A stretch of 64,000 nt of DNA. It comes from Clostridiaceae bacterium (GTDB lineage Bacteria > Bacillota > Clostridia > DSM-8532). Positions within the stretch are counted from its first letter, which is position 1; every line of letters begins with the position of its first letter. Positions 1 to 64,000 of the stretch are shown piece by piece. The translations under genes and the position numbers were made by a program. The notes beneath the pieces were generated by a model that was not told where the DNA came from, searched no databases, and worked only from the letters and a program-made list of their open reading frames with translations. The stretch spans positions 1 to 64,000 of the forward strand of contig JAAYLX010000042.1 of assembly GCA_012521705.1 (NCBI GenBank). Direction: 5' to 3'.

Positions 1-799
1 CCAATATTGGAGTTCCGGTTGGTTCGGGTACCGACGCTTTCTTTACCCAGATAAACCGTGAACGTTTGCCGAAGGATATCATGGATTTTGTTTGCTATTC
101 AAATAACCCGCAGGTTCACGCATTTGACAACGATTCTATCATGTCCACAGTGGAAGGGCAGGTTGCAAACCTTGAAAGCTGTGCCCGTCTTTATCCTGGT
201 CTTCCTGTATGGGTTACTCCTGTTACACTGAAGATGCGCTGGAATCCAGACGCAACGGGTGAAGTGATTATCCGGAGGGGACAAGTTCCACCAGATGTAG
301 ATATACGTCAGATGTCACTTTTTACGGCATCATGGTTTTTGAGGTCACTGGCTGCGTGCATTAGGGGGGGGGCGCAGCCGGGGTAAGCTTTTTTGAGCTT
401 GTCGGAAGTAAAGGAATCATGGAGGAAGAAGCTCCCGGCCGGGATTATTACTTCCCGGCTGTACCTGACATGCTGTATCCGGTATATTTTGCGTTTCTTG
501 CACTGAGTGATTGGGATAAGTTCAATGTAACTGCCCAAATAACAGATGATGCAACTGTATTTGTTATGCAAAACAGCAGCGAAACTCGAATTATACTGGC
601 AAATCCCAAAAACGTGACCGTGAAGCTGAAACTCAGTGATGCTCCTTCCTCGGTGAGAGGAATTTTAATAGATGGAAACACTGCCCCCAAACTGGCCCGG
701 GAAAGATTGCTGTTAAATTTTGATGACTACTTGAAAACCTACAATCTAAATGGAGAGATTCAGTTGGAACCATACTCCATTTTCATTGCGGTAATATAA
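1..799 (+). pseudogene. apnL: D-apionate lactonase-like protein, 5'-partial and frameshifted
   Basis: The reading frame enters from the left edge (first codon at base 3) and runs to a stop at 384-386. The rest of the protein continues in another frame through the 419-799 ORF. The switch lies at a run of nine G (364-372). One extra G, or two fewer, would join the halves as ...CIRGG(G)AAGVSFFELVG.... The combined product looks like the C-terminal half of the large lactonase family that opens D-apionolactone to D-apionate. I make that call mainly from the fit with the next two genes, because I see no catalytic motif that proves it. A glycosidase-like (beta/alpha)8 protein is the alternative. The frameshift is either a real lesion, a phase-variable tract, or a homopolymer sequencing error. 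Confidence 0.5.
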
Positions 800-825
800 T
801 TTTGAACAGAAGGGAAGTAATTGCA

Positions 826-1686
826 ATGAAAAAGAAAGTAGTACTGCTTGGTGCAGGTGGGAAAATGGGGTGCCGTGTGACGGCCAACCTGAAAGATGAG
901 CATGATCTTGATATTTCTTATGTTGAAATCAGTGAGGCCGGCAGAGAACGTTTGAAAAATACATTTGGCATAGAAGCTACTGGAAGCTATGAACCCATAA
1001 AAAGCGCAGAAGCCGTCATCTTTGCTGTTCCTGACAAGTTAATCAAGGATATTTCAAAACAAGTTGTGCCTCTTATGAAAAAAGGCGCAACTGTAATAGG
1101 GCTTGATCCTGCGGCCAATTACGGAAAAGTCATGATGATTCGTGATGACCTTAAGTATTTTGTGGTTCATCCATGCCATCCGTCACTGTTTCCTTTTGAG
1201 GACAATCTGAGCCTCGAGGCGCAGAATGACTGGTTTGGTGGTATAGGAGCAGCCAAAATGGATTTGGTTTGCGCGATTCAGCAGGGAACCGATGAAGATT
1301 ATGCGGAATATGAAGCTTTTGCGAGAAAGATGTTCAAGCCTATCGATAAAACATTCCGCGTAACAATCGATCAGATGATTATGCTTGAACCCGCATTGGT
1401 AGAGTCTATTACAGCACCTCTTGTAAAAGGAATCCGTATGGCTGTGGATGCCTGTGTTGAAAAAGGAGTGCCAAGGGATGCAGTTATGTCATTTGTAATG
1501 GGCCACTTGAAAGTTCAGTTCGGTGTCCTGTTTGATTTCGCAGGTTTCCCATTCTCGGACGGTGCCAATCTTGCGCTTAAAAACGCTATGGATGTTATTT
1601 TCAAGCCTAATTGGATTGAGAACATCATGAACCGGAAAGCAATTGATGACAGCGTTTACGATATCACCCACGAGACCAGCAAGTGA
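826..1686 (+). CDS. apnO: D-apionate oxidoisomerase-like dehydrogenase
   Basis: This 286-residue protein has an N-terminal Rossmann domain with the dinucleotide motif GAGGKMG near residues 8-14. An all-helical C-terminal domain follows, of the phosphogluconate-dehydrogenase/ketol-acid-reductoisomerase kind (EPALVESITAPLVKGIRMA region). D-apionate oxidoisomerase, which converts D-apionate to 3-oxo-isoapionate with NAD, belongs to this architecture. The start is the ATG at 826, because GAAGGGA lies about 10 bases upstream; the tracked start at 802 has no such site. It begins 27 bases after the lactonase-like gene and ends 5 bases before the decarboxylase-like gene, so the three are one transcription unit. 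The assignment rests on fold plus neighbours; a different beta-hydroxyacid dehydrogenase cannot be excluded. Confidence 0.55.
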   Translation: MKKKVVLLGAGGKMGCRVTANLKDEHDLDISYVEISEAGRERLKNTFGIEATGSYEPIKSAEAVIFAVPDKLIKDISKQVVPLMKKGATVIGLDPAANYGKVMMIRDDLKYFVVHPCHPSLFPFEDNLSLEAQNDWFGGIGAAKMDLVCAIQQGTDEDYAEYEAFARKMFKPIDKTFRVTIDQMIMLEPALVESITAPLVKGIRMAVDACVEKGVPRDAVMSFVMGHLKVQFGVLFDFAGFPFSDGANLALKNAMDVIFKPNWIENIMNRKAIDDSVYDITHETSK

Positions 1687-1690
1687 TAAT

Positions 1691-2527
1691 ATGATTAAAA
1701 CAAAGATTGGAATAAGTTCATACTCTTACTCCTATGCTGTCGGGTTTCCCGGTTTTTCTCCAACTAAGCCATTGAACGCTTTTGACCTGATTGACAAAGC
1801 TTCTGAATTGCAAGTTCCGGTATTGCAAATTGCTGACAACTGTCCGTTGGATAAACTGTCCGAGTACGAACTTACGAGCCTGAACAAATATTCCCGGCAA
1901 AAGTCCGTTGAAATAGAAGTGGGAACACGCGGCATAGAAACAGAAAACATTTTAAAGTACATTGAAATTGCGAAAAAACTGAATTCCGGACTATTAAGGG
2001 TGGTCATAGATACAGCATGGCATCAGCCGGACTTTGACGAGATAATTGCCTTATTGTCAAAAGTTCTGCCTGTACTTACACAAGAAAATATTGTTCTCGG
2101 AATTGAGAATCATGATCGTTTTAAATCAAGCGTGTTTGCAAGAATTGTTGAAACCCTGAACAGCCCCAATGTGGGAATTGTCCTGGATACTGTCAATTCT
2201 TTCGCATGCGAGGAGAATACTTTGCAGGTATTGGATTCCCTTGCAAGACATACGGTTAATTTCCACGTTAAAGACTTTAAAATTGAGCGTGTGAAAAACA
2301 GTATGGGATTGATTGTGACAGGAACGGTTGCCGGGGAAGGATTCCTCGATATACCGGCAGTGGAGCAGCGCCTGCAAAAAGAAGCACGTGGTGATTACAG
2401 TACAATTCTGGAGCTGTGGATGGCACCAGAAACTAATGTAGAAGATACTCTTCAAAAAGAAGATATCTGGGTAAAAAACAGCATCTCTTATCTGAAGCGG
2501 ATATTAGGTGTGCCCGGATCGAGATAA
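1691..2527 (+). CDS. oiaC: Xylose-isomerase-like TIM barrel protein, probable 3-oxo-isoapionate decarboxylase
   Basis: This 278-residue protein is of the AP-endonuclease-2/xylose-isomerase-like TIM barrel family. The usual metal-ligand series of the fold is visible: E in GIENHDR, D in VLDTVNS, H in NFHVKDF and E in ILELWM. In apionate catabolism a member of this family (OiaC) decarboxylates 3-oxo-isoapionate to L-erythrulose, and its position right after an ApnO-like gene fits that step. I chose the ATG at 1691; the tracked start at 1643 lies inside apnO. The ribosome-binding site is poor, so translation may be coupled to apnO, which stops 5 bases upstream. A sugar-phosphate isomerase or epimerase role is the alternative. 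Confidence 0.5.
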   Translation: MIKTKIGISSYSYSYAVGFPGFSPTKPLNAFDLIDKASELQVPVLQIADNCPLDKLSEYELTSLNKYSRQKSVEIEVGTRGIETENILKYIEIAKKLNSGLLRVVIDTAWHQPDFDEIIALLSKVLPVLTQENIVLGIENHDRFKSSVFARIVETLNSPNVGIVLDTVNSFACEENTLQVLDSLARHTVNFHVKDFKIERVKNSMGLIVTGTVAGEGFLDIPAVEQRLQKEARGDYSTILELWMAPETNVEDTLQKEDIWVKNSISYLKRILGVPGSR

Positions 2528-2553
2528 TAAAGTATATGAAAGGGAGAGGAAAA

Positions 2554-2709
2554 ATGACCAAAAAAATTATTTCATTGTTACTCGCACTTGTCCTTATGGC
2601 AAGCATAGTTGCAGGATGCGCAAGTTCCGGCAGCAAAGACCCCGCAACAGAGACTCCTTCATCACAGGCACCTTCAGAGTCAGAAATCTTCGATTTAGGT
2701 AACGGGTGA
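2554..2709 (+). pseudogene. Remnant of a sugar-binding lipoprotein (signal peptide only)
   Basis: An excellent ribosome-binding site (GGGAGAGGAAAA) and an ATG open a 51-residue ORF not listed in the track. It consists of a lipoprotein signal peptide (KKIISLLLALVLMASIVAGC, lipobox VAGC) and a Ser/Thr/Pro-rich linker, then stops at a TGA. About 50 further bases look like fragments of a binding protein in mixed frames (GETIYLAN, then KLIERSAANGEK), after which the ATPase gene begins. A normal periplasmic sugar-binding protein would need roughly 300 more residues, so most of the gene appears deleted. The importer downstream is therefore left without its own receptor here. Confidence 0.75.
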
Positions 2710-2764
2710 GACTATTTATTTGGCAAACTAATAGAAAGAAGTGCTGCGAATGGAGAAAAATAAA

Positions 2765-5200
2765 ATGACTTCTTTAGATAATAAAAATGCTTTTCTTGAA
2801 TTGTCGGATATCGTTAAAATATACGGCACTACCATTGCCAATAACCATGTCAGTCTGCGGATTAACAAGGGCGATGTTTTAGGACTTGTCGGTGCAAACG
2901 GTGCCGGTAAGAGTACACTTATGCGAATTACATCCGGTGTTACCACACCTGAAGAAGGCACAATGTATTTTGACGGCGAAAAAATTAACTGGAAGCAATT
3001 CTCTCCCACAACAGCGAGTAAAAAAGGTATCCGTGTTGTCTATCAGGAATTGTCACTCTGTGATAATTTAAAAGTTTATGAGAATTTCATGGTGGAACTA
3101 AGGCATTTGTTCAAAGGTTTTGGCTGGAGAAAAAAAGCAGCCGAGTCAGCAAAGGAACAATTGGAGAGAGTATTCCCCAATAATGGTATAGATGTAAATA
3201 AAGAATTAAGCGATCTTTCAATTGCCCAGCAGCAAATGGTGGAGATCGCAAGAGCTTTTTCTGATCCGAATCTGAAATTATTAATACTTGATGAACCTAC
3301 TTCGTCCCTTCCGGTTGAACAAACCAGGCAATTACTGAGCTATATAAAGAAGAAAGCTAAAGAAGGAATTACTTTTATATATATTACTCACAGATTATTT
3401 GAAATCATGGAGATAACCAATAAAATATACGTTCTACGTGATGGTAAAGTGGTTCATAGCTGTGATACCAGTGAAACCAATGAGGATAATCTCATTGAAA
3501 TTATGAGCGCCGGTGCAAATACCGTGCAGGTCAGAAAAACTGAAAAGGCCAGGACAGAAGCCGCAAAAATCAATGAAAATGTATATGTTAACTGCAATGA
3601 AGTTTCAAAAGGCGTACTGAAAAATGTGAATTGCAAAATGTACGGCGGTGAGATCATAGGAATCGCCGGGCTTGAAGGAAACGGACAAAAAGAACTGATA
3701 CAGGCAATTTACGAGTTGCCCTTCAGTCTTCGCAAAAAGATAGATCGTAAAGGTTCAATCGCCTATGTTACAGGTGACAGAAAAGCGGAAGGAATATTCC
3801 CGTTATGGAATATTGCAGATAACATGGTAATTACGTTTTTGATGAGAAAATCATTGTTTGCATATAACTCACCCAAAAATGTGGTTGAAAAATCCTTGAA
3901 GTGGTATGATTACCTGAAAATAAAGGGAGAAAGCCCAAAAGCAAAGATTGTAAGCCTTAGCGGAGGCAATCAGCAGAAAGCGCTGATAGCCCGTGCAATG
4001 ATAGCCGATGCCGATATCATTATTCTGGATGACCCCACCCGTGGCGTTGATGTGGAAACAAAGCGCCAGCTGTACGATTTGTTCAGGGATGCTGCTAAGA
4101 GCGGCAAACTCATAATCTGGTACAGTTCGGATGATTCTGAGCTTGATATCTGTTCAAGAGTATTTGTCATGCGATTCGGGACTATTGTCGAAACTCTTAA
4201 ACACGAGGATATCAGTAAAGACAGCATTATAGAAGCATCATTTAAATCGTCCGACAATAAAAAAGAAAGACTTGACAATACCAAAAGGCAGTTTAATTTA
4301 TCATTGCTTATTCCAATACTTGCAATGATCACAATTTACACGGCCTGTGGCATTATACAAAAGAGCACTTTCACACTTTTTGGCGCAAGGCTTCTTATAA
4401 GCGGGTCGTTGCCCCTTATTCTGGCGGCAATAAGCCAGACTTATATTATTGGATTCAGTCATGTCAACTTAAGTATCGGTAATTTTATGGGCCTTGTAAG
4501 TGTTTTGGCTGCAACTCTTTTGTATGAAAACCCGGCATTGGGTACCATAGCAATTATTGGAGTTTGGCTGGCATACGGACTTATGGGGCTTTTGATCAGA
4601 CGCCTGAATATTCCGGCAGTTATAGTTACCTTAGGTTTTTCATTTGTCTGGTATGGTTCGGCTCTGGTACTTCAGAGTATCCCCGGAGGACAAGCTCCAC
4701 AGCTTTTGATTGATATTTTCAACAAAACGATTTTTGGCTTTCCCAATGTATTGGTTATCCTTGTTCTTGCAACAGTATCAGCGGTAATGGTCTATCGTTC
4801 AAAATACGGTACTGTTTTGAGGGGATTTGGTAACCGTGAACAATCAATGGTACGAAGTGGTTGGAACAAATATGCGGCAGTGTTTAACATTTATATGATT
4901 TCAGGCTTATTCGCAGTACTTGGAGGCTTGTCATTTACTGCCCTGACATTTTCGGCTGATGCAAGCTCAATGGATTCCTATACACTGCTCACCGTGGCTT
5001 CAGTCGTTCTTGGCGGATGAGCATTAAGCGGCGGCAGAGTCAGCCATGTGGGTACTGTATTTGGAGCAATTACCCTGTCGCTTGTGACAATTCTACTTGG
5101 ATTTTTACATGTGAGTTCCGATTACACGGCGGCTGTACAGGGCTTGCTGTTAATTCTGATCCTGGCATTCAGGCTGCTTAAGAAAGGAGCGAAACAATGA
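2765..5200 (+). pseudogene. Fused sugar ABC importer ATPase-permease with an in-frame TGA
   Basis: The gene encodes an RbsA/MglA-type double ATPase followed directly by an RbsC-type permease. The first ATPase has Walker A GANGAGKST and Walker B LLILDEPTSS. The second has GLEGNGQKE and signature LSGGNQQKA with IIILDDPTRGVD. The permease half begins near residue 500. The frame stops at TGA 5018-5020 inside the motif VVLGG-stop-ALSGGRVS, then stays open for 59 more codons to TGA 5198-5200, which overlaps the next ATG. Intact length would be about 811 residues. I chose ATG 2765 because GGAG lies 9 bases upstream. The lost C-terminal part of the permease should abolish transport unless the stop is read through or is a base-call error. 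Confidence 0.8.
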
Positions 5201-6147
5201 ACAAGCTTAATACATTTGCAAGGAACAATCGCTGGACATGGGCTGCAATAGGCGCAGCACTGATGTATATTGTAGTTTCGTTGATTTCAGGCAAGCTCTC
5301 ATATTCGAGTTTCACCGCCAATTACACTATTGCAAGCTATCTGACAATTTGTGCACTTGGACAAATGATTGTTATGACAACGGGACGCGGAGCCTTTGAT
5401 CTTTCAATACCTAATATGATTACACTGTCTGCATTCCTTACCATGGGTCTGACCAACGGACAGGACAAAAATTTCTTTCCGGTTTTATTAGTGGTTATTC
5501 TGGTTGGTGCTTTGGTGGGATTAGTCAACAGCATCCTGGTTATCCGCTTTAAGATAACTTCAATGATTGCGACCCTCGCAGTGGGATATATTCTTTCTAC
5601 AGCAACATCAATTTATAACCGTACGTTCAATACCCTTGAGGTGAGCATTATAATGGAAACTCTGACTACGAAAAGAATTATCGGTATTCCTATTGTAAGC
5701 TATATAGTACTTATTATTGTTGTCGCCGTAGCTTTTATGTTCCGTTCTACCACCTATGGACGTGCACTTCTGGCTCTCGGACAGAATAAGAGGGCGGCGG
5801 AACTTGCCGGAATCAAGGTTAACCTTGTAGAAACACTTGCCTATGTGATGGGTGCGGTATTGGCTGCTCTTTGTGGATTTTTCCTTTCCGGACGTGTTGG
5901 TGGGGCTTTCCTTGGTATGGGTGACTCATACCTGATGGATACGGTAGGAAGTGTCGTTATTGGTGGTACACTTGCTTCAGGAGGATATGCAGTGACTTCC
6001 GGAACGCTGTTTGGAGCTTTGTTCCTGAGCTTTGTTGTCACAGCGATGCAGATTGCAAACTTCTCCACAGGTATGCAGAACATCATTAAAGGTGTAATTA
6101 TCATTGCTGTTCTGGCATTTGGTTCTATCAGGGATAATGCGGACTGA
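5197..6147 (+). CDS. Ribose/xylose-type ABC transporter permease
   Basis: This 316-residue hydrophobic protein is of the RbsC/XylH permease family, with many membrane segments. The cytoplasmic coupling loop is visible as TTYGRALLALGQNKRAAELAGI, and the family motif GTLASGGYAVTSGTLFGA lies near the C-terminus. Its ATG overlaps the TGA of the fused ATPase-permease (ATGA), so the two would be translationally coupled and would form the two halves of the channel. AAGAAAGGAG precedes the start. The gene itself looks intact, but its partner carries a nonsense codon and the binding protein is missing, so the transporter is probably non-functional as assembled here. Confidence 0.88.
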   Translation: MNKLNTFARNNRWTWAAIGAALMYIVVSLISGKLSYSSFTANYTIASYLTICALGQMIVMTTGRGAFDLSIPNMITLSAFLTMGLTNGQDKNFFPVLLVVILVGALVGLVNSILVIRFKITSMIATLAVGYILSTATSIYNRTFNTLEVSIIMETLTTKRIIGIPIVSYIVLIIVVAVAFMFRSTTYGRALLALGQNKRAAELAGIKVNLVETLAYVMGAVLAALCGFFLSGRVGGAFLGMGDSYLMDTVGSVVIGGTLASGGYAVTSGTLFGALFLSFVVTAMQIANFSTGMQNIIKGVIIIAVLAFGSIRDNAD

Positions 6148-6267
6148 TGCCATATAGGTAAGTTGCACTGTTGATAAGTTACTTTTTCCCTTATAATATA
6201 AGCAAATGGTACTATCTTTGGAATTACTTAAATTTAGAGACATAAACAGATAGGAGTAGTTGGTCTG

Positions 6268-7014
6268 ATGGAACAGAATATGGACAGGTGCAAAAGCAAA
6301 AAAACTTTAAGTGCTGTTGAACAGGTCATAAAAGAAATTAAAAATATGATAATTGAAAACGGGCTCAGGGTTGGGGATAAAATACCCAATGAGTTCGAAT
6401 TAAGCACGATGTTCGGGAAAAGCCGCGGATGCATCCGTGAGGCTGTAAAAATCCTGGATGCATATGGCGTGCTCGAGGTCAGACGCGGGGATGGTACATA
6501 TGTACGGGGATCTGCAAGCGCAGGCTTGTTTGATGCGCAATTTTTCAAGATAATTGCCATGGGGACTAATCTGTCCGACCTGATTCAGTTAAGGCTGATA
6601 CTTGAAACAGGAATTATCCGTGCTGTGATAGATAGGATTTCAGATGAGGAAGTTGAGGAGTTGCGAATCGTCGAGAACAAGCTTCATGAAGCAGTAGCTT
6701 CAAGAGCGCCGCTGGAACAGATCGTGGCTGCAGATTTAAACTTCCATACCATGCTTGTAGAAATTACAGGAAATGAAGTCCTGAAAAACGTATATATAAA
6801 CATGCTCGATATCTTCACTCCATATATTCAGAATTCATATGTTCAACAGAGCGCAAAATCCGACTTTTCTGTTCTGAAACATCATGATCTGATACTTCGT
6901 GCTGTGGAAGAGCGGGACTATGATCTTGCAGTATACGCCATACGCAATTCTTTGAAAGACTGGGAGAACCTGAATCTAATATATGAACCAAAAAAATTAA
7001 ATAATTATCCATGA
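6268..7014 (+). CDS. GntR/FadR-family transcriptional regulator
   Basis: This 248-residue regulator has an N-terminal winged helix-turn-helix (KIPNEFELSTMFGKSRGCIREAVKIL, about residues 35-60) and a helical C-terminal FCD effector domain. The FCD metal-site residues may be DLNFH near residues 154-158, followed by later His residues. AGGAG lies 10 bases before the ATG. It sits between the transporter genes and the araD/kinase pair, so it is the likely local repressor. Sugar acids or sugar phosphates are the usual effectors of FCD regulators that neighbour sugar genes. The 12-bp palindrome at 7126-7137 is a candidate operator. Confidence 0.88.
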   Translation: MEQNMDRCKSKKTLSAVEQVIKEIKNMIIENGLRVGDKIPNEFELSTMFGKSRGCIREAVKILDAYGVLEVRRGDGTYVRGSASAGLFDAQFFKIIAMGTNLSDLIQLRLILETGIIRAVIDRISDEEVEELRIVENKLHEAVASRAPLEQIVAADLNFHTMLVEITGNEVLKNVYINMLDIFTPYIQNSYVQQSAKSDFSVLKHHDLILRAVEERDYDLAVYAIRNSLKDWENLNLIYEPKKLNNYP

Positions 7015-7055
7015 TGACATAATATGAAAATATTTAAAGTAAAAGGAAAGAAAAA

Positions 7056-7084
7056 CTTACTGACAGTCGTATTCGTCAGTTAAG
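7056..7084 (+). terminator. Hairpin after the GntR gene
   Basis: CTTACTGAC pairs with GTCAGTTAAG around a 10-base loop, and a T-rich stretch (ATTCTTTTT) follows within a few bases. This fits a rho-independent terminator separating the regulator transcript from the araD/kinase pair. Confidence 0.5.
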
Positions 7085-7125
7085 CTATTCTTTTTGCGCC
7101 CAAAAACAGCGTTCAGATTTATTCC

Positions 7126-7137
7126 CTGATCGATCAG
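7126..7137. promoter_or_regulatory. Perfect palindrome CTGATCGATCAG upstream of araD
   Basis: This is a perfect 12-bp palindrome about 40 bases before the araD start and 110 bases after the GntR gene. Its size and place fit a regulator operator, but no second copy was found to support this. Confidence 0.3.
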
Positions 7138-7174
7138 ATAAAAGAATATAGACTATATCAGTGAGGTAATTAAT

Positions 7175-7861
7175 ATGCTTGAAAAATTAAAACAAGCCGT
7201 ATTGGAAGCAAATCTGGAGCTTCCCAAACGTGGCCTGGTTACCTATACCTGGGGCAATGTCAGTGGTATTGACAGGGAAAGAGGATTGATTGCGATAAAA
7301 CCCAGCGGGGTGCCTTATGATTCGCTGACAATAGATGATATTGTCCTGCTCAACATGGACGGAGAAGTGGTTGAAGGAAACCTGAGACCTTCTTCAGATG
7401 CCCCGACTCATGTGTATTTGTATAAATATTTTTTGAACATAGGTGGTGTGTGCCATACGCATTCCAGATGGGCAACATCCTGGGCACAGGCAGGTATGGG
7501 TATTCCTGTATACGGGACTACACACGCAGATTATTTCTATGGTGAAATACCATGTACCCGTGACTTGACCAAAGAAGAAGTTGAATCCGCTTATGAAGCC
7601 AATACAGGAAAGGTAATAGTTGAAACTTTTGAAAATTTGGATCCCATTGCAATACCGGGAGTTTTGGTTAAAAATCATGCTCCCTTTACCTGGGGAAAGG
7701 ATGCTGCCGAGGCTGTTCATAACTCGGTTGTGCTGGAGGAAGTGGCAATGATGGCATTTCACTGCCGAGAAATAACTCATATGCCCGAACCTGCAAAACA
7801 ATATATTTTGGACAAGCACTATCACAGAAAACACGGATCAGGGGCTTACTACGGTCAATAA
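7175..7861 (+). CDS. araD: L-ribulose-5-phosphate 4-epimerase (AraD type)
   Basis: This 228-residue class II aldolase/epimerase family protein interconverts L-ribulose 5-phosphate and D-xylulose 5-phosphate in the L-arabinose pathway. The family's zinc and catalytic residues are in place: D75 (RPSSDAPTH), H94 and H96 (CHTHSRW), H168 (KNHAPFTWG) and C-terminal tyrosines (GAYYG). The long [12 protein letters not shown] and [17 protein letters not shown] motifs separate AraD from fuculose aldolases. GTGAGGTAATTAAT precedes the ATG. The next gene is an FGGY kinase, the usual partner. No L-arabinose isomerase gene lies in the window, so the first step must be encoded elsewhere or the substrate is a different pentulose. 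Confidence 0.88.
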
Positions 7862-7946
7862 TAATTTCTGTCAGCCTTGAGGAGACTCTGATCTTAAAAT
7901 GCAAATATCAATTTGACACCCACAAAATAAGAACGGAGGGGTAAAT

Positions 7947-9500
7947 ATGTCTCGAAAGCCGGATGAAATCAAAAATGCAATCATTAACGAACAAACAGTA
8001 ATAGGAATTGAATTGGGATCTACAAGAATTAAAACAGTTATGATTGATAGCGACAACATGCCGATTGCTTCAGGAAACCATGACTGGGAAAACAGCTATG
8101 TCGACAATATATGGACATACAGCCTGGAGGACATATGGTGCGGAATCAGAAAAAGCTACCGGAATATGGCCGACAATATTAAAAAACAGTATGGTGTAAC
8201 GGTAACAAAGGTTAAAGCAATTGGCATAAGCGGAATGATGCATGGATATATGGTATTTGACAAAAATGATATGCTTTTGACTCCTTTCCGCACGTGGCGC
8301 AACAATATTACCGGCCAGGCTTCCGAGGCATTGACAGAACTGTTTGATTATCCAATCCCCCAAAGATGGAGCATTGCACATCTCTACCAGGCAATCCTCA
8401 ATGAGGAGAAACACGTTCAGGACATTGATTTCATGACAACCCTTGCCGGATATATCCACTGGAAGCTCACAGGACGCAAGGTTCTTGGTATCGGAGAGGC
8501 ATCGGGTGTCTTTCCGATAGATTTATCAACAAAAGATTATAGCAGAGAAATGTTAGATAAATTCAACAGTTTAATAAGCAGAAAGAATCTTCCATGGACT
8601 TTGCGCGACATATTACCGGATGTACTGGTTGCGGGGTCAGAAGCAGGAATTCTGACTGATGAAGGAGCAAGGCTTCTTGATGAAACTGGTGAGCTTGAAA
8701 GCGGAATTCCGTTATGTCCGCCCGAAGGGGATGCAGGAACCGGAATGATAGCTACCAACAGCATAGTGCCGCGCACGGGTAATGTATCGGCCGGAACTTC
8801 GGTCTTTGCTATGATAGTCCTTGAAAAAGAGCTGTCCAAAGCTTACCCGGAAATAGATCTGGTAACCACTCCGGAAGGAAATCTTGTGGCTATGGTGCAT
8901 TCCAATAATTGTACTTCGGATTATGACCAGTGGATAAAGATTTTTGGAGAAGCTATAAAAGCGCTTGGAGTAAATGTCAGCAAGGCAGAACTATATGATA
9001 CATTGCTGGGTATGGCTCTTAAAGGTGATGCAGACTGCGGAGGCCTTTTGGGCTACGGTTATATCTCAGGAGAACATATAACCAATTTCGATAAAGGATG
9101 CCCAATGTTTATGCGCCTTCCGGGAAGCAGGTTCAATCTGGCCAATTTCATGAGAACCAATCTGTATACATCCTTGGGCGCTTTGAAAATAGGCCTTGAT
9201 ATTCTCTTCAATAAGGAATCTGTCCAGGTTGAAGAAATGCTTGGACATGGCGGATTCTTTAAAACCAGGGAAGTTGGGCAGAAAATAATGGCGGCCTGCT
9301 TTGGCGTCCCTGTTGCAGTTATGGAGACTGCAGGAGAAGGCGGAGCATGGGGTATAGCCGTACTTGCCTCCTACATGGTGAACCGGGCGAAAGACCAGTC
9401 ATTAAAAGTGTATCTCAATGAAAAAGTTTTTGCTGAAAATATAAAAACTGTTATCAAACCCGACCCGGAAGATGTAAAAGAATTCAATAAGTTTATGTAG
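7947..9500 (+). CDS. FGGY-family carbohydrate kinase, probable L-ribulokinase
   Basis: This 517-residue protein has the actin-like ATPase fold. The first phosphate motif is [15 protein letters not shown] (residues 18-32), the sugar-domain motif is [10 protein letters not shown], and the second ATPase half carries [12 protein letters not shown] and GHGGFFKT with a late [14 protein letters not shown]. It should phosphorylate a ketopentose such as L-ribulose, feeding the AraD enzyme 85 bases upstream. The sequence is not a close match to the classical E. coli AraB pattern; it resembles the divergent clostridial ribulokinases. L-erythrulose, the product of the upstream apionate branch, is a less likely substrate. 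GGAGGGG precedes the ATG. Confidence 0.72.
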
Positions 9501-9564
9501 AGCTACATTAAGGGTCTTGCTGTCGAGAGGATGGCTGTTGAGACTTTTTAATAAATAATTTTTA

Positions 9565-9594
9565 CTGACTGTTTTAATAAATGATTTTATAATA
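9565..9594 (+). promoter_or_regulatory. Candidate promoter for the GTPase-nuclease gene
   Basis: CTGACT (9565-9570) and a perfect TATAAT (9589-9594) are spaced 18 bases apart. The start of transcription would fall near 9600, leaving a leader of about 245 bases before the GTPase gene. Confidence 0.45.
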
Positions 9595-9600
9595 CGGCTG

Positions 9601-9657
9601 CAGTACAATTGTGAGAGTTTTTAATATACTCTTACGGCTAAGTACTGGCAGCTTTTT
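9601..9657 (+). promoter_or_regulatory. Leader hairpin with U-tract, possible attenuator
   Basis: CAGTAC (9601-9606) pairs with GTACTG (9642-9647), with an inner AGAGT/ACTCT helix, and TTTTT follows at 9653-9657. It begins where the transcript should begin, so it could terminate transcription early in the leader of a ribosomal-protection-type gene. The rest of the 9501-9846 gap holds the short ORF below and nothing else I recognise. Confidence 0.4.
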
Positions 9658-9712
9658 CTTTATGCAGTGCTTTTACCTGCACCCTTTCTTAATAGCAATT
9701 TTGAAGGATTAA

Positions 9713-9775
9713 ATGAGGAGTTTTTGTACAGTACTATTGGAATCTTCACGTATTAGTCTATTAACATTACAATAA
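9713..9775 (+). CDS. Possible 20-residue leader peptide
   Basis: A short ORF starting MRSFCTVLLE follows TTGAAGGATTA with an acceptable spacing and ends 71 bases before the GTPase gene. Genes of the tet(M) type are known to be preceded by short translated leaders that control readthrough. The ORF could be chance; the only support is its position and ribosome-binding site. Confidence 0.25.
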   Translation: MRSFCTVLLESSRISLLTLQ

Positions 9776-9846
9776 TTAACAATTTGTTAGAAACATGAGT
9801 AGCTGATATTATATTTATATACGACAGCAAAGGATTTTTAGGAACT

Positions 9847-12498
9847 ATGAGAAAACTGGTCATTGGGATACTTGCGCATGTAGATGCGGGAAAAACAACA
9901 CTTTCAGAAAGTTTATTATATTTGAGCGGCAAAATCTGGAAACTTGGAAGAGTGGATAAAAAGGACGCATATCTGGACAACTACCAGCTCGAAAGAGACA
10001 GGGGTATTACTATCTTTTCCAAACAGGCAGTCTTTGAATTGGACGATGCAATAATAACCTTGCTGGATACTCCCGGACATGCGGATTTTTCTTCTGAAAT
10101 GGAGAGAACTCTCCAGGTTCTTGATTATGCCATACTGGTTATAAGTGGCTCTGACGGCATCCAGGGGCATACCAAAACCCTGTGGCGTTTACTTGATATT
10201 TACCGTATTCCGGTTTTCCTGTTTATAAATAAGATGGACCAGGACAGAGCAGACCGGGATGAGTTGATGGAGGACATAAAGAAACAGCTCAATGACGGAT
10301 GCATTGATTTTGGCCTGGAAGGGACAGATGCTTTCTACGACCAAATGGCTGTCTGCGATGAAGCCCTGCTCGAATCATACCTGGAAAAAGGGAATATTGA
10401 AAATTCGCTTATTAAGAAGGCAATCAGAAAACGCAGGATATTCCCCTGCTTCTTCGGTTCTGCTTTAAAATTAGAGGGTGTTGGGGATTTTTTGCAAGGT
10501 ATCGAGAAATATGCCATTACTCCGTCCTATCCAGAGAAATTCGGGGCAAAAGTATTTAAAATAGGCAGGGATGAGCAGGGGAACCGTCTTACCTACATGA
10601 AAATTACCGGCGGGAAACTAAAGGTCAGGGATATTGTAAGTAATGGAATCTGGGAAGAAAAGGTTAACCAGATCAGAATATATTCGGGGGCCAAATTTGA
10701 AGCAGTAAGCGAAGCTGAGGCAGGCACAGTATGCGCAGTGACCGGACTTAGCCGGACAAGGCCGGGAGAAGGTTTGGGGGAGGAAAAATCTTCAGACAAG
10801 ATGGTGCTGGAGCCGGTATTGACATATCAGATTCTGCTGCCCGAAGGCGTTGACCAAAGGGCGATGATTCCAAAACTGCGCCAGCTTGAGGAAGAGAATC
10901 CTGAGCTTAATATAGTCTGGAATGAACAGCTTAAAGAAATACAGGTCCAGGTCATGGGAGAAGTACAGACAGAAATTCTCCAAAGCCTTGTCAAAGAGCG
11001 GTTCGGCGTTGATATAGAATTTGATGAGGGAAGAATAGTATATAAGGAGACCATTGCCGATGTTGTGGAAGGGGTAGGCCACTTTGAACCCCTGAAACAT
11101 TATGCTGAAGTGCATCTGCTTTTGAAACCCGGGGAGAGGGGAAGCGGATTAAAGTTTTCTGAAGACTGCAGCGATGATGTGTTGAGCAGAAGCTGGAAAA
11201 ATCTTATTCTTACACACCTAAAGGAAAAGGTCCATAAAGGAGTTCTGACAGGTTCACCAATTACCGATATGGAAATTGTTTTGGTTTCAGGGAGGGCACA
11301 TAACAAACATACCGAGGGTGGCGATTTCAGGGAGGCTACCTATCGCGCAGTGCGGCAAGGTCTGATGGAAGCAGAATCAATTCTTCTGGAACCATATTAT
11401 GATTTTGAACTGGAAATACCCGAAAAAATGGTCGGGCGCGCCATGACCGACATAGAGAAAATGCACGGAACCTGCAGAATATCAAAGTCCGACGGGGAGA
11501 TGGCAATTCTTACAGGGAGAGCTCCTGTTGTTACCATGAGGAACTATCAGAAAGAAGTCACTGCCTATACAAAGGGCTATGGAAGGTTGTTCTGCAGCCT
11601 TAACGGATATGAACCATGCCATAATGCCGAAGAAGTAATAGAGATGATTGGCTATGACCCTGAAAGGGATGTGGATAATCCGACCGGCTCTGTATTCTGC
11701 GCCAATGGCACAAGCTTTTTGGTAAGCTGGGATAAGGTAAAGGAGCATATGCATGTTGAAAGCTATTTAAAACAAAGGGATGAAGCCCAGGAAGAAGCAG
11801 CGGCGCACATGCCCCAACGTACTGAGGAAAAATGGCTTGAGCCCGAGGAAGTTGACAGAATCTTAAATCAGACTTATTTCGCAAATCAGGGAAAAAAGAC
11901 CATATGGCACAGAAGAAAATCAGCTGCGAAAAGTTTTTATAAACCCGATACCTATGTTGGAAAACCAAAAGAAATCAAAGAAGAATATTTGTTGGTTGAC
12001 GGATATAATATCATCTTCGCATGGCCTGAGCTTAAAGAGCTTGCCAGGGACAATATGGACAGTGCAAGGGAGAGGCTTCTTGACACTTTAATCAAATATC
12101 AGGGAGTCAAAAAATGCAGGATTATTGTAGTGTTTGACGCCTACCGTGTTCAGAGGCATATTGAAGAGGTTATAAATTATGATACCATTTGCGTGGTTTA
12201 TACCAGGGAGGCCCAAACTGCCGACCAGTATATTGAGAAATTCGCCCACGACAACTACAAAAAATATGATATAACCGTCGCGACGTCTGATAATCTGGAG
12301 CAGATAATCATAAGGGGTCTGGGGCATAGTGTGGTTTCGGCAGACCAGCTAAGAGTAGAAGTTGAAAATGTCAACAGAAGGATTATGGATGCCTGGCAGG
12401 AAAAGAAAGTTCCGGAGCGCAACTATCTGGGGGACAAATTGTCCGATGATACAAGAAAGCAGATTGACAGAATTTTTAAAGATGGCAACGATAAATAG
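9847..12498 (+). CDS. TetM/EF-G-like ribosomal GTPase fused to a Rae1/YacP-like NYN endonuclease
   Basis: This 883-residue protein is about 230 residues longer than a classical ribosomal protection protein. Residues 1-650 show the translational GTPase plan: G1 AHVDAGKTT (10-18), G2 within RGITI, G3 DTPGHADF, G4 NKMD, then the EF-G-like domains II-V. After a charged linker with a PEEVDRIL segment, residues 713-850 form a NYN (PIN-like) domain with acidic residues D718 (LVDGYNII), D764 (VVFDAY), D793 (TADQY) and D815 (VATSD). That domain matches YacP, named Rae1 in Bacillus, which cuts mRNA in the ribosomal A site. The likely role is to bind stalled or antibiotic-blocked ribosomes and cleave the A-site mRNA. 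Tetracycline resistance is possible but unproven. It stands alone with its own leader. Confidence 0.88.
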   Translation: MRKLVIGILAHVDAGKTTLSESLLYLSGKIWKLGRVDKKDAYLDNYQLERDRGITIFSKQAVFELDDAIITLLDTPGHADFSSEMERTLQVLDYAILVISGSDGIQGHTKTLWRLLDIYRIPVFLFINKMDQDRADRDELMEDIKKQLNDGCIDFGLEGTDAFYDQMAVCDEALLESYLEKGNIENSLIKKAIRKRRIFPCFFGSALKLEGVGDFLQGIEKYAITPSYPEKFGAKVFKIGRDEQGNRLTYMKITGGKLKVRDIVSNGIWEEKVNQIRIYSGAKFEAVSEAEAGTVCAVTGLSRTRPGEGLGEEKSSDKMVLEPVLTYQILLPEGVDQRAMIPKLRQLEEENPELNIVWNEQLKEIQVQVMGEVQTEILQSLVKERFGVDIEFDEGRIVYKETIADVVEGVGHFEPLKHYAEVHLLLKPGERGSGLKFSEDCSDDVLSRSWKNLILTHLKEKVHKGVLTGSPITDMEIVLVSGRAHNKHTEGGDFREATYRAVRQGLMEAESILLEPYYDFELEIPEKMVGRAMTDIEKMHGTCRISKSDGEMAILTGRAPVVTMRNYQKEVTAYTKGYGRLFCSLNGYEPCHNAEEVIEMIGYDPERDVDNPTGSVFCANGTSFLVSWDKVKEHMHVESYLKQRDEAQEEAAAHMPQRTEEKWLEPEEVDRILNQTYFANQGKKTIWHRRKSAAKSFYKPDTYVGKPKEIKEEYLLVDGYNIIFAWPELKELARDNMDSARERLLDTLIKYQGVKKCRIIVVFDAYRVQRHIEEVINYDTICVVYTREAQTADQYIEKFAHDNYKKYDITVATSDNLEQIIIRGLGHSVVSADQLRVEVENVNRRIMDAWQEKKVPERNYLGDKLSDDTRKQIDRIFKDGNDK

Positions 12499-12641
12499 GG
12501 CATTAAGAGGACATATTCTAATAATAATTTCATGCTTGTTATAATTACAAATTGGAATTATAATGAATAATAAAGAAAGGCTGCTTATATTCTTTAAGAG
12601 TGTGTGACTCTAAATAAAAAAATATAAGGGAGAGGGTGTCA

Positions 12642-13031
12642 ATGAAAGAAAAGAAATTCTTCATCTGCAAGCACTGCGGCAATATGATTGGTATGATCAA
12701 GCATTCCGGAGTAACTCCTGTATGTTGCGGCGAAGCGATGACTGAGCTTGTTCCCAACACTGTCGATGCTTCAACAGAAAAACATGTTCCTGTTATTACT
12801 GTTAAAGGAAACCTGGTAGAAGTCAGGGTAGGCTCAGTACCACACCCAATGATTCCGGAGCACTATATTGAGTGGGTTTACATCCTGACAGAGAAAGGCG
12901 GACAGCGCAAGGCACTCAAACCAAATGATGAACCGGTTGCAACATTTGCACTCACTGATGATGACAAGCTCTTATGTGCGTATGAATACTGCAACCTCCA
13001 TGGATTATGGAAAGCTGACTACACAGGATGA
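12642..13031 (+). CDS. dfx: Desulfoferrodoxin (class I superoxide reductase)
   Basis: This 129-residue protein has an N-terminal desulforedoxin domain with the rubredoxin-like Cys set CKHCG and VCCGE (about residues 8-30). The superoxide-reductase domain follows, with histidines in KHVPVI, PHPM and EHYIEW and the C-terminal ligand pair CNLHGLW. It reduces superoxide to peroxide in the cytoplasm without making oxygen, using rubredoxin as donor. Start ATG 12642 follows GGGAGAGGG, so the tracked GTG at 12636 is not needed. It is monocistronic, with a strong terminator 80 bases downstream. Confidence 0.96.
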   Translation: MKEKKFFICKHCGNMIGMIKHSGVTPVCCGEAMTELVPNTVDASTEKHVPVITVKGNLVEVRVGSVPHPMIPEHYIEWVYILTEKGGQRKALKPNDEPVATFALTDDDKLLCAYEYCNLHGLWKADYTG

Positions 13032-13110
13032 TACATAAATAACAGGCATAAATAAGAAGGATACTGATAATAAGATAAAAATACAGAAAAACTTCAGTAA
13101 GTAATTAACT

Positions 13111-13145
13111 GCCCGGGAAAAATATTGTTCCCGGGCTTTCTTTCA
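13111..13145 (+). terminator. Terminator after desulfoferrodoxin
   Basis: GCCCGGGAA pairs with TTCCCGGGC around an 8-base AT-rich loop and is followed by TTTCTTTC. It lies between convergent genes and may also serve the cupin gene on the other strand. Confidence 0.85.
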
Positions 13146-13220
13146 TACTGGGATGATTAACTTATCCAATATTATCACGGATACGAATTCATTTACTAAT
13201 CAGATAAACCTTTCAGTATT

Positions 13221-13766
13221 TTATGGTCTGGTTCTGTGTACCGTACCGTGAGGGTGTTCGGGTGGAGCGTAAATGGAATACAGTTTTAGCGGCTTTGTGC
13301 CGTTGTTGATAACATTATGCCATTTTCCTGCCGGAATAATTATTATATAATCATCTGAAACTCTGCGCTGGAAGTTCAGGTTGTCCTTGGTATCTCCCAT
13401 TACCGCAAGGCCCTGGCCTTCTTCTATGCGGATGAATTGGTCCACATCAGGGTGCATTTCAAGGCCGATATCTTCTCCAACATTGATACTCATTAAAGTG
13501 AGCTGAAAGTACTTGCCGGTCCACAGAGCCGTGCGATAATAACTGTTTTGTTTGGTGGCGTCTTCGATATTGATTACTAAAGGAGCCGGCCCATAATCCT
13601 TTAACTGTATATACCGATTTGGCTCCATTGGCCGGGTTGGCATTTGATTTGGCCAGTTGAAAGAATAATTGTAATTCATATATGGATTATATGGGCCATA
13701 GTTATATGGGTCATACATTGGCGGCCAGTTGCCCTGAGAATAATTGAAGGCATTATAATCGTACAT
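13221..13766 (-). CDS. Cupin-domain protein with a Tyr/Asn/Pro-rich N-terminal tail
   Basis: The protein has 181 residues. Residues 1-48 are low complexity and rich in Tyr, Asn, Pro and Met (YDPYNYGPYNPYMNYNY). Residues 55-178 form a single cupin barrel with motif 1 as GLEMHPDVDQFIRIEEGQG and motif 2 as IIIPAGKWHNVINNG; the His and Glu/Asp positions could hold a metal. The tail resembles those of spore coat and other insoluble structural proteins. No neighbour defines a pathway. AAAGGATG lies upstream of the ATG on the minus strand. Function unknown; a coat-associated enzyme or binding protein is a reasonable guess in a spore former. Confidence 0.75.
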   Translation of the reverse strand: MYDYNAFNYSQGNWPPMYDPYNYGPYNPYMNYNYSFNWPNQMPTRPMEPNRYIQLKDYGPAPLVINIEDATKQNSYYRTALWTGKYFQLTLMSINVGEDIGLEMHPDVDQFIRIEEGQGLAVMGDTKDNLNFQRRVSDDYIIIIPAGKWHNVINNGTKPLKLYSIYAPPEHPHGTVHRTRP

Positions 13767-14005
13767 ATCCTGTCATCCTTTGGAGTTATTGCATATAACA
13801 TCATATGTAATTTTATAAGGACAGGTTCCCTGTTAGTCTGTAAAAGGAAGGTATATTGATTCATGTCAGGCTGTTCGGGTAAACTATATAAAAGTGTGTT
13901 TTCTAAGAAATGATAAAAGAAAACACTCTTATTGTTAAGGTAAGCAAAAAATGCGATGTAGACTGCTACGTCGCGTTTGTATTTAAGGAGAGGGAGGAAA
14001 AATAC

Positions 14006-15478
14006 ATGTCAACCGGAACTGCTGTTGAAAGAGATAAGAATATCTTGGCCGAAAGTGAAAGAACGGAAAACCAGAATATTATTGATGCGGAGGTTGCAAT
14101 TATTGGCGGCGGTCCGGGAGGATATGTGGCCGCAATTAGATGTGCACAGCACGGGCTTAAGACTGTTTTGATCGAGTATGACAGATTGGGCGGGACATGC
14201 CTGAACAGAGGATGTATTCCTACAAAAACATTGGTCTCTGTGACAAATTTTATCTCAAATCTGAAAAATGCTGAAAAATACGGTGTCTCCATACCTTCCT
14301 GGGAGTATTCTCTGGAAAAGATAAGGAATAAAAAGAACGAAATTGTAGATTCCCTGGTACAGGGAATCGAATTTCTTATGAAAAAACATAAAATTGAGGT
14401 AATAAAGGGCAAGGCGGTTATTGAGAAAGAAGGCATTCTTGCTGTGGAAGGTACCGAACGGAAAGTAAGATTTGGAAAGCTTATTATTGCAACCGGGTCC
14501 AAAGCGCAGAAGCCCCCGATTCCCGGGGCGGATTTACCAGATATTCTTACAAGCGATGAATTATTGGAACTTACAGATATTCCCGAATCTCTTACTATCA
14601 TAGGAGGAGGAGTCATTGGCATGGAATTTGCATTCATCTATTCGGCTTTTGGCTGCAAAGTCCATGTAGTGGAATTCCTGCCCCAGATTCTCAATATGCT
14701 TGATACAGACGCTGCCTCTGCCATTAAAAGAGCAGCCAGACAAAAGGGTATCGAGATATATGAAGCCTCCAGGGCTCTGAGTATTGAGTCGGCGCCTGAC
14801 GGCAAAAAAGTAGTGAATATTGAGAGAAAAGGTAAAACAGAATCCATCACAACTGAGAAAGTCGCAATAGCTGCGGGGCGGAAAGCGAATCTTGATTCAA
14901 TTGATCTTGATAAATTGGGTGTCCAATTGAACGATAGGAAAAACGGTATTAAGGTAAACCAAAACATGCAGACATCCAACCCTTCTGTCTATGCCATAGG
15001 GGATGTTACAAACCTGTCCATGCTGGCTCATGCGGCATCAAGGCAAGGAATTATTGCTGCAGACCATATCGCAGGTATTGAAAACAAGGAATGCTTTGAC
15101 CCTCACCTGATTCCAAGTGCCATATTCACAAGTCCCGAGATTGGCCATATAGGTTATACGGTCAAAGAGGCAAAGGAAGAGAACAGGGAAGTAATTACCG
15201 GAAAGTTCCCCCTTGGCGCAAACAGTAAAGCCGTGGCCATGCAGGAGGCAGACGGATTTGTAAAAATTGTGGCCGACAAGGAGACAAGAAAAATTATTGG
15301 GGCAACTGTTGTTGGTGCGGAAGCGACAGAACTTTTAAGTCTTGTGACAAATCTTGTTACCGCACAAGTCAGCCTGGATGAGGCTGATAAAGTAATTTAT
15401 GCGCACCCGACGGTTTCCGAGGCAATTTCTGAGGCCATCCTTGACGCAGATGGCAAAGCAATTCATTTCGGAAAGTGA
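14006..15478 (+). CDS. lpdA: Dihydrolipoyl dehydrogenase
   Basis: This 490-residue flavoprotein disulfide reductase has the FAD motif IIGGGPGGYVAA (about residues 33-44), the redox-active CXXXXC as GGTCLNRGCIPTK, the NAD motif IIGGGVIGMEFA, and the C-terminal His-Pro motif YAHPTVSEA. It reoxidises dihydrolipoamide on E2 or on the glycine cleavage H protein. I place the start at ATG 14006 after GGAGAGGGAGG, giving a charged leader of about 30 residues before the FAD domain; the tracked start at 13910 lacks a ribosome-binding site. No E1, E2 or gcv gene is adjacent, so its partner complex is encoded elsewhere. Confidence 0.93.
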   Translation: MSTGTAVERDKNILAESERTENQNIIDAEVAIIGGGPGGYVAAIRCAQHGLKTVLIEYDRLGGTCLNRGCIPTKTLVSVTNFISNLKNAEKYGVSIPSWEYSLEKIRNKKNEIVDSLVQGIEFLMKKHKIEVIKGKAVIEKEGILAVEGTERKVRFGKLIIATGSKAQKPPIPGADLPDILTSDELLELTDIPESLTIIGGGVIGMEFAFIYSAFGCKVHVVEFLPQILNMLDTDAASAIKRAARQKGIEIYEASRALSIESAPDGKKVVNIERKGKTESITTEKVAIAAGRKANLDSIDLDKLGVQLNDRKNGIKVNQNMQTSNPSVYAIGDVTNLSMLAHAASRQGIIAADHIAGIENKECFDPHLIPSAIFTSPEIGHIGYTVKEAKEENREVITGKFPLGANSKAVAMQEADGFVKIVADKETRKIIGATVVGAEATELLSLVTNLVTAQVSLDEADKVIYAHPTVSEAISEAILDADGKAIHFGK

Positions 15479-15560
15479 TACGTCTGCCATACTGTTCTGT
15501 CTATGACTCGTTCGATCCTGGAAAGCTATGTGAAGTGCAAATCAGGATAACTGTGTTGTA

Positions 15561-15760
15561 CAAGTGACATAGTCTTTTCGCGTCCTCGGCTCAGAAAGTT
15601 GCTAAGGCTCAATGCTTGCTCTCTTGGGGTACGCGGGCGAACTTGCCATCCGGGCAAGCGCCGCTTAATCGACGTCCTGTCGATTACCCCCAATCGAGCT
15701 TCGCATTTCGCCAGCAACTTTAAACTTCGCCTGCAAATTGCTTAAAGACTTTGCCACTTG
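15561..15760 (+). repeat. Structured ~200-bp inverted-terminus repeat, copy 1
   Basis: This element shares about 200 bases with 53612-53818 in the same orientation, including 51 identical bases in the middle. Its ends are imperfect inverted repeats (CAAGTGaCAtAGTCTTT and its complement). Inside it are a perfect helix AAAGTTGCT/AGCAACTTT, TTGGGG/CCCCAA, and two apical hairpins (GGCG..CTTGCC atcc GGGCAAGCGCC and ATCGAC gtcct GTCGAT). It holds no convincing gene; the 63-residue minus-strand ORF is a by-product. The rest of the 15479-16042 gap, including the bases before xpt, shows no purine riboswitch. It could be a small RNA gene or a MITE-like mobile element. Confidence 0.85.
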
Positions 15761-16042
15761 CGCATGAACATTAGTTATCCAACTTTTCACCGCTGAATAT
15801 GCTTCGTGTCAGACGGCCTCAATCGGGCTGCAGTTCTGCATTTAAACATGTACATACTCTGCTTGAAACAGGTCAAATTTTACTGATTTTGTTTGAAAAG
15901 TCCGGAATGGCATGCCCTTCTACGAAAATAACAAAAAAATTCTAAAAATTTCGTAATAATTCGACAAAATGCTTGATTGTTTTCAAACTGAGTTTAGCAT
16001 AAACTTTTGATATCAGTTCTTTTTTTTAAGAAAGGTCCGGCT

Positions 16043-16615
16043 ATGCAACTTTTAAAGGAACGAATCCTAAAAGATGGGAAGCTCATAAACAGTCAGATTC
16101 TCAAGGTGGACAGTTTTCTTAACCAGCAGATGGACATTGGTCTCTTTGAGAAAATGGCTGAAGAGTTCTGGCGACTTTTTGGTGATTGCGGGGTAAACAA
16201 GATACTCACCATTGAGGCATCAGGAATTGGGGTTGCTTGTCTGACGGGCCAGAAATTCAAATGCCCTGTTGTCTTTGCAAAGAAAAACAGGTCACTTAAC
16301 AGAAGCGAAAACGTATACACATCAAAAGTACATTCCTTTACACATAATAAAACCTATGACATTACAGTATCAAAAGAATATTTGCATCCTAATGACAGAG
16401 TATTGATTATAGATGATTTCCTTGCCAATGGCGCTGCCCTTGAAGGCCTGGTCAGTCTGGTCAGGGATGCCGGGGCATACCTTGTGGGCGCCGGGATTGT
16501 AATAGAAAAGGCTTTTCAGCCCGGAGGAGAAAAAATCAGAAGTCAGGGGATACGTGTAGAATCACTGGCACGTATTGCCTCAATGAGCATAGAAGACGGT
16601 ATCAAATTTGTTTGA
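16043..16615 (+). CDS. xpt: Xanthine phosphoribosyltransferase
   Basis: This 190-residue type I phosphoribosyltransferase joins xanthine (or guanine) to PRPP to make XMP. The PRPP loop is RVLIIDDFLANGAA, and the Xpt-specific start MQLLKERILKDGKLIN and the GIRVESLARI ending are recognisable. ATG 16043 follows AAGAAAGG, so the tracked start at 16007 is too early. A BMP-type importer for nucleosides or purines follows 90 bases later behind a terminator, which links salvage with uptake. Many relatives carry a guanine riboswitch; I found none in this leader. Confidence 0.94.
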   Translation: MQLLKERILKDGKLINSQILKVDSFLNQQMDIGLFEKMAEEFWRLFGDCGVNKILTIEASGIGVACLTGQKFKCPVVFAKKNRSLNRSENVYTSKVHSFTHNKTYDITVSKEYLHPNDRVLIIDDFLANGAALEGLVSLVRDAGAYLVGAGIVIEKAFQPGGEKIRSQGIRVESLARIASMSIEDGIKFV

Positions 16616-16630
16616 TTGCCGTCTTTTTTG
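16593..16630 (+). terminator. Terminator overlapping the xpt stop codon
   Basis: AGACGG-ATCAAA pairs with TTTGAT-CCGTCT and runs into TTTTTT. The 5' arm is the last codons of xpt, so the hairpin is both coding and regulatory. Confidence 0.85.
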
Positions 16631-16704
16631 ATTGTTTTTTTCGACTGGCGTAATTTAACAGCTATTGCTGTTTAGATTATATTAAAAGGTGGAGGAATAA
16701 AAGA

Positions 16705-17895
16705 ATGAAAAAACTACTTTCTCTTGTACTTGTAATTTCTATGGTTTTTTCCTTTGCGGCTTGCAGTTCAGGCAACACAGAAGCAACTAACTCAACTGAG
16801 CCGTCATCCAGTGCACCCGCTGAAAAAGCCGGAGTACCCAAAGAAGAACTCAAGATCGGTTTCATTCACATTTCCGATCCTTCTGACATGGGTTACACCT
16901 ATAACCATGATCTCGGTACATGGGCTATGGTTGAAGCTTTGGGACTTAGAGAAGATCAGATTATCAACAAGTATAACATCGGCGAAGACGAAGGTTGTGC
17001 AGCAGCCATCGACGAACTTATTGAAGCAGGTTGCCAGATTATTTTTGCAACAAGTTTCGGACATGGTGACTACATGAAAGAAGCAGCCATGGCACATCCC
17101 GAAATTGAGTTCTGCCATGCGACCGGTGATTTGGCTTCAAAAGCAGGTCTTAGCAATTTCCACAACTATTTTACTTCTATTTATGAAGCACGTTACCTTG
17201 CAGGTATCGCAGCAGGTATGAAACTTAAGGAACTTGGCGAGACAAAATTAGGTTATGTTGCAGCTTTCGAATGTGCAGAGGTTGTATCCGGATTTACCGC
17301 CTTCTATCTCGGCGCAAAATCAGTTCTTCCCGAAGCAACCATGGATGTTATCTACACCAATTCATGGCATGATCCTATCAAGGAAGCACAGGTTGCCCAG
17401 ACTCTCATTGACGGCGGATGTAAGGTAATAAGCCAGCACTCAGACTCCACAGCTCCTGCAACCACCGCCGAGGCAAACGGTGTGTTCCAGGTTGGCTACA
17501 ATGCTGATATGATCAGTGCTGCTCCTAAGGCTTCGCTTATCTCTGCAAGAAGCGATTGGAGCAAATACCTCATTTTCGCTGTTCAGTGCGTTATGGAAGG
17601 CAAACCCATACCAACCGACTGGTGTCAGGGATTGTCTGAAGGAGCAGTATACTTAAGCCCGCTCAACACAGACATTGCAGCTCCCGGTACACAGGAAGCT
17701 ATCGATGAAGCCGCTGAAAAGATTAAATCTGGCGAATTGCATGTATTCGCAGGTCCTCTTTCCGGTACAGGTAAGAACTGGGGTACTGAAGGAAGTATTG
17801 AAATAAAAGAAGGGGAATGGTTTGAAGAATCAAAAGAACAATCAGCCCCCTACTGGTACTATATTATTGACGGAGTTAACGTTTTAAGTTATTAA
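16705..17895 (+). CDS. BMP-family ABC transporter substrate-binding lipoprotein (system 1)
   Basis: This 396-residue protein has a lipoprotein signal ending in the lipobox FAAC (Cys 21) and a Ser/Thr/Glu-rich linker, then a Bmp/PnrA-type domain beginning LKIGFIHISDPSDMGYTYNHD. The conserved ligand-contact region YEARYLAGIAAGMK and the later LISARSDWSKY stretch support the family. BMP proteins bind purine or pyrimidine nucleosides, and xpt upstream suggests purines here. GGTGGAGGAATAAAAG precedes the ATG. The ATPase and both permeases follow after a terminator-like hairpin, so this is the first gene of a four-gene importer. Confidence 0.92.
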   Translation: MKKLLSLVLVISMVFSFAACSSGNTEATNSTEPSSSAPAEKAGVPKEELKIGFIHISDPSDMGYTYNHDLGTWAMVEALGLREDQIINKYNIGEDEGCAAAIDELIEAGCQIIFATSFGHGDYMKEAAMAHPEIEFCHATGDLASKAGLSNFHNYFTSIYEARYLAGIAAGMKLKELGETKLGYVAAFECAEVVSGFTAFYLGAKSVLPEATMDVIYTNSWHDPIKEAQVAQTLIDGGCKVISQHSDSTAPATTAEANGVFQVGYNADMISAAPKASLISARSDWSKYLIFAVQCVMEGKPIPTDWCQGLSEGAVYLSPLNTDIAAPGTQEAIDEAAEKIKSGELHVFAGPLSGTGKNWGTEGSIEIKEGEWFEESKEQSAPYWYYIIDGVNVLSY

Positions 17896-17914
17896 TTCCA
17901 TTTTCAAAAACTAT

Positions 17915-17962
17915 GAGGATGTACGAAATAATATAACTTTCGTGCATCCTTGTGTTTTTTTC
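17915..17962 (+). terminator. Terminator-like hairpin between BMP protein and ATPase genes
   Basis: AGGATG-ACGAAA pairs with TTTCGT-CATCCT and is followed by TTGTGTTTTTTT. With a full U-tract this should stop most transcripts after the binding protein gene and let a fraction through to the ATPase and permeases. Confidence 0.8.
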
Positions 17963-18057
17963 TTTTCCGAAAAACTTTACTGTTGCTTTATACGAATTAA
18001 AACCGATAAGAATTATGAATCTTATGTATCTAAAGTAGAGGAAAGGGTGGCTCTAAT

Positions 18058-19593
18058 TTGAGCTCTGTAGCTATTCAACTTAGTGGGATTACCAAAACTT
18101 TCGGCGAAGTGGCAGCCAACAAAAATATCAGCCTTGAAGTATATTGGGGCGAAATTCTTTCATTGCTTGGGGAAAATGGAAGCGGAAAGACTACATTAAT
18201 GAACATTCTGTCAGGGATATATTATCCTGACAGCGGTCAGGTATTTGTTGACGGAAAAGAGGCAAATATACGGTGTCCGAAGGATTCCTACGAACTTGGG
18301 ATTGGAATGGTCCATCAGCATTTCAAACTGGTGGACAATATGACGGCCGCCGAAAATATTGTTCTCGGATTAAAAAACAAAGGCAGGATTAACAGAAAAG
18401 AGATTGCTGAAAAAGTCAGGCAGATTGCCGAAAACTACGGGTTTAACATAAATCCCGAGAGAAAAGTATATGACATGTCTGTGTCTGAAAAACAAACCGT
18501 TGAGATAATAAAAGTTCTGTACCGGGGCGCAAAAATTCTGATACTTGATGAACCCACCGCCGTTTTGACTGCCCAGGAAACAGAAAAGCTTTTTGCGATA
18601 TTAAGGAAAATGAGGGATAATGGCAAATCAATCATTATCATTACCCATAAACTTCAGGAAGTACTGTCGGTTTCAGACAGAATAGCGGTTCTCAGAAAGG
18701 GTGAGTACATCGGAAGCGTAAAGACTTCTGAAGCAACAGCCCAAAGCCTTACCGAGATGATGGTGGGACGCAGGATCACCCTCAATATTGACAGGCCTGA
18801 ACCTGAAAATCCCACTCTAAGGCTGCACGTAAAAGATATTACATGTTTCAACGAAGAAGGCGTGAAAATTCTTGACAAAGTCAGTTTTTCCGCATACGGC
18901 GGAGAAATCCTGGGTATTGCAGGTATCTCGGGCTCGGGGCAAAGAGAGCTTTTGGAGAGTATAGCCGGACTTTACCCCACCACCAGGGAAAGCAGCGTCC
19001 TTTATTATCCCGATGAAAGCGGGCAAGAAATTCAGCTCATAGGCAAACGCCCGATGGAAATAAAAAGACTTGGAGTGGCTTTGTCTTTTGTTCCCGAGGA
19101 CAGGCTTGGAATGGGTCTTGTGGGAAGCATGGACATTGCTGAGAATATGATGCTCAGAAGCTATCTGAGAGGAAAATTGGGATTTACCGACCGCAGGCAT
19201 CCAAGAAAGCTTGCCGAGTATGTTATAAGAAAACTTGGAGTGGTGACACCGGGTGTTTCAACTCCGGTAAGCCGGCTTTCGGGCGGAAATGTGCAAAAGG
19301 TGCTTGTGGGGCGGGAAATTGCAGCGACTCCTAAAGTCCTTATGACGGCTTATCCTGTTCGCGGTCTTGATATAAATACTTCCTATACTATTTACGCTCT
19401 GCTCAATGAGCAGAAGAAAAAAGGAACAGCGGTCATCTTTGTCGGGGAGGATCTTGACGTGCTTCTCGAGCTCTGCGACAGGATTGTTGTAATGTGCAAG
19501 GGCAGAGTAAGCGGAATTGTTGATGGCCGTACTGCCACAAAAGAACAGGTAGGACTTCTTATGACAAGTCTGGGAGAGGAGGCAAAAGTATGA
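18058..19593 (+). CDS. Nucleoside-type ABC importer ATPase (system 1)
   Basis: This 511-residue double ATPase is of the sugar/nucleoside class. The first half has GENGSGKTT and ILILDEPTAVLT. The second half has GISGSGQRELLE, a signature LSGGNVQKVLVG and a divergent Walker B (VLMTAYPVRGLD), as is common in the second half of this class. It begins with TTG after GGAAAGGGTGG and overlaps the next permease by 4 bases. It powers uptake by the two permeases that follow. Confidence 0.92.
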   Translation: MSSVAIQLSGITKTFGEVAANKNISLEVYWGEILSLLGENGSGKTTLMNILSGIYYPDSGQVFVDGKEANIRCPKDSYELGIGMVHQHFKLVDNMTAAENIVLGLKNKGRINRKEIAEKVRQIAENYGFNINPERKVYDMSVSEKQTVEIIKVLYRGAKILILDEPTAVLTAQETEKLFAILRKMRDNGKSIIIITHKLQEVLSVSDRIAVLRKGEYIGSVKTSEATAQSLTEMMVGRRITLNIDRPEPENPTLRLHVKDITCFNEEGVKILDKVSFSAYGGEILGIAGISGSGQRELLESIAGLYPTTRESSVLYYPDESGQEIQLIGKRPMEIKRLGVALSFVPEDRLGMGLVGSMDIAENMMLRSYLRGKLGFTDRRHPRKLAEYVIRKLGVVTPGVSTPVSRLSGGNVQKVLVGREIAATPKVLMTAYPVRGLDINTSYTIYALLNEQKKKGTAVIFVGEDLDVLLELCDRIVVMCKGRVSGIVDGRTATKEQVGLLMTSLGEEAKV

Positions 19594-20699
19594 GTTTGAC
19601 AACTTCAGGAAGAAAAGAACCATTTATCAGGATAGCCAGACGCACCGATATCTCCCGGACAAAAACGTGGATAATACGAATTGTTTCTGTGTTTTTCTCA
19701 TTAGTGTCAGGAGGGCTGTTGATTATGGCTTTGGGTCATAATCCTGTTGCCGTTTACCGGGATATGATTACAGGATCGGTTTCCACAAAAACAGCTCTTA
19801 TTGCAACAGCAAAGATATTCGTTCCTCTTTTGGGGGCTTCCCTATCAATTGCGCCTGCGTTTAAAATGAGGTTCTGGAATATCGGAACTGAAGGACAGAT
19901 ACTTGCCGGCGCCATTGCCGCATCCTATTTTGCTTTATTCCAGTACCAAAACTATCCCAGGCCGGTACTGCTTGTTTTGATGTTTGTCGCCGCAGTTCTG
20001 GCAGGAGGAATATGGGCGCTTATTCCGGCTGTTTTCAAGGCGGTATGGGATACCAATGAGACTTTGTTCACATTGATGCTTAACTATATAATTATCAATA
20101 TTGTAACCTTTTTGAGGACAGGTCCATGGAAAAGCCCGTCAAGCAGCGGTTTTCCCAAGATTGCAATGTTTGATGCTTCCGCGAGGCTTCCCAATATTTT
20201 CGGCGTTCATATAGGCTGGATCATAGTACTTGTTCTTACAGTATTTATGTACATATACATGAGATATACCAGGCATGGTTATCAAATAGCGGTTGTAGGT
20301 GAGAGCGAGCGCACCGCCAGATATGCGGGAATGAATGTGCCCCAGATTATAATGACCACTGTTTTTATGTCAGGGGCTATTGCAGGAATGGTAGGTTTCC
20401 TGATTGTGTCCGGCTCAAGCTACACCCTGACAGACAATACCGCGGGGGGATATGGTTTTACCGCTATTACAGTTGCCTGGCTTGCCAAGCTTAATCCTTT
20501 CGCTATGGTAATAATATCAGTGTTCCTTGCAATTTTAAAGAAGGGGTCAAATACAATTCAAACCAACTTCAAAATACCTGCCTCCGCATCCGAACTACTG
20601 ACAGGTATTATTCTGTTTTTCATGCTGGGGTGCGAATTCTTCATCAATTACCGTCTGATTTTCAGAGGCAGAAAGATACTGGAGGTGCCCCATGACTGA
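19590..20699 (+). CDS. Nucleoside-type ABC importer permease A (system 1)
   Basis: This 369-residue membrane protein is of the BPD_transp_2 family. After a charged N-terminus come about eight or more hydrophobic segments. Family motifs include FKMRFWNIGTEGQILAGA and the coupling loop GYQIAVVGESERTARYAGMN. It overlaps the ATPase gene (ATGA) and the next permease, so it is translationally coupled to both. Confidence 0.9.
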   Translation: MSLTTSGRKEPFIRIARRTDISRTKTWIIRIVSVFFSLVSGGLLIMALGHNPVAVYRDMITGSVSTKTALIATAKIFVPLLGASLSIAPAFKMRFWNIGTEGQILAGAIAASYFALFQYQNYPRPVLLVLMFVAAVLAGGIWALIPAVFKAVWDTNETLFTLMLNYIIINIVTFLRTGPWKSPSSSGFPKIAMFDASARLPNIFGVHIGWIIVLVLTVFMYIYMRYTRHGYQIAVVGESERTARYAGMNVPQIIMTTVFMSGAIAGMVGFLIVSGSSYTLTDNTAGGYGFTAITVAWLAKLNPFAMVIISVFLAILKKGSNTIQTNFKIPASASELLTGIILFFMLGCEFFINYRLIFRGRKILEVPHD

Positions 20700-21678
20700 T
20701 TTTTTCAACTTTATCATAGCTGCCGTACTTGCAGCATGTCCTCTGTTACTTGGTACCCTGGGTGAGAGCCTTGCAGAAAAGTCCGGAAACCTTAACTTAG
20801 GTGTTGAAGGCATGATGTTTATGGGTGGCATTGCAGGACTCGCTGGGTCATATTATTACGAAAAAGCAGTAGCAGAGCCGGTGGCATGGGTATCTGTAAT
20901 GATTGCCCTTGTTTGCGCTTTTTTATGTGCGTCCTTTGGAGCTCTGATTTATAGTTTTCTTACTATTACCCTGAGAGCAAATCAGAATGTCACAGGACTT
21001 GCCCTTACCATATTCGGAACAGGGTTCGGAAACTTCTTCGGTGAATTCATCGGAAGTACGGCAGGCGGTTATATTGCCGTAAGCCAGGTTACCAAAGCTG
21101 GATTCAACGATCCTTTGTTTCCTGCTCTGGCAAGGATTCCGGTTGTCGGTAAAGTTCTCTTTTCATACAATTTTATGGTGTACCTGAGCATAATACTGGC
21201 GATCTGGATGTGGTATTTCATTAAGTTCACACAAAAAGGCCTCAACCTAATGGCTGTGGGAGAGAGACATGAAGCTGCGGATGCCGCCGGTATTAATATT
21301 ACTTTATATAAATACCTGGCAACTTGCATCGGCGGAGGAATTACAGGCCTGGGAGGTCTTTATATTGTAATGAACTCTTCCAATGGAGTCGGAGGAGTAT
21401 GGGTTCATAATTGCATCGGCGGTTATGGATGGCTTTCAGTCGCACTGGTAATATTCGCAACCTGGCGTCCTTCCCGCGCAATGGTCTGCGCCCTTGCCTT
21501 TGGCGCATTATCGGTTATGAGATTTTACTTCCCGATAAGTTTTATACCCATGGCAATTTACGAAATCTTTCCCTATCTTGCAACTATAATTGTACTTATT
21601 ACCGTCAGTCTTAGAAAAAGACGTGAAAATCAGCCTCCGGCAAGTCTGGGACTGCCATATTTCAGGGAAGACAGATAA
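20692..21678 (+). CDS. Nucleoside-type ABC importer permease B (system 1)
   Basis: This 328-residue permease is the second channel subunit, with the typical opening LLGTLGESLAEKSGNLNLGVEGMM and coupling loop KGLNLMAVGERHEAADAAGI. It overlaps permease A by 8 bases and ends the operon at a strong terminator. Together with the BMP lipoprotein and ATPase it completes the importer. Confidence 0.9.
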   Translation: MTDFFNFIIAAVLAACPLLLGTLGESLAEKSGNLNLGVEGMMFMGGIAGLAGSYYYEKAVAEPVAWVSVMIALVCAFLCASFGALIYSFLTITLRANQNVTGLALTIFGTGFGNFFGEFIGSTAGGYIAVSQVTKAGFNDPLFPALARIPVVGKVLFSYNFMVYLSIILAIWMWYFIKFTQKGLNLMAVGERHEAADAAGINITLYKYLATCIGGGITGLGGLYIVMNSSNGVGGVWVHNCIGGYGWLSVALVIFATWRPSRAMVCALAFGALSVMRFYFPISFIPMAIYEIFPYLATIIVLITVSLRKRRENQPPASLGLPYFREDR

Positions 21679-21703
21679 CGGAAAAAACAGTATTCCGAAA
21701 AAT

Positions 21704-21734
21704 ACAGGCATGCGATAACGCGCATGCCTGTTTT
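21704..21734 (+). terminator. Terminator of BMP system 1
   Basis: CAGGCATGCG pairs with CGCATGCCTG around a short loop and is followed by TTTTGTTG. It lies between convergent genes. Confidence 0.85.
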
Positions 21735-21818
21735 GTTGAAGTTTTATTTTATTATTCAATATTTAAAACCTGTTAATATCTCAAAGCTTCTTTAATAAAA
21801 ATTGCCTTGTAATATCTC

Positions 21819-22364
21819 TTAAGCCTTGTGCTTCTTAATAAAGTCAATGAATGAGTCAATTATTGTTTGCAAAAATCCGGCAGTATCCTGATTAGTTAAT
21901 TTGCCGTTTGCGTCAAACAAGGATGATGAATTTCCAATATAGACTTCAGGTTGCAGGAGTACCGGCATGTTCAGGAATGCAAGCACCTGACGCAAATGCT
22001 GATTTGCCCCGAAACCGCCAATGGCACCTATTGACTGGCTGACAAGCAAAGTGGGTTTACCGCTCCATAGATTCTGCCCGTAGGGGCGTGACCCTATATC
22101 AAGCGCATTTTTCAATGCTGCAGGATATGAACGGTTATATTCAGGAGTTACGATCAGGACTGCTTCAAGTCCTTTTATCTTATTGCGGAATGCAGTATAT
22201 TCAGGTGGGTTATTATCATCATATTCCTCATTGTATAAAGGCAAGTTGCCAATGTCGATAAATTCGGCTTCAAATCCGGCAGGTAAAAGTTTAGCCAGAT
22301 TCTCTGCTATTTTTCTTGAGAATGATTCTTTTCTCAGACTTCCAACTATTACACCTATCTTCAT
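21819..22364 (-). CDS. NADPH-dependent FMN reductase family protein
   Basis: This 181-residue flavodoxin-fold protein has the FMN phosphate loop GSLRKESFSRK (residues 8-18) and the family motifs PEYNRSYPAALKNALD and SIGAIGGFGANQHLR. Relatives reduce FMN, quinones, azo dyes or chromate with NAD(P)H; the physiological substrate here is unknown. AAAGGAGAG precedes the ATG on the minus strand. It is monocistronic and divergent from the DUF3798 importer. Confidence 0.92.
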   Translation of the reverse strand: MKIGVIVGSLRKESFSRKIAENLAKLLPAGFEAEFIDIGNLPLYNEEYDDNNPPEYTAFRNKIKGLEAVLIVTPEYNRSYPAALKNALDIGSRPYGQNLWSGKPTLLVSQSIGAIGGFGANQHLRQVLAFLNMPVLLQPEVYIGNSSSLFDANGKLTNQDTAGFLQTIIDSFIDFIKKHKA

Positions 22365-22633
22365 AATAATACTCTCCTTTCTCCGACCTTATTATTGGTC
22401 CGGTTATTAAATGAATCAGCTTACATCTATTTTAGTTTGATTTAATTGTGGGTTATTATCAAAGTTTCAATTATAAGATTTTTCTGTTAAAAATATTAGT
22501 CGTATTAGAATATTACCCATGTATTATTTCCGATAATCACAGGTCTGTTATTCTGGTATTATTGCCGGAAGACAATAAATTTTTCTGTCGGGCAATAAAT
22601 GGATATTTTATGCGCTTATAGGGAAATTTTTGG

Positions 22634-22661
22634 TTGACGCGTGCTGTATCAAATGTATAAT
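22634..22661 (+). promoter_or_regulatory. Promoter of the DUF3798 importer operon
   Basis: TTGACG and a perfect TATAAT are spaced by 16 bases, about 50 bases before the start codon. The wider 22365-22713 gap between divergent genes also holds an imperfect inverted repeat (TTGCCGGAAGACA...TGTCGGGCAA, 22567-22596) that could bind a regulator. I see nothing else in it. Confidence 0.75.
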
Positions 22662-22713
22662 ATTCCTATGGAGAATTTTACAAGCTCCATAATAATCCAA
22701 GGAGGAATACATA

Positions 22714-23877
22714 ATGAAGAAGTTTTTATGCATCTTGATTGTGCTTACAATGGCTATCGGATTAGCCGGTTGTGGCGGAAAACAGACTGCCGGTGGTAAT
22801 GATGCTCCTTTCGAAGGTAAAATTGCCATTATTACTAATACTGTATCCCAGAACGAAGAAGAATTCCGTTCTGCAGAGGAAATGGTAAAGAAGTACGGCA
22901 GCGATAAAATTGTTCATGAACTTTGGCCGGACAATTTTATGCAGGAACAGGAACAAATGATCAGTGTACTGGGCAAATTAGCTGCAGACCCTGAAATCAA
23001 AGCTCTTATCATCAACCAGGCAGTTCCTGGTACAAACGCTGCAGTAGACAAATTCCTTGAAACAAGGAAAAAAGACGATGTGCTTATTGTTTATGCTGCA
23101 CCACAGGAAAATCCCCCCGATATAGCAGAGCGTTGCGATTTCTCACTTCAGCCAAATGAAATTGAAATGGGAAGAACCATTCCTCAACAGGCAAAAGCAC
23201 AGGGTGCAAAAGTTCTTGTGCACTACTCCTTCCCACGCCATATGTCCATCGTTATGCTGGCAGCAAGGCGTGATCTTATGAGACAGACATGTGAAGAACT
23301 CGGTATTGAGTTTGTTGACGCTACCGCTCCAGACCCGACTGGTGATGCAGGTCTTTCCGGAGCTCAGCAGTTCATACTCGAAGATGTTCCCAAGATGGTA
23401 GATAAGTATGGAAAAGATACGGCCTTCTTCTCAACCAACTGCGCAATGCAGATTCCTTTGGTTAAGGCCACATTCGAAACAGGAGCAATTTATCCTCAAC
23501 CTTGCTGTCCTTCACCTTACCATGGTTATCCGGCAGCACTTGGTGTTGAAGTTCCTGAAGACCTTGTAGGCGGAATGCAGAACGTTATAGATCAGACAAC
23601 TAAAATCATTACCGATGCAGGACTTGGCGGACGCTTCTCAACATGGCCCGTTCCTGCAGCTATGATGAACACAATTGCATCTACAGAATATGCAATTAAG
23701 TGGATCAATGGCGAAACCAACGGTAAAGTTGACCAGAAAGTACTTGAACAGTGTATGGCAGACTATGCAGGTATGCAGGTTTCACTCACACCTTACAGTG
23801 AAGGTGACAAGGTGTTTGACCACAACTATCTCTACCTGATAGACTTCCTTACATACGGAGAACTTCCGAAGAACTAA
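22714..23877 (+). CDS. DUF3798-family substrate-binding lipoprotein
   Basis: This 387-residue secreted lipoprotein has the signal MKKFLCILIVLTMAIGLAGC (Cys 20). It belongs to the DUF3798 family, a type 1 periplasmic-binding-protein fold whose ligand is not established as far as I know. Recognisable stretches are IAIITNTVSQNEEEFRSAE, YAAPQENPPDIAERCDF and HYSFPRHMSIVMLAARRD. AAGGAGG precedes the ATG. A hairpin, a sugar-type double ATPase, two permeases and an M24 peptidase follow, so it is the receptor of an importer whose ligand may be processed by the peptidase. Confidence 0.88.
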   Translation: MKKFLCILIVLTMAIGLAGCGGKQTAGGNDAPFEGKIAIITNTVSQNEEEFRSAEEMVKKYGSDKIVHELWPDNFMQEQEQMISVLGKLAADPEIKALIINQAVPGTNAAVDKFLETRKKDDVLIVYAAPQENPPDIAERCDFSLQPNEIEMGRTIPQQAKAQGAKVLVHYSFPRHMSIVMLAARRDLMRQTCEELGIEFVDATAPDPTGDAGLSGAQQFILEDVPKMVDKYGKDTAFFSTNCAMQIPLVKATFETGAIYPQPCCPSPYHGYPAALGVEVPEDLVGGMQNVIDQTTKIITDAGLGGRFSTWPVPAAMMNTIASTEYAIKWINGETNGKVDQKVLEQCMADYAGMQVSLTPYSEGDKVFDHNYLYLIDFLTYGELPKN

Positions 23878-23929
23878 TTACATGATGATTTATTGGATAG
23901 CTTTTGTTACATAATTTAAATTTCAATAA

Positions 23930-23978
23930 GTAAGGATGTATCAAAGCTTAGATAATAAGTTTTCGGATACATCCTTAC
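23930..23978 (+). promoter_or_regulatory. 13-bp hairpin between DUF3798 receptor and ATPase genes
   Basis: GTAAGGATGTATC pairs perfectly with GATACATCCTTAC around a 23-base loop. No long U-tract follows, so it may protect the receptor mRNA from 3' decay or act as a weak terminator. Confidence 0.7.
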
Positions 23979-24017
23979 ATCTATTTGCGCATAGTATCAA
24001 GGGCGGGAGGTATTGTT

Positions 24018-25619
24018 TTGAGTGAAAACCTTCTAAAATTAAAGAACATTTCAAAAGATTACTATGGTAACCAGGTTCTTAATAACATCAATATAGATAT
24101 AAACAAGGGTGAAATACATGCTCTGGTAGGGGAGAACGGCGCAGGCAAATCAACACTTATGAACATACTTTTCGGTATGCCTGTTATTCACTCAACCGGC
24201 GGATATAAAGGAAGTATTGAGATTGAAGGCAAGGAAGTAAATATTGCCACACCTCATGACGCCATGAATCTGGGAATAGGTATGGTACATCAGGAATTCA
24301 TGCTGATTCCTGGGTTTACCATTACAGAAAACATAAAGATAAACAGGGAAATCACAAATCCCAACATAGTCAGCAGAATATTCGGAAAGAGCCTTGAGAC
24401 TCTTGATTTCAAAAAGATGAATGCCGATGCCCGCAAAGCATTGGACAAGCTGGACATGGGAATTGATGAATTCACTTTGGTGGCCGGTTTGCCTGTCGGG
24501 CATATGCAGTTTATAGAGATAGCCCGCGAGATCGACAAAACGGGCATGAAAATTCTTGTGTTCGATGAGCCTACGGCAGTCCTGACCGAAACTGAGACTC
24601 AGAATCTGCTGAAAGCGATCAAAAAGCTCGCAGAAAGCGGAATAGGAATTATTTTTATCAGTCATAGACTTGATGAAGTCATGCAGATATCAGACAGAGT
24701 AACAGTTTTGCGTGACGGCGAACATGTGGCCACAATGAACACAAAGGATACAAATACACATGAAATCGCCCAGCTTATGATTGGACGCAAGATTTCTCTT
24801 GACCGTAAGGAGAAAACAAATCACATAAGCGATGAAACTATATTGAGAATCAGAAACTTTGTTGTAAAAATGCCCGGTGAGGAAGTCAAAGGCCTTGACC
24901 TTGACGTGAAAAAGGGCGAAATAATAGGTATCGGAGGCCTTGCCGGACAGGGCAAACTGGGAATAGCAAATGGTATTATGGGAATATATCCTGCTAAAGG
25001 TGAAGTTGTTTTTGAAGGAAAGCCCCTTGAACTCAACAACCCCAAAAAATCAATAGCATCCGGGCTTGCCTTTGTAAGTGAGGACAGGAAAGGCGTTGGG
25101 CTATTGCTGGACAGTTCAATAGAATTTAATACTGTTTTCACAAGTATGCAGATACATAATGATTTTCTTATAAAAATAGGTCCCATAAAATTCAAAGATT
25201 CTAAAAAAATTCGTGAACACACCAAAAAAATGATTAAAGATCTGGACATTCGCTGCAGGTCACCGCTCCAGAATGCAGGAAGCCTCTCGGGAGGTAACCA
25301 GCAGAAAGTGTGCCTTGCCAGAGCTCTTACACAGAACCCCAAACTGCTTCTGGTAAGTGAGCCGACCCGTGGAATAGACGTGGGTGCCAAAAAGCTGGTA
25401 TTGGATTTGCTGCGTAAATTGAACGAAGAGCAGGGAATGACCATTGTTATGACATCATCCGAGCTTGCCGAGTTAAGAAGCATATGCGACCGGATAGTTA
25501 TAATATGTGACGGTAAGGTGGAAGGAATTCTGCCGCCAGATGCACCTGATGCCGACTTTGGACTTATGATGTCGGGCAGCCGTGCAAATTCTGACCTAAG
25601 GGGTGATTTGAATGGCTGA
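24018..25619 (+). CDS. Sugar-type double ATPase of the DUF3798 importer
   Basis: This 533-residue double ATPase shows GENGAGKST, ILVFDEPTAVLT, a second-half GGLAGQGKLG, signature LSGGNQQKVCLAR and LLVSEPTRGIDVGA. I start it at TTG 24018, because GGGCGGGAGG lies 8 bases upstream; the tracked upstream ATG at 23985 lacks a site. It overlaps the first permease by 8 bases. It belongs to the RbsA/MglA-like class used by sugar and nucleoside importers. Confidence 0.9.
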   Translation: MSENLLKLKNISKDYYGNQVLNNINIDINKGEIHALVGENGAGKSTLMNILFGMPVIHSTGGYKGSIEIEGKEVNIATPHDAMNLGIGMVHQEFMLIPGFTITENIKINREITNPNIVSRIFGKSLETLDFKKMNADARKALDKLDMGIDEFTLVAGLPVGHMQFIEIAREIDKTGMKILVFDEPTAVLTETETQNLLKAIKKLAESGIGIIFISHRLDEVMQISDRVTVLRDGEHVATMNTKDTNTHEIAQLMIGRKISLDRKEKTNHISDETILRIRNFVVKMPGEEVKGLDLDVKKGEIIGIGGLAGQGKLGIANGIMGIYPAKGEVVFEGKPLELNNPKKSIASGLAFVSEDRKGVGLLLDSSIEFNTVFTSMQIHNDFLIKIGPIKFKDSKKIREHTKKMIKDLDIRCRSPLQNAGSLSGGNQQKVCLARALTQNPKLLLVSEPTRGIDVGAKKLVLDLLRKLNEEQGMTIVMTSSELAELRSICDRIVIICDGKVEGILPPDAPDADFGLMMSGSRANSDLRGDLNG

Positions 25620-26673
25620 GCTCACTAACGGAAAAATCAGAAATTCAATCCTGAAATCAATCGGATTGCCAACAATTATTATTGCTGTTTTCTATGCGGT
25701 TGTGCTGGTTTCAGCATTTATGCTTGGCCTTCCGATGACAGAACTCATATCTGATACCTTAAGACGATTCGGCATGAATGGTCTTCTGGTTCTTGCCATG
25801 GTACCTTCCATAAAATCCGGAACAGGCCCCAACTTTGCGTTGCCGGTAGGTATTTCCTGCGGCCTTCTCGCAATTGTATGCGGAATAGAATTTGGGTTTG
25901 AAGGCTTCGGACTGATACTCTTTGCATCTGTATTCGCAACAATAGTTGCTACAATAGTCGGATATTTATACGGCAAACTCCTTAATGCTGTGAAGGGAGC
26001 CGAGATGACCATTGCCACATATACGGGATTCTCAATAGTGTCCCTTATGTCACTTGTATGGCTTATGGTTCCTTTCCAGAGCAAAAAAATGGGATGGCTC
26101 ATAGGTTCCGGCCTTCGTGAAACCATCCAGCTTGACTCGGTCGGTGCCGACGGAATAATTAATGAATTCCTGGCGTTTAACATATTTGGAGTTAAAGTCC
26201 CAACAGGTCTCTTGCTTGTATTTTTTGCGTTCTGTATTTTAATCTGGCTGTTTTTCAGAACCAAAACCGGTATAGCCATTTTTGCCGGAGGACAGAACCC
26301 AAAATTTGCCGAGGCATCAGGTATAGATATTGATAAAAACAGAGTCATTGCGAATATTATTTCTACAATATTGGGCGCATTGGGTATAATACTGTACTCC
26401 CAGAGCTATGGTTATACCCAGTTGTATGCGGCTCCTTTAAACATGGCTTTCCCGGCCGTCGCCGCGATACTCATAGGAGGAGCAACCGCATCTAAGGCCA
26501 ATGTTATAAATGTACTTATCGGCGTATTTTTATTCCAGGGGTTGTTCACAACCTCATTGCCGGTTGCAAACCAATTGTTTGCCGGAACTGATCTTTCAGA
26601 AACACTGCGAATGGTTATACAGAACGGCATTATCCTCTATGCACTGACGCAGGTAAAAGGGGGAGATAGATAA
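25612..26673 (+). CDS. DUF3798 importer permease A
   Basis: This 353-residue BPD_transp_2-type membrane protein has the coupling loop TGIAIFAGGQNPKFAEASGIDIDKN and many hydrophobic segments. It overlaps the ATPase gene upstream and shares a base with the next permease start (TAATG). Unlike most relatives it carries the phrase KSGTGPNFALPVG in the first periplasmic region, shared in kind with permease B (GLGLNFGIVVG). Confidence 0.88.
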   Translation: MAELTNGKIRNSILKSIGLPTIIIAVFYAVVLVSAFMLGLPMTELISDTLRRFGMNGLLVLAMVPSIKSGTGPNFALPVGISCGLLAIVCGIEFGFEGFGLILFASVFATIVATIVGYLYGKLLNAVKGAEMTIATYTGFSIVSLMSLVWLMVPFQSKKMGWLIGSGLRETIQLDSVGADGIINEFLAFNIFGVKVPTGLLLVFFAFCILIWLFFRTKTGIAIFAGGQNPKFAEASGIDIDKNRVIANIISTILGALGIILYSQSYGYTQLYAAPLNMAFPAVAAILIGGATASKANVINVLIGVFLFQGLFTTSLPVANQLFAGTDLSETLRMVIQNGIILYALTQVKGGDR

Positions 26674-27971
26674 TGACAAAAAAGAATCCACTGCTTAAAA
26701 GTCAATATAAAAATCTGCTCACCGATAACATGGTGCCGATAATATTCATACTCTTTACATTAATAGGCTTTCTTGTAGCAAAAGGAGTTCCATTTAGCTT
26801 TTTCCTCTCAGATTTGTCCAGCCGGTTCTACCGGAATGCTTTTCTGGTACTTTCCCTTGTAATACCGGTTATCGCAGGTCTGGGCCTCAATTTCGGTATT
26901 GTAGTCGGAGCAATGAGCGGGCAGATTGCAATTGCCATTGTAAGGTACTTCTTTATAGAGGGTATTGGAGGTATGGCGCTCTGCTTTGCAATTGCCACCC
27001 CCATCGCAACCTTCTTCGGATACCTTACAGGTAAACTGTTCAACAAAACCCGTGGACAGGAAATGATAGCAAGCCTTATAGTAGGCTTCTTTGCAAATGG
27101 TATTTACCAGTTCCTGTTCCTCTTTGTGGTTGGTGTGATTATAAAAGTACCTGCAGACCATCCAATGATAAAAACTGACGGTGTTGGCATAAGAATGTCA
27201 GTTGATATGGGCACCCTGAAATATTCCCTCGAGAATATTCTTGAAATTCCTTTTATGTGGGCAATGCTCATTATTGCGGTAATTTCTGCAGGATTCCTGC
27301 TCTATAAACGCTATGTAAAGAAAGATGCTTCAACCATTGAAAACAAGCTTGGCTTCTATGCGAAGTTAACAGGATCCCTCGCGCTTTTGGTAATAAGCAT
27401 TATATCAATAGCAACCAACAACTCCCTTATGACTGTAAAGAAAGTTCCCGTAGTCACCGTTTTGCTTATTGCTTTGCTTGGCTTATTCAATAATCTTTTA
27501 CTAAAAACAAAACTTGGCCAGGATTTCAGAAGTGTTGGCCAGAGCCAGCATATAGCAAGGTCAAACGGTATAGATGTAGACAGAACAAGAATTATTGCCG
27601 TTATTATTTCCACTGTCCTGGCTGCCTGGGGTCAGCTGATTTACATTCAGAACATGGGTACCCTCAATACATACGGAGCGCATAACGTTATAGGAATGTT
27701 CTCAGTTGCTTCATTACTTGTAGGCGGTGCTTCAGTATCCAAGGCCACCGTTGGCCAGGCTATTGTCGGAACTCTTTTGTTTAACTCCATGTTTATCATG
27801 TCTCCTGAAATAGGTAAGGCAGTTTTCGGACAGGCTATATTGGGCGAGTATTTCAGAACATTCATGGTTTATGGCGTAATCGGCTTGGCTTTGGGCATGT
27901 ATGTATGGAATGCCAACAGAAAGTCCCGCATCACTCTTGATCCTGATGAGGCTGAAAAGCTGGTAGGTTGA
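26673..27971 (+). CDS. DUF3798 importer permease B (long form)
   Basis: This 432-residue membrane protein is about 80 residues longer than its partner because of an extra hydrophobic and charged stretch in the middle (MLIIAVISAGFLLYKRYVKKDASTIENKL, then another hydrophobic pair). The coupling loop LGQDFRSVGQSQHIARSNGIDVDRT is clear. Pairing of unequal permeases is a feature of this uncharacterised importer. Confidence 0.87.
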   Translation: MTKKNPLLKSQYKNLLTDNMVPIIFILFTLIGFLVAKGVPFSFFLSDLSSRFYRNAFLVLSLVIPVIAGLGLNFGIVVGAMSGQIAIAIVRYFFIEGIGGMALCFAIATPIATFFGYLTGKLFNKTRGQEMIASLIVGFFANGIYQFLFLFVVGVIIKVPADHPMIKTDGVGIRMSVDMGTLKYSLENILEIPFMWAMLIIAVISAGFLLYKRYVKKDASTIENKLGFYAKLTGSLALLVISIISIATNNSLMTVKKVPVVTVLLIALLGLFNNLLLKTKLGQDFRSVGQSQHIARSNGIDVDRTRIIAVIISTVLAAWGQLIYIQNMGTLNTYGAHNVIGMFSVASLLVGGASVSKATVGQAIVGTLLFNSMFIMSPEIGKAVFGQAILGEYFRTFMVYGVIGLALGMYVWNANRKSRITLDPDEAEKLVG

Positions 27972-27985
27972 TTGGAGGACTTGCA

Positions 27986-29056
27986 ATGAAAAAGCAAAGA
28001 CTGGAAAAGGTAATAGGGAATATGGGAAAGATGGGACTACGGCAGATAATTGTAAGCGACCCCCTGTCCATATTCTACCTTACAGGTATAAGTATTGAGC
28101 CAGGTGAACGTTTATATTCCCTGCTCATAAAGGATGACGGAAGCGCAGTTCTCTTCAACAACAGATTGTTTCCTGCCGATGAGGTGGATGGTCTAAAAAT
28201 TGTCTGGCACGATGACAAAGATGATGCAATTTCGGGGCTTGCGGAATATGTATCGGACGGAAGCCTTGGCATTGACAAGAAGTGGCCGGCAAAATTTCTT
28301 ATCCAGCTTCAGGAGAAACATCCGGGAATAAAACCAGTCCTTGGTTCGGCTGCTGTGGACAATGCAAGGAAAAATAAGGACGCAGAAGAAATTGAGCTTA
28401 TGCGTGCAGCGTCCCGGCTTAATGACACCGTAATGGATGAAGTCATATCCCTTCTGGAAGCCGGTAAAAGCGAACGGAAAATGGCTGGAATGATAAGCGA
28501 ACTTCATGTTGAAAAAGGAGCAGATTCCTCTCCCGGGCAGATTGTCTGCTACGGTGTCGGGGCCAGCGAGCCTCACCATGAACCCGGCAATGCGACTTTG
28601 AAGGAAGGGGACAGTGTCATACTGGACATCTTCGCTCCTGTTAACCATTATTGGTGCGATATGACAAGAACGGTATTCTATAAAACCGTAAGCCCGGAAC
28701 AAAAAAAAGTCTATGAGATTGTCAAAGCTGCCAACCTGGCAGGCATCAATGCTGTTAAGCCGGGAGTCCCTCTGAAGGATATTGATTATGCTGCCCGCAA
28801 GGTAATAGAAGACGCCGGATACGGTCAGTATTTCACCCACAGGCTGGGGCATGGTATAGGTCTTGATGTACATGAGCCGCCCGACTGCAGCGCTGCCAGT
28901 GACGCAATTGCAGAGCCTGGAATGTGCTTTTCCATTGAGCCGGGAATTTATCTTCCGGGAAAATGGGGAGTAAGGATTGAGGATCTGGTGGTTGTCACTG
29001 AAGACGGTATTGAGGTCCTAAATTCCTTTACAAAGGATTTGCAAATTATATACTGA
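27986..29056 (+). CDS. M24-family Xaa-Pro peptidase
   Basis: This 356-residue enzyme has an N-terminal creatinase-type domain and a C-terminal pita-bread metallopeptidase domain. The five metal ligands are visible: D in VILDIFAPV, D in YWCDMTRTV, H in HRLGHGIGLD, E in SIEPGIY and E in VRIEDLVV. It should remove an N-terminal residue before proline. ATG 27986 follows TTGGAGGAC, so the tracked start at 27968 is too early. It is the last gene of the DUF3798 operon, which hints that the imported ligand is a peptide or peptide-like molecule. Confidence 0.9.
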   Translation: MKKQRLEKVIGNMGKMGLRQIIVSDPLSIFYLTGISIEPGERLYSLLIKDDGSAVLFNNRLFPADEVDGLKIVWHDDKDDAISGLAEYVSDGSLGIDKKWPAKFLIQLQEKHPGIKPVLGSAAVDNARKNKDAEEIELMRAASRLNDTVMDEVISLLEAGKSERKMAGMISELHVEKGADSSPGQIVCYGVGASEPHHEPGNATLKEGDSVILDIFAPVNHYWCDMTRTVFYKTVSPEQKKVYEIVKAANLAGINAVKPGVPLKDIDYAARKVIEDAGYGQYFTHRLGHGIGLDVHEPPDCSAASDAIAEPGMCFSIEPGIYLPGKWGVRIEDLVVVTEDGIEVLNSFTKDLQIIY

Positions 29057-29060
29057 TTTT

Positions 29061-29100
29061 AAGGCTCCTTAAGGATATCTTGAGGGGCCTTTAATTTTTA
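29061..29100 (+). terminator. Terminator of the DUF3798 operon
   Basis: AAGGC-CC-TAAG pairs with CTTGA-GG-GCCTT and is followed by TTTAATTTTTA. Confidence 0.7.
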
Positions 29101-29295
29101 ATCAAAATTTTTATTAAGCTTTGATTCACAGCCTTATGGAGTCCAGAAAAACTTTAATATTAGAATTAAAACTGGCATACCTGTCAGGGGCGCATTCAAA
29201 TAAATTGAGATTTTAGTGTATAATAGTCATTGGAAAAACGACAGATTAGCAGTTATACTTATATAAACCGGAAATATTTTGGGGGAGTATTTTTT

Positions 29296-29928
29296 ATGGG
29301 GAAGAGCAAAGGAAATATAATAGTGATTGGCGTTTCGGGAGGTTCCGCTTCCGGAAAGACCACCGTTGCAAATCGTTTGAAAGATGCCTGCAGGGACAGT
29401 GTTGTACTTCTTAGCCAGGATTTTTATTATCTTCCCTTTGATCATCTTACTTTTGAAGAGAGAACAAAGATAAACTATGACCATCCTAATGCATTTGATA
29501 CCGAGCGTTTAATAAATGACATCAGACTTCTTAAAAGTGGAAAGGCTATTGACAGGCCGGTTTATTCATATAAGGCATATACAAGACTACCGGAAACAGT
29601 GAGGGTTAACCCTGCCAAAGTAGTAATACTGGAAGGGCTCATGATTTTTGAAAATCCCACATTGAGGTCTCTTATGGACATCAAAGTATATGTTGACACA
29701 GATACCGACGAGAGGCTTATTAGACGCATCATAAGGGATGTAAATGAACGTGAAAGAACCCTTGAGTCGGTTATTGACCAATACATCAACACGGTCAAAC
29801 CCATGCATGAGCAGTTTGTAGAGCCCTACAAAAAGTATGCGGATATCATTATCCCGAGGGGCGGGCTTAATGATGTGGCTATAGATATGCTTGTTCACCG
29901 CATCAAAGCCATTCTGGCGGAAGAATAG
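29296..29928 (+). CDS. udk: Uridine kinase
   Basis: This 210-residue P-loop kinase has Walker A GGSASGKTT (residues 14-22), the substrate motif DFYY, YDHPNAFD and the later KPMHEQFVEPYKKYADIIIPRGG. It phosphorylates uridine and cytidine in salvage. ATG 29296 follows GGGGGAG, so the tracked TTG at 29230 is rejected. TATAAT at 29219-29224 may be its -10 element with a weak TTCAAA at -35. It stands alone but fits the two nucleoside importers nearby. Confidence 0.93.
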   Translation: MGKSKGNIIVIGVSGGSASGKTTVANRLKDACRDSVVLLSQDFYYLPFDHLTFEERTKINYDHPNAFDTERLINDIRLLKSGKAIDRPVYSYKAYTRLPETVRVNPAKVVILEGLMIFENPTLRSLMDIKVYVDTDTDERLIRRIIRDVNERERTLESVIDQYINTVKPMHEQFVEPYKKYADIIIPRGGLNDVAIDMLVHRIKAILAEE

Positions 29929-29987
29929 CCACATGCCCGGTAATATTCAGTATTTTATGTATAATTATGAATACAAATCATTAATAC

Positions 29988-30013
29988 CAGGGAGGCGCCA
30001 AAGTGCTTCCCTG
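29988..30013 (+). terminator. Hairpin after udk
   Basis: CAGGGA-GC pairs with GC-TCCCTG around a short loop; the following sequence is TCAATTTG, so termination may be modest. Confidence 0.55.
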
Positions 30014-30083
30014 TCAATTTGTTGGAAAATCCGGCAGCCAATCAATCAGACAAAAAAGTTAAATATTTATGTATAAATATCAG

Positions 30084-30112
30084 TTGACAAATAAATAAGA
30101 TTGCTGTAATTT
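30084..30112 (+). promoter_or_regulatory. Promoter of the amino-acid importer
   Basis: A perfect TTGACA (30084-30089) and TAATTT (30107-30112) are spaced 17 bases apart, about 57 bases before the start codon. Confidence 0.65.
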
Positions 30113-30169
30113 ATATTTATACAAATTCTTGTATAAGTATTCAATACTATGAATAAGGAGAAGCTCATT

Positions 30170-31063
30170 ATGAAAAGGAATATTGCATTTTTTACAGCGA
30201 TCGTTATTCTTGTTCTCAGCATGCTGACTTTGGCAGGATGCGGTACAAAGGCTAATAACAATTCTGATGATAACAATACTGCTGCACCGGGCAAAAAAGG
30301 TGTAAAAGTTATAGAAATCCCATTAACCCAGGAAGAGTATGCTTTTGGCGTGGACAAAAACCAGCCTGAACTCCTGGAGGAAGTAAACAAGTTCATTGCG
30401 CAGATTAAAGCTGACGGCACCTATGATGCTATACTCAACAAATACTTCGGTGAAGGCGAGCCCGAGGCTGTAACTTCCGCAGCGCTTGACAACAGCAAAG
30501 ATCAGTTGGTTGTTGCTACAAATGCAGGTTTTGAACCCTTCGAATATACAAAGGGAGACAAATATTACGGTATTGATATGGAAATCGCAGCTCTTCTTGC
30601 CAAGCATCTTGGAAAAGAGCTTGTAATAAGCAATATGGATTTTGAAGCTGTATGTCTCTCAGTTGGTCAGGGAAAAGCCGATATTGCGATGGCTGGTCTG
30701 ACAATCAAAGAAGACAGAAAAGAGTATGTAAACTTCTCAGACAAATATCATGATGCAGCTCAGATGATAATAGTAAAAGCTGACGACACTACTTTTGACA
30801 ACTGCAAAACCGCTGAGGATATAGAAGCTATACTTTCCGGTTTCGGTTCTGACGTTAAAATTGGTGTTCAGGCAGGGACCACCGCCCAGTTCTATGTAGA
30901 AGGCGATGAAGACTTGGGCTTCAGCGGGTTCAAAGCTGAATGTGTTGGCTACAAATCAGGTTCACTGGCGGTACAGGATATGATAAACGGAAACATCAAC
31001 TATGTAATCATAGACGAAGCACCTGCACAGTTCATAGCAAAAGCCATTAATGAGCTCAACTGA
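30170..31063 (+). CDS. Polar amino-acid binding lipoprotein, apparently circularly permuted
   Basis: This 297-residue protein has a lipoprotein signal (LAGC, Cys 24) and an Asn/Asp-rich linker. Residues 45-96 (KVIEIPLTQEEYAFGV ... ADGTYDAILNKYFGEG) are the segment that normally ends a family 3 binding protein. Residues 107-297 are the rest of the domain from its usual first strand (QLVVATNAGFEPFEY) to the hinge-like end VIIDEAPAQFIAKAINELN. The usual last segment is missing from the C-terminus. ATG 30170 follows AAGGAG at the right distance. It serves the HisM/GlnQ-type permease and ATPase downstream; the ligand is probably a polar amino acid. Confidence 0.85.
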   Translation: MKRNIAFFTAIVILVLSMLTLAGCGTKANNNSDDNNTAAPGKKGVKVIEIPLTQEEYAFGVDKNQPELLEEVNKFIAQIKADGTYDAILNKYFGEGEPEAVTSAALDNSKDQLVVATNAGFEPFEYTKGDKYYGIDMEIAALLAKHLGKELVISNMDFEAVCLSVGQGKADIAMAGLTIKEDRKEYVNFSDKYHDAAQMIIVKADDTTFDNCKTAEDIEAILSGFGSDVKIGVQAGTTAQFYVEGDEDLGFSGFKAECVGYKSGSLAVQDMINGNINYVIIDEAPAQFIAKAINELN

Positions 31064-31089
31064 TTGTTTTGATTGATTGATAATCACTA

Positions 31090-31121
31090 CCCCGCTTTTG
31101 CAATAATAAAGCGGGGTATTT
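31090..31121 (+). terminator. Terminator between amino-acid binding protein and permease genes
   Basis: CCCCGCTTT pairs with AAAGCGGGG and is followed by TATTTCG. The short U-tract suggests partial termination. Confidence 0.7.
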
Positions 31122-31154
31122 CGATGATAAGAGATTTTTGCAGAGATTCTAATA

Positions 31155-31181
31155 AATATCTTTGCAATTTGCAAAGATATT
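31155..31181. promoter_or_regulatory. 27-bp perfect palindrome upstream of the permease gene
   Basis: AATATCTTTGCAA, a central T, and its exact complement TTGCAAAGATATT. It lies 109 bases before the permease start, and could be an operator or an RNA hairpin that works with the terminator just upstream. Confidence 0.55.
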
Positions 31182-31289
31182 CTTAGAATTAATGTAGTAT
31201 TTAATTATTAATCAGGCTGTCATGGGAAATTTCATGGCGGCAGAATTGATTTATTATGATTTGAGAATTTTTTGAGATAAGGGTGTACA

Positions 31290-32000
31290 ATGGGTAATTT
31301 TGATAAGAAGCTTAAAGTATTCTGGGAAATGTTTTATGAACACGGCGGCTATACCAAAGTAGTTACAGGCCTTTACAATACAGTTTACATAGCTGTAATG
31401 GGTCTTGCCATCGGTATCATTATAGGTACAATAATCGCAATTGTTAAAGTTTTTCCTAAATATAAGAGATTGCCCAGAATATTGGACGCAATATGCAGTT
31501 TCTATGTAAATTTGTTCAGGGGCTCACCTGTGGTGGTGCAGCTTCTGGTAGCCTATTATGTCATTCTTCCTTTAATAGGTCTGAATCTGCCCGCTCTCTA
31601 TGTCTGCGTTCTGGTCTTTGGACTTAACAGCGGAGCCTATGTTTCAGAGATTATGAGGGGCGGAATTATGTCGGTTGACATAGGGCAAATGGAAGCAGGC
31701 CGTGCCCTGGGGTTGAGTTATGGAACTACGATGCTTAAAATAGTTGTTCCACAGGCGATAAAGAATATTCTTCCAACTCTTGGCAACGAATTCATTGCCC
31801 TGATTAAGGAAACATCTGTTGTGAGCTTCGTGGGAGCCGCAGATTTGTATGTGGCATTCAACTACATTGGAACCAACAGCTATGAGTTCATGGTTCCTTA
31901 CCTCGCCATGGCATTGATTTATATTACCATGGTAATGATAATAGCCTTCCTCATAAAAATCATGGAAAGGAGCCTAAGAAAAAGTGATAGACGTAATTGA
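31290..32000 (+). CDS. Polar amino-acid ABC transporter permease
   Basis: This 236-residue HisM/GlnP-type permease has the loop motif [33 protein letters not shown] and [15 protein letters not shown] near the first half. It probably forms a homodimer, as only one permease gene is present. The ATPase gene starts 17 bases before its stop codon. Confidence 0.94.
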
Positions 32001-32808
32001 TCTGAAGAAGAATTATGGGCAGCTTGAAGTTCTGAAAGGTATTACAACTACTATAAAAGAAGGAGAAAAAGTTGCCATAATAGGCCCTTCCGGAAGTGGG
32101 AAAAGCACATTCCTGCGCTGTCTTAACTGTATGGAGGACCCCTCGAGCGGTTCAATAATCTTCCAGGGTGTTGATATAGCCGACATGAGGGTCAACATAA
32201 ATATCCACCGCAGGCATATGGGGATGGTTTTTCAGCAGTTTAACCTGTTCAACAACAAAACTGTCATCGGGAACATAATGCTGGCTCCTGTTCACATTGC
32301 ACTGCAGGATCTCAGCATGAAAAAGATTAAGAACTTTTTCATCCGGATTGGAAATGTATTTTTGAAAAATAAGAAGCCTCTATATGAGATAAACACCAAT
32401 AAGGCAAAAATAATAGAAGAGGCCAGGGAAAATGCAATGAGGCTGCTTAAGCGGATTGGCCTTGAGGATAAGGCGGATGTTTATCCATCCACCCTTTCAG
32501 GCGGACAAAAACAAAGAATTGCCATTATCCGTGCCCTTGCAATGAACCCTAAAGTAATGCTCTTTGACGAACCTACGTCTGCCCTTGACCCTGAGATGGT
32601 CGGAGAGGTTCTGGACCTTATCAAGCAGTTGGCAGATGAAGGAATGACCATGGTTATAGTAACCCATGAAATGGGATTTGCAAGGGAAGTTGCCACCAGA
32701 GTTCTTTTCATGGACGAAGGCAGGATTGTTGAAGAGAACACTCCTGAAGAAATATTCTTCAGGCCACAAAACCCAAGAACACAGGAATTTTTGTCCAAGG
32801 TTCTGTGA
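31984..32808 (+). CDS. Polar amino-acid ABC transporter ATPase with an inserted helical segment
   Basis: This GlnQ/HisP-type ATPase has [10 protein letters not shown]-loop MVFQQFNLF, signature LSGGQKQR, Walker [13 protein letters not shown] and H-loop VIVTHEMGF. At 274 residues it is about 30 longer than usual. The extra stretch (about residues 104-140, [26 protein letters not shown]) is basic and lies between the Q-loop and the signature, where the helical subdomain touches the permease. The start is GTG 31984, overlapping the permease gene, with AAAGGAG 13 bases upstream. Confidence 0.92.
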
Positions 32809-32870
32809 TAAAAGTAATTTAAGACGGCTAAGGCCAAAAGGAATAATATATACCCTTCAAATGCGAACAA

Positions 32871-32908
32871 ACAGAAAAGCCCTGTAAAAATACAGGGCTT
32901 TTCTGTTT
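32871..32908 (+). terminator. Terminator of the amino-acid importer
   Basis: AGAAAAGCCCTGT pairs perfectly with ACAGGGCTTTTCT around a 5-base loop, followed by GTTTAG. Confidence 0.85.
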
Positions 32909-33005
32909 AGCCAGTAAAATCCGGAATAACAGATTGGGCTTGTAGTTTGTCAGGATATCTAATATCATTGGTCTTGTGATAGTCTTAAGCAAAAGAGGTA
33001 GACAA

Positions 33006-34241
33006 ATGTCAGACAGGAAAAAGGTAGTCGTGGTAGGAGGCGGGGCTTCCGGTATAATGGCGGCAATTACTGCAAGAAGAGAGGGCGCTTCGGTCACTAT
33101 ACTGGAAAAGAACCCCCGAATAGGCAAGAAAATATTGGTCACCGGAAATGGAAGATGTAATTTTACTAATATAAACGCGGATTTGAAATGCTATTACGGC
33201 AATAATCCTAAGTTTGCCGAAAGTGCGCTTTCACAGTTCCCGGTCAGCCGGACCATCAAATTTTTTGAGGAATTGGGAATTGCCCATAAAGTTGAGAATT
33301 CAGGCAAAGTATTTCCTATGTCCGATCAGGCCTCAAGTTTTCTTGACGTCTTTCTCTATGAACTGGATGAATTGGGAATAGAGGTTGTCTGCGACGCCAA
33401 TGTAAGAAAAATTGTGCCTGGTAAGGATAATTTCAGATTACAACTGGATAACGGTGAAACATATACCGCCCATCGGGTTATTCTTGCCGCGGGAGGAAAG
33501 GCTATGCCTTCAAGCGGCTCGGACGGTAACGGATTTGAACTTGCCAAAAGCCTGGGTCACAGAATAACCGATGTTTTCCCTGCTCTGGTGCAGATTATGC
33601 TTGATGGAGACTTCTACAAGAGGATAGACGGGGTAAAATTTGTTGGGACGGCTGAAATTATCCATAACAATAAATCCATAATAAAGGACTGTGGGGATAT
33701 ACTGTTTACAAATTACGGGGTTTCAGGCCCTCCCATATTGCAGATAAGCAGAAAAGCAGGGGAGTTTTTGCTAAAGGGTCAGGAAGCCTTCGTCAAAATC
33801 AGCATTATTGACACAATGACCAAAGATGAGGTATTGGAGCTGATTGATAAAAGATTCAGGACGGCGCCTGAAAAATCCGTTGAATTCAGCCTTGTTGGGC
33901 TTATCAACAAAAGGCTTATACCTGTAATACTGACTGAAGCGGGAATAAGGGACTTGAAACTTCCTGTCCGAGACCTTTCCCTAAAAGAAAAGGAAAGTAT
34001 AGCGGAAATATTAACAGACTGGAGAATCAAAATAAGAGGGACCAAGGGATGGACAAGCGCCCAGGTTACTGCCGGAGGAGTGGATACCAGGGATATAAAT
34101 CCTTCAACAATGGAATCAAAGATTGTGAAAGGTTTATATTTTTCCGGTGAAATAATGGATATAGACGGCCAATGCGGTGGATTCAACCTTCAATGGGCCT
34201 GGTCATCGGGCTTCGTGGCAGGAAAAAATGCGGCACTGTAG
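33006..34241 (+). CDS. HI0933/BaiN-family flavoprotein
   Basis: This 411-residue FAD enzyme has the N-terminal dinucleotide motif VVVGGGASGIMAA, then KNPRIGKKILVTGNGRCNFTN and the C-terminal FAD motif GEIMDIDGQCGGFNLQWAWSSG typical of the HI0933 family. Family members are linked to 2-enoate or bile-acid reduction, but the general role is not known. ATG 33006 follows AAAAGAGGT; the tracked 32976 start lacks a site. A second flavoprotein gene follows 16 bases later, probably in the same transcript. Confidence 0.9.
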   Translation: MSDRKKVVVVGGGASGIMAAITARREGASVTILEKNPRIGKKILVTGNGRCNFTNINADLKCYYGNNPKFAESALSQFPVSRTIKFFEELGIAHKVENSGKVFPMSDQASSFLDVFLYELDELGIEVVCDANVRKIVPGKDNFRLQLDNGETYTAHRVILAAGGKAMPSSGSDGNGFELAKSLGHRITDVFPALVQIMLDGDFYKRIDGVKFVGTAEIIHNNKSIIKDCGDILFTNYGVSGPPILQISRKAGEFLLKGQEAFVKISIIDTMTKDEVLELIDKRFRTAPEKSVEFSLVGLINKRLIPVILTEAGIRDLKLPVRDLSLKEKESIAEILTDWRIKIRGTKGWTSAQVTAGGVDTRDINPSTMESKIVKGLYFSGEIMDIDGQCGGFNLQWAWSSGFVAGKNAAL

Positions 34242-34257
34242 TGTTTGGAGGTTTTAA

Positions 34258-35880
34258 ATGGTAAGAGTCTCAAATATAAAGATCGGGCTGGAAAGGGCAA
34301 AAAATCCCCGGGACGAACACAATGCCCTTAAGGATGCCATTATTTTCAGACTAAAAATTAAAGAGAGTGAACTTGTTGGTTTCAGGATATTTAAAAAATC
34401 AGTTGACGCCAGAAAGAAAAATGAAATTTTTTATATATACACTTTAGACGTTAATCTTTCCAACGAAAAGAAAGTTCTTGAAAGATTCCGAAATATTAAG
34501 AACAATGAAATATCTCTTACACCGGATATGTCCTATAAATGGGTGAACAGAGGCTCCGAAAGGCTGAAATACAGGCCGGTGATAATCGGTATGGGCCCTG
34601 CCGGGCTTTTTGCAGGTTTGTTCCTGTCAAGGCAAGGTTATAATCCCATCGTTCTTGAAAGAGGAGAGGATGTGGATAACAGGGCTGCAAAGATAAACCG
34701 GTTCTGGAATGAAGGATCGCTGGATCCGGAAAGCAATGTACAGTTCGGTGAGGGTGGAGCAGGAACTTTTTCCGACGGAAAGCTTACCACGCTGATAAAT
34801 GATGCAAGATGCCGGGTTGTGCTTGAAGAGTTTGTAAAGGCGGGAGCGCCGGAAGATATTCTATATAAGGCAAAACCCCATATTGGAACAGACAGGCTCA
34901 GAACAGTTGTCAGGAATATGAGGCAGGAAATAATCGCAAACGGAGGGGAAGTCAGGTTCAATTCCAAAGTTACTGATTTTCTAATAAAGAACGGAAGAAT
35001 TGAGAAAATTATCATAAACGGAAATGAAGAACTTCCCTGCGAGGTTGTACTGCTTGCAACAGGCCACAGCGCCCGGGATACTTACGAGGTGTTGTTTAAC
35101 AGGGGAGTTAACATAAGCGCAAAACCCTTCTCCATCGGGGTAAGGATTGAGCATCCGCAGGAAATCATTGATAAAGCCCAATACGGCAATTATGAGGGCT
35201 TCCCCGGACTGGGGGCCGCAGATTACAAGCTTTCCTACCATTCAAAGAGCGGAAGATCCTGCTATACCTTTTGCATGTGCCCCGGTGGCTTCGTTGTTGC
35301 AGCTGAGTCCGAAGAAAACGGTGTTGTGACAAATGGGATGAGTGAGTATAAAAGGGATGGGGAAAACGCCAATTCAGCAGTGCTTGTTGGCATTTCTCCG
35401 GATGATTTTGAAAGCAGTCACCCACTTGCCGGGATAAATTTTCAGAGAATCTGGGAGCGGAAAGCATTTGAGGCGGGCGGAAGATATTACCGGGCGCCGG
35501 TGCAGCTTATTGGGGATTTTTTGAATGACAGGATAAGTACTGATTTCGGGAAAGTACTTCCAACCTATAAGCCCGGAACCACCTTTGCCATGATAAGGGA
35601 CTGCCTGCCCTTTTATGTGACTGATACAATAAAAGAAGCACTCTTGTATTTTGATTCTAAAATCAGAGGTTTTGCAATGCCCGACGGAATTTTGACGGGA
35701 GTTGAAACAAGAAGTTCCGCCCCCGTAAGAATTAACAGGGACAATAACCATTTGTCCAATATTGAAGGCCTGTATCCAGTTGGTGAAGGGGCAGGTTATG
35801 CCGGGGGAATAATGTCTTCCGCCGTGGATGGGATCAAGACCGCTGAAAAGGTTATGGAAAGGTTTTCTCCCCTTTCTTAG
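34258..35880 (+). CDS. COG2509-type FAD-dependent dehydrogenase
   Basis: This 540-residue protein has an unusual N-terminal domain of about 95 residues (DEHNALKDAIIFRLKIKESEL ... SVDARKK) and then an FAD domain with VIIGMGPAGLFAGLFLS. The COG2509 hallmark VQFGEGGAGTFSDGKLTT and the C-terminal YPVGEGAGYAGGIMSSAVDG are clear. The substrate is unknown. It follows the HI0933 flavoprotein with TGGAGG before its ATG, a pairing seen in many Clostridia. Confidence 0.9.
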   Translation: MVRVSNIKIGLERAKNPRDEHNALKDAIIFRLKIKESELVGFRIFKKSVDARKKNEIFYIYTLDVNLSNEKKVLERFRNIKNNEISLTPDMSYKWVNRGSERLKYRPVIIGMGPAGLFAGLFLSRQGYNPIVLERGEDVDNRAAKINRFWNEGSLDPESNVQFGEGGAGTFSDGKLTTLINDARCRVVLEEFVKAGAPEDILYKAKPHIGTDRLRTVVRNMRQEIIANGGEVRFNSKVTDFLIKNGRIEKIIINGNEELPCEVVLLATGHSARDTYEVLFNRGVNISAKPFSIGVRIEHPQEIIDKAQYGNYEGFPGLGAADYKLSYHSKSGRSCYTFCMCPGGFVVAAESEENGVVTNGMSEYKRDGENANSAVLVGISPDDFESSHPLAGINFQRIWERKAFEAGGRYYRAPVQLIGDFLNDRISTDFGKVLPTYKPGTTFAMIRDCLPFYVTDTIKEALLYFDSKIRGFAMPDGILTGVETRSSAPVRINRDNNHLSNIEGLYPVGEGAGYAGGIMSSAVDGIKTAEKVMERFSPLS

Positions 35881-35882
35881 GA

Positions 35883-35907
35883 GGGCGTTTGAAAATCTTT
35901 AACGCCC
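35883..35907 (+). terminator. Hairpin after the flavoprotein pair
   Basis: GGGCGTT pairs with AACGCCC around an 11-base loop. No U-tract follows, so it may mark an mRNA end or be a weak terminator. Confidence 0.45.
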
Positions 35908-35949
35908 GGGTATATGAGTGCGTCATACCATAAGCTTGTATGATTATAG

Positions 35950-35977
35950 TTGAAAAATATAGAAATGGTGTTAGAAT
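35950..35977 (+). promoter_or_regulatory. Promoter of BMP importer 2
   Basis: TTGAAA and TAGAAT are spaced 16 bases apart, 37 bases before the start codon. Confidence 0.6.
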
Positions 35978-36014
35978 ATACTTATAAAAAATATCTTGAT
36001 GAAGGGGTAGAACT

Positions 36015-37163
36015 ATGAAAAGATTGTTTGCATTTCTTTTGGCTGTAATGCTTGTTTGCACAATGTTCGCCGGATGCGGGAACGCAAAGGGCGGAAAAGG
36101 CGATGGCTATGAAATCGCACTTATTACCGACAAAGGCAATATAGACGACAAGTCATTCAACCAGGGTTCCTGGGAAGGCGTTGTAGCTTTTGCTGAGGAA
36201 AACAAGATTACTCACAAGTACTACAAGCCTGAAGAAGCATCAGATGCCGGTTATCTTGCGGCTATCGACCTCGCCGTTGAGGGTGGAGCTAAAGTTGTTG
36301 TTACACCTGGATTCTTGTTTGAAGTTCCTATTTTCGAAGCTCAGACAAGATATCCTGACGTTAAATTCATTCTTCTTGACGGTGCTCCTCATAACTCAGA
36401 TTATTCAGTATTTGAAACAAAAGAGAATGTTGCCAGCATCATGTATTCTGAGGAAGAATCAGGTTATCTTGCCGGTTATGCCGCTGTTAAAGACGGTATG
36501 ACCAAGCTCGGATTCATGGGCGGTATGGCAGTTCCTGCAGTTCGCGCATTCGGATATGGTTATCTCCAGGGTGCTGAAGATGCTGCTAAGGAGCTTGGCC
36601 TTGCTGATGGTTCCGTATCAGTGATTTATCACTACACCGGAAACTTCGAGGAAAACGACACCAATAAGGCTACTGCTAAAACAATGTACCAGCAGGGTAC
36701 AGAAGTTATCTTTGCCTGCGGTGGTGCTGTAGGTAAGAGCGTTATGGCTGCAGCATCAGAAGCTGGAAAGAAAGTTATCGGTGTTGACGTTGACCAGAGA
36801 TATGATAGTGAAACTGTTATCACATCAGCCACCAAGGGTCTGAAAGCTTCCGTTTATCAGGTTCTTGAAGCAATTTACAAGACCAATAAATGGAGCGACT
36901 ATGCCGGAAAGACCACATATTTCAGTGCTGCAAATAACGGCGTAGGTCTCCCGACAGAAGTTATTGGAGATCCTAACGGCAATGCATTCGACAGATTCGA
37001 CAAGTTCACCAAGGAAGAATATGATGCTATATTTGCAAAATTGGTTGACGGTTCTGTAGATCCTATCCGTGAAATTGATATTGCGGATCCGGATGGAAAT
37101 GCTACTGCAGAAGAACTTGTTAATGGCCTCAAACTTCAGAAGGTTACTGTTACCGTAAGGTAA
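36015..37163 (+). CDS. BMP-family ABC transporter substrate-binding lipoprotein (system 2)
   Basis: This 382-residue PnrA/Bmp-type lipoprotein has a signal ending FAGC (Cys 20). The domain opens with YEIALITDKGNIDDKSFNQGSWEG, the typical PnrA N-terminal ligand loop, and continues with GYLAGYAAVKDGMTKLGFMGGM and VIGVDVDQRY. It is closer to the classical purine-nucleoside receptors than the system 1 protein. GAAGGGG precedes the ATG. The ATPase and two permeases follow after a hairpin. Confidence 0.94.
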   Translation: MKRLFAFLLAVMLVCTMFAGCGNAKGGKGDGYEIALITDKGNIDDKSFNQGSWEGVVAFAEENKITHKYYKPEEASDAGYLAAIDLAVEGGAKVVVTPGFLFEVPIFEAQTRYPDVKFILLDGAPHNSDYSVFETKENVASIMYSEEESGYLAGYAAVKDGMTKLGFMGGMAVPAVRAFGYGYLQGAEDAAKELGLADGSVSVIYHYTGNFEENDTNKATAKTMYQQGTEVIFACGGAVGKSVMAAASEAGKKVIGVDVDQRYDSETVITSATKGLKASVYQVLEAIYKTNKWSDYAGKTTYFSAANNGVGLPTEVIGDPNGNAFDRFDKFTKEEYDAIFAKLVDGSVDPIREIDIADPDGNATAEELVNGLKLQKVTVTVR

Positions 37164-37189
37164 TCACATTAACATATTGCATTTATCAT

Positions 37190-37218
37190 AAAGGGGAAGA
37201 CTTTTCTGCTTCCCCTTT
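37190..37218 (+). promoter_or_regulatory. Hairpin between BMP protein and ATPase genes (system 2)
   Basis: AAAGGGGAAG pairs perfectly with CTTCCCCTTT around a 9-base loop, followed by ATGTTTG. It matches the position of the hairpins in the other importer operons. Confidence 0.7.
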
Positions 37219-37260
37219 ATGTTTGTTAAAATACAGATTATTGTACAAGAAGAGGTATTT

Positions 37261-38808
37261 ATGGAAGATTATATTATCGAAATGCTAAATATAACAAAAG
37301 AATTTCCGGGCATCGTGGCTAATGATAATATAACTCTGCGGCTCAAACGAGGTGAAATCCACGCTCTGTTAGGGGAGAACGGCGCAGGGAAATCAACCCT
37401 TATGAGTGTGCTTTTTGGGCTTTATCAGGCGGAAAAGGGTGAAATAAGGAAGAACGGCCAAACCGTCAATATTAAGAATCCAAACGATGCCAACGCTTTG
37501 GGTATCGGAATGGTTCACCAGCATTTTAAACTGGTTGAGAATTTTACCGTCCTGGAGAATATCATTTTGGGTGTTGAGCCATGCAAATTTGGCTTTCTCC
37601 AAAAGAAAAAAGCGCGTGAGAAGGTCATGGAGCTCAGCGAACAGTATGGCTTAAAGGTAAATCCTGACGATGTGATTGAAAAAATAACAGTCGGAATGCA
37701 GCAGAGAGTGGAAATTCTCAAGATGCTCTTCCGCGATAATGAAATTTTGATTTTCGACGAACCTACCGCCGTATTGACGCCCCAGGAAATTGACGAGCTG
37801 ATGGACATAATGAGGGGCTTTGCAAAGGAAGGTAAATCCATACTTTTCATAACCCATAAGTTAAATGAGATTATGGCTGTTGCAGACCGCTGCACAGTTT
37901 TGTGGAAAGGAAAATGCATTGGTACTGTAAACATAAAAGATACAACCAAGGAAGAACTGTCAAGAATGATGGTTGGAAGGGACGTCAACTTCAGTGTTGA
38001 CAAAGAAGAAGCCAAACCTGGCGATGTGGTGCTTTCGGTAAGAAATCTCACAGTGCCGTCCAGAACCCATAAAAAGAATGCAGTAAACAATGTCTCCTTT
38101 GACGTTCGTGCAGGGGAAATAGTCTGTATAGCTGGTATTGACGGAAATGGACAAACTGAGCTTGTTTCAGCCATAACCGGTCTTGAGAAGGCAAGCGGAG
38201 GGACTATTACCCTCTGTGGGAAGGATATAACCAAAGCCAATATCAGGACAAGGTCCAAAACCGGTATGAGCCATATTCCTGAAGACAGGCAAAAGCATGG
38301 ACTTATACTTGACTATACTCTGGAACAGAACCTTGTGTTGCAGCGGTATTGGGAACCTGAATTCCAGAACCACGGATTCATAAAGAGGGAACCAATACGT
38401 GCTTATGCTGATAAACTAATCGGTCAGTACGACGTCCGAAGCGGACAGGGGCCTGAAACCATAGTCAGGAGCATGTCAGGCGGAAACCAGCAAAAGGCGA
38501 TTATAGCCCGGGAAATTGACAAAAAGCATGAACTTCTTGTTGCGGTACAGCCGACCAGGGGCCTTGACGTAGGCGCCATTGAATATATTCACAAGCAAAT
38601 TGTGGCTGACCGTGATGCAGGAAAGGGCATACTTTTGGTTTCCCTGGAACTTGATGAGGTTATGAATGTCAGCGACCGGATTCTTGTAATGTATGAAGGT
38701 GAAATAGTCGGTGAGCTGGATCCGGATAAGACTGATGTTCAGGAACTCGGACTTTATATGTCCGGTGCCAAACGCAACCTTGCAAAGGAGAATGAACATG
38801 CACAATAA
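37261..38808 (+). CDS. Nucleoside-type ABC importer ATPase (system 2)
   Basis: This 515-residue double ATPase has GENGAGKST, ILIFDEPTAVLT, second-half GIDGNGQTEL, signature MSGGNQQKAI and VAVQPTRGLDVGA. ATG 37261 follows AGAAGAGG; the tracked start at 37219 is inside the hairpin region. It overlaps the next permease by 11 bases. It is similar in layout to system 1 but clearly not a recent duplicate. Confidence 0.93.
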   Translation: MEDYIIEMLNITKEFPGIVANDNITLRLKRGEIHALLGENGAGKSTLMSVLFGLYQAEKGEIRKNGQTVNIKNPNDANALGIGMVHQHFKLVENFTVLENIILGVEPCKFGFLQKKKAREKVMELSEQYGLKVNPDDVIEKITVGMQQRVEILKMLFRDNEILIFDEPTAVLTPQEIDELMDIMRGFAKEGKSILFITHKLNEIMAVADRCTVLWKGKCIGTVNIKDTTKEELSRMMVGRDVNFSVDKEEAKPGDVVLSVRNLTVPSRTHKKNAVNNVSFDVRAGEIVCIAGIDGNGQTELVSAITGLEKASGGTITLCGKDITKANIRTRSKTGMSHIPEDRQKHGLILDYTLEQNLVLQRYWEPEFQNHGFIKREPIRAYADKLIGQYDVRSGQGPETIVRSMSGGNQQKAIIAREIDKKHELLVAVQPTRGLDVGAIEYIHKQIVADRDAGKGILLVSLELDEVMNVSDRILVMYEGEIVGELDPDKTDVQELGLYMSGAKRNLAKENEHAQ

Positions 38809-40111
38809 CACGACTTATTCCCCAAAAGCATTTGATATAAAAAAGATTACAAGCACCAAGAGTTTTTCAGCATTCACAGCGGCTTTGCTGGCAATATTCC
38901 TTGGAATTGTTTTCGGATTTATTGTTATGTTTGCAGCAAGTCCCGCTAATGCGGCGTCAGGGTTTCTAATGCTTTTGTCCGGCGGGTTCAGACGTCTCGG
39001 AGATGTATTCTATTTCGCAACCCCGATATTGATGACAGGTCTTGCTGTCGGATTTGCCTTTAAAATGGGTCTGTTCAATATAGGTGCTTCCGGTCAGTAT
39101 ACCATGGGTATGTATTTCGCTTTATATGTTGGCTTTATGTGGGACATGCCCGATTCAATACACTGGGTTGCATGCGTTATTGCAGGCATGATTGGCGGTA
39201 TGCTTTGGGGCTTTATTCCCGGAATCTTCAAAGCCTTGCTGAATGTTAACGAAGTTATCACATCAATCATGTTTAATTACATTGGAATGTATCTTGTAGA
39301 TATGCTTATTCAGGGCAACGGGACCATGTACGTGGCAACAAAGACAAGAACCGCATATCTTCCTGCGTCCGCCCAGATACCGTCCCTTGGCATAAAGAAT
39401 TCCAATGTAAATGTATCGATTTATATAGCAATCGTGCTGGCGATAATACTGCAGATTGTTTTAAGGAAAACCATTTTCGGTTATGAGCTTCAGGCAACGG
39501 GTTATAACAGGCATGCAAGTACTTATGCGGGAATGAACGGCAAAAAGAATATCATTGTAACAATGATGATTGCAGGTGCCGCTGCAGGTCTTGGTGGTGC
39601 TTTCGCAATACTGGCTCCGTCCACTATTGCAGGAAGCAGTATGACATATGAACCCATAAACATTATAGCCGCAAATGGTTTTAACGGTATTGCGGTTGCC
39701 CTTTTGGGAAACTCAAGCCCGATAGGTATAATTTTCTCAGCTATTTTCATTTCACATATCCAGCGCGGCGGGACTCTGGCCAGCTTGTATGGATATAAAC
39801 CTGAAATCATTGATATAGTAATTGCAGTTATTATTTATTTCTCTGCGTTCTCAATGCTGATGAATGCTGCTTTGGCAAGATTTATCAAAAAACGCAGAAA
39901 GCATGAATCGGATAACCCGGATGCAAACAGGGAAAGTACCTCTGATGCCGAAGTCAACACAGTAAGTGGTCCTGATTCGGAAGTCAGTACGCCTGATTCA
40001 GATGTTATTACACCTGATTCAGAAGCCACCACTCCAGATTCAGATGTCAGTACTCCTGTTTCAGATGCATCGGGCGACTCTGTTCAGAATGATACAAAGG
40101 AGGGGGAATAA
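38798..40111 (+). CDS. Nucleoside-type ABC importer permease A (system 2) with a repetitive acidic tail
   Basis: This 437-residue BPD_transp_2 permease has the motif FKMGLFNIGASGQYTMG and coupling loop FGYELQATGYNRHASTYAGMN. After the last membrane segment (KPEIIDIVIAVIIYFSAFSM region) comes a basic RFIKKRRKHE stretch and about 65 acidic Ser/Thr/Asp/Pro-rich residues built from heptads such as TPDSDVS. The tail should be cytoplasmic and disordered. I place the start at ATG 38798 after AAAGGAG, overlapping the ATPase gene; the tracked start at 38711 lies well inside it. Confidence 0.92.
   Translation: MHNNTTYSPKAFDIKKITSTKSFSAFTAALLAIFLGIVFGFIVMFAASPANAASGFLMLLSGGFRRLGDVFYFATPILMTGLAVGFAFKMGLFNIGASGQYTMGMYFALYVGFMWDMPDSIHWVACVIAGMIGGMLWGFIPGIFKALLNVNEVITSIMFNYIGMYLVDMLIQGNGTMYVATKTRTAYLPASAQIPSLGIKNSNVNVSIYIAIVLAIILQIVLRKTIFGYELQATGYNRHASTYAGMNGKKNIIVTMMIAGAAAGLGGAFAILAPSTIAGSSMTYEPINIIAANGFNGIAVALLGNSSPIGIIFSAIFISHIQRGGTLASLYGYKPEIIDIVIAVIIYFSAFSMLMNAALARFIKKRRKHESDNPDANRESTSDAEVNTVSGPDSEVSTPDSDVITPDSEATTPDSDVSTPVSDASGDSVQNDTKEGE
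39971..40072 (+). repeat. 21-bp coding minisatellite in the permease tail
   Basis: About five imperfect units of 21 bases (CCTGATTCAGATGTCAGTACT type) encode the heptads PDSEVST, PDSDVIT, PDSEATT, PDSDVST and PVSDAS. The unit is a multiple of three, so copy-number change keeps the frame. Confidence 0.85.
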
Positions 40112-40114
40112 GTT

Positions 40115-41080
40115 ATGGAAACCGTATATTATCTGATTCAGAATACCCTCCCGGTAGCCATACCTTTGCTGTTGGTTGCTCTTGGCGGTATGTTCAGTGA
40201 ACGAAGCGGTATAGTCAACATAGCTCTTGAGGGAATTATGCTGTTCGGAGCTTTCTTCGGCTGTCTGTTCGTATATATTGTTCAGGATACCGCATTAAAT
40301 GCCCAGGTGATATTGTTGCTGGCTATGGTTGTGGCAGCGGTAGCAGGTCTTGTTTATTCCTTACTGCTCTCCTTTGCGGCAGTTAATATGAAGGCAGACC
40401 AGACAATTACCGGTACATCCCTCAACTTGCTGATACCTGCTGCGATTCTTTTGATTTCAAAGATGTATTTCATGAGTGACGGTATCACAACCAAAAAATC
40501 ATTTTATCTTCGTGAGATCCCCGGATTGAGCAAGATACCTGTACTGGGTGATTTGTTCTTCAAAAACACCTATATCACCGTTTATATAGGCATTGTGATA
40601 TTTATTATCTCTACAATTGTATTCTACAAGACCAGAATTGGTCTTCGCTTAAGGGCCTGTGGCGAGCATCCTCATGCAGCAGACTCAGTTGGTATTAACG
40701 TTCACCTTATGCGTTATATAGGAGTCAGTATTTCCGGCGTACTTGGAGGAATAGGCGGATTTTTCTATTCCGTAGGAGTTATGGACGGAAACGTAAACGG
40801 ACATACGGGAGTTGCAGGATTTGGATTCCTTGCCCTTGCGGTTATGATTTTCGGCCAATGGGAACCTGTCAGAATTCTTCTGGCATCAACATTCTTTGCA
40901 TTCATGCGTACCATTGCATATTCAGTTGCCCTGATTCCTTTCCTTAACACACTGAATATCAGCAATACTTATTACAAGATGCTTCCATACGCTGTGACAA
41001 CCATTGTTCTTGCATTTACGTCCAAACATTCAAGGGCGCCCAAGGCAGAAGGTATACCTTACGACAAGAGCCAGAGATAG
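40115..41080 (+). CDS. Nucleoside-type ABC importer permease B (system 2)
   Basis: This 321-residue permease has the opening LLLVALGGMFSERSGIVNIALEGIML and coupling loop GLRLRACGEHPHAADSVGINV, both standard in nucleoside importers. It begins 3 bases after permease A and ends the operon, with a strong terminator 80 bases on. Confidence 0.93.
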   Translation: METVYYLIQNTLPVAIPLLLVALGGMFSERSGIVNIALEGIMLFGAFFGCLFVYIVQDTALNAQVILLLAMVVAAVAGLVYSLLLSFAAVNMKADQTITGTSLNLLIPAAILLISKMYFMSDGITTKKSFYLREIPGLSKIPVLGDLFFKNTYITVYIGIVIFIISTIVFYKTRIGLRLRACGEHPHAADSVGINVHLMRYIGVSISGVLGGIGGFFYSVGVMDGNVNGHTGVAGFGFLALAVMIFGQWEPVRILLASTFFAFMRTIAYSVALIPFLNTLNISNTYYKMLPYAVTTIVLAFTSKHSRAPKAEGIPYDKSQR

Positions 41081-41160
41081 TAAGCTCAGGCGGACGAAAC
41101 CAACGTTTATCCTGAAAAAATTAATAATTGTAAATTTGTAATAAAAAAAGTGATTTTGTG

Positions 41161-41212
41161 AAGTACACCCCAAATGTTAGAAACAATCTAATATCTGGAG
41201 GTGTACTTTTTT
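41161..41212 (+). terminator. Terminator of BMP system 2
   Basis: AAGTACACC-CA-AT-TTAG pairs with CTAA-AT-TG-GGTGTACTT and runs into TTTTTT. Confidence 0.9.
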
Positions 41213-41388
41213 ATGCAAAAATTTATACCGGATAATTCTGCATTTTAAATAAGAATCACTGTTTCATCATTTTTGTGCCCATAAATATGAAATGCTTCCC
41301 TGACTTACCGCCATTTATTTTGTATCATCGGGGAAAATAATAATAATATTTTATTATACAAAAGAAAAATAAAATCATATTTGTAATC

Positions 41389-41417
41389 TTTACAAATATG
41401 AAATTATATCATATAAT
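41389..41417 (+). promoter_or_regulatory. Promoter of the small MNGI protein gene
   Basis: TTTACA (41389-41394) and a perfect TATAAT (41412-41417) are spaced exactly 17 bases apart, 44 bases before the start codon. Confidence 0.7.
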
Positions 41418-41461
41418 ATAACCATCAACGTGAGAACAATCATGAGTACAGGAGGTATAAT

Positions 41462-41656
41462 ATGACAAGAAACATCAACAACAATGCTTTCAATTGGAGA
41501 AACCTTAATGGGATTCAGCAAACAGGATCCATAAGACTGGATATTACGCGCCAGAATATCAGTACGAATGAGAGCTATTCCTTGACCAATATGAACGGAA
41601 TAACCAGGGACAAAAGTTCTAATTTTGACATTAACAATATGAATGGGATTTCTTAA
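41462..41656 (+). CDS. Small repetitive protein of unknown function (MNGI repeats)
   Basis: This 64-residue protein has a complete transcription and translation setup: the promoter above, ACAGGAGGTATAAT before the ATG, and a hairpin terminator 13 bases after the stop. I do not recognise the family. The sequence is polar and rich in Asn, with three echoes of one motif (NLNGI, NMNGI, NMNGI) at about 31 and 16 residue spacing. There is no signal peptide or membrane segment and no Cys. It could be a small structural or spore-associated protein, or a bacteriocin-like or signalling precursor. The gene stands alone. Confidence 0.75.
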   Translation: MTRNINNNAFNWRNLNGIQQTGSIRLDITRQNISTNESYSLTNMNGITRDKSSNFDINNMNGIS

Positions 41657-41668
41657 CCCTAAAATTGC

Positions 41669-41692
41669 AGGATACTTTTTATAGTATCCTGT
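41669..41692 (+). terminator. Terminator of the small protein gene
   Basis: CAGGATACT pairs with AGTATCCTG around a 6-base loop, followed by TTTGAAT. Confidence 0.75.
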
Positions 41693-41893
41693 TTGAATAT
41701 ATAAATATATTCTGCAGTGCCGACCTCCGCTGATTTTTAAATCAAATTTTGGTTTCTGTTTCTGTAATTTGTGGTAAATATGATTTGTATGGTTTTTGAC
41801 AGACTGCGACAGTAAATTGTTTGAAACAGGAGATTCTATTTGCAAATCTGATATGGCCAGCAAAACAGAAGGATATAGCGGGGGTTGGCAGGT

Positions 41894-42917
41894 ATGTTGC
41901 AGTTCTCCAACAAAATAAACAAAAATGTCATTCTTGCAACATCATATGTTATTACTGTAATAGTAGCAATGATAGTTTTCCTGACCGGGGGCACCAGCAA
42001 AGAATACCCACATTTTATGTACATTCCTATTTCAATTGTTGCATCAACCAATGGTAAAATCCAGGGAGTCATTCATGGCGCTGTAAGCGGTTTTCTGTTA
42101 GGACCTTTTATGCCGCTCAATGTGACTACCAAGGAGTACCAGCCAATCAACAACTGGGTCTTCCGAATGATAATGTTCATAACAATATCCTTTGTAATTG
42201 GCTTTTTTGCGGATTATAACAAGCAGCAATTTGAAATAACCAATAAAAAAGACAGGGAAATTGTTTCGGCGCAGACCTCCATGATTTTATTCACTCGTGA
42301 AACTTACCGAGTCCCGGGATGACTACACAGGAAAGCATATTGAAAGAGTGGCAGAGTACTGTAAACTGCTTGCTGAAAAACTTGGAGAAACCAAGGAATA
42401 TAAAGGTTATGTAGACCAGGATTTTGTGGATCATATTCATATGGCAGCGCCATTGCATGATATTGGCAAAGTAGGCATTCCGGACAGGATTCTGCTGAAA
42501 CCGGGTAAACTGTCAGAAGAAGAATTCGAAGTTATGAAGAGTCATACGACCATTGGAGCCAATACATTACTGGAAGTAAAGAAAAAATACCCGGAAAACA
42601 TGTTGTTGGATATGGGAATTTCAATAGCACATTATCATCATGAGAAATGGAATGGTTCTGGTTATCCCGAAGGTCTTTCAGGCAGGGATATTCCCCTTGA
42701 GGCAAGGATTATGGCCCTTGCGGATGCCTATGATGCGCTAAGGAGCAAAAGAGTATACAAGGAACCTTTATCCCATGAAAAGACTGTTGACATTATAAAG
42801 AAGGACAGTGGCTCACATTTGGACATTGTGAACATTTTCCTGCAGAACGAAGATGAGTTCAGAAAGATTTATGAGTTTTACCAGGAAGATCACTGTGCTC
42901 TGGAAACTGCCATCTAA
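41894..42917 (+). pseudogene. HD-GYP cyclic-di-GMP phosphodiesterase-like gene split by a frameshift
   Basis: The upstream frame (to 42322) encodes a membrane region with several hydrophobic segments, then a linker ending SAQTSMIL. The downstream frame (from about 42283) encodes a full HD-GYP domain: SLVKLTESRDDYTGKHIERV, catalytic HDIGK, HHEKWNGSGYP and ALADAYDAL. Removing one T from ATGATTTTATTCACTC (42281-42296) joins them as MILSLVKLTESRDD, so the split is one base. The end of the domain (DSGSHLDIVNIFL) lacks the usual FDP. Unless the base is an error, the enzyme is inactivated or made as two pieces. Confidence 0.82.
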
Positions 42918-43045
42918 GAAAATTCAAAAAATTCCATTCATTTTTATGGGAAAATCAGGCTAAAATTGCCGGGGGAAGTATAAGATATAACAATGTGACC
43001 GCTAATATTAAAAATAAATAAATAATAGCAAAGGAGATGGGTATT

Positions 43046-43390
43046 ATGGCAGCGTTCGGAAATCCTTTTACTGCAAATGTTGAAAGGAAGATGACAAAGC
43101 AGGAGCTTATACAGGCTATTCGACTGAACATCGCTGGGGAACTTGAAGCTATCTATGTATATGACGCACATATTCAGGCTACTGATGATGAATTCGCAAA
43201 AAAAGTAATTGCAGATATACGTGATGAGGAAAAAGCTCATATAGGAGAGCTTATGACACTTTTAAGGTACCTGGATCCGACAGAAGCAGAAAAATTCGCA
43301 GAAGGTGAAGAAGAAGTAAGAGAAATGATGGAGGAATTAGGTATTAAAGAAAGTAATCCTAATACCACAGTTGGAAGTTTAAAAAAATAA
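43046..43390 (+). CDS. encFtn: Encapsulated ferritin-like protein (encapsulin cargo)
   Basis: This 114-residue helical protein is a half-ferritin that oxidises Fe(II) for storage inside an encapsulin shell. Counting from ATG 43046 (AAAGGAG 10 bases upstream), the iron ligands fall at E32, E62 and H65, the same positions reported for the Rhodospirillum protein, with E34 and Y39 nearby. Helix 2 shows DEEKAHIGEL. The C-terminus ends TTVGSLKK, a clear encapsulin targeting peptide. It lies 17 bases before the shell gene. Subunits must pair as dimers to build the ferroxidase site. Confidence 0.95.
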   Translation: MAAFGNPFTANVERKMTKQELIQAIRLNIAGELEAIYVYDAHIQATDDEFAKKVIADIRDEEKAHIGELMTLLRYLDPTEAEKFAEGEEEVREMMEELGIKESNPNTTVGSLKK

Positions 43391-43407
43391 GAATGTGAGG
43401 TGACAAT

Positions 43408-44220
43408 ATGGATTTCCTTGCAAGGGATACTGTATCGTTCAGTGAAGAATTCTGGGAAAGAATTGACAAGACCGTGGTTAGCACTGTTAAGAACCATCTG
43501 ATAGGACGCAGGGTTCTTCCATTGTTTGGACCATTGGGACCCGGAGCTACAAGTATAAATATTGACACCGTCTCGGTAACTGAGGAAGACAAAGACGGTT
43601 TTGTAAAGACCAACGGAAGACGTTTTGTGGAAATCCCACAGATTTACGAGGACTTCTCCATTTTATGGAGGGATATCGAACACAGTGATGCAACAGGCAT
43701 ACCTCTGGACCTTTCAAAAGTGATGCTGGCGGCACAAGCCCTGGCACAGAAGGAAGACAGGCTAATATTCTTCGGCAGCGAATTTTTGGGCCACGAAGGT
43801 ATTTTTACTACACCCGGAGTGCCCACCCTTCCGAGGAAGGATTGGTTGGTCGGAGATAATGCATATACAGATATTGCGGCAGGACTTGCCATGTTCAGGA
43901 GCAAAGGCATTATAGGAAGCTGCAACCTTGTATTAAGTCCTGACTTATATGTTCAGCTTCATCGTATTATACCCGGTCTGGGCATGACTGAAGCCGAGAG
44001 AATCAGTAAACTGCTCAACGGAAATGTATTTGAATCCTACGTATTGGGCACCAATAAAGCGGTACTCCTTTGTGCAGAGCCTCAATACATGGATCTGGTA
44101 GTTGGCAAAGATATTGAAACAGGGTATCTGGAGTCTAAGGATTTCAATCATGTATTCCGGATACTTGAAACAGTGGCGCTGAGAATTAAGATGAAAGATG
44201 CCATTGTTATCTTTGAGTAA
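43408..44220 (+). CDS. Encapsulin shell protein (family 1)
   Basis: This 270-residue protein has the HK97-like fold of the linocin/encapsulin family. Typical stretches are RRVLPLFGPLGPGATS, RRFVEIPQIYEDFSILWRDIE, DRLIFFG and the C-terminal FRILETVALRIKMKDAIVIFE. It assembles a protein nanocompartment that takes up the ferritin-like cargo encoded just upstream. GTGAGGTG precedes the ATG. The pair ends at a terminator 60 bases on. The system should store iron and limit oxidative damage in this anaerobe. Confidence 0.96.
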   Translation: MDFLARDTVSFSEEFWERIDKTVVSTVKNHLIGRRVLPLFGPLGPGATSINIDTVSVTEEDKDGFVKTNGRRFVEIPQIYEDFSILWRDIEHSDATGIPLDLSKVMLAAQALAQKEDRLIFFGSEFLGHEGIFTTPGVPTLPRKDWLVGDNAYTDIAAGLAMFRSKGIIGSCNLVLSPDLYVQLHRIIPGLGMTEAERISKLLNGNVFESYVLGTNKAVLLCAEPQYMDLVVGKDIETGYLESKDFNHVFRILETVALRIKMKDAIVIFE

Positions 44221-44280
44221 AGATTTAATTGAAGCTGAGCTCCAATGTTTCAGGTTGGACAACCGCCAGAATAAATCAAT

Positions 44281-44322
44281 GTATAAAAGAAACTGTCTTT
44301 ATACGGCAGTTTCTTTTTATAC
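44281..44322. terminator. Terminator of the encapsulin pair
   Basis: GTATAAAAGAAACTG pairs with CAGTTTCTTTTTATAC around an 11-base loop. The remaining bases to the next gene at 44556 hold no feature I can name. Confidence 0.85.
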
Positions 44323-44555
44323 ATGCTGTTAATAACAAATTAGTACTGAGTGAAAGAGTGCCAGATTTAGGGAAACAGGCGGTTGAACGGGAAATATTAA
44401 GCTTTTGAAGGCAGAAATGGGTACTTTAGGATTATCAATGTTTGAAGAATTGATTTTTATCCGTATAATTAATCTTAGTGTATTTTAATGAGTTTTTTTG
44501 AAAATCTAATGTTTTGGTTTTATGATTGTATTTAACAATACAAAGGTGGTTCTTA

Positions 44556-45446
44556 ATGAAGAAACTTGCAATCGTATTCAATCCCTGTGCAGGATTGAGG
44601 CGGGCAAACAAATACATTCCTCAAATAATTAAGATGTACGAGACTAAAGGCTTTGAAACCTCTCTTTTCGAAACAAAAAAAAGAGGGGATGGAGTGAATA
44701 TTGTAAAAGAACAAGCTGAAAAAGCCGATATCATAGTTTGTATAGGCGGAGACGGTACGTTGAATGAGGTAATCACCGGGATGATTGATTCCGGCATGAA
44801 CAAGCCCATAGGATATATTCCTTCAGGAAGCACCAATGATTTCGCAAACAGCCTGAAACTTTCAAGAGATATCATGACAGCCGCCAAAGACATTATGGAA
44901 GGCAAACCTTGCGAATTTGATATTGGGAGGTTTAATACAAAATATTTTAATTATATCGCCTCATGCGGTGCTTTTACCAGGGCTTCCTATTCCACTCCAC
45001 AGCCCAAGAAGAATGCCATAGGTCATCTGGCATACATTCTGGAAGGAATGAAGGAAATTCCGAACATTCATCCGGTGCACCTTTGTGTTGAAACAAACGG
45101 TAAAAATTATGAAGGCGACTATATTTTTGCGGCCGTATGCAATTCCACATCTGTGGGAGGTATACTTTCACTGAACGAGAATATTGTTGATATGAGTGAC
45201 GGAAAGTTTGAACTCATGCTTATAAAAATGCCGCTCAATATAGCCCAGTTGGGTCAGATTGTACTGGCGCTGAAAAACCAGGACTATGATTGTGAAATGA
45301 TAGATTTTTGCTCTTCGGACAGATTCAGAATACAGTCCTCATCAGAGCTTGACTGGACTTTGGACGGAGAACACGGAAAAGGAAATAAAACAATTGAAAT
45401 AGAGACTTTGCATAATGCAGTGAGTTTAATTGTAAATGAGAGGTAA
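44556..45446 (+). CDS. Diacylglycerol kinase-family lipid kinase (YegS/BmrU type)
   Basis: This 296-residue protein has the DAGK catalytic motif VCIGGDGTLNEVITG and the second motif GYIPSGSTNDFANSL, with a C-terminal beta domain ending LDGEHGKGNKTIEIE. It transfers phosphate from ATP to diacylglycerol or a related lipid. ATG 44556 follows AAAGGTGG. A PAP2 phosphatase gene follows 6 bases later, so the pair would catalyse opposite steps of lipid phosphorylation. Confidence 0.93.
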   Translation: MKKLAIVFNPCAGLRRANKYIPQIIKMYETKGFETSLFETKKRGDGVNIVKEQAEKADIIVCIGGDGTLNEVITGMIDSGMNKPIGYIPSGSTNDFANSLKLSRDIMTAAKDIMEGKPCEFDIGRFNTKYFNYIASCGAFTRASYSTPQPKKNAIGHLAYILEGMKEIPNIHPVHLCVETNGKNYEGDYIFAAVCNSTSVGGILSLNENIVDMSDGKFELMLIKMPLNIAQLGQIVLALKNQDYDCEMIDFCSSDRFRIQSSSELDWTLDGEHGKGNKTIEIETLHNAVSLIVNER

Positions 45447-45452
45447 CAGTTG

Positions 45453-46067
45453 ATGAACATGAAGCATAAGCATTTGTTGCTTTTGGCTTACATACCATTG
45501 TATTTGGCAGCGTTTTTCCTGATTGAAAAGTATATAACCACCGATTATTGGGTTTCGTACATACCACTTGATGATGTAATCCCGTTCCTTGAAGGTTTTG
45601 TCATTCTTTATTGTCTTTGGTACCCTTTTATGATTTGTACCGGGCTGTATTTGCTCATTAAAGATATTCCCGCCTTCGAAAGATATATGTGGTTTATAAT
45701 TATTGGCTTTACCACCTGCATAGCGATATGCGCTATTTTCCCGAACGGTCAGAATCTTCGCCCGGCCGAATTTGAAAGGATCAACTTTTTTACAGGGATG
45801 GTTGAGGCCATATATCGTGTTGACACAAATACCAATGTGCTTCCGAGCATGCATGTGGTGGGCTCGCTTGCGGCAGCCTTCGCCATATTTGACTGCGATG
45901 CCCTTAAGAATAAGCTTATCCGGATTTCAACAGTAATACTTACCGCTCTTATTTGCATATCCACAGTGCTCATTAAGCAGCACTCAATTCTGGATATCTT
46001 TGCAGGAATAGCTGTAAGCATACCAATTTATTTTATTGTTTACAGAAAGAAAGTCTTTGCAAAGTAG
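45453..46067 (+). CDS. PAP2-family membrane phosphatase
   Basis: This 204-residue membrane protein has about five to six hydrophobic segments. The acid-phosphatase motifs are visible as RP in NLRPAEFER, VLPSMHVVGS and STVLIKQHSILDIFAG, which contain the catalytic histidines. Likely substrates are phosphatidic acid or undecaprenyl pyrophosphate. The ATG at 45453 follows GAGAGG. It is coupled to the lipid kinase upstream. Confidence 0.88.
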   Translation: MNMKHKHLLLLAYIPLYLAAFFLIEKYITTDYWVSYIPLDDVIPFLEGFVILYCLWYPFMICTGLYLLIKDIPAFERYMWFIIIGFTTCIAICAIFPNGQNLRPAEFERINFFTGMVEAIYRVDTNTNVLPSMHVVGSLAAAFAIFDCDALKNKLIRISTVILTALICISTVLIKQHSILDIFAGIAVSIPIYFIVYRKKVFAK

Positions 46068-46180
46068 ATTTCTGTGAAGAAGATTATTAGCTGCATTTCA
46101 ATAAATGCTTCGCTAATAATGTGACTTTGTTACAGAACCACGCCCGTGGTACTGATATACTTCTGACAGGAAATTTTCTT

Positions 46181-46203
46181 AGGTTGCATTATTCCTGCAA
46201 CCT
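46181..46203 (+). terminator. Hairpin upstream of the ferredoxin gene
   Basis: AGGTTGCA pairs with TGCAACCT around a 7-base loop and is followed by TGTCTTTTA. Confidence 0.6.
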
Positions 46204-46259
46204 TGTCTTTTAATACCCACTATCTTTTTTGAATATTTTGCATCAGGAGTGTTGGAAGA

Positions 46260-46463
46260 ATGGCGAAAAGAATTGCGAGTATATCCGGGCATGAATGTGT
46301 TGCTTGCGGGTGTTGTGTTAAAGTATGCCCCAGGAATGCAATAACAATCAGAAAAGGGATTCATGCTGTTGTTGACAGCAGCAAATGTACAGGGTGCGGC
46401 AGTTGTGTCAGGGAATGTCCCGCTTCTGTAATAGCTCTTTCCGAATCGGGGGTGGGGTTATGA
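46260..46463 (+). CDS. 2x[4Fe-4S] ferredoxin
   Basis: This 67-residue protein has two standard clusters, CVACGCCVKVCP and CTGCGSCVRECP. It is a low-potential electron carrier in the cytoplasm. AGGAGTGTTGGAAGA precedes the ATG. Its stop overlaps the start of the NapH-like membrane protein (ATGA), so it is the likely electron donor or acceptor of that protein. Confidence 0.93.
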   Translation: MAKRIASISGHECVACGCCVKVCPRNAITIRKGIHAVVDSSKCTGCGSCVRECPASVIALSESGVGL

Positions 46464-47038
46464 AGAACAAGTGGTATGACTATTTGTGGATAGCATCTGC
46501 ATTATATTTGTCCCTGGGTTTCTTCAATATTTTGTTTGCCTGGCTGGGGCTTATATGTTTTGCAACACCACTCTTAATATCGGTAATAACCGGCAGCAAA
46601 GCCTACTGCAATAAATATTGCGGCAGGGGACAGCTGTTCGATTTATTAGGGAAAAAGCTTAAACTTTCAAGAAACAAATCCATTCCTCAATGGATAAGAT
46701 CCAAATGGTTCAGGTACGGTTTTCTCACATTCTTTATGTTAATGTTCATGCTAATGATCTTTAATAGCGTACTTGTTTTTAAAGACGTGAAATCTTTATC
46801 CCAGGCAGTGACCCTGCTGTGGACCTTCAGAATTCCATGGCATTGGGCACACAAAATAACCGAAGTCCCTGCATGGGTTTCCCAGTTTGCATTTGGTTTT
46901 TACAGTGTAATGCTGACGTCCACGATTTTGGGGATTATTACAATGCTTTTATATAAACCTCGTTCATGGTGCGTTTACTGCCCGATGGGAACCATGACCC
47001 AACTGATTTGCAAAGTTAGGGCAGGGGCAGAAAAATAG
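46460..47038 (+). CDS. NapH/YccM-like membrane iron-sulfur protein (short form)
   Basis: This 192-residue membrane protein has about four hydrophobic segments. Two Cys motifs resemble those of the 4Fe-4S_5/NapH family: CNKYCGRGQLFD and CVYCPMGTMTQ. The usual C-terminal ferredoxin domain is absent and is supplied by the separate gene upstream. It may pass electrons across or along the membrane; the redox partner is unknown. I use the ATG at 46460, not the tracked start inside the ferredoxin gene. Confidence 0.82.
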   Translation: MKNKWYDYLWIASALYLSLGFFNILFAWLGLICFATPLLISVITGSKAYCNKYCGRGQLFDLLGKKLKLSRNKSIPQWIRSKWFRYGFLTFFMLMFMLMIFNSVLVFKDVKSLSQAVTLLWTFRIPWHWAHKITEVPAWVSQFAFGFYSVMLTSTILGIITMLLYKPRSWCVYCPMGTMTQLICKVRAGAEK

Positions 47039-47087
47039 AACAAATACGCGTGGTGTTTAATATAAGAAACCAGCAATTACCGGCATT

Positions 47088-47127
47088 AATGAGCCTTAAT
47101 ACTTATGAAGGCTCATTATTTTTTTTG
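47088..47127 (+). terminator. Terminator of the ferredoxin pair
   Basis: AATGAGCCTT pairs with AAGGCTCATT around a 10-base loop, followed by ATTTTTTTTG. Confidence 0.9.
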
Positions 47128-47285
47128 TCCAATCCCAATATGTACACTCCAAAAGCAGCGGTTAAAACGATTTTAGACGACGGCACGCTATCCATTGTGT
47201 AAATTTACCAAAAAATTATATACACTATAGGCTATATTGGATATGGCAAGATTTTAATCCGTATGTTAAGATTAATTCGTAATTG

Positions 47286-47299
47286 TAAAAACGTTTTTA
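47286..47299. promoter_or_regulatory. LacI-type operator upstream of the regulator gene
   Basis: TAAAAACGTTTTTA is a perfect 14-bp palindrome with the central CG typical of LacI-family sites. The same sequence recurs before the binding protein gene, pointing to autoregulation. Confidence 0.75.
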
Positions 47300-47331
47300 G
47301 GGGTAAATGATAATATAGAGCAAGGTGTTAT

Positions 47332-48360
47332 ATGAATAAAGTTTCTATCAGAGATGTCGCAAGACATGCAGGAGTATCCATTTCTACAGTGTCGAGGGTT
47401 TTGAGGAAATATAATAATGTACCTGAGGAAACCCGTGAGAAAGTGTTAAGGGCAGTTGAGGAACTGAACTATATTCCAAATTTTATTGCCCAGAGCATGA
47501 CCCAGGGAAAAACCAGAAATATTGGAGTTGTTTTCTCGACATCAGCAGAAAATGCTTTTACAGATCCATTCTATGCGGAAGTCTTAAGAGGTATTGGAAG
47601 AAAAACTCAGGAACATGGTTACTACATACAATTGCTGGCCTTTGACGACCCTGTCAAGGAAAAGGAAGAGTGTCTGAATTTACTGCAATGCGGAAGAGTA
47701 GACGGGCTGATCCTCCTTCGTTCAAGAATGTATGATTCTCTGATTTATGATCTGAACAAGAAAAAACATAAATTTGTCCTCATCGGTCAGGTTTCTGATG
47801 AAATGCCTGTCGAGGGAGTTGTATACAGTGTCGACACCGATAATAAGAAGGGCAGCTATGATATTGTAAGTTATCTGATAAACAAAGGCCATAAAAGAAT
47901 TGCTTATATTGCAGGTAATATGGAATATGTGGTTGACAATGAGAGATATAAGGGCTATCGTCTGGCGCATCTTGATGTAGGATTGGAATGCGATCCTGAG
48001 CTTGTTATTGAAGCCCCTGCAGATACCTATGAATTAAAGGATGTAATTAAAGAAAAATTAAGAAAAATAGAAGGTATAACAGCAATTTTCGCAAGAGATG
48101 ACTTAAAGGCGGTAGCGGCCATGTTTGCTGTTTCAGAACTCGGACTTAAAGTACCCGAAGATGTGATGGTGGTAGGCTATAATAATTACCTCATTTCCAC
48201 TGTAATAGAACCAAAACTCACAACAGTCAACGTCCCGGTTTACGATCTTGGAGTGCATGCTGCGCAGCTTATGGTCGATGTTATCGAAGGACGCAAGATT
48301 TCTGAAAACAGAATTGTACTTCCTATTGAAATTATTGAGAGAAAATCAACCGGAGGATAA
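47332..48360 (+). CDS. LacI-family transcriptional regulator
   Basis: This 342-residue repressor has the N-terminal helix-turn-helix SIRDVARHAGVSISTVSRVL and hinge helix NFIAQSMTQGKTRNIGVVF. A periplasmic-binding-like effector domain follows (DGLILLRSR, KGSYDIVSYLINKGHKRIAYI). GCAAGGTG precedes the ATG. Identical operators lie before this gene and before the downstream importer gene, so it should control the CUT1 importer and the sugar phosphorylase. Confidence 0.95.
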   Translation: MNKVSIRDVARHAGVSISTVSRVLRKYNNVPEETREKVLRAVEELNYIPNFIAQSMTQGKTRNIGVVFSTSAENAFTDPFYAEVLRGIGRKTQEHGYYIQLLAFDDPVKEKEECLNLLQCGRVDGLILLRSRMYDSLIYDLNKKKHKFVLIGQVSDEMPVEGVVYSVDTDNKKGSYDIVSYLINKGHKRIAYIAGNMEYVVDNERYKGYRLAHLDVGLECDPELVIEAPADTYELKDVIKEKLRKIEGITAIFARDDLKAVAAMFAVSELGLKVPEDVMVVGYNNYLISTVIEPKLTTVNVPVYDLGVHAAQLMVDVIEGRKISENRIVLPIEIIERKSTGG

Positions 48361-48417
48361 ATATCCGGCAGAAATAAGTTATTTCAGGATAACTTCCGGT
48401 ATTTTTTTAATGGCTTC

Positions 48418-48435
48418 TATAAAAACGTTTTTATA
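48418..48435. promoter_or_regulatory. LacI-type operator upstream of the importer operon
   Basis: TATAAAAACGTTTTTATA is a perfect 18-bp palindrome containing the 14-bp site at 47286-47299. It sits after a probable terminator of lacI (the bases up to the T-run ending near 48409). The stretch from 48441 to the importer start holds an AAGGAGG but no ORF I trust. Confidence 0.8.
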
Positions 48436-48633
48436 AGAAAGCAATCATCAGACAAGAGATTTTTAAGGAGGAAGCATCAAGGCGACAGCTTAGACAAAAA
48501 GGAAAGCCTGACAGTAAAGGACTACCTTTTCAACGCATCATGGTTCATGCAGAACACGCAGATTCAGGAGAAATTCTGAATTTGCAAAACTGTGGTAGAT
48601 AATTCTATTCATAATAATGAAGGAGTGAAAAAA

Positions 48634-49971
48634 ATGAAAAGGATTCTACTTTCAATGGCAGCTGTTGTTACAGCTATTGCGCTCTTGGTTTCCGGTTGTA
48701 CAAAAGCACCTGTCAGCACTGAACCATCCCAGGGCACCAATAAAGAAACCGCTGCGGCAGACAAATCAACCAATGGACCGGTGGAAGTTACATACGCAAC
48801 TTTCCGTGTAGGGGCACATGTTCAGGCTCCCGGGGAGAAGATTATGCTTGAAGAGTTTAACAGACTTTACGGCGACAAAATCAAACTTGTTATCGAAGAA
48901 CTTCCAAGCGATGATGTATATGTAAACAAGATGAAAGCGCTTGCAGCTTCCAACAGCCTGCCAGACGTATTTGATGGCAAAAATGGCGTACGGGAGCTTG
49001 CAATAGCCAACGGCACTGCCCGGAATCTGCTTCCGTATCTTGAAGAAGACCCGGAATGGAAAAAATATGTCGGGGACATGGCTATTAAAGCTAATACCAA
49101 TGAAGATGGAAACCTTTATTCCATATCATACTCCCAGAGAATTATAGGCTACTATTACAATAAAAGCATGTTTGAAAAAGCCGGAATCAAGCCGGCTGAA
49201 ACCTGGGAAGAGTTTATGTCAAATTGTGAGGCGTTGAAAAAAGCAGGTTTTACACCCTTTGCCAATGCAACGGGCGAGAATGCCTGGACAGTAAACCTTC
49301 TTTTAGGAGCCATGATAGGTACAGCCAATGAAGCCGGCAACAAGCTCATGAATGAAAAGCCTGTTACCAACTTTAATACTCCCGAAGTTATTAATGCTCT
49401 TGAAAACATCAAAAAAATTCTTACGGACTATTCCAATACAGATGCTTTAGGAGCGGTTTACGCAAATGCGGCTAATGTTTTCTGTCAGGAACAGGCCGCA
49501 ATGATAGCCAACGGTCCCTGGATGGTTGGTGATTTCACTAACCCCGAAAAATCGGTCGAAGGACTTGACCAGAGACTTGGAGTGGCACTTTATCCCAACA
49601 AGGGCATCTACTCGGAATATGACCCCGGATTTGTACTGTGCGCAAAGGATGACAATCTTGAAGAAGCACTTACATTCCTGAAGTTCCGTACAGGCCCATT
49701 CTCACAAAAAACCTTCCTTGAGACAGCAGGCAGTCTGCCGTTGACCAACAATATCGAATTAAGCGAAGAATTCAAAGCTAAAAAGCCTCTTGTTGTCCAA
49801 CACCTTGAACTGGCTTCTCAGGCTGAATACAAATTCAAGACCCTTGACGTCATAGCGGATTCGAGCGTGATTGACTCCTTCGCAAAACTTTATCCCGAAT
49901 TGGTCTTTGGAGAAATCGATGCTCAAACCTTTGCGCAGAAACTTACAGACGCTGTTTACAGACAGAAGTAA
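48634..49971 (+). CDS. CUT1-type sugar-binding lipoprotein
   Basis: This 445-residue family 1 extracellular solute-binding protein has the lipobox VSGC (Cys 21) and a Thr/Lys-rich linker. The domain shows ISYSQRIIGYYYNKSMFEKAGIKPAETWEEF and AAMIANGPWMVGDF, typical of oligosaccharide or glucoside receptors. ATG 48634 follows GAAGGAGTG. The two permeases and a GH13_18 phosphorylase follow, so the ligand is likely an alpha-glucoside. Confidence 0.93.
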   Translation: MKRILLSMAAVVTAIALLVSGCTKAPVSTEPSQGTNKETAAADKSTNGPVEVTYATFRVGAHVQAPGEKIMLEEFNRLYGDKIKLVIEELPSDDVYVNKMKALAASNSLPDVFDGKNGVRELAIANGTARNLLPYLEEDPEWKKYVGDMAIKANTNEDGNLYSISYSQRIIGYYYNKSMFEKAGIKPAETWEEFMSNCEALKKAGFTPFANATGENAWTVNLLLGAMIGTANEAGNKLMNEKPVTNFNTPEVINALENIKKILTDYSNTDALGAVYANAANVFCQEQAAMIANGPWMVGDFTNPEKSVEGLDQRLGVALYPNKGIYSEYDPGFVLCAKDDNLEEALTFLKFRTGPFSQKTFLETAGSLPLTNNIELSEEFKAKKPLVVQHLELASQAEYKFKTLDVIADSSVIDSFAKLYPELVFGEIDAQTFAQKLTDAVYRQK

Positions 49972-49979
49972 TTACTGAC

Positions 49980-50059
49980 GGGACTGTCTCAGATGTTTAA
50001 ATCATCCCCTGCTACGATCCATGCAAAGTCCGTATAATATAAAAATTTGAGACAGTCCC
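49980..50059 (+). repeat. 80-bp inverted repeat between receptor and permease genes (MITE-like or attenuator)
   Basis: GGGACTGTCTCA and its exact complement TGAGACAGTCCC bound an 80-base element, and the similarity of the ends continues inward with mismatches for about 25 bases. The end sequence resembles terminal repeats of insertion sequences, but no clear target duplication is seen. As RNA it would form a long hairpin after the receptor gene. Confidence 0.65.
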
Positions 50060-50144
50060 TCCATCAGGTAATAACATGGAATGATATTCTGCATAAAGTA
50101 TGGAATTCCCGGCGCAAAGAAGGTTAGTAAAGAAGGTATTCTGT

Positions 50145-51023
50145 ATGAAAGTTAAAAAAAGATGGATCATTATTTTTCTTACGCCTGCAGTATTGCTATT
50201 TGCTTTTGTTTATCTCACTTCTTTGTACATATTGGTAACAACTTCTTTTACAGATTTGACTGCCGGAGGCGGAGGAAATTTTGTTGGACTTAAAAATTAT
50301 ATTGAGCTTTTTAAGCCTGCCAGTGAATTCTGGAGCGTATTGAAAAACAATGTCATCTGGGTGCTGCTTCAATCAACTGTTCATGTTTATCTTGGAGTTA
50401 TAGTAGCTTTGATTCTTGCAAGAAACAAGTGGTATACAAGTCTTGTGAGAACCATATACATGCTTCCCAACATAATCTCAAATGCAGCCCTTGGAATGCT
50501 GTTCATTTTTATTCTCAATCCCAAATTCGGATTGATAAACAATACATGGCGCCTGATAAGCGGAAACGATGCTTATATGCAGAACTGGTTCATGGACCCA
50601 AAAACAGCTTTCGGTTCTGTGACTATGACCTGGCTTCCCTACGCAGGAATAACTGCCATTCTTGTGATGGCTGAAATGACTTCCATACCTGATTCAATAT
50701 ATGAAGCCGCAATAATCGACGGTGCATCTCAACTGCAGATAAACATGTTCATCGTGTTGCCGCTGATGCGGAATATTATTGGCACTACGACAATTCTGGC
50801 AGCGTCCAATATGCTTCAGAAACTTGATATTATACTTCTTACAACCAGCGGCGGACCGGGTACAAGAACGACAAACATGCCCATGAGCATATACCGTACA
50901 GCATTAATTGACAATAATTACAGCCTGGCAAATGCCCAGGGGGTTTTCCTGATTCTGTTCGGATTGGTTGCAGTTTTGCTGATACGCAAAATTTATCGCA
51001 TGAATGAAAATATCTTAGGGTGA
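50145..51023 (+). CDS. CUT1 sugar ABC transporter permease (MalF type)
   Basis: This 292-residue permease has six predicted membrane segments. The EAA loop is YEAAIIDGASQLQINMFIVLPLM, preceded by ILNPKFGLINN, a MalF-type signature. ATG 50145 follows AGAAGG; the tracked start at 50100 is unlikely. It pairs with the MalG-type permease that follows within a few bases. No ATPase gene is present, so a shared MsmK-like ATPase is expected. Confidence 0.93.
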   Translation: MKVKKRWIIIFLTPAVLLFAFVYLTSLYILVTTSFTDLTAGGGGNFVGLKNYIELFKPASEFWSVLKNNVIWVLLQSTVHVYLGVIVALILARNKWYTSLVRTIYMLPNIISNAALGMLFIFILNPKFGLINNTWRLISGNDAYMQNWFMDPKTAFGSVTMTWLPYAGITAILVMAEMTSIPDSIYEAAIIDGASQLQINMFIVLPLMRNIIGTTTILAASNMLQKLDIILLTTSGGPGTRTTNMPMSIYRTALIDNNYSLANAQGVFLILFGLVAVLLIRKIYRMNENILG

Positions 51024-51028
51024 GTGGT

Positions 51029-51859
51029 ATGCAAATAAATAAAATAATGGCCAAGACCATTTCAGCAATATTTCTGTTATTAATCGTCTGTGTCTCAATT
51101 GTCCCGTTTTTATGGGTGTTCGCATCATCTTTCAAGAGCAATGCGGATATTATGTCGGCTGCAATGGGTTTTCCCAATGGATTAAAGTTTATAAACTATA
51201 AAAATGCCTTTAAATTGGCGCCAATAGACAAGTTTTACATTAACAGCATTATTGTGACGTTCTTTGGAATATTGCTGAATGTAACCTTTGCAAGTGCCGC
51301 AGCATATGTGCTTTCAAGGTTTTCCTTCAAAGGGGCCAGGTTCTTAACGGTCATGCTTTCAATGGGGCTTTTTATTCCCGGAGCGGCATTGCTGCAGCCT
51401 TTGTTCCAGATAATAAGCAAAGCAAACCTGAGCAACAGCCACGCCGGGCTGGTTATTGTATATTCGGCATTAGGTCTTGCCACTACGCTCTATGTCATGA
51501 TCAGCTATTTTAAAACTATACCGAAAGAGCTTGAGGAATCTGCCTACATTGAGGGTTCAGGTTTTGTGAATACTTTTTTCCGCATAATATTGCCGCTCAC
51601 CAGGCCGGCGCTCAGTACCGCCGCCGTGATACAGTTTCTGTTGTGCTGGAATGAATTTCAGTTTGCTTTGATTCTTACAAGCGACAATAATGTAAGAACC
51701 CTTCCAATTGCTCTGTATTATTTTAAGAGCTCATTTGCCAGTGATTATGGAGCCATGTTTGCTGCAACCATATTGGTTATATGTCCCAGTATAATTGTAT
51801 TCATACTTCTTCAAAAACAGGTTGTAAGAGGACTGGTGGCAGGTTCTGTCAAAGGCTGA
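51029..51859 (+). CDS. CUT1 sugar ABC transporter permease (MalG type)
   Basis: This 276-residue permease has the EAA loop EESAYIEGSGFVNTFFRIILPLTRPALSTAAV and a MalG-like C-terminus LLQKQVVRGLVAGSVKG. The start may be ATG 51029 or the GTG at 51020 that overlaps the previous gene; I prefer the ATG, with AGGGTGAGTGG just upstream. Confidence 0.93.
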   Translation: MQINKIMAKTISAIFLLLIVCVSIVPFLWVFASSFKSNADIMSAAMGFPNGLKFINYKNAFKLAPIDKFYINSIIVTFFGILLNVTFASAAAYVLSRFSFKGARFLTVMLSMGLFIPGAALLQPLFQIISKANLSNSHAGLVIVYSALGLATTLYVMISYFKTIPKELEESAYIEGSGFVNTFFRIILPLTRPALSTAAVIQFLLCWNEFQFALILTSDNNVRTLPIALYYFKSSFASDYGAMFAATILVICPSIIVFILLQKQVVRGLVAGSVKG

Positions 51860-51906
51860 TTTTTTGATTGTTTTCTTCTAATATCTTTATATTTGTGGGG
51901 TTTGAT

Positions 51907-53592
51907 ATGAACAGCTCAATTAAGAAAACAATAAGAGAAAAACTTTTATTTATATACGGCAATAATTCAAACTTCGATATAGACGATACCATGAACAAGA
52001 TTGAAGCGATTATTCACAAATACAGGGATATTAATGTCCCGTCAGGCTTTGTTGATGAAAAAGATGCAATATTAATAACTTACAGCGACAATCTTATAAG
52101 GGAAAATGAATATCCCCTTGCCACACTAAAAAAATTCATGAAAAACTACGTAGGGGACAGAATTACATCAATTCATCTTTTGGCAATGTTTCCCTATTCT
52201 TCGGATGACGGATTTTCAGTAATTGATTACCGAAGCATTGATCCGAAATTGGGAAACTGGGAAGATATTCGGAAGTTGTCCCGGGATTATAAATTGATGT
52301 ATGATGCGGTTATAAATCATGTTTCAAAAGAGTGTCAATGGTTTCAGGAATATCTTAAAGGGAACAGAAAATACGAGGGTTATTTTCTTGATTGCGACCC
52401 GGGTAAAGATTACTCTGAAGTTGTTCGACCACGCACTACGCCTCTCCTTACCAGATTTAGCACAATAAATGGTGAAAAACATATATGGACGACATTCAGC
52501 GATGACCAGATAGATCTGAACTTCGGTGAGCCTGAAGTGCTCCTTGAGATAATAGATTTACTTCTCTTCTATGCGCAGAATGGGGCCAAATATATCAGAT
52601 TGGATGCAGTAGGTTTTCTTTGGAAGGAACTGGGCACATCATGCATCCATCATCCCAAAACCCATGAAATTGTAAAACTCATTCGCCTTGTGTTAAACAG
52701 TGTTGCAGGAGATGTAATAATAATTACCGAGACCAATGTTCCGCATGAGGAGAATATAAGCTATTTCGGCAATAATGACGAAGCCCACATGGTATACCAA
52801 TTCCCCCTTGCACCGCTGGTACTTTATTCTTTCATTACTGAGAGCGCAGTCAAGCTGAGTGATTGGGCATCTACAATTGACGCATCCTGTGGTGAAACTA
52901 CATATCTCAATTTTCTTGCTTCCCATGACGGGATAGGTTTGCGCCCTGTGGAGGGAATTCTCACTGAAGAAGAAAGGAAAATGATGATCGATACTGTTTT
53001 GGCAAGGGGAGGAAGAATCTCATATAAACTTAACCCTGACAATAGCCGAACACCTTACGAGATGAATATCAATTACCAGGATGCCTTGTCACCTTTAAGT
53101 GACAGTGAAACCAACAGACTTATGAGATTCATGGGAGCTGAGACCATACTGATGTCACTGGTGGGTGTTCCTGGAATATATATCCATAGTTTACTGGGTT
53201 CCCGCAACTATTACAAAGGCGTTGAGGAAAGCGGAATTAACCGCAGGATAAACCGGGAACAGTTAAATTATGAAACTCTTATTAATGAACTTGATTCTAA
53301 TACGCATAGGGCGAGGGTTCTTAATGAGCATCTGAGAAGACTTGAAATCCGAAGAAATTGCACTGCTTTTTCACCGAAAGCCCGGCAGAAAATACTGAGG
53401 TTTGATGACAGGGTATTTGCTGTGCTGAGAAACAATGAAACGACAGGAGAAAGAGTGCTGGCGCTCATAAATGTTTCCTCCGATACCGTCAGAATAAACA
53501 CTAATTATTCGGGTATTGATCTTCTGACAGGAATTGAGGTTTCAGGAAATGTCGAAATCAAGCCATTTGACTGTATGTGGATCAAGTGTTGA
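51907..53592 (+). CDS. GH13_18 sugar phosphorylase (sucrose/glucosylglycerate phosphorylase type)
   Basis: This 561-residue alpha-amylase-family enzyme has the usual GH13 regions: YDAVINHVS, YIRLDAVGF with the nucleophile Asp, IITETNVPHEENISYFG with the acid/base Glu, and FLASHDGIG. Subfamily 18 enzymes use phosphate to split alpha-glucosides to glucose 1-phosphate. The motif RPRTTPLLT and the length fit the glucosylglycerate or sucrose-6-phosphate branches better than classical sucrose phosphorylase (about 490-505 residues), but I cannot fix the acceptor. ATG 51907 is used; the tracked TTG start adds a hydrophobic stub. It ends the LacI-controlled operon. Confidence 0.88.
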   Translation: MNSSIKKTIREKLLFIYGNNSNFDIDDTMNKIEAIIHKYRDINVPSGFVDEKDAILITYSDNLIRENEYPLATLKKFMKNYVGDRITSIHLLAMFPYSSDDGFSVIDYRSIDPKLGNWEDIRKLSRDYKLMYDAVINHVSKECQWFQEYLKGNRKYEGYFLDCDPGKDYSEVVRPRTTPLLTRFSTINGEKHIWTTFSDDQIDLNFGEPEVLLEIIDLLLFYAQNGAKYIRLDAVGFLWKELGTSCIHHPKTHEIVKLIRLVLNSVAGDVIIITETNVPHEENISYFGNNDEAHMVYQFPLAPLVLYSFITESAVKLSDWASTIDASCGETTYLNFLASHDGIGLRPVEGILTEEERKMMIDTVLARGGRISYKLNPDNSRTPYEMNINYQDALSPLSDSETNRLMRFMGAETILMSLVGVPGIYIHSLLGSRNYYKGVEESGINRRINREQLNYETLINELDSNTHRARVLNEHLRRLEIRRNCTAFSPKARQKILRFDDRVFAVLRNNETTGERVLALINVSSDTVRINTNYSGIDLLTGIEVSGNVEIKPFDCMWIKC

Positions 53593-53611
53593 AAGTCAGG
53601 GAAACTGTACT

Positions 53612-53818
53612 GAACAAGTGGCACAGTCTTTCTCACGTCCTCGGCCCAGAAAAGCTGTAAGGCTCAATACTTGCTCTCTTGGGGTACGCGGGCGAACTTG
53701 CCATCCGGGCAAGCGCCGCTCACTCGACTTCCTGTCGATCGACCCCAATCGAGCTGCGTATTTCGCCGAAAGCTTTGATCTTCGCCTGCGGATATTTTAA
53801 AGACTGTGCCACTTGTTC
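53612..53818 (+). repeat. Structured ~200-bp inverted-terminus repeat, copy 2
   Basis: The ends form a perfect 20-bp inverted repeat (GAACAAGTGGCACAGTCTTT and its complement). The inner helix is AAAGCT/AGCTTT where copy 1 has AAAGTTGCT/AGCAACTTT, so the pairing is kept while the bases change. TTGGGG/CCCCAA and the two apical hairpins (GGCG..CTTGCC, TCGAC ttcc TGTCGA) are also kept. The two tracked ORFs here (53534-53800, 53679-53888) read through the repeat and are not credible. A shorter echo of the TCGA hairpin lies just downstream (53822-53838). The element fills most of the gap between convergent genes. Confidence 0.87.
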
Positions 53819-53962
53819 TAATCGATGTCCTGTCGACCGCCTTAATCGTGTTTATAATTTACCAACATCTCTTAACCTTCGCTGTTGATTTCTCAATAGG
53901 CAGAGCCGTTTTTGCTAAACAGCTTCCTGAACTTAGGACGTGAAAAAGGCAGATCCTCTCAA

Positions 53963-55234
53963 TCAGAGCTTTGTAATTATAAAATTATCATCTAAAAGCG
54001 CCCAGTTCTGCGGGAACGGATAGCCCAGCGCCCAATAACTGATTCCCCTTAAGTCATATTCCTTTACCAAATCGAATTTTGCCTGCGCACTTCGGGCATC
54101 CTCAAACCAGACTTCATGGCCCCGGCCCTGCTCATCAACATATCTGAAAAAGGGGGATTGACTTACCGGGTCAAACTGGATTACCGCGCCATATCTGATT
54201 GCTCTTCTAACAGCCTCCTGATTGCTGAAAGTCTCTGCTTCCTGCCCGCGCATGTGGGGAACAAGCCAATCCCTGGCATATATCTGGAACCCTAATAAAA
54301 TTTTATTTTTAGGGATAAGAGTAACCGCATAATCGAGGACCCGCCTCATTTCATTAATTGGTGATATGGCCTGGGGCGGACCTCCCCGCCAGCCCCATTC
54401 ATAGGTCATGAGAACAACAAAGTCTGCGATCCTTCCATGTGCTTCATAATCATGAGCCTCATACAGAAGGCCTGCCTGCTCGGTGCTTATTTTTGGAGCC
54501 AGTGCGGTGGATACAAAATAACCCTCTCTGTGCAGGCGGCTTACCGCTGTCTCAAGAAAGTTATTGTAGGCTACACGGTCAGCAGGAAGCACATTTTCAA
54601 AGTCTATGTTCAACCCCCGGTAGCCCTTTTGCCGCATAATCCGGACAATATTATTAAGCAGGCTCTCAATTATCTGCGGGCTGTTTAAAACAACGCTCGC
54701 AAGATTCTCACCTCTAGCTGTGGACGTGAAATTAGTTATAGACATCATAGGAACAGCACCGACAGATATGGCTGCCTGTATTGCAGGTACATCCTCAATT
54801 GGCTGAAGGTTTCCGTCCTCCCTGATAAGATAGGCGAAAGGACTCAAGTATGTCAAATACCTGCCTGCATCCCTAACAATTGGTGCTGCCTGCTGACCCA
54901 ACATATAAATATATGCGTTTACCTCTATAACAGGTCTGACTTTTTGCGGGATTCTCAACACATCACCCGGATAGATATAAGCCCCGCTGTCAATGGAATT
55001 TGCAGCAGCAAGTTCGTCTGCTGAAATTGCGTACATTTGTGCAATGCTCCATAGTGATTCGCCCGGCCGTACTATATGGAACAGAACAACACTCGGAATA
55101 ACGAGAGCCAGTCCCGGAACAATCTGGCTGGGACTGGGCAGTTCATTTACCTGCATTATGGATGAGACAGTCACACCGTATGAGCTGGCAATACCAAACA
55201 GGCTTTCACCAGGACTTACAACATGAATGAACAT
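53963..55234 (-). CDS. sleL: LysM-GH18 spore peptidoglycan hydrolase (SleL/YaaH type)
   Basis: This 423-residue protein has two N-terminal LysM repeats (HVVSPGESLFGIASSYGVT, about 4-48; HIVRPGESLWSIAQMYAIS, about 52-97). A GH18-type domain follows, with the catalytic strand YRGLNIDFENV supplying the acid/base Glu and the later MTYEWGWRGGPP. There is no signal peptide, as usual for proteins packed into the spore from the mother cell. It would act as a cortex-fragment N-acetylglucosaminidase during germination. GGAGGAATAGCA precedes the ATG. Confidence 0.92.
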   Translation of the reverse strand: MFIHVVSPGESLFGIASSYGVTVSSIMQVNELPSPSQIVPGLALVIPSVVLFHIVRPGESLWSIAQMYAISADELAAANSIDSGAYIYPGDVLRIPQKVRPVIEVNAYIYMLGQQAAPIVRDAGRYLTYLSPFAYLIREDGNLQPIEDVPAIQAAISVGAVPMMSITNFTSTARGENLASVVLNSPQIIESLLNNIVRIMRQKGYRGLNIDFENVLPADRVAYNNFLETAVSRLHREGYFVSTALAPKISTEQAGLLYEAHDYEAHGRIADFVVLMTYEWGWRGGPPQAISPINEMRRVLDYAVTLIPKNKILLGFQIYARDWLVPHMRGQEAETFSNQEAVRRAIRYGAVIQFDPVSQSPFFRYVDEQGRGHEVWFEDARSAQAKFDLVKEYDLRGISYWALGYPFPQNWALLDDNFIITKL

Positions 55235-55427
55235 TGCTATTCCTCCTTATTTTACTAATTAATATATGTGGGTTGCCTGAAAATGAAAGTTGGCCGGTTA
55301 AAAAATAAAGCTGTTGATTCCTTCACAATGTTTTCATATAATGTATATTAATGAATTGCAGAACAGTAAGCATGGCTTTTTATCAATACTCTGGTTTGTA
55401 GTATAGAAGTATGGGAGGAAGAGAAAA

Positions 55428-57086
55428 ATGCCTATCACTGATTTTTTAACTCGCAATGCCCTTTTGTATGGCGATGAAACCTGTCTTACAGAAATCAATT
55501 TAACCCTTCAGGAAGAACACAATGTCATTTGGCGCGAATATGAACTGATTGAAAACAATCCGGCCGGAGAATACAGGCTGAGTATGACATGGCGTGTTTT
55601 CAACGAAAAGGCAAACAGGTTTGCGAATCTTCTCATTAAAAGAGGTATCAAAAAAGGGGATAAAGTAGCTATTCTTCTTATGAACTGCCTGGAATGGCTG
55701 CCAATTTATTTCGGAATTCTGAAAACAGGAGCTATAGCGGTTCCTTTAAACTTCCGCTATACCGCTGAAGAAATAAAATACTGCCTGGAGCTGTCAGAAT
55801 CCAGGGCATTGATATTCGGACCAGAATTTATTGGACGTATGGAAGCGATTTATGACCAGATACCTCAAATCAGGCCATTGTTCTTTGCCGGGGAAAACAG
55901 ACCTTCATTTGCCGAAAGCTATGACAGGCTTACTGCAAATTGCTCCAGTGAAGAGCCAAGGGTAGAGTTTACAGATCAGGATGATGCTGCAATATATTTT
56001 TCATCAGGTACAACAGGCTTCCCTAAAGCGATTCTGCATACACACGCAAGTCTCATGTCTGCATGTATAACAGAAGCCATGCACCATGGACAGACCAGGA
56101 AGGATAATTTCCTTTGCATTCCGCCCCTTTATCATACAGGCGCTAAAATGCACTGGTTCGGAAGCCTGTATTCAGGCAGCAAAGCAGTTTTGTTGCGCGG
56201 AATCAAGCCGGAATGGATATTAAGAACCATATCGGAAGAGAAAATCACCATTGTATGGCTCTTGGTTCCATGGGCCCAGGATATTCTGGATGCCATTGAC
56301 AACGGAGAAGTCAATCTTGAAGACTATGACCTTTCCCAGTGGAGACTTATGCATATTGGAGCGCAACCTGTTCCGCCAAGCCTTATTAAACGCTGGAAAA
56401 AGATCTTTCCTCATCATCAGTATGATACCAACTACGGTTTGAGTGAATCCATCGGCCCTGGTTGTGTACATCTGGGTATTGAGAACATACATAAAGTAGG
56501 CGCCATAGGTATTCCCGGACATAACTGGCAGGTTAAAATAGTGGACGAAAACGGGGAGCCGGTTGCCCAGGGAGAAGTTGGTGAGCTGGCGGTCAAAGGC
56601 CCCGGTGTCATGAAATGCTATTATAATGATCCCGAAGCTACAGCAGCGGTTCTGAAGGATGGCTGGCTGTTTACCGGAGACATGGGCACGATGGATGAGG
56701 ACGGATTTATCTACCTGGTTGACAGGAAGAAGGATGTAATCATAAGCGGAGGAGAGAATGTATACCCTGTCCAGGTTGAAGATTTCTTAAGAAGTCATGA
56801 TGCCATAAAAGATGCTGCAGTAATAGGTTTGCCCGATAAACGCCTTGGTGAGATTGTTGCAGCTATTATCGAGCTCAAGGATGGCGCAACATGTACAGAG
56901 GAAGACATCATAAGTTTCTGCTCGGAACTGCCACGTTATAAACGGCCAAAGAAAATAATATTTGATGATGTGCCCAGAAACCCGACAGGCAAAATAGAAA
57001 AACCAAAACTGAGAGAAAAATATGGCGCTGCCTGCCTGGTTGCCGCACAGAACGAATTAACAGAATGTGCTGTGACAGCAACTTGA
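55428..57086 (+). CDS. Acyl-CoA synthetase (AMP-forming)
   Basis: This 552-residue ANL-superfamily ligase has the P-loop YFSSGTTGFPKAILHTH, A5 motif YGLSESIG and TGDMGTMDEDGFIYLVDRKKDVIISGGENVYP, with the catalytic Lys near the C-terminus (NPTGKIEKPKLR). It activates a carboxylic acid to its CoA thioester through an acyl-adenylate; the acid is probably a medium or long fatty acid but could be an aromatic acid. GGGAGGAAGAG precedes the ATG. It is monocistronic, with a terminator 30 bases on. Confidence 0.9.
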   Translation: MPITDFLTRNALLYGDETCLTEINLTLQEEHNVIWREYELIENNPAGEYRLSMTWRVFNEKANRFANLLIKRGIKKGDKVAILLMNCLEWLPIYFGILKTGAIAVPLNFRYTAEEIKYCLELSESRALIFGPEFIGRMEAIYDQIPQIRPLFFAGENRPSFAESYDRLTANCSSEEPRVEFTDQDDAAIYFSSGTTGFPKAILHTHASLMSACITEAMHHGQTRKDNFLCIPPLYHTGAKMHWFGSLYSGSKAVLLRGIKPEWILRTISEEKITIVWLLVPWAQDILDAIDNGEVNLEDYDLSQWRLMHIGAQPVPPSLIKRWKKIFPHHQYDTNYGLSESIGPGCVHLGIENIHKVGAIGIPGHNWQVKIVDENGEPVAQGEVGELAVKGPGVMKCYYNDPEATAAVLKDGWLFTGDMGTMDEDGFIYLVDRKKDVIISGGENVYPVQVEDFLRSHDAIKDAAVIGLPDKRLGEIVAAIIELKDGATCTEEDIISFCSELPRYKRPKKIIFDDVPRNPTGKIEKPKLREKYGAACLVAAQNELTECAVTAT

Positions 57087-57117
57087 CAATGTAGTTGCAA
57101 TGCGTGATAATTTTTTT

Positions 57118-57150
57118 AAGCCCTAAGATGATACCTTAGGGCTTTATTTA
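57118..57150. terminator. Terminator after the acyl-CoA synthetase gene
   Basis: AAGCCCTAAG pairs with CTTAGGGCTT around a short loop, with T-rich sequence on both sides. Confidence 0.85.
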
Positions 57151-57183
57151 TGATTGTTTTGACGGGAGCCGGGCTTAGAAAAT

Positions 57184-57861
57184 ATGAAAATACTGTTTGT
57201 GGAAGATGATAGAATAATTGCATCGGGACTTTGTTATTACCTTGAGCAGGAAGGATATGATGTGACCCACTGCCTTAATGCCGAGTCTGCCAGAAATGCC
57301 ATCAGTCAGGATGAATTTGACCTCGCATTGCTTGATTTGTCGCTGCCCGATGGAAGCGGATATGAAATATGCACGCTTATCAAGGAGAAAAAAGATATCC
57401 CTGTTATTTTTCTTACAGCCATAGATGACGAGGTAAATGTGGTCATGGGCCTTGATATGGGAGCTGATGACTATATTACAAAGCCTTTCAGGGTAAGGGA
57501 ATTATTATCCCGTATAAAAACTGTAATGAGAAGATACGGCAAGACAGACCCATCAAAAAGCATTAGCGAGTTCTGTGGCCTTAAAATAGATCCGGCAAGG
57601 GCAAAGGTGTATAAAAACGGAGAGGAGATAATTCTGACTTCGCTGGAATATCGTCTCCTTTTGATATTTGCAAATAACCCGGGAAAGGTTTTAAGCCGGA
57701 ATCAGATTCTGGAAAACCTATGGGATTTTGCCGGTGATTTTGTCAACGATAATACTCTGACGGTCTATATTAAGCGATTAAGAGAAAAAATTGAGGATGA
57801 CCCCCAATCACCCCGGATTATCAAAACCATAAGGGGAATAGGGTATATGGGAGGAAGCTGA
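57184..57861 (+). CDS. OmpR-family response regulator (Bce-like)
   Basis: This 225-residue regulator has a receiver domain with VEDD (7-9), phosphoacceptor D51 (LLDLSLPDG) and K100 (YITKPF). A winged-helix DNA-binding domain follows (LTSLEYRLLLIFANNPGKVLSRNQIL). The kinase gene follows 4 bases later, and an ABC ATPase and permease after that, which is the layout of peptide-antibiotic sensing modules. The GTGACAA/TTGTCAC sites at 58864-58891 are its likely target. Confidence 0.95.
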   Translation: MKILFVEDDRIIASGLCYYLEQEGYDVTHCLNAESARNAISQDEFDLALLDLSLPDGSGYEICTLIKEKKDIPVIFLTAIDDEVNVVMGLDMGADDYITKPFRVRELLSRIKTVMRRYGKTDPSKSISEFCGLKIDPARAKVYKNGEEIILTSLEYRLLLIFANNPGKVLSRNQILENLWDFAGDFVNDNTLTVYIKRLREKIEDDPQSPRIIKTIRGIGYMGGS

Positions 57862-57865
57862 TACC

Positions 57866-58867
57866 TTGTTTCGAAACCGGGAAATAAGAATCTATATTTT
57901 TTCTTTATTATTAGTGATTCTTGTTGGCGCTATTGCCTGCTTTATGATAAAACCTGCAGCCGGCACTATTTTTTTGTCGGCTTCATTGTTGATAGCAGTC
58001 ATATCAATTGTTTTTACCCGTTGGAGATACATCCAGATAGAGAAATTATCAAATTACCTCAACAGAATTGCGGACGGTGATTATTCAATTGATCTTAGGG
58101 ATAACCGGGAAGGAGAACTAAGTATTCTGAAAAATGAAATCTATAAAGTCACTGTAACTTTAAGAGAGCAGGCAGCACTTCTTAAACAGGACAAAATCTT
58201 TCTGGCAAATGCCATATCGGATATATCCCATCAGCTTAAAACACCCATTACATCAATGGTTGTAATGACAGACCTCATTTCAGACGAGAACCTGCCCGAA
58301 GAAAAAAGAAGGGAGTTTGTAAGAAACATTCAGTCTCAGCTTGAAAGGCTTCAGTGGCTGGTATCATCACTTCTCAAACTGTCAAAAATTGATGCGGGGA
58401 CCATTGAATTTAAGAAAGATCCTGTTAAGGTAAGAAAACTTATAGATAAGTCCCTTGAACACCTGTTGATACCAATGGAGCTAAAAGAGCAGAGCCTTGA
58501 AATAAATGGCGATGAGAATGTTGAATTCATTGGAGATTTCAACTGGTCATGTGAAGCAGTTTCAAACATCATAAAGAACTGTATAGAACACACTCCCCAG
58601 GGGGGAAGAATAGGTATTGAGTACTGCGAAACCTCACTTTACACCATTATCAGAATCTATGATAACGGTGAAGGGATTCACAGGGATGATCTTCCTTATA
58701 TTTTCAACCGGTTCTATAAAGGGAAGAATTCCTCCAAGGAGAGCATCGGAATTGGTCTTGCCATGTCCAAGAGCATTATAGAAAGCCAGGGCGGGACTAT
58801 TGAAGCGGAAAGCCACAAGGGGAAAGGAACCCAGTTTATTCTGAAATTCCATAAAGGTGTTGTGTGA
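57866..58867 (+). CDS. Sensor histidine kinase with a very short external loop
   Basis: This 333-residue kinase has two membrane segments (about 9-28 and 34-51) separated by only a few residues. That layout marks the intramembrane-sensing class that relies on a partner transporter for input. A HAMP-like region follows, then H-box ISDISHQLKTP (H122), N-box NIIKNCIEHT and G-boxes DNGEGI and GIGLAMSKSI. The start is TTG 57866 after GGGAGGAAGC. It should phosphorylate the response regulator upstream. Confidence 0.93.
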   Translation: MFRNREIRIYIFSLLLVILVGAIACFMIKPAAGTIFLSASLLIAVISIVFTRWRYIQIEKLSNYLNRIADGDYSIDLRDNREGELSILKNEIYKVTVTLREQAALLKQDKIFLANAISDISHQLKTPITSMVVMTDLISDENLPEEKRREFVRNIQSQLERLQWLVSSLLKLSKIDAGTIEFKKDPVKVRKLIDKSLEHLLIPMELKEQSLEINGDENVEFIGDFNWSCEAVSNIIKNCIEHTPQGGRIGIEYCETSLYTIIRIYDNGEGIHRDDLPYIFNRFYKGKNSSKESIGIGLAMSKSIIESQGGTIEAESHKGKGTQFILKFHKGVV

Positions 58868-58891
58868 CAAAATTGTCACTTTAATTGTCAC
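58864..58891. promoter_or_regulatory. Response-regulator binding site before the ABC genes
   Basis: GTGACAA-AA-TTGTCAC is an inverted repeat, and a second TTGTCAC follows exactly 12 bases after the first, giving tandem half-sites. It lies between the kinase stop and the ATPase gene, where Bce-type regulators bind. Confidence 0.65.
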
Positions 58892-59020
58892 CGAATAGTT
58901 ATTTGTGTCAGGTAAACTATCCTCATAAAAGACTGTTCCATCTGAAAAAGCTCAAATGATAAAGATATGCACTTTTTCGATGGAGCAAATAAGAACCACG
59001 CTAAAAAGGAGAATTCGCTT

Positions 59021-59704
59021 ATGGAGATATTGAGGGTAGAATCTCTTTCCAAGATTTACGGAAAAGGTGAAACAGCCGTTAAGGCTCTGGACAATGTATC
59101 TTTCTCAGTACAGAAGGGTGAATTTATTGCGGTTATAGGCCCTTCGGGATCAGGAAAATCTACTTTACTTCACATTTTGGGCGGGGTGGACAAGCCCACA
59201 GAAGGAAAAGTATATATAGACAATACCGATGTATATTCTCTGGACGAGACAAAGCTTGCAATTTTCAGGCGGAGGCAGATAGGACTTATCTACCAGTTCT
59301 ATAATCTAATACCGGTCCTGAATGTGGAAGAGAATATTACACTTCCGCTGTTGCTGGACGGGCGCAAGCCGGATAAAATCCATTATGATGAAATAGTGAA
59401 CAAGTTGGGATTGTCCGACAGGCTGGATTACCTTCCTAACCAGCTTTCCGGAGGACAGCAGCAAAGAGTGTCCATTGGCCGAGCGCTCATTACCAATCCT
59501 GCGTTGATGCTTGCCGATGAGCCCACCGGAAACCTTGACAGCAAAAACAGCAGTGAAATAGTTGCTCTTCTTAAAATGTTCAATAAGACACTTAACCAGA
59601 CCCTTATAGTCATAACCCACGATGAAAGAATCGCACTTCAGGCTGACCGAATCCTTACCATAGAAGACGGGCGGATTACAAAGGATGAGGTGATCCGCAA
59701 ATGA
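59021..59704 (+). CDS. MacB/BceA-type ABC transporter ATPase
   Basis: This 227-residue ATPase has [10 protein letters not shown]-loop [10 protein letters not shown], signature [15 protein letters not shown] and Walker [14 protein letters not shown]. The GNLD ending is characteristic of the lipoprotein-release/peptide-detoxification family. ATG 59021 follows AAAAAGGAG; the tracked start at 58967 is upstream of the ribosome-binding site. It overlaps the permease gene (ATGA). Confidence 0.95.
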
Positions 59705-62310
59705 ATATAATAAATAAACTTACTGTCCGGCAGCTTTTGTTAAACAGGAAAAGGACCCTTGTGACAATAATTGGTGTCATTATTTCGGTGGCCATGGTTA
59801 CAGCGGTTGCATCCCTTGTTGTTTCCTCCTTGGATTTGTTTAAGAGACAATCAATTGCAACCGACGGTGAATGGCATGTCGTATATAAAAATGTTAATAA
59901 AGAGCAAGTAGAGGATATTTCCAAACACGAAAACACCAAAAACCTTATTCTCAGCAGAGATACGGGATATGCATACCTTGAGGGAAGTCGGAATAAAAAC
60001 AAACCTTACATTTATATAAAAGAATACAACAGCGAAGGGTTTATTAAATTCCCGGTAGTCCTGAAGGAGGGGCGATTCCCCCAAAACCCTGATGAAATTG
60101 TAATATCTGAAGCGATTCTAACAAACGCCAAGGTGGATTACAAAGTAGGGGATACTCTAAGCCTTGATATTGGCATCAGGCGTTCTTTAATTGATACTGA
60201 TATGCAGATGGAACTGAATCAGTACAGTTCATTGGTGCGCGATTCGGAAGGAATCAAGGAAACCCTTGAAACAGTGCAAACCCGACAGTATAAAATAGTG
60301 GGTATTATTGAACGCCCTGTCTGGGAGCCGACCTGGTCACCGGGATATACCGCATTGTCATATATTGACCTTGAATTCATGACTCCGGATTCAGGAATTA
60401 ATGCATCTGTGGTGCTCAAAAAAATAAACGGCAAGTTATTTGATGAAGCTGAGAAATTAGCTGAATCCATAGGAGTGGAAAGAGTCGAGTTCAATTATGA
60501 CCTGTTAAGATATTCCGGTGTAATCAGGGATGAAGAGATCCAGGGGACTTTATATAAACTCTCGGCTATAATTATAGGCATTATAATGATTGGGTCGATT
60601 TCACTGATTTACAATGCCTTTGCCATCTCTGTTTCTGAACGGTCCCGTCATCTGGGAATGATGTCCAGTGTAGGAGCAACCAAAAAGCAGAAGAGAAACT
60701 CAGTTTTATTTGAGGGTTTTGCAATAGGTCTTGTCAGCATTCCGTTAGGGATTCTGTCAGGTTTTGCGGGAATAGGAATCACGTTTTTCTTTATCAACCC
60801 TGTGCTTAAGAGCGCCATGGGAATATCTGAAGGGATGAGGCTTGTAATAATGCCTTCTTCGATAATTGTTGCGGTAGTGGTTTCTGTTATTACAATTCTG
60901 GTTTCAACATATATCCCTGCAAGAAGAGCGTCCAATATCTCAGCCATAGATGCCATAAGGCAAACCTCTGATATTAAGATTACAAAAAGACAGGTGAGGA
61001 CGAGCAAGCTGACAAGGATAATCTTTGGAATTGAGGGGGAACTTGGCCTCAAAAATCTTAAAAGGAACAGGACCAAATACAGGGCGACTGTTTTCTCACT
61101 GATTATCAGTATGGTATTATTTTTAACCGTGTCATATTTTACATCATCCCTGGAAAAGGCCTTTGTCATGACCCGGGATGGAATAAACTTTGATATACAG
61201 ATTTCAGTAAACACCGATGGAGCTGAAAAAGAAGAAATAGTTGACCACATTCTAACAATGGACAATATAAGTGAATCTGTCCGGGTTGATTCAATATATC
61301 TGTTTGCATGGGTTGATGAAGATTCTGTTGCTGATTTCCTCAAAAATGATATAGCAGGATTCAAGGATGGAAAGTACCAGTATATGATCAATGTAAACGC
61401 GCTTGATGACAAAAATCTTGAAAAATATGCCCAGGTTGCAGGTATAGATTATGCCACTCTTAAAGATGCTGACAGTTTGAATGCCATAGTTATTGACACT
61501 ACACAATTCAGGGATTATGGGACAAAGAAGTTTGTGGAAACCAAATCAATTAAGACCAGGCCGGGAGAGAAATTGACCCTTGTATACAAAAATGGTGAAA
61601 CTGAGGAAGAGATAGCCCTTAAAGAGATAGAAATAGCAGCTCTCACAGATAAACTTCCTATGGGGGTCACGTCCCAGGGAGCAAGTTCGGTTATTAATAT
61701 TATTGTCTCAAGGGAAACCCTGGACAAAATTGTGAAAGGTCATGAAATGGCCAAACAGAATCTTGAAACCAGGATTTACGTAAACAGTGACACCCCCATG
61801 AAGTTCCAGGAAGACGTTGAATCATACGAGGAAATTATAGGTGAAGAAAAGTTGCATGCTTTCAATGTCTATTCATACAGGCAGCAGGAACAGCAAATGC
61901 TTCTGCTGATGAAGGTTTTTGTATACGGATTTATCACCCTTATCTCAGCGATATGCACCGCCAACATATTCAATACCATATCCACAAGCATTGCTCTTCG
62001 CAAAAGGGAGTTCGCCATGCTGAAATCTGTGGGAATGACGCCAAAGAGTTTCAACAGGATGATAAACTATGAAAGCATGTTTTACGGTATAAAGGCACTG
62101 CTTTACGGACTTCCCGCAAGCTTCGGGGTCATGTACCTTATATATCGCGCCATGGATGACAGTTTCAGCTTTTCCATGGTAATACCCTGGGTTGATGTAT
62201 TAATAATGGTAGTTGCGGTGTTTGCGATTGTGGGCATGTCAATGATCTATTCTGGAGCAAAGGTGAGAAGAGAAAATATCATAGATGTGCTGAAGCAGGA
62301 GATTATCTGA
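59701..62310 (+). CDS. FtsX-family ABC transporter permease (Bce-like module)
   Basis: This 869-residue membrane protein has an N-terminal segment (LVTIIGVIISVAMVTAVASLVV), a large external domain (about 50-270), an FtsX block of three segments, a second external domain (about 460-760) and a second FtsX block. It is larger than BceB (about 650) and carries two external domains, closer to the two-FtsX-domain exporters. With the ATPase and the short-loop kinase it probably detects and relieves cell-envelope peptides. Confidence 0.9.
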   Translation: MNIINKLTVRQLLLNRKRTLVTIIGVIISVAMVTAVASLVVSSLDLFKRQSIATDGEWHVVYKNVNKEQVEDISKHENTKNLILSRDTGYAYLEGSRNKNKPYIYIKEYNSEGFIKFPVVLKEGRFPQNPDEIVISEAILTNAKVDYKVGDTLSLDIGIRRSLIDTDMQMELNQYSSLVRDSEGIKETLETVQTRQYKIVGIIERPVWEPTWSPGYTALSYIDLEFMTPDSGINASVVLKKINGKLFDEAEKLAESIGVERVEFNYDLLRYSGVIRDEEIQGTLYKLSAIIIGIIMIGSISLIYNAFAISVSERSRHLGMMSSVGATKKQKRNSVLFEGFAIGLVSIPLGILSGFAGIGITFFFINPVLKSAMGISEGMRLVIMPSSIIVAVVVSVITILVSTYIPARRASNISAIDAIRQTSDIKITKRQVRTSKLTRIIFGIEGELGLKNLKRNRTKYRATVFSLIISMVLFLTVSYFTSSLEKAFVMTRDGINFDIQISVNTDGAEKEEIVDHILTMDNISESVRVDSIYLFAWVDEDSVADFLKNDIAGFKDGKYQYMINVNALDDKNLEKYAQVAGIDYATLKDADSLNAIVIDTTQFRDYGTKKFVETKSIKTRPGEKLTLVYKNGETEEEIALKEIEIAALTDKLPMGVTSQGASSVINIIVSRETLDKIVKGHEMAKQNLETRIYVNSDTPMKFQEDVESYEEIIGEEKLHAFNVYSYRQQEQQMLLLMKVFVYGFITLISAICTANIFNTISTSIALRKREFAMLKSVGMTPKSFNRMINYESMFYGIKALLYGLPASFGVMYLIYRAMDDSFSFSMVIPWVDVLIMVVAVFAIVGMSMIYSGAKVRRENIIDVLKQEII

Positions 62311-62331
62311 GTTACTGTAGTTTGCAGCTTA

Positions 62332-62370
62332 GTTGAAAAAAAGAACAGGCTAACCTGTTCTTTTTTCAAC
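62332..62370. terminator. Bidirectional terminator between convergent genes
   Basis: GTTGAAAAAAAGAACAGG pairs with CCTGTTCTTTTTTCAAC around a 4-base loop. The A-run and T-run serve both strands. Confidence 0.92.
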
Positions 62371-63165
62371 CTATATAGATGCTTTTTCCAATAGATTTTC
62401 TACAGCATTTGTGGCCTCTTTGGAAGCTTCCACTTGTATCATTGAATAATCCTTCAGTTTATCAAGTTGCCCGGATATTTTGGATACTTCCTCCGAAAGC
62501 AAAGACAGAATCTTGTTTATTTCTTTGGCGTTAGCTTCACTGCTGTTCGCTAAGTTCTGAACTTCTCTTGCAACAACCGAAAAGCCTCTGCCCTGTTCCC
62601 CTGCGCGGGAAGCTTCTATATTGGCGTTTAATCCTAAGATTTTAATCTGCATGGCGATTCTGTTTACATATTGGAGTATTTTATCGCTTTCCATTATGTG
62701 CTGGCTTGATTTGTCAGCGATTTCCAATAGTTTGTTGCTTATTTCGTGAACATTATCGATACTGTTGTTAATTCTCTCAAGATGTCCCTGGACTGTAGCA
62801 GAAGCTTCTTTTATAGCGGCAATCTGGTAATTAAGTTTATCCAGCGTCTGGTTGTTTTGCTCAACCAATGTCATGAACAGCTTTGCTCCTTTGGAACTCA
62901 TTAATTCGCATTTATCCTTATACATTTGTGCCAGTTCCTCTGAAACAGCGGTTACTCCAGTAGCTTCTATGATCAAATCAGGTTGTACTTTTTCTATCGC
63001 GGCCAATGAGTCGCCGTACCTGATGCCAAGTTCTTTTGCCAGAGCTATACCCGGTGCATTGAAATTTCTGTCAATTACAATAGCTACATTAACATCTGAT
63101 ATGCTGGAAAGAAGTTTAATGATTTTGGTACCACCTGTTCCGGCACCGACTATCGCAATATTCAA
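62371..63165 (-). CDS. Rossmann-domain protein fused to a chemoreceptor signalling domain
   Basis: This 264-residue protein lacks membrane segments. Residues 1-95 form a Rossmann domain with GAGTGG (7-12) and an Asp ending strand 2 (IVIDRN, D32), a pattern that favours NAD over NADP; DLIIEATG closes the fold. Residues 100-264 form a short methyl-accepting-chemotaxis-type coiled coil with the conserved tip LGLNANIEASRAGEQGRGF (177-195) that contacts CheA and CheW. It is a candidate soluble sensor of NAD redox state or of a metabolite. The start is TTG, after GAAGGGGG. No other chemotaxis gene lies in the window. Confidence 0.88.
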   Translation of the reverse strand: MNIAIVGAGTGGTKIIKLLSSISDVNVAIVIDRNFNAPGIALAKELGIRYGDSLAAIEKVQPDLIIEATGVTAVSEELAQMYKDKCELMSSKGAKLFMTLVEQNNQTLDKLNYQIAAIKEASATVQGHLERINNSIDNVHEISNKLLEIADKSSQHIMESDKILQYVNRIAMQIKILGLNANIEASRAGEQGRGFSVVAREVQNLANSSEANAKEINKILSLLSEEVSKISGQLDKLKDYSMIQVEASKEATNAVENLLEKASI

Positions 63166-63383
63166 CTAAATTCCCCCTTCTTTTTATATAGTACATTTAT
63201 TTTAGCACAAAGAAAAGGAAAAAAATATTAATTCAGTATTAAAAATTGTAAGAAATTTATGAAATTTGATGAAAATAAATCAAATAGACAAATCAGAATT
63301 TTTGTAAAAAATAAAAACCACACGCCTTTTTGTTCGTCTGATAATATGAAAGACTTAATTTTAATTTTTTGGAGGTATGAAGA

Positions 63384-64000
63384 ATGAACAAGAGAAAACT
63401 GTTTATCGCAATTATCGCAACTTTGGTTCTGTGCCTGACGGCATCAGTTTTTGCAAATACAGCCATTAAGCTGTATCTGAATGGTGAAGAAATTAAGACA
63501 GATGTTGAACCCGTGCTGGTCAATAATAGAGTTTTAGTGCCAATAAGAGTAATTTCCGAGGCGTTGGGAATGAATGTTACCTGGGATAATAATTCCGTGT
63601 ATATCGAATCAAAGGATGATGGTGATGTGAACGAGGCAAAGGACAATGGCGACAAGATGAGAATTGAGCTTCTTGAACAGGCTTTGGCTCCGAAAGATGC
63701 AAGTTCCGCTGCCGAAAAATATGCTGAAGGCGTAAAAACCAGAAATGGCGCCCTGCAATTTGCCGTCATGTCTTCGGCGCTGAGAGAGGAGAAATATTCC
63801 TTTTTTGCAGAACTGAACTGGGTTACAGGAACATCAAGCCCGTGGATAGAAAGTTTTACAATTAATGAAGTAGCCAAAACTGATGACAGTTTCAGATTTA
63901 AAATTGAATACACCTATACCGACTCAACCGGTTCAAAGTTCACTGAGAAGGAATTTATCACAGTTAAGAACTTCGAGGGAGTATGGTTGGTTTCATCCAT
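63384..64000 (+). CDS. Secreted copper-amine-oxidase N-terminal-domain protein (3' partial)
   Basis: This ORF runs off the right edge (205 codons seen) and is missing from the ORF track, where only its minus-strand shadow (63293-63913) appears. It has a signal peptide (FIAIIATLVLCLTASVFA) followed by a copper-amine-oxidase N-terminal domain: IKLYLNGEEIKTDVEPVLVNNRVLVPIRVISEALGMNVTWDNN. After a charged linker comes a domain with ALREEKYSFFAELNWVTG and WIESFTINEV that I do not recognise. GGAGG precedes the ATG. Such domains are common in cell-surface proteins of Clostridia and are thought to bind the wall. Confidence 0.88.
   Translation, partial: MNKRKLFIAIIATLVLCLTASVFANTAIKLYLNGEEIKTDVEPVLVNNRVLVPIRVISEALGMNVTWDNNSVYIESKDDGDVNEAKDNGDKMRIELLEQALAPKDASSAAEKYAEGVKTRNGALQFAVMSSALREEKYSFFAELNWVTGTSSPWIESFTINEVAKTDDSFRFKIEYTYTDSTGSKFTEKEFITVKNFEGVWLVSS

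Follow-up and report, generated by a model that had tools for sequence, protein, structure and literature searches.

A gene at positions 30170 to 31063 of the window, by which we mean the entire 64,000-nucleotide stretch of Clostridiaceae DNA analyzed here, very probably encodes a lipid-anchored, circularly permuted amino-acid binder of a polar amino-acid ABC importer, one of several such permutations that have occurred repeatedly in Clostridia. The features of the locus are listed below, with segments of the binding domain named for their order in linear relatives (S1-S2a-S2b-S3).

30170..31063 (+), circularly permuted family-3 amino-acid binding lipoprotein, 297 aa (matches to SBP_bac_3 and to PDB chains)
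30170..30241 (+), signal peptide and lipobox LAGC with lipidated Cys24 (sequence reading; helix at 4-21, modelled with low confidence)
30302..30451 (+), moved segment S3, residues 45-94 (aligned with the C-termini of linear chains; block pLDDT ~89-98)
30452..30502 (+), new linker, residues 95-111, from the old C-terminus to the old N-terminus on lobe 1 (gap between aligned blocks)
30503..30778 (+), S1, residues 112-203, the N-terminal part of lobe 1 through hinge 1 (194-198)
30779..31060 (+), S2a and S2b, residues 204-297, lobe 2 to the helix after Asp282, ending at the new C-terminus
31090..31116 (+), hairpin CCCCGCTTT/AAAGCGGGG in the gap between binding protein and permease, a possible attenuator (direct reading)
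31290..32000 (+), single polar amino-acid ABC permease gene, presumed homodimer (PF00528, 4.3e-23; TIGR01726 above cutoff)
31984..32808 (+), GlnQ-like ATPase gene (PF00005, 5.8e-36; best NCBIfam match, GlnQ)

A family-3 binding domain with its segments out of order

The frame begins at an ATG at 30170 with AAGGAG upstream, ends with a stop at 31061-31063, and carries a lipobox. Its product scores 119.2 bits against SBP_bac_3 (PF00497), for which the curated cutoff is 26.4, and meets the family criterion; the Pfam match (1.3e-34) is split over two stretches, and in the genome profile search model positions 97-132 lie upstream of model positions 1-111. In phmmer searches, PDB chains aligned in two blocks whose order is swapped relative to linear family-3 proteins: query residues 119-295 matched residues 11-173 of AncQR (4zv1; independent E value, 3.6e-20), and query residues 50-102 matched residues 181-233 (2.6e-7), the query being counted here in a 304-aa rather than the 297-aa numbering. 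The same swapped pattern was obtained with 5t0w, 5tuj, and 4f3p. The canonical order of the family (N-lobe, lobe 2, C-segment) is not met; the window protein reads S3-S1-S2a-S2b and is therefore a permuted, noncanonical member of SBP_bac_3.

These alignments bear out the first-pass annotation, which had placed the normally C-terminal segment right after the lipoprotein linker and had the remaining domain (residues 112-297) end where the moved segment should begin. Its location of that segment at residues 45-96 was correct in position, but the exact end was not; the segment runs from VKVIEIPLTQ to NKYFG (residues 45-94) and consists of the last lobe-2 strand (45-52), hinge 2 (53-57), and the C-terminal helices of lobe 1, the hinge being mapped from GlnPQ SBD2. 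The conserved Arg and Asp found in linear amino-acid binders have counterparts in Arg183 and Asp282, which do not vary among 48 homologues. In the family, these two residues belong to the amino-acid site. There is no curated NCBIfam model for the permuted form, and scores fall far under the equivalog cutoffs of the linear families.

A survey of orthologues, which the first-pass annotation had proposed as a check, found the permuted order in all homologues examined at ≥52% identity (n ~ 100; Acetivibrio-like, Oscillospiraceae, and Lachnospiraceae genomes). Its retention in ~100 genomes rules out an assembly or annotation artefact. The window protein is collinear with its nearest Clostridia relatives, which include proteins from Acetivibrio, Thermoclostridium, Cuneatibacter, Dorea, and many metagenome genomes, and 21 of 291 sampled genomes of the class have a member of the window clade at an E value of <1e-95. 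The permutation is thus long established and fixed in a clade of wide distribution.

Predicted fold and position of the membrane anchor

An AlphaFold model built on 48 aligned homologues has a mean pLDDT of 88.5. Residues 45-96 (ten-residue block means, ~89 to 98) are packed into the domain, the moved segment forming one strand, hinge strands, and two helices. The proposal of a permutation would have failed had these residues been left unpacked, or had orthologues held a complete C-terminal segment with the N-terminal one as an extra; no second copy occurs in any classified single-domain homologue. It could still be argued that a complete domain carries the N-terminal segment as an addition or duplicate, or that this segment completes a partner molecule by segment swapping. 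Without a C-terminal copy, in the query or in the classified homologues, an extra segment beside a complete domain is ruled out, and the model is confident as a monomer across the segment; a monomer model cannot exclude swapping, but we consider the alternative as a whole very improbable.

Foldseek searches of the PDB retrieved linear family-3 proteins, mostly with ~170 to 190 aligned columns and a target-normalised TM of ≤0.68. Among the matches listed, only the in-order part was covered, and there was no full-length structural match. Partial coverage is expected of a sequential aligner when one segment is out of order, and a permuted match cannot be proved by Foldseek alone. The best 50 matches were family-3-like amino-acid/opine binders and their relatives, with no type I sugar binder.

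Lobes were assigned by alignment transfer from GlnPQ SBD2, in which D1 comprises residues 255-343 and 444-484, D2 comprises 349-438, and the hinges are 344-348 and 439-443 (PMC7679957); Tyr344, Ser346, and Gly441 of that work correspond to the 6h30 chain with an offset of 24. By these boundaries, the N- and C-terminal segments of linear members both belong to lobe 1 (D1). In the window protein, the hinges map to 194-198 (hinge 1) and 53-57 (hinge 2), and residues 45-52 and the final helix, 283-296, fall in D2, which puts the anchor and both new ends on lobe 2. The membrane anchor would thus be on lobe 2 rather than lobe 1, as inferred by homology to GlnPQ SBD2 without coordinates; on the same basis, the shift of the tether across the hinge that had been foreseen for this protein holds. 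Simulations of GlnPQ SBD2 showed its C-terminal tail holding the domain locked open against a lobe-2 (D2) helix (PMC7679957). The moved C-terminal helix of the window protein corresponds to this tail. By analogy, we hypothesize that opening may be tuned differently in the permuted protein, where the tail is internal and its partner helix is the C-terminus.

Operon context

The permease scores 75.1 bits against TIGR01726 (cutoff, 42.2), and the adjacent HEQRo-type permease and GlnQ-type ATPase genes meet the criterion for a PAAT importer. One permease gene and one ATPase gene are found downstream in 67 of the 70 orthologous loci with room for them. The hairpin at 31090-31116 was not flagged by a terminator scan, and a search for known RNA regulators near the operon gave no Rfam match across the entire window. 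The ATPase has ~34 extra residues between VFQ (Q-loop) and LSGGQ (89, versus 55 in the L227 ATPase), and the long spacer is also present in most ATPase orthologues of the window clade.

Four cut sites, all within lobe 2

With the domain split into S1, S2a, S2b, and S3, segment order was scored in every fetched frame. The linear order was found in 67 frames, type A (S3-S1-S2a-S2b, including the window protein) in 98, type B (S2a-S2b-S3-S1) in 15, and type C (S2b-S3-S1-S2a) in 3; these counts are biased by the choice of queries. A Pfam-driven survey of 59 Clostridial genomes, made without preference for permuted sequences, added two type A lineages (L234/L235 and L242-L244). Among the matches listed for those genomes, at least 15 of ~150 SBP_bac_3 places were permuted, linear members being the majority. 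A fourth cut, D, close to where the lobe-2 segment S2a begins, was seen in L239 only (284-aa frame). The four cut sites (A, B, C, and D) all fall within lobe 2.

Two architectures were seen among type B frames. The binding domain is fused to the permease in L112 (537-aa frame), and two tandem copies are fused to it in L120 (779-aa frame); the permease tether in these proteins also attaches on the lobe-2 side. Two frames with short partial Pfam matches, L246 (578 aa) and L247 (635 aa), were rejected as permutants because lobe 2 is missing. In both of these family-3-like domains, S1 passes almost directly into the C-terminal segment.

Repeated origins

A careful maximum likelihood tree of 82 re-linearised sequences needs nine topology changes, and its strongly supported (starred) branches alone force at least three for A and at least three for B. 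A broader quick tree of 110 sequences, in which stars are less reliable and deep branches are weak, gives 11 changes, with at least five for A and at least three for B. Topology was defined by segment order and not from the tree, although the younger A groups were split after the tree had been seen, and the counts of changes may include reversals. Overall, there have been about 8 to 11 topology changes over four cut sites in the family-3 binders of Clostridia.

The common cut site of all type A proteins and the presence of the window clade across many families might suggest a single ancient permutation, inherited vertically and horizontally, as the source of all type A. Such an origin is hard to reconcile with the positions of L030 and L154, type A proteins that branch among linear sequences from the genus to which they belong, and of L023-L028, which sit beside linear L153 (76 to 78% identical). 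Placing all type A in one clade cost 170 log-likelihood units (p-AU, 1e-55), so that the AU test rules out one origin under the model used. Joining the two younger A groups alone cost 139 units (p-AU, 5e-8); the A2 group (L023-L028) taken by itself was not rejected as one clade (p, 0.39). Cuts B, C, and D require further events regardless, and a single origin is, in our judgment, scarcely tenable. Repeated origin is thereby demonstrated: cut A arose at least three times by the careful tree and probably five times.

Linear and permuted genes in the same slot

In genus g54, the binding protein gene is flanked on one side by genes for a fused Metalloenzyme/DeoC-type enzyme, a GGDEF protein, and a saccharopine-dehydrogenase-like protein and on the other by the permease and ATPase genes. 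This same slot holds a linear gene in L226, L228, and L229 and a permuted gene in L227 and L233; the permeases beside them are orthologous and ~72 to 74% identical. The fused enzyme (L226:11564-13399, minus strand; L227:2987-4822, plus strand) is a 611-aa protein that joins Metalloenzyme-superfamily (phosphopentomutase-like) and DeoC/LacD-family aldolase domains.

Linear L162 and permuted L030 are 85% identical after re-linearisation; they share a signal peptide and, before S1, the linker FTT(V/I)E(S/E)GK. At the DNA level, the upstream region and signal peptide have not moved (62-238 in both), nor has the downstream flank (1005-1069 in L162 versus 1000-1063 in L030). A 149-bp block at 814-962 in L162 is at 241-389 in L030, directly behind the lipobox, and the gene body is shifted down from 274-803 to 442-956; a linker of ~50 bp separates the moved block from the body in L030. 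One permutation is therefore recent enough to be traced at the DNA level between species of one genus.

Proposed route and mode of action

Each permutation would begin with a duplication within the gene, copying either the 3' segment or the whole domain, and would be completed by deletion of the redundant part within the gene. No intermediate with both S3 copies was found, and the duplication step is inferred only. Query residues 64-227 align with residues 187-343 of the tandem SBD1-SBD2 of GlnPQ (6h30), across the junction of the SBD1 C-terminus and the SBD2 N-terminus, an arrangement that would be expected of a duplication intermediate; unlike the window protein, GlnPQ carries a pair of intact linear domains joined to the permease. 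In L216 (528-aa frame), a single lipoprotein contains two full linear family-3 domains, one after the other. Such a tandem is the kind of intermediate needed by the duplication route. The proximity of the two linear ends to each other on lobe 1 is, we infer, what makes permutation tolerable.

In our model, the two-lobed clamshell would bind one amino acid between its lobes, hang from the membrane by lobe 2, and hand the amino acid to a homodimeric permease. Clamshell folding, the binding of a single amino acid, and its delivery are inferred, there being no binding, transport, or solved-structure data. A homodimer offers the same surface to both lobes, so the importer may accept anchoring on either one; this reasoning rests on the single permease gene and is itself an inference.

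Neutral tolerance or adaptation

The permuted order may be selectively neutral if family-3 domains tolerate permutation and internal duplication and deletion are frequent enough for permuted genes to drift to fixation. The exchange of linear and permuted genes in one slot, beside orthologous permeases, indicates that transport apparently works with both forms. Laboratory work points the same way: to judge by its title, a study by Clifton et al. 2017, cited in a paper on this family (PMC7683729), applied circular permutation to FRET sensors together with ancestral protein reconstruction. The sensors reportedly use an arginine-binding protein of family 3. Those permutants were made in the laboratory for sensors, whereas the window permutation is natural. 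Neutrality does not readily explain why every cut falls in lobe 2, ~40% of the domain (~90 of 230 residues); eight independent, uniformly placed cuts would all do so with a probability of ~0.0005, a rough figure, given that loops restrict where cuts can fall and that sampling was incomplete. Nor does it explain why the permuted form has persisted in many families of the window clade. Of the single readings, neutral tolerance is still the likeliest, one that we judge evenly poised between right and wrong.

It is conceivable, though doubtful, that Clostridia have repeatedly re-permuted these proteins adaptively, moving the anchor from lobe 1 to lobe 2 and so changing opening, closing, or docking on the homodimeric permease. 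The restriction of all cuts to lobe 2, including those of the permease-fused type B proteins (L112 and L120), would fit such selection, as would the open-state lock by the C-tail of GlnPQ SBD2 in simulations (PMC7679957), a tail that permutation makes internal; anchoring was also raised as a possible reason by the authors of the TpMglB-2 study (PMC4990184). There are, however, no functional data, linear members are still the majority, and the lobe-2 bias may merely reflect cut-tolerant loops.

Relation to known systems and implications

Linear GlnH, ArgT, ArtJ, and AncQR (4zv1) have the same domain, with a two-block alignment to the window protein and the conserved Arg and Asp, but in the order S1-S2a-S2b-S3 rather than S3-S1-S2a-S2b and with both ends on lobe 1. 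A close precedent in topology is TpMglB-2 (Tp0684), a circularly permuted glucose-binding lipoprotein described as "Type Ic / Cluster Bc," which, like the window protein, is a natural permutant of a lipid-anchored ABC binding protein and has Gram-positive relatives (PMC4990184). Unlike the window protein, it belongs to the type I (cluster B) sugar binders; three strands of the N-lobe have moved to its C-terminus, a fourth hinge crossing has been gained, and it was reported as one family and not as repeated events (PMC4990184). By its best 50 Foldseek matches, the window protein does not meet the Type Ic / Cluster Bc criterion of a type I sugar-binding fold. It resembles TpMglB-2 as a permuted, anchored binding protein and is not a Type Ic member.

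In a full-text literature search, which did not cover most subscription journals or bioRxiv, we found no published account of family-3 proteins in permuted form, nor of the family being permuted more than once, and the only permuted binding proteins found were TpMglB-2 and engineered permutants. A natural permuted binding protein of another fold class was already known in TpMglB-2; natural permuted family-3 binders with repeated origins appear, on this search, to be new.

Natural circular permutation is usually an ancient event that is recognised only afterwards. One of the topology changes described here took place inside a single genus and in an unchanged operon slot, and its breakpoints are resolved to within a few tens of bases. 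For annotation, two-piece profile matches in reversed order represent intact proteins here and not fusions or frameshifts. With matched linear and permuted pairs in hand, one can test directly how permutation arises and what part the anchor position of the binding protein plays. If the adaptive reading were true, the family would be a natural hotspot in which circular permutation is an ordinary evolutionary switch.
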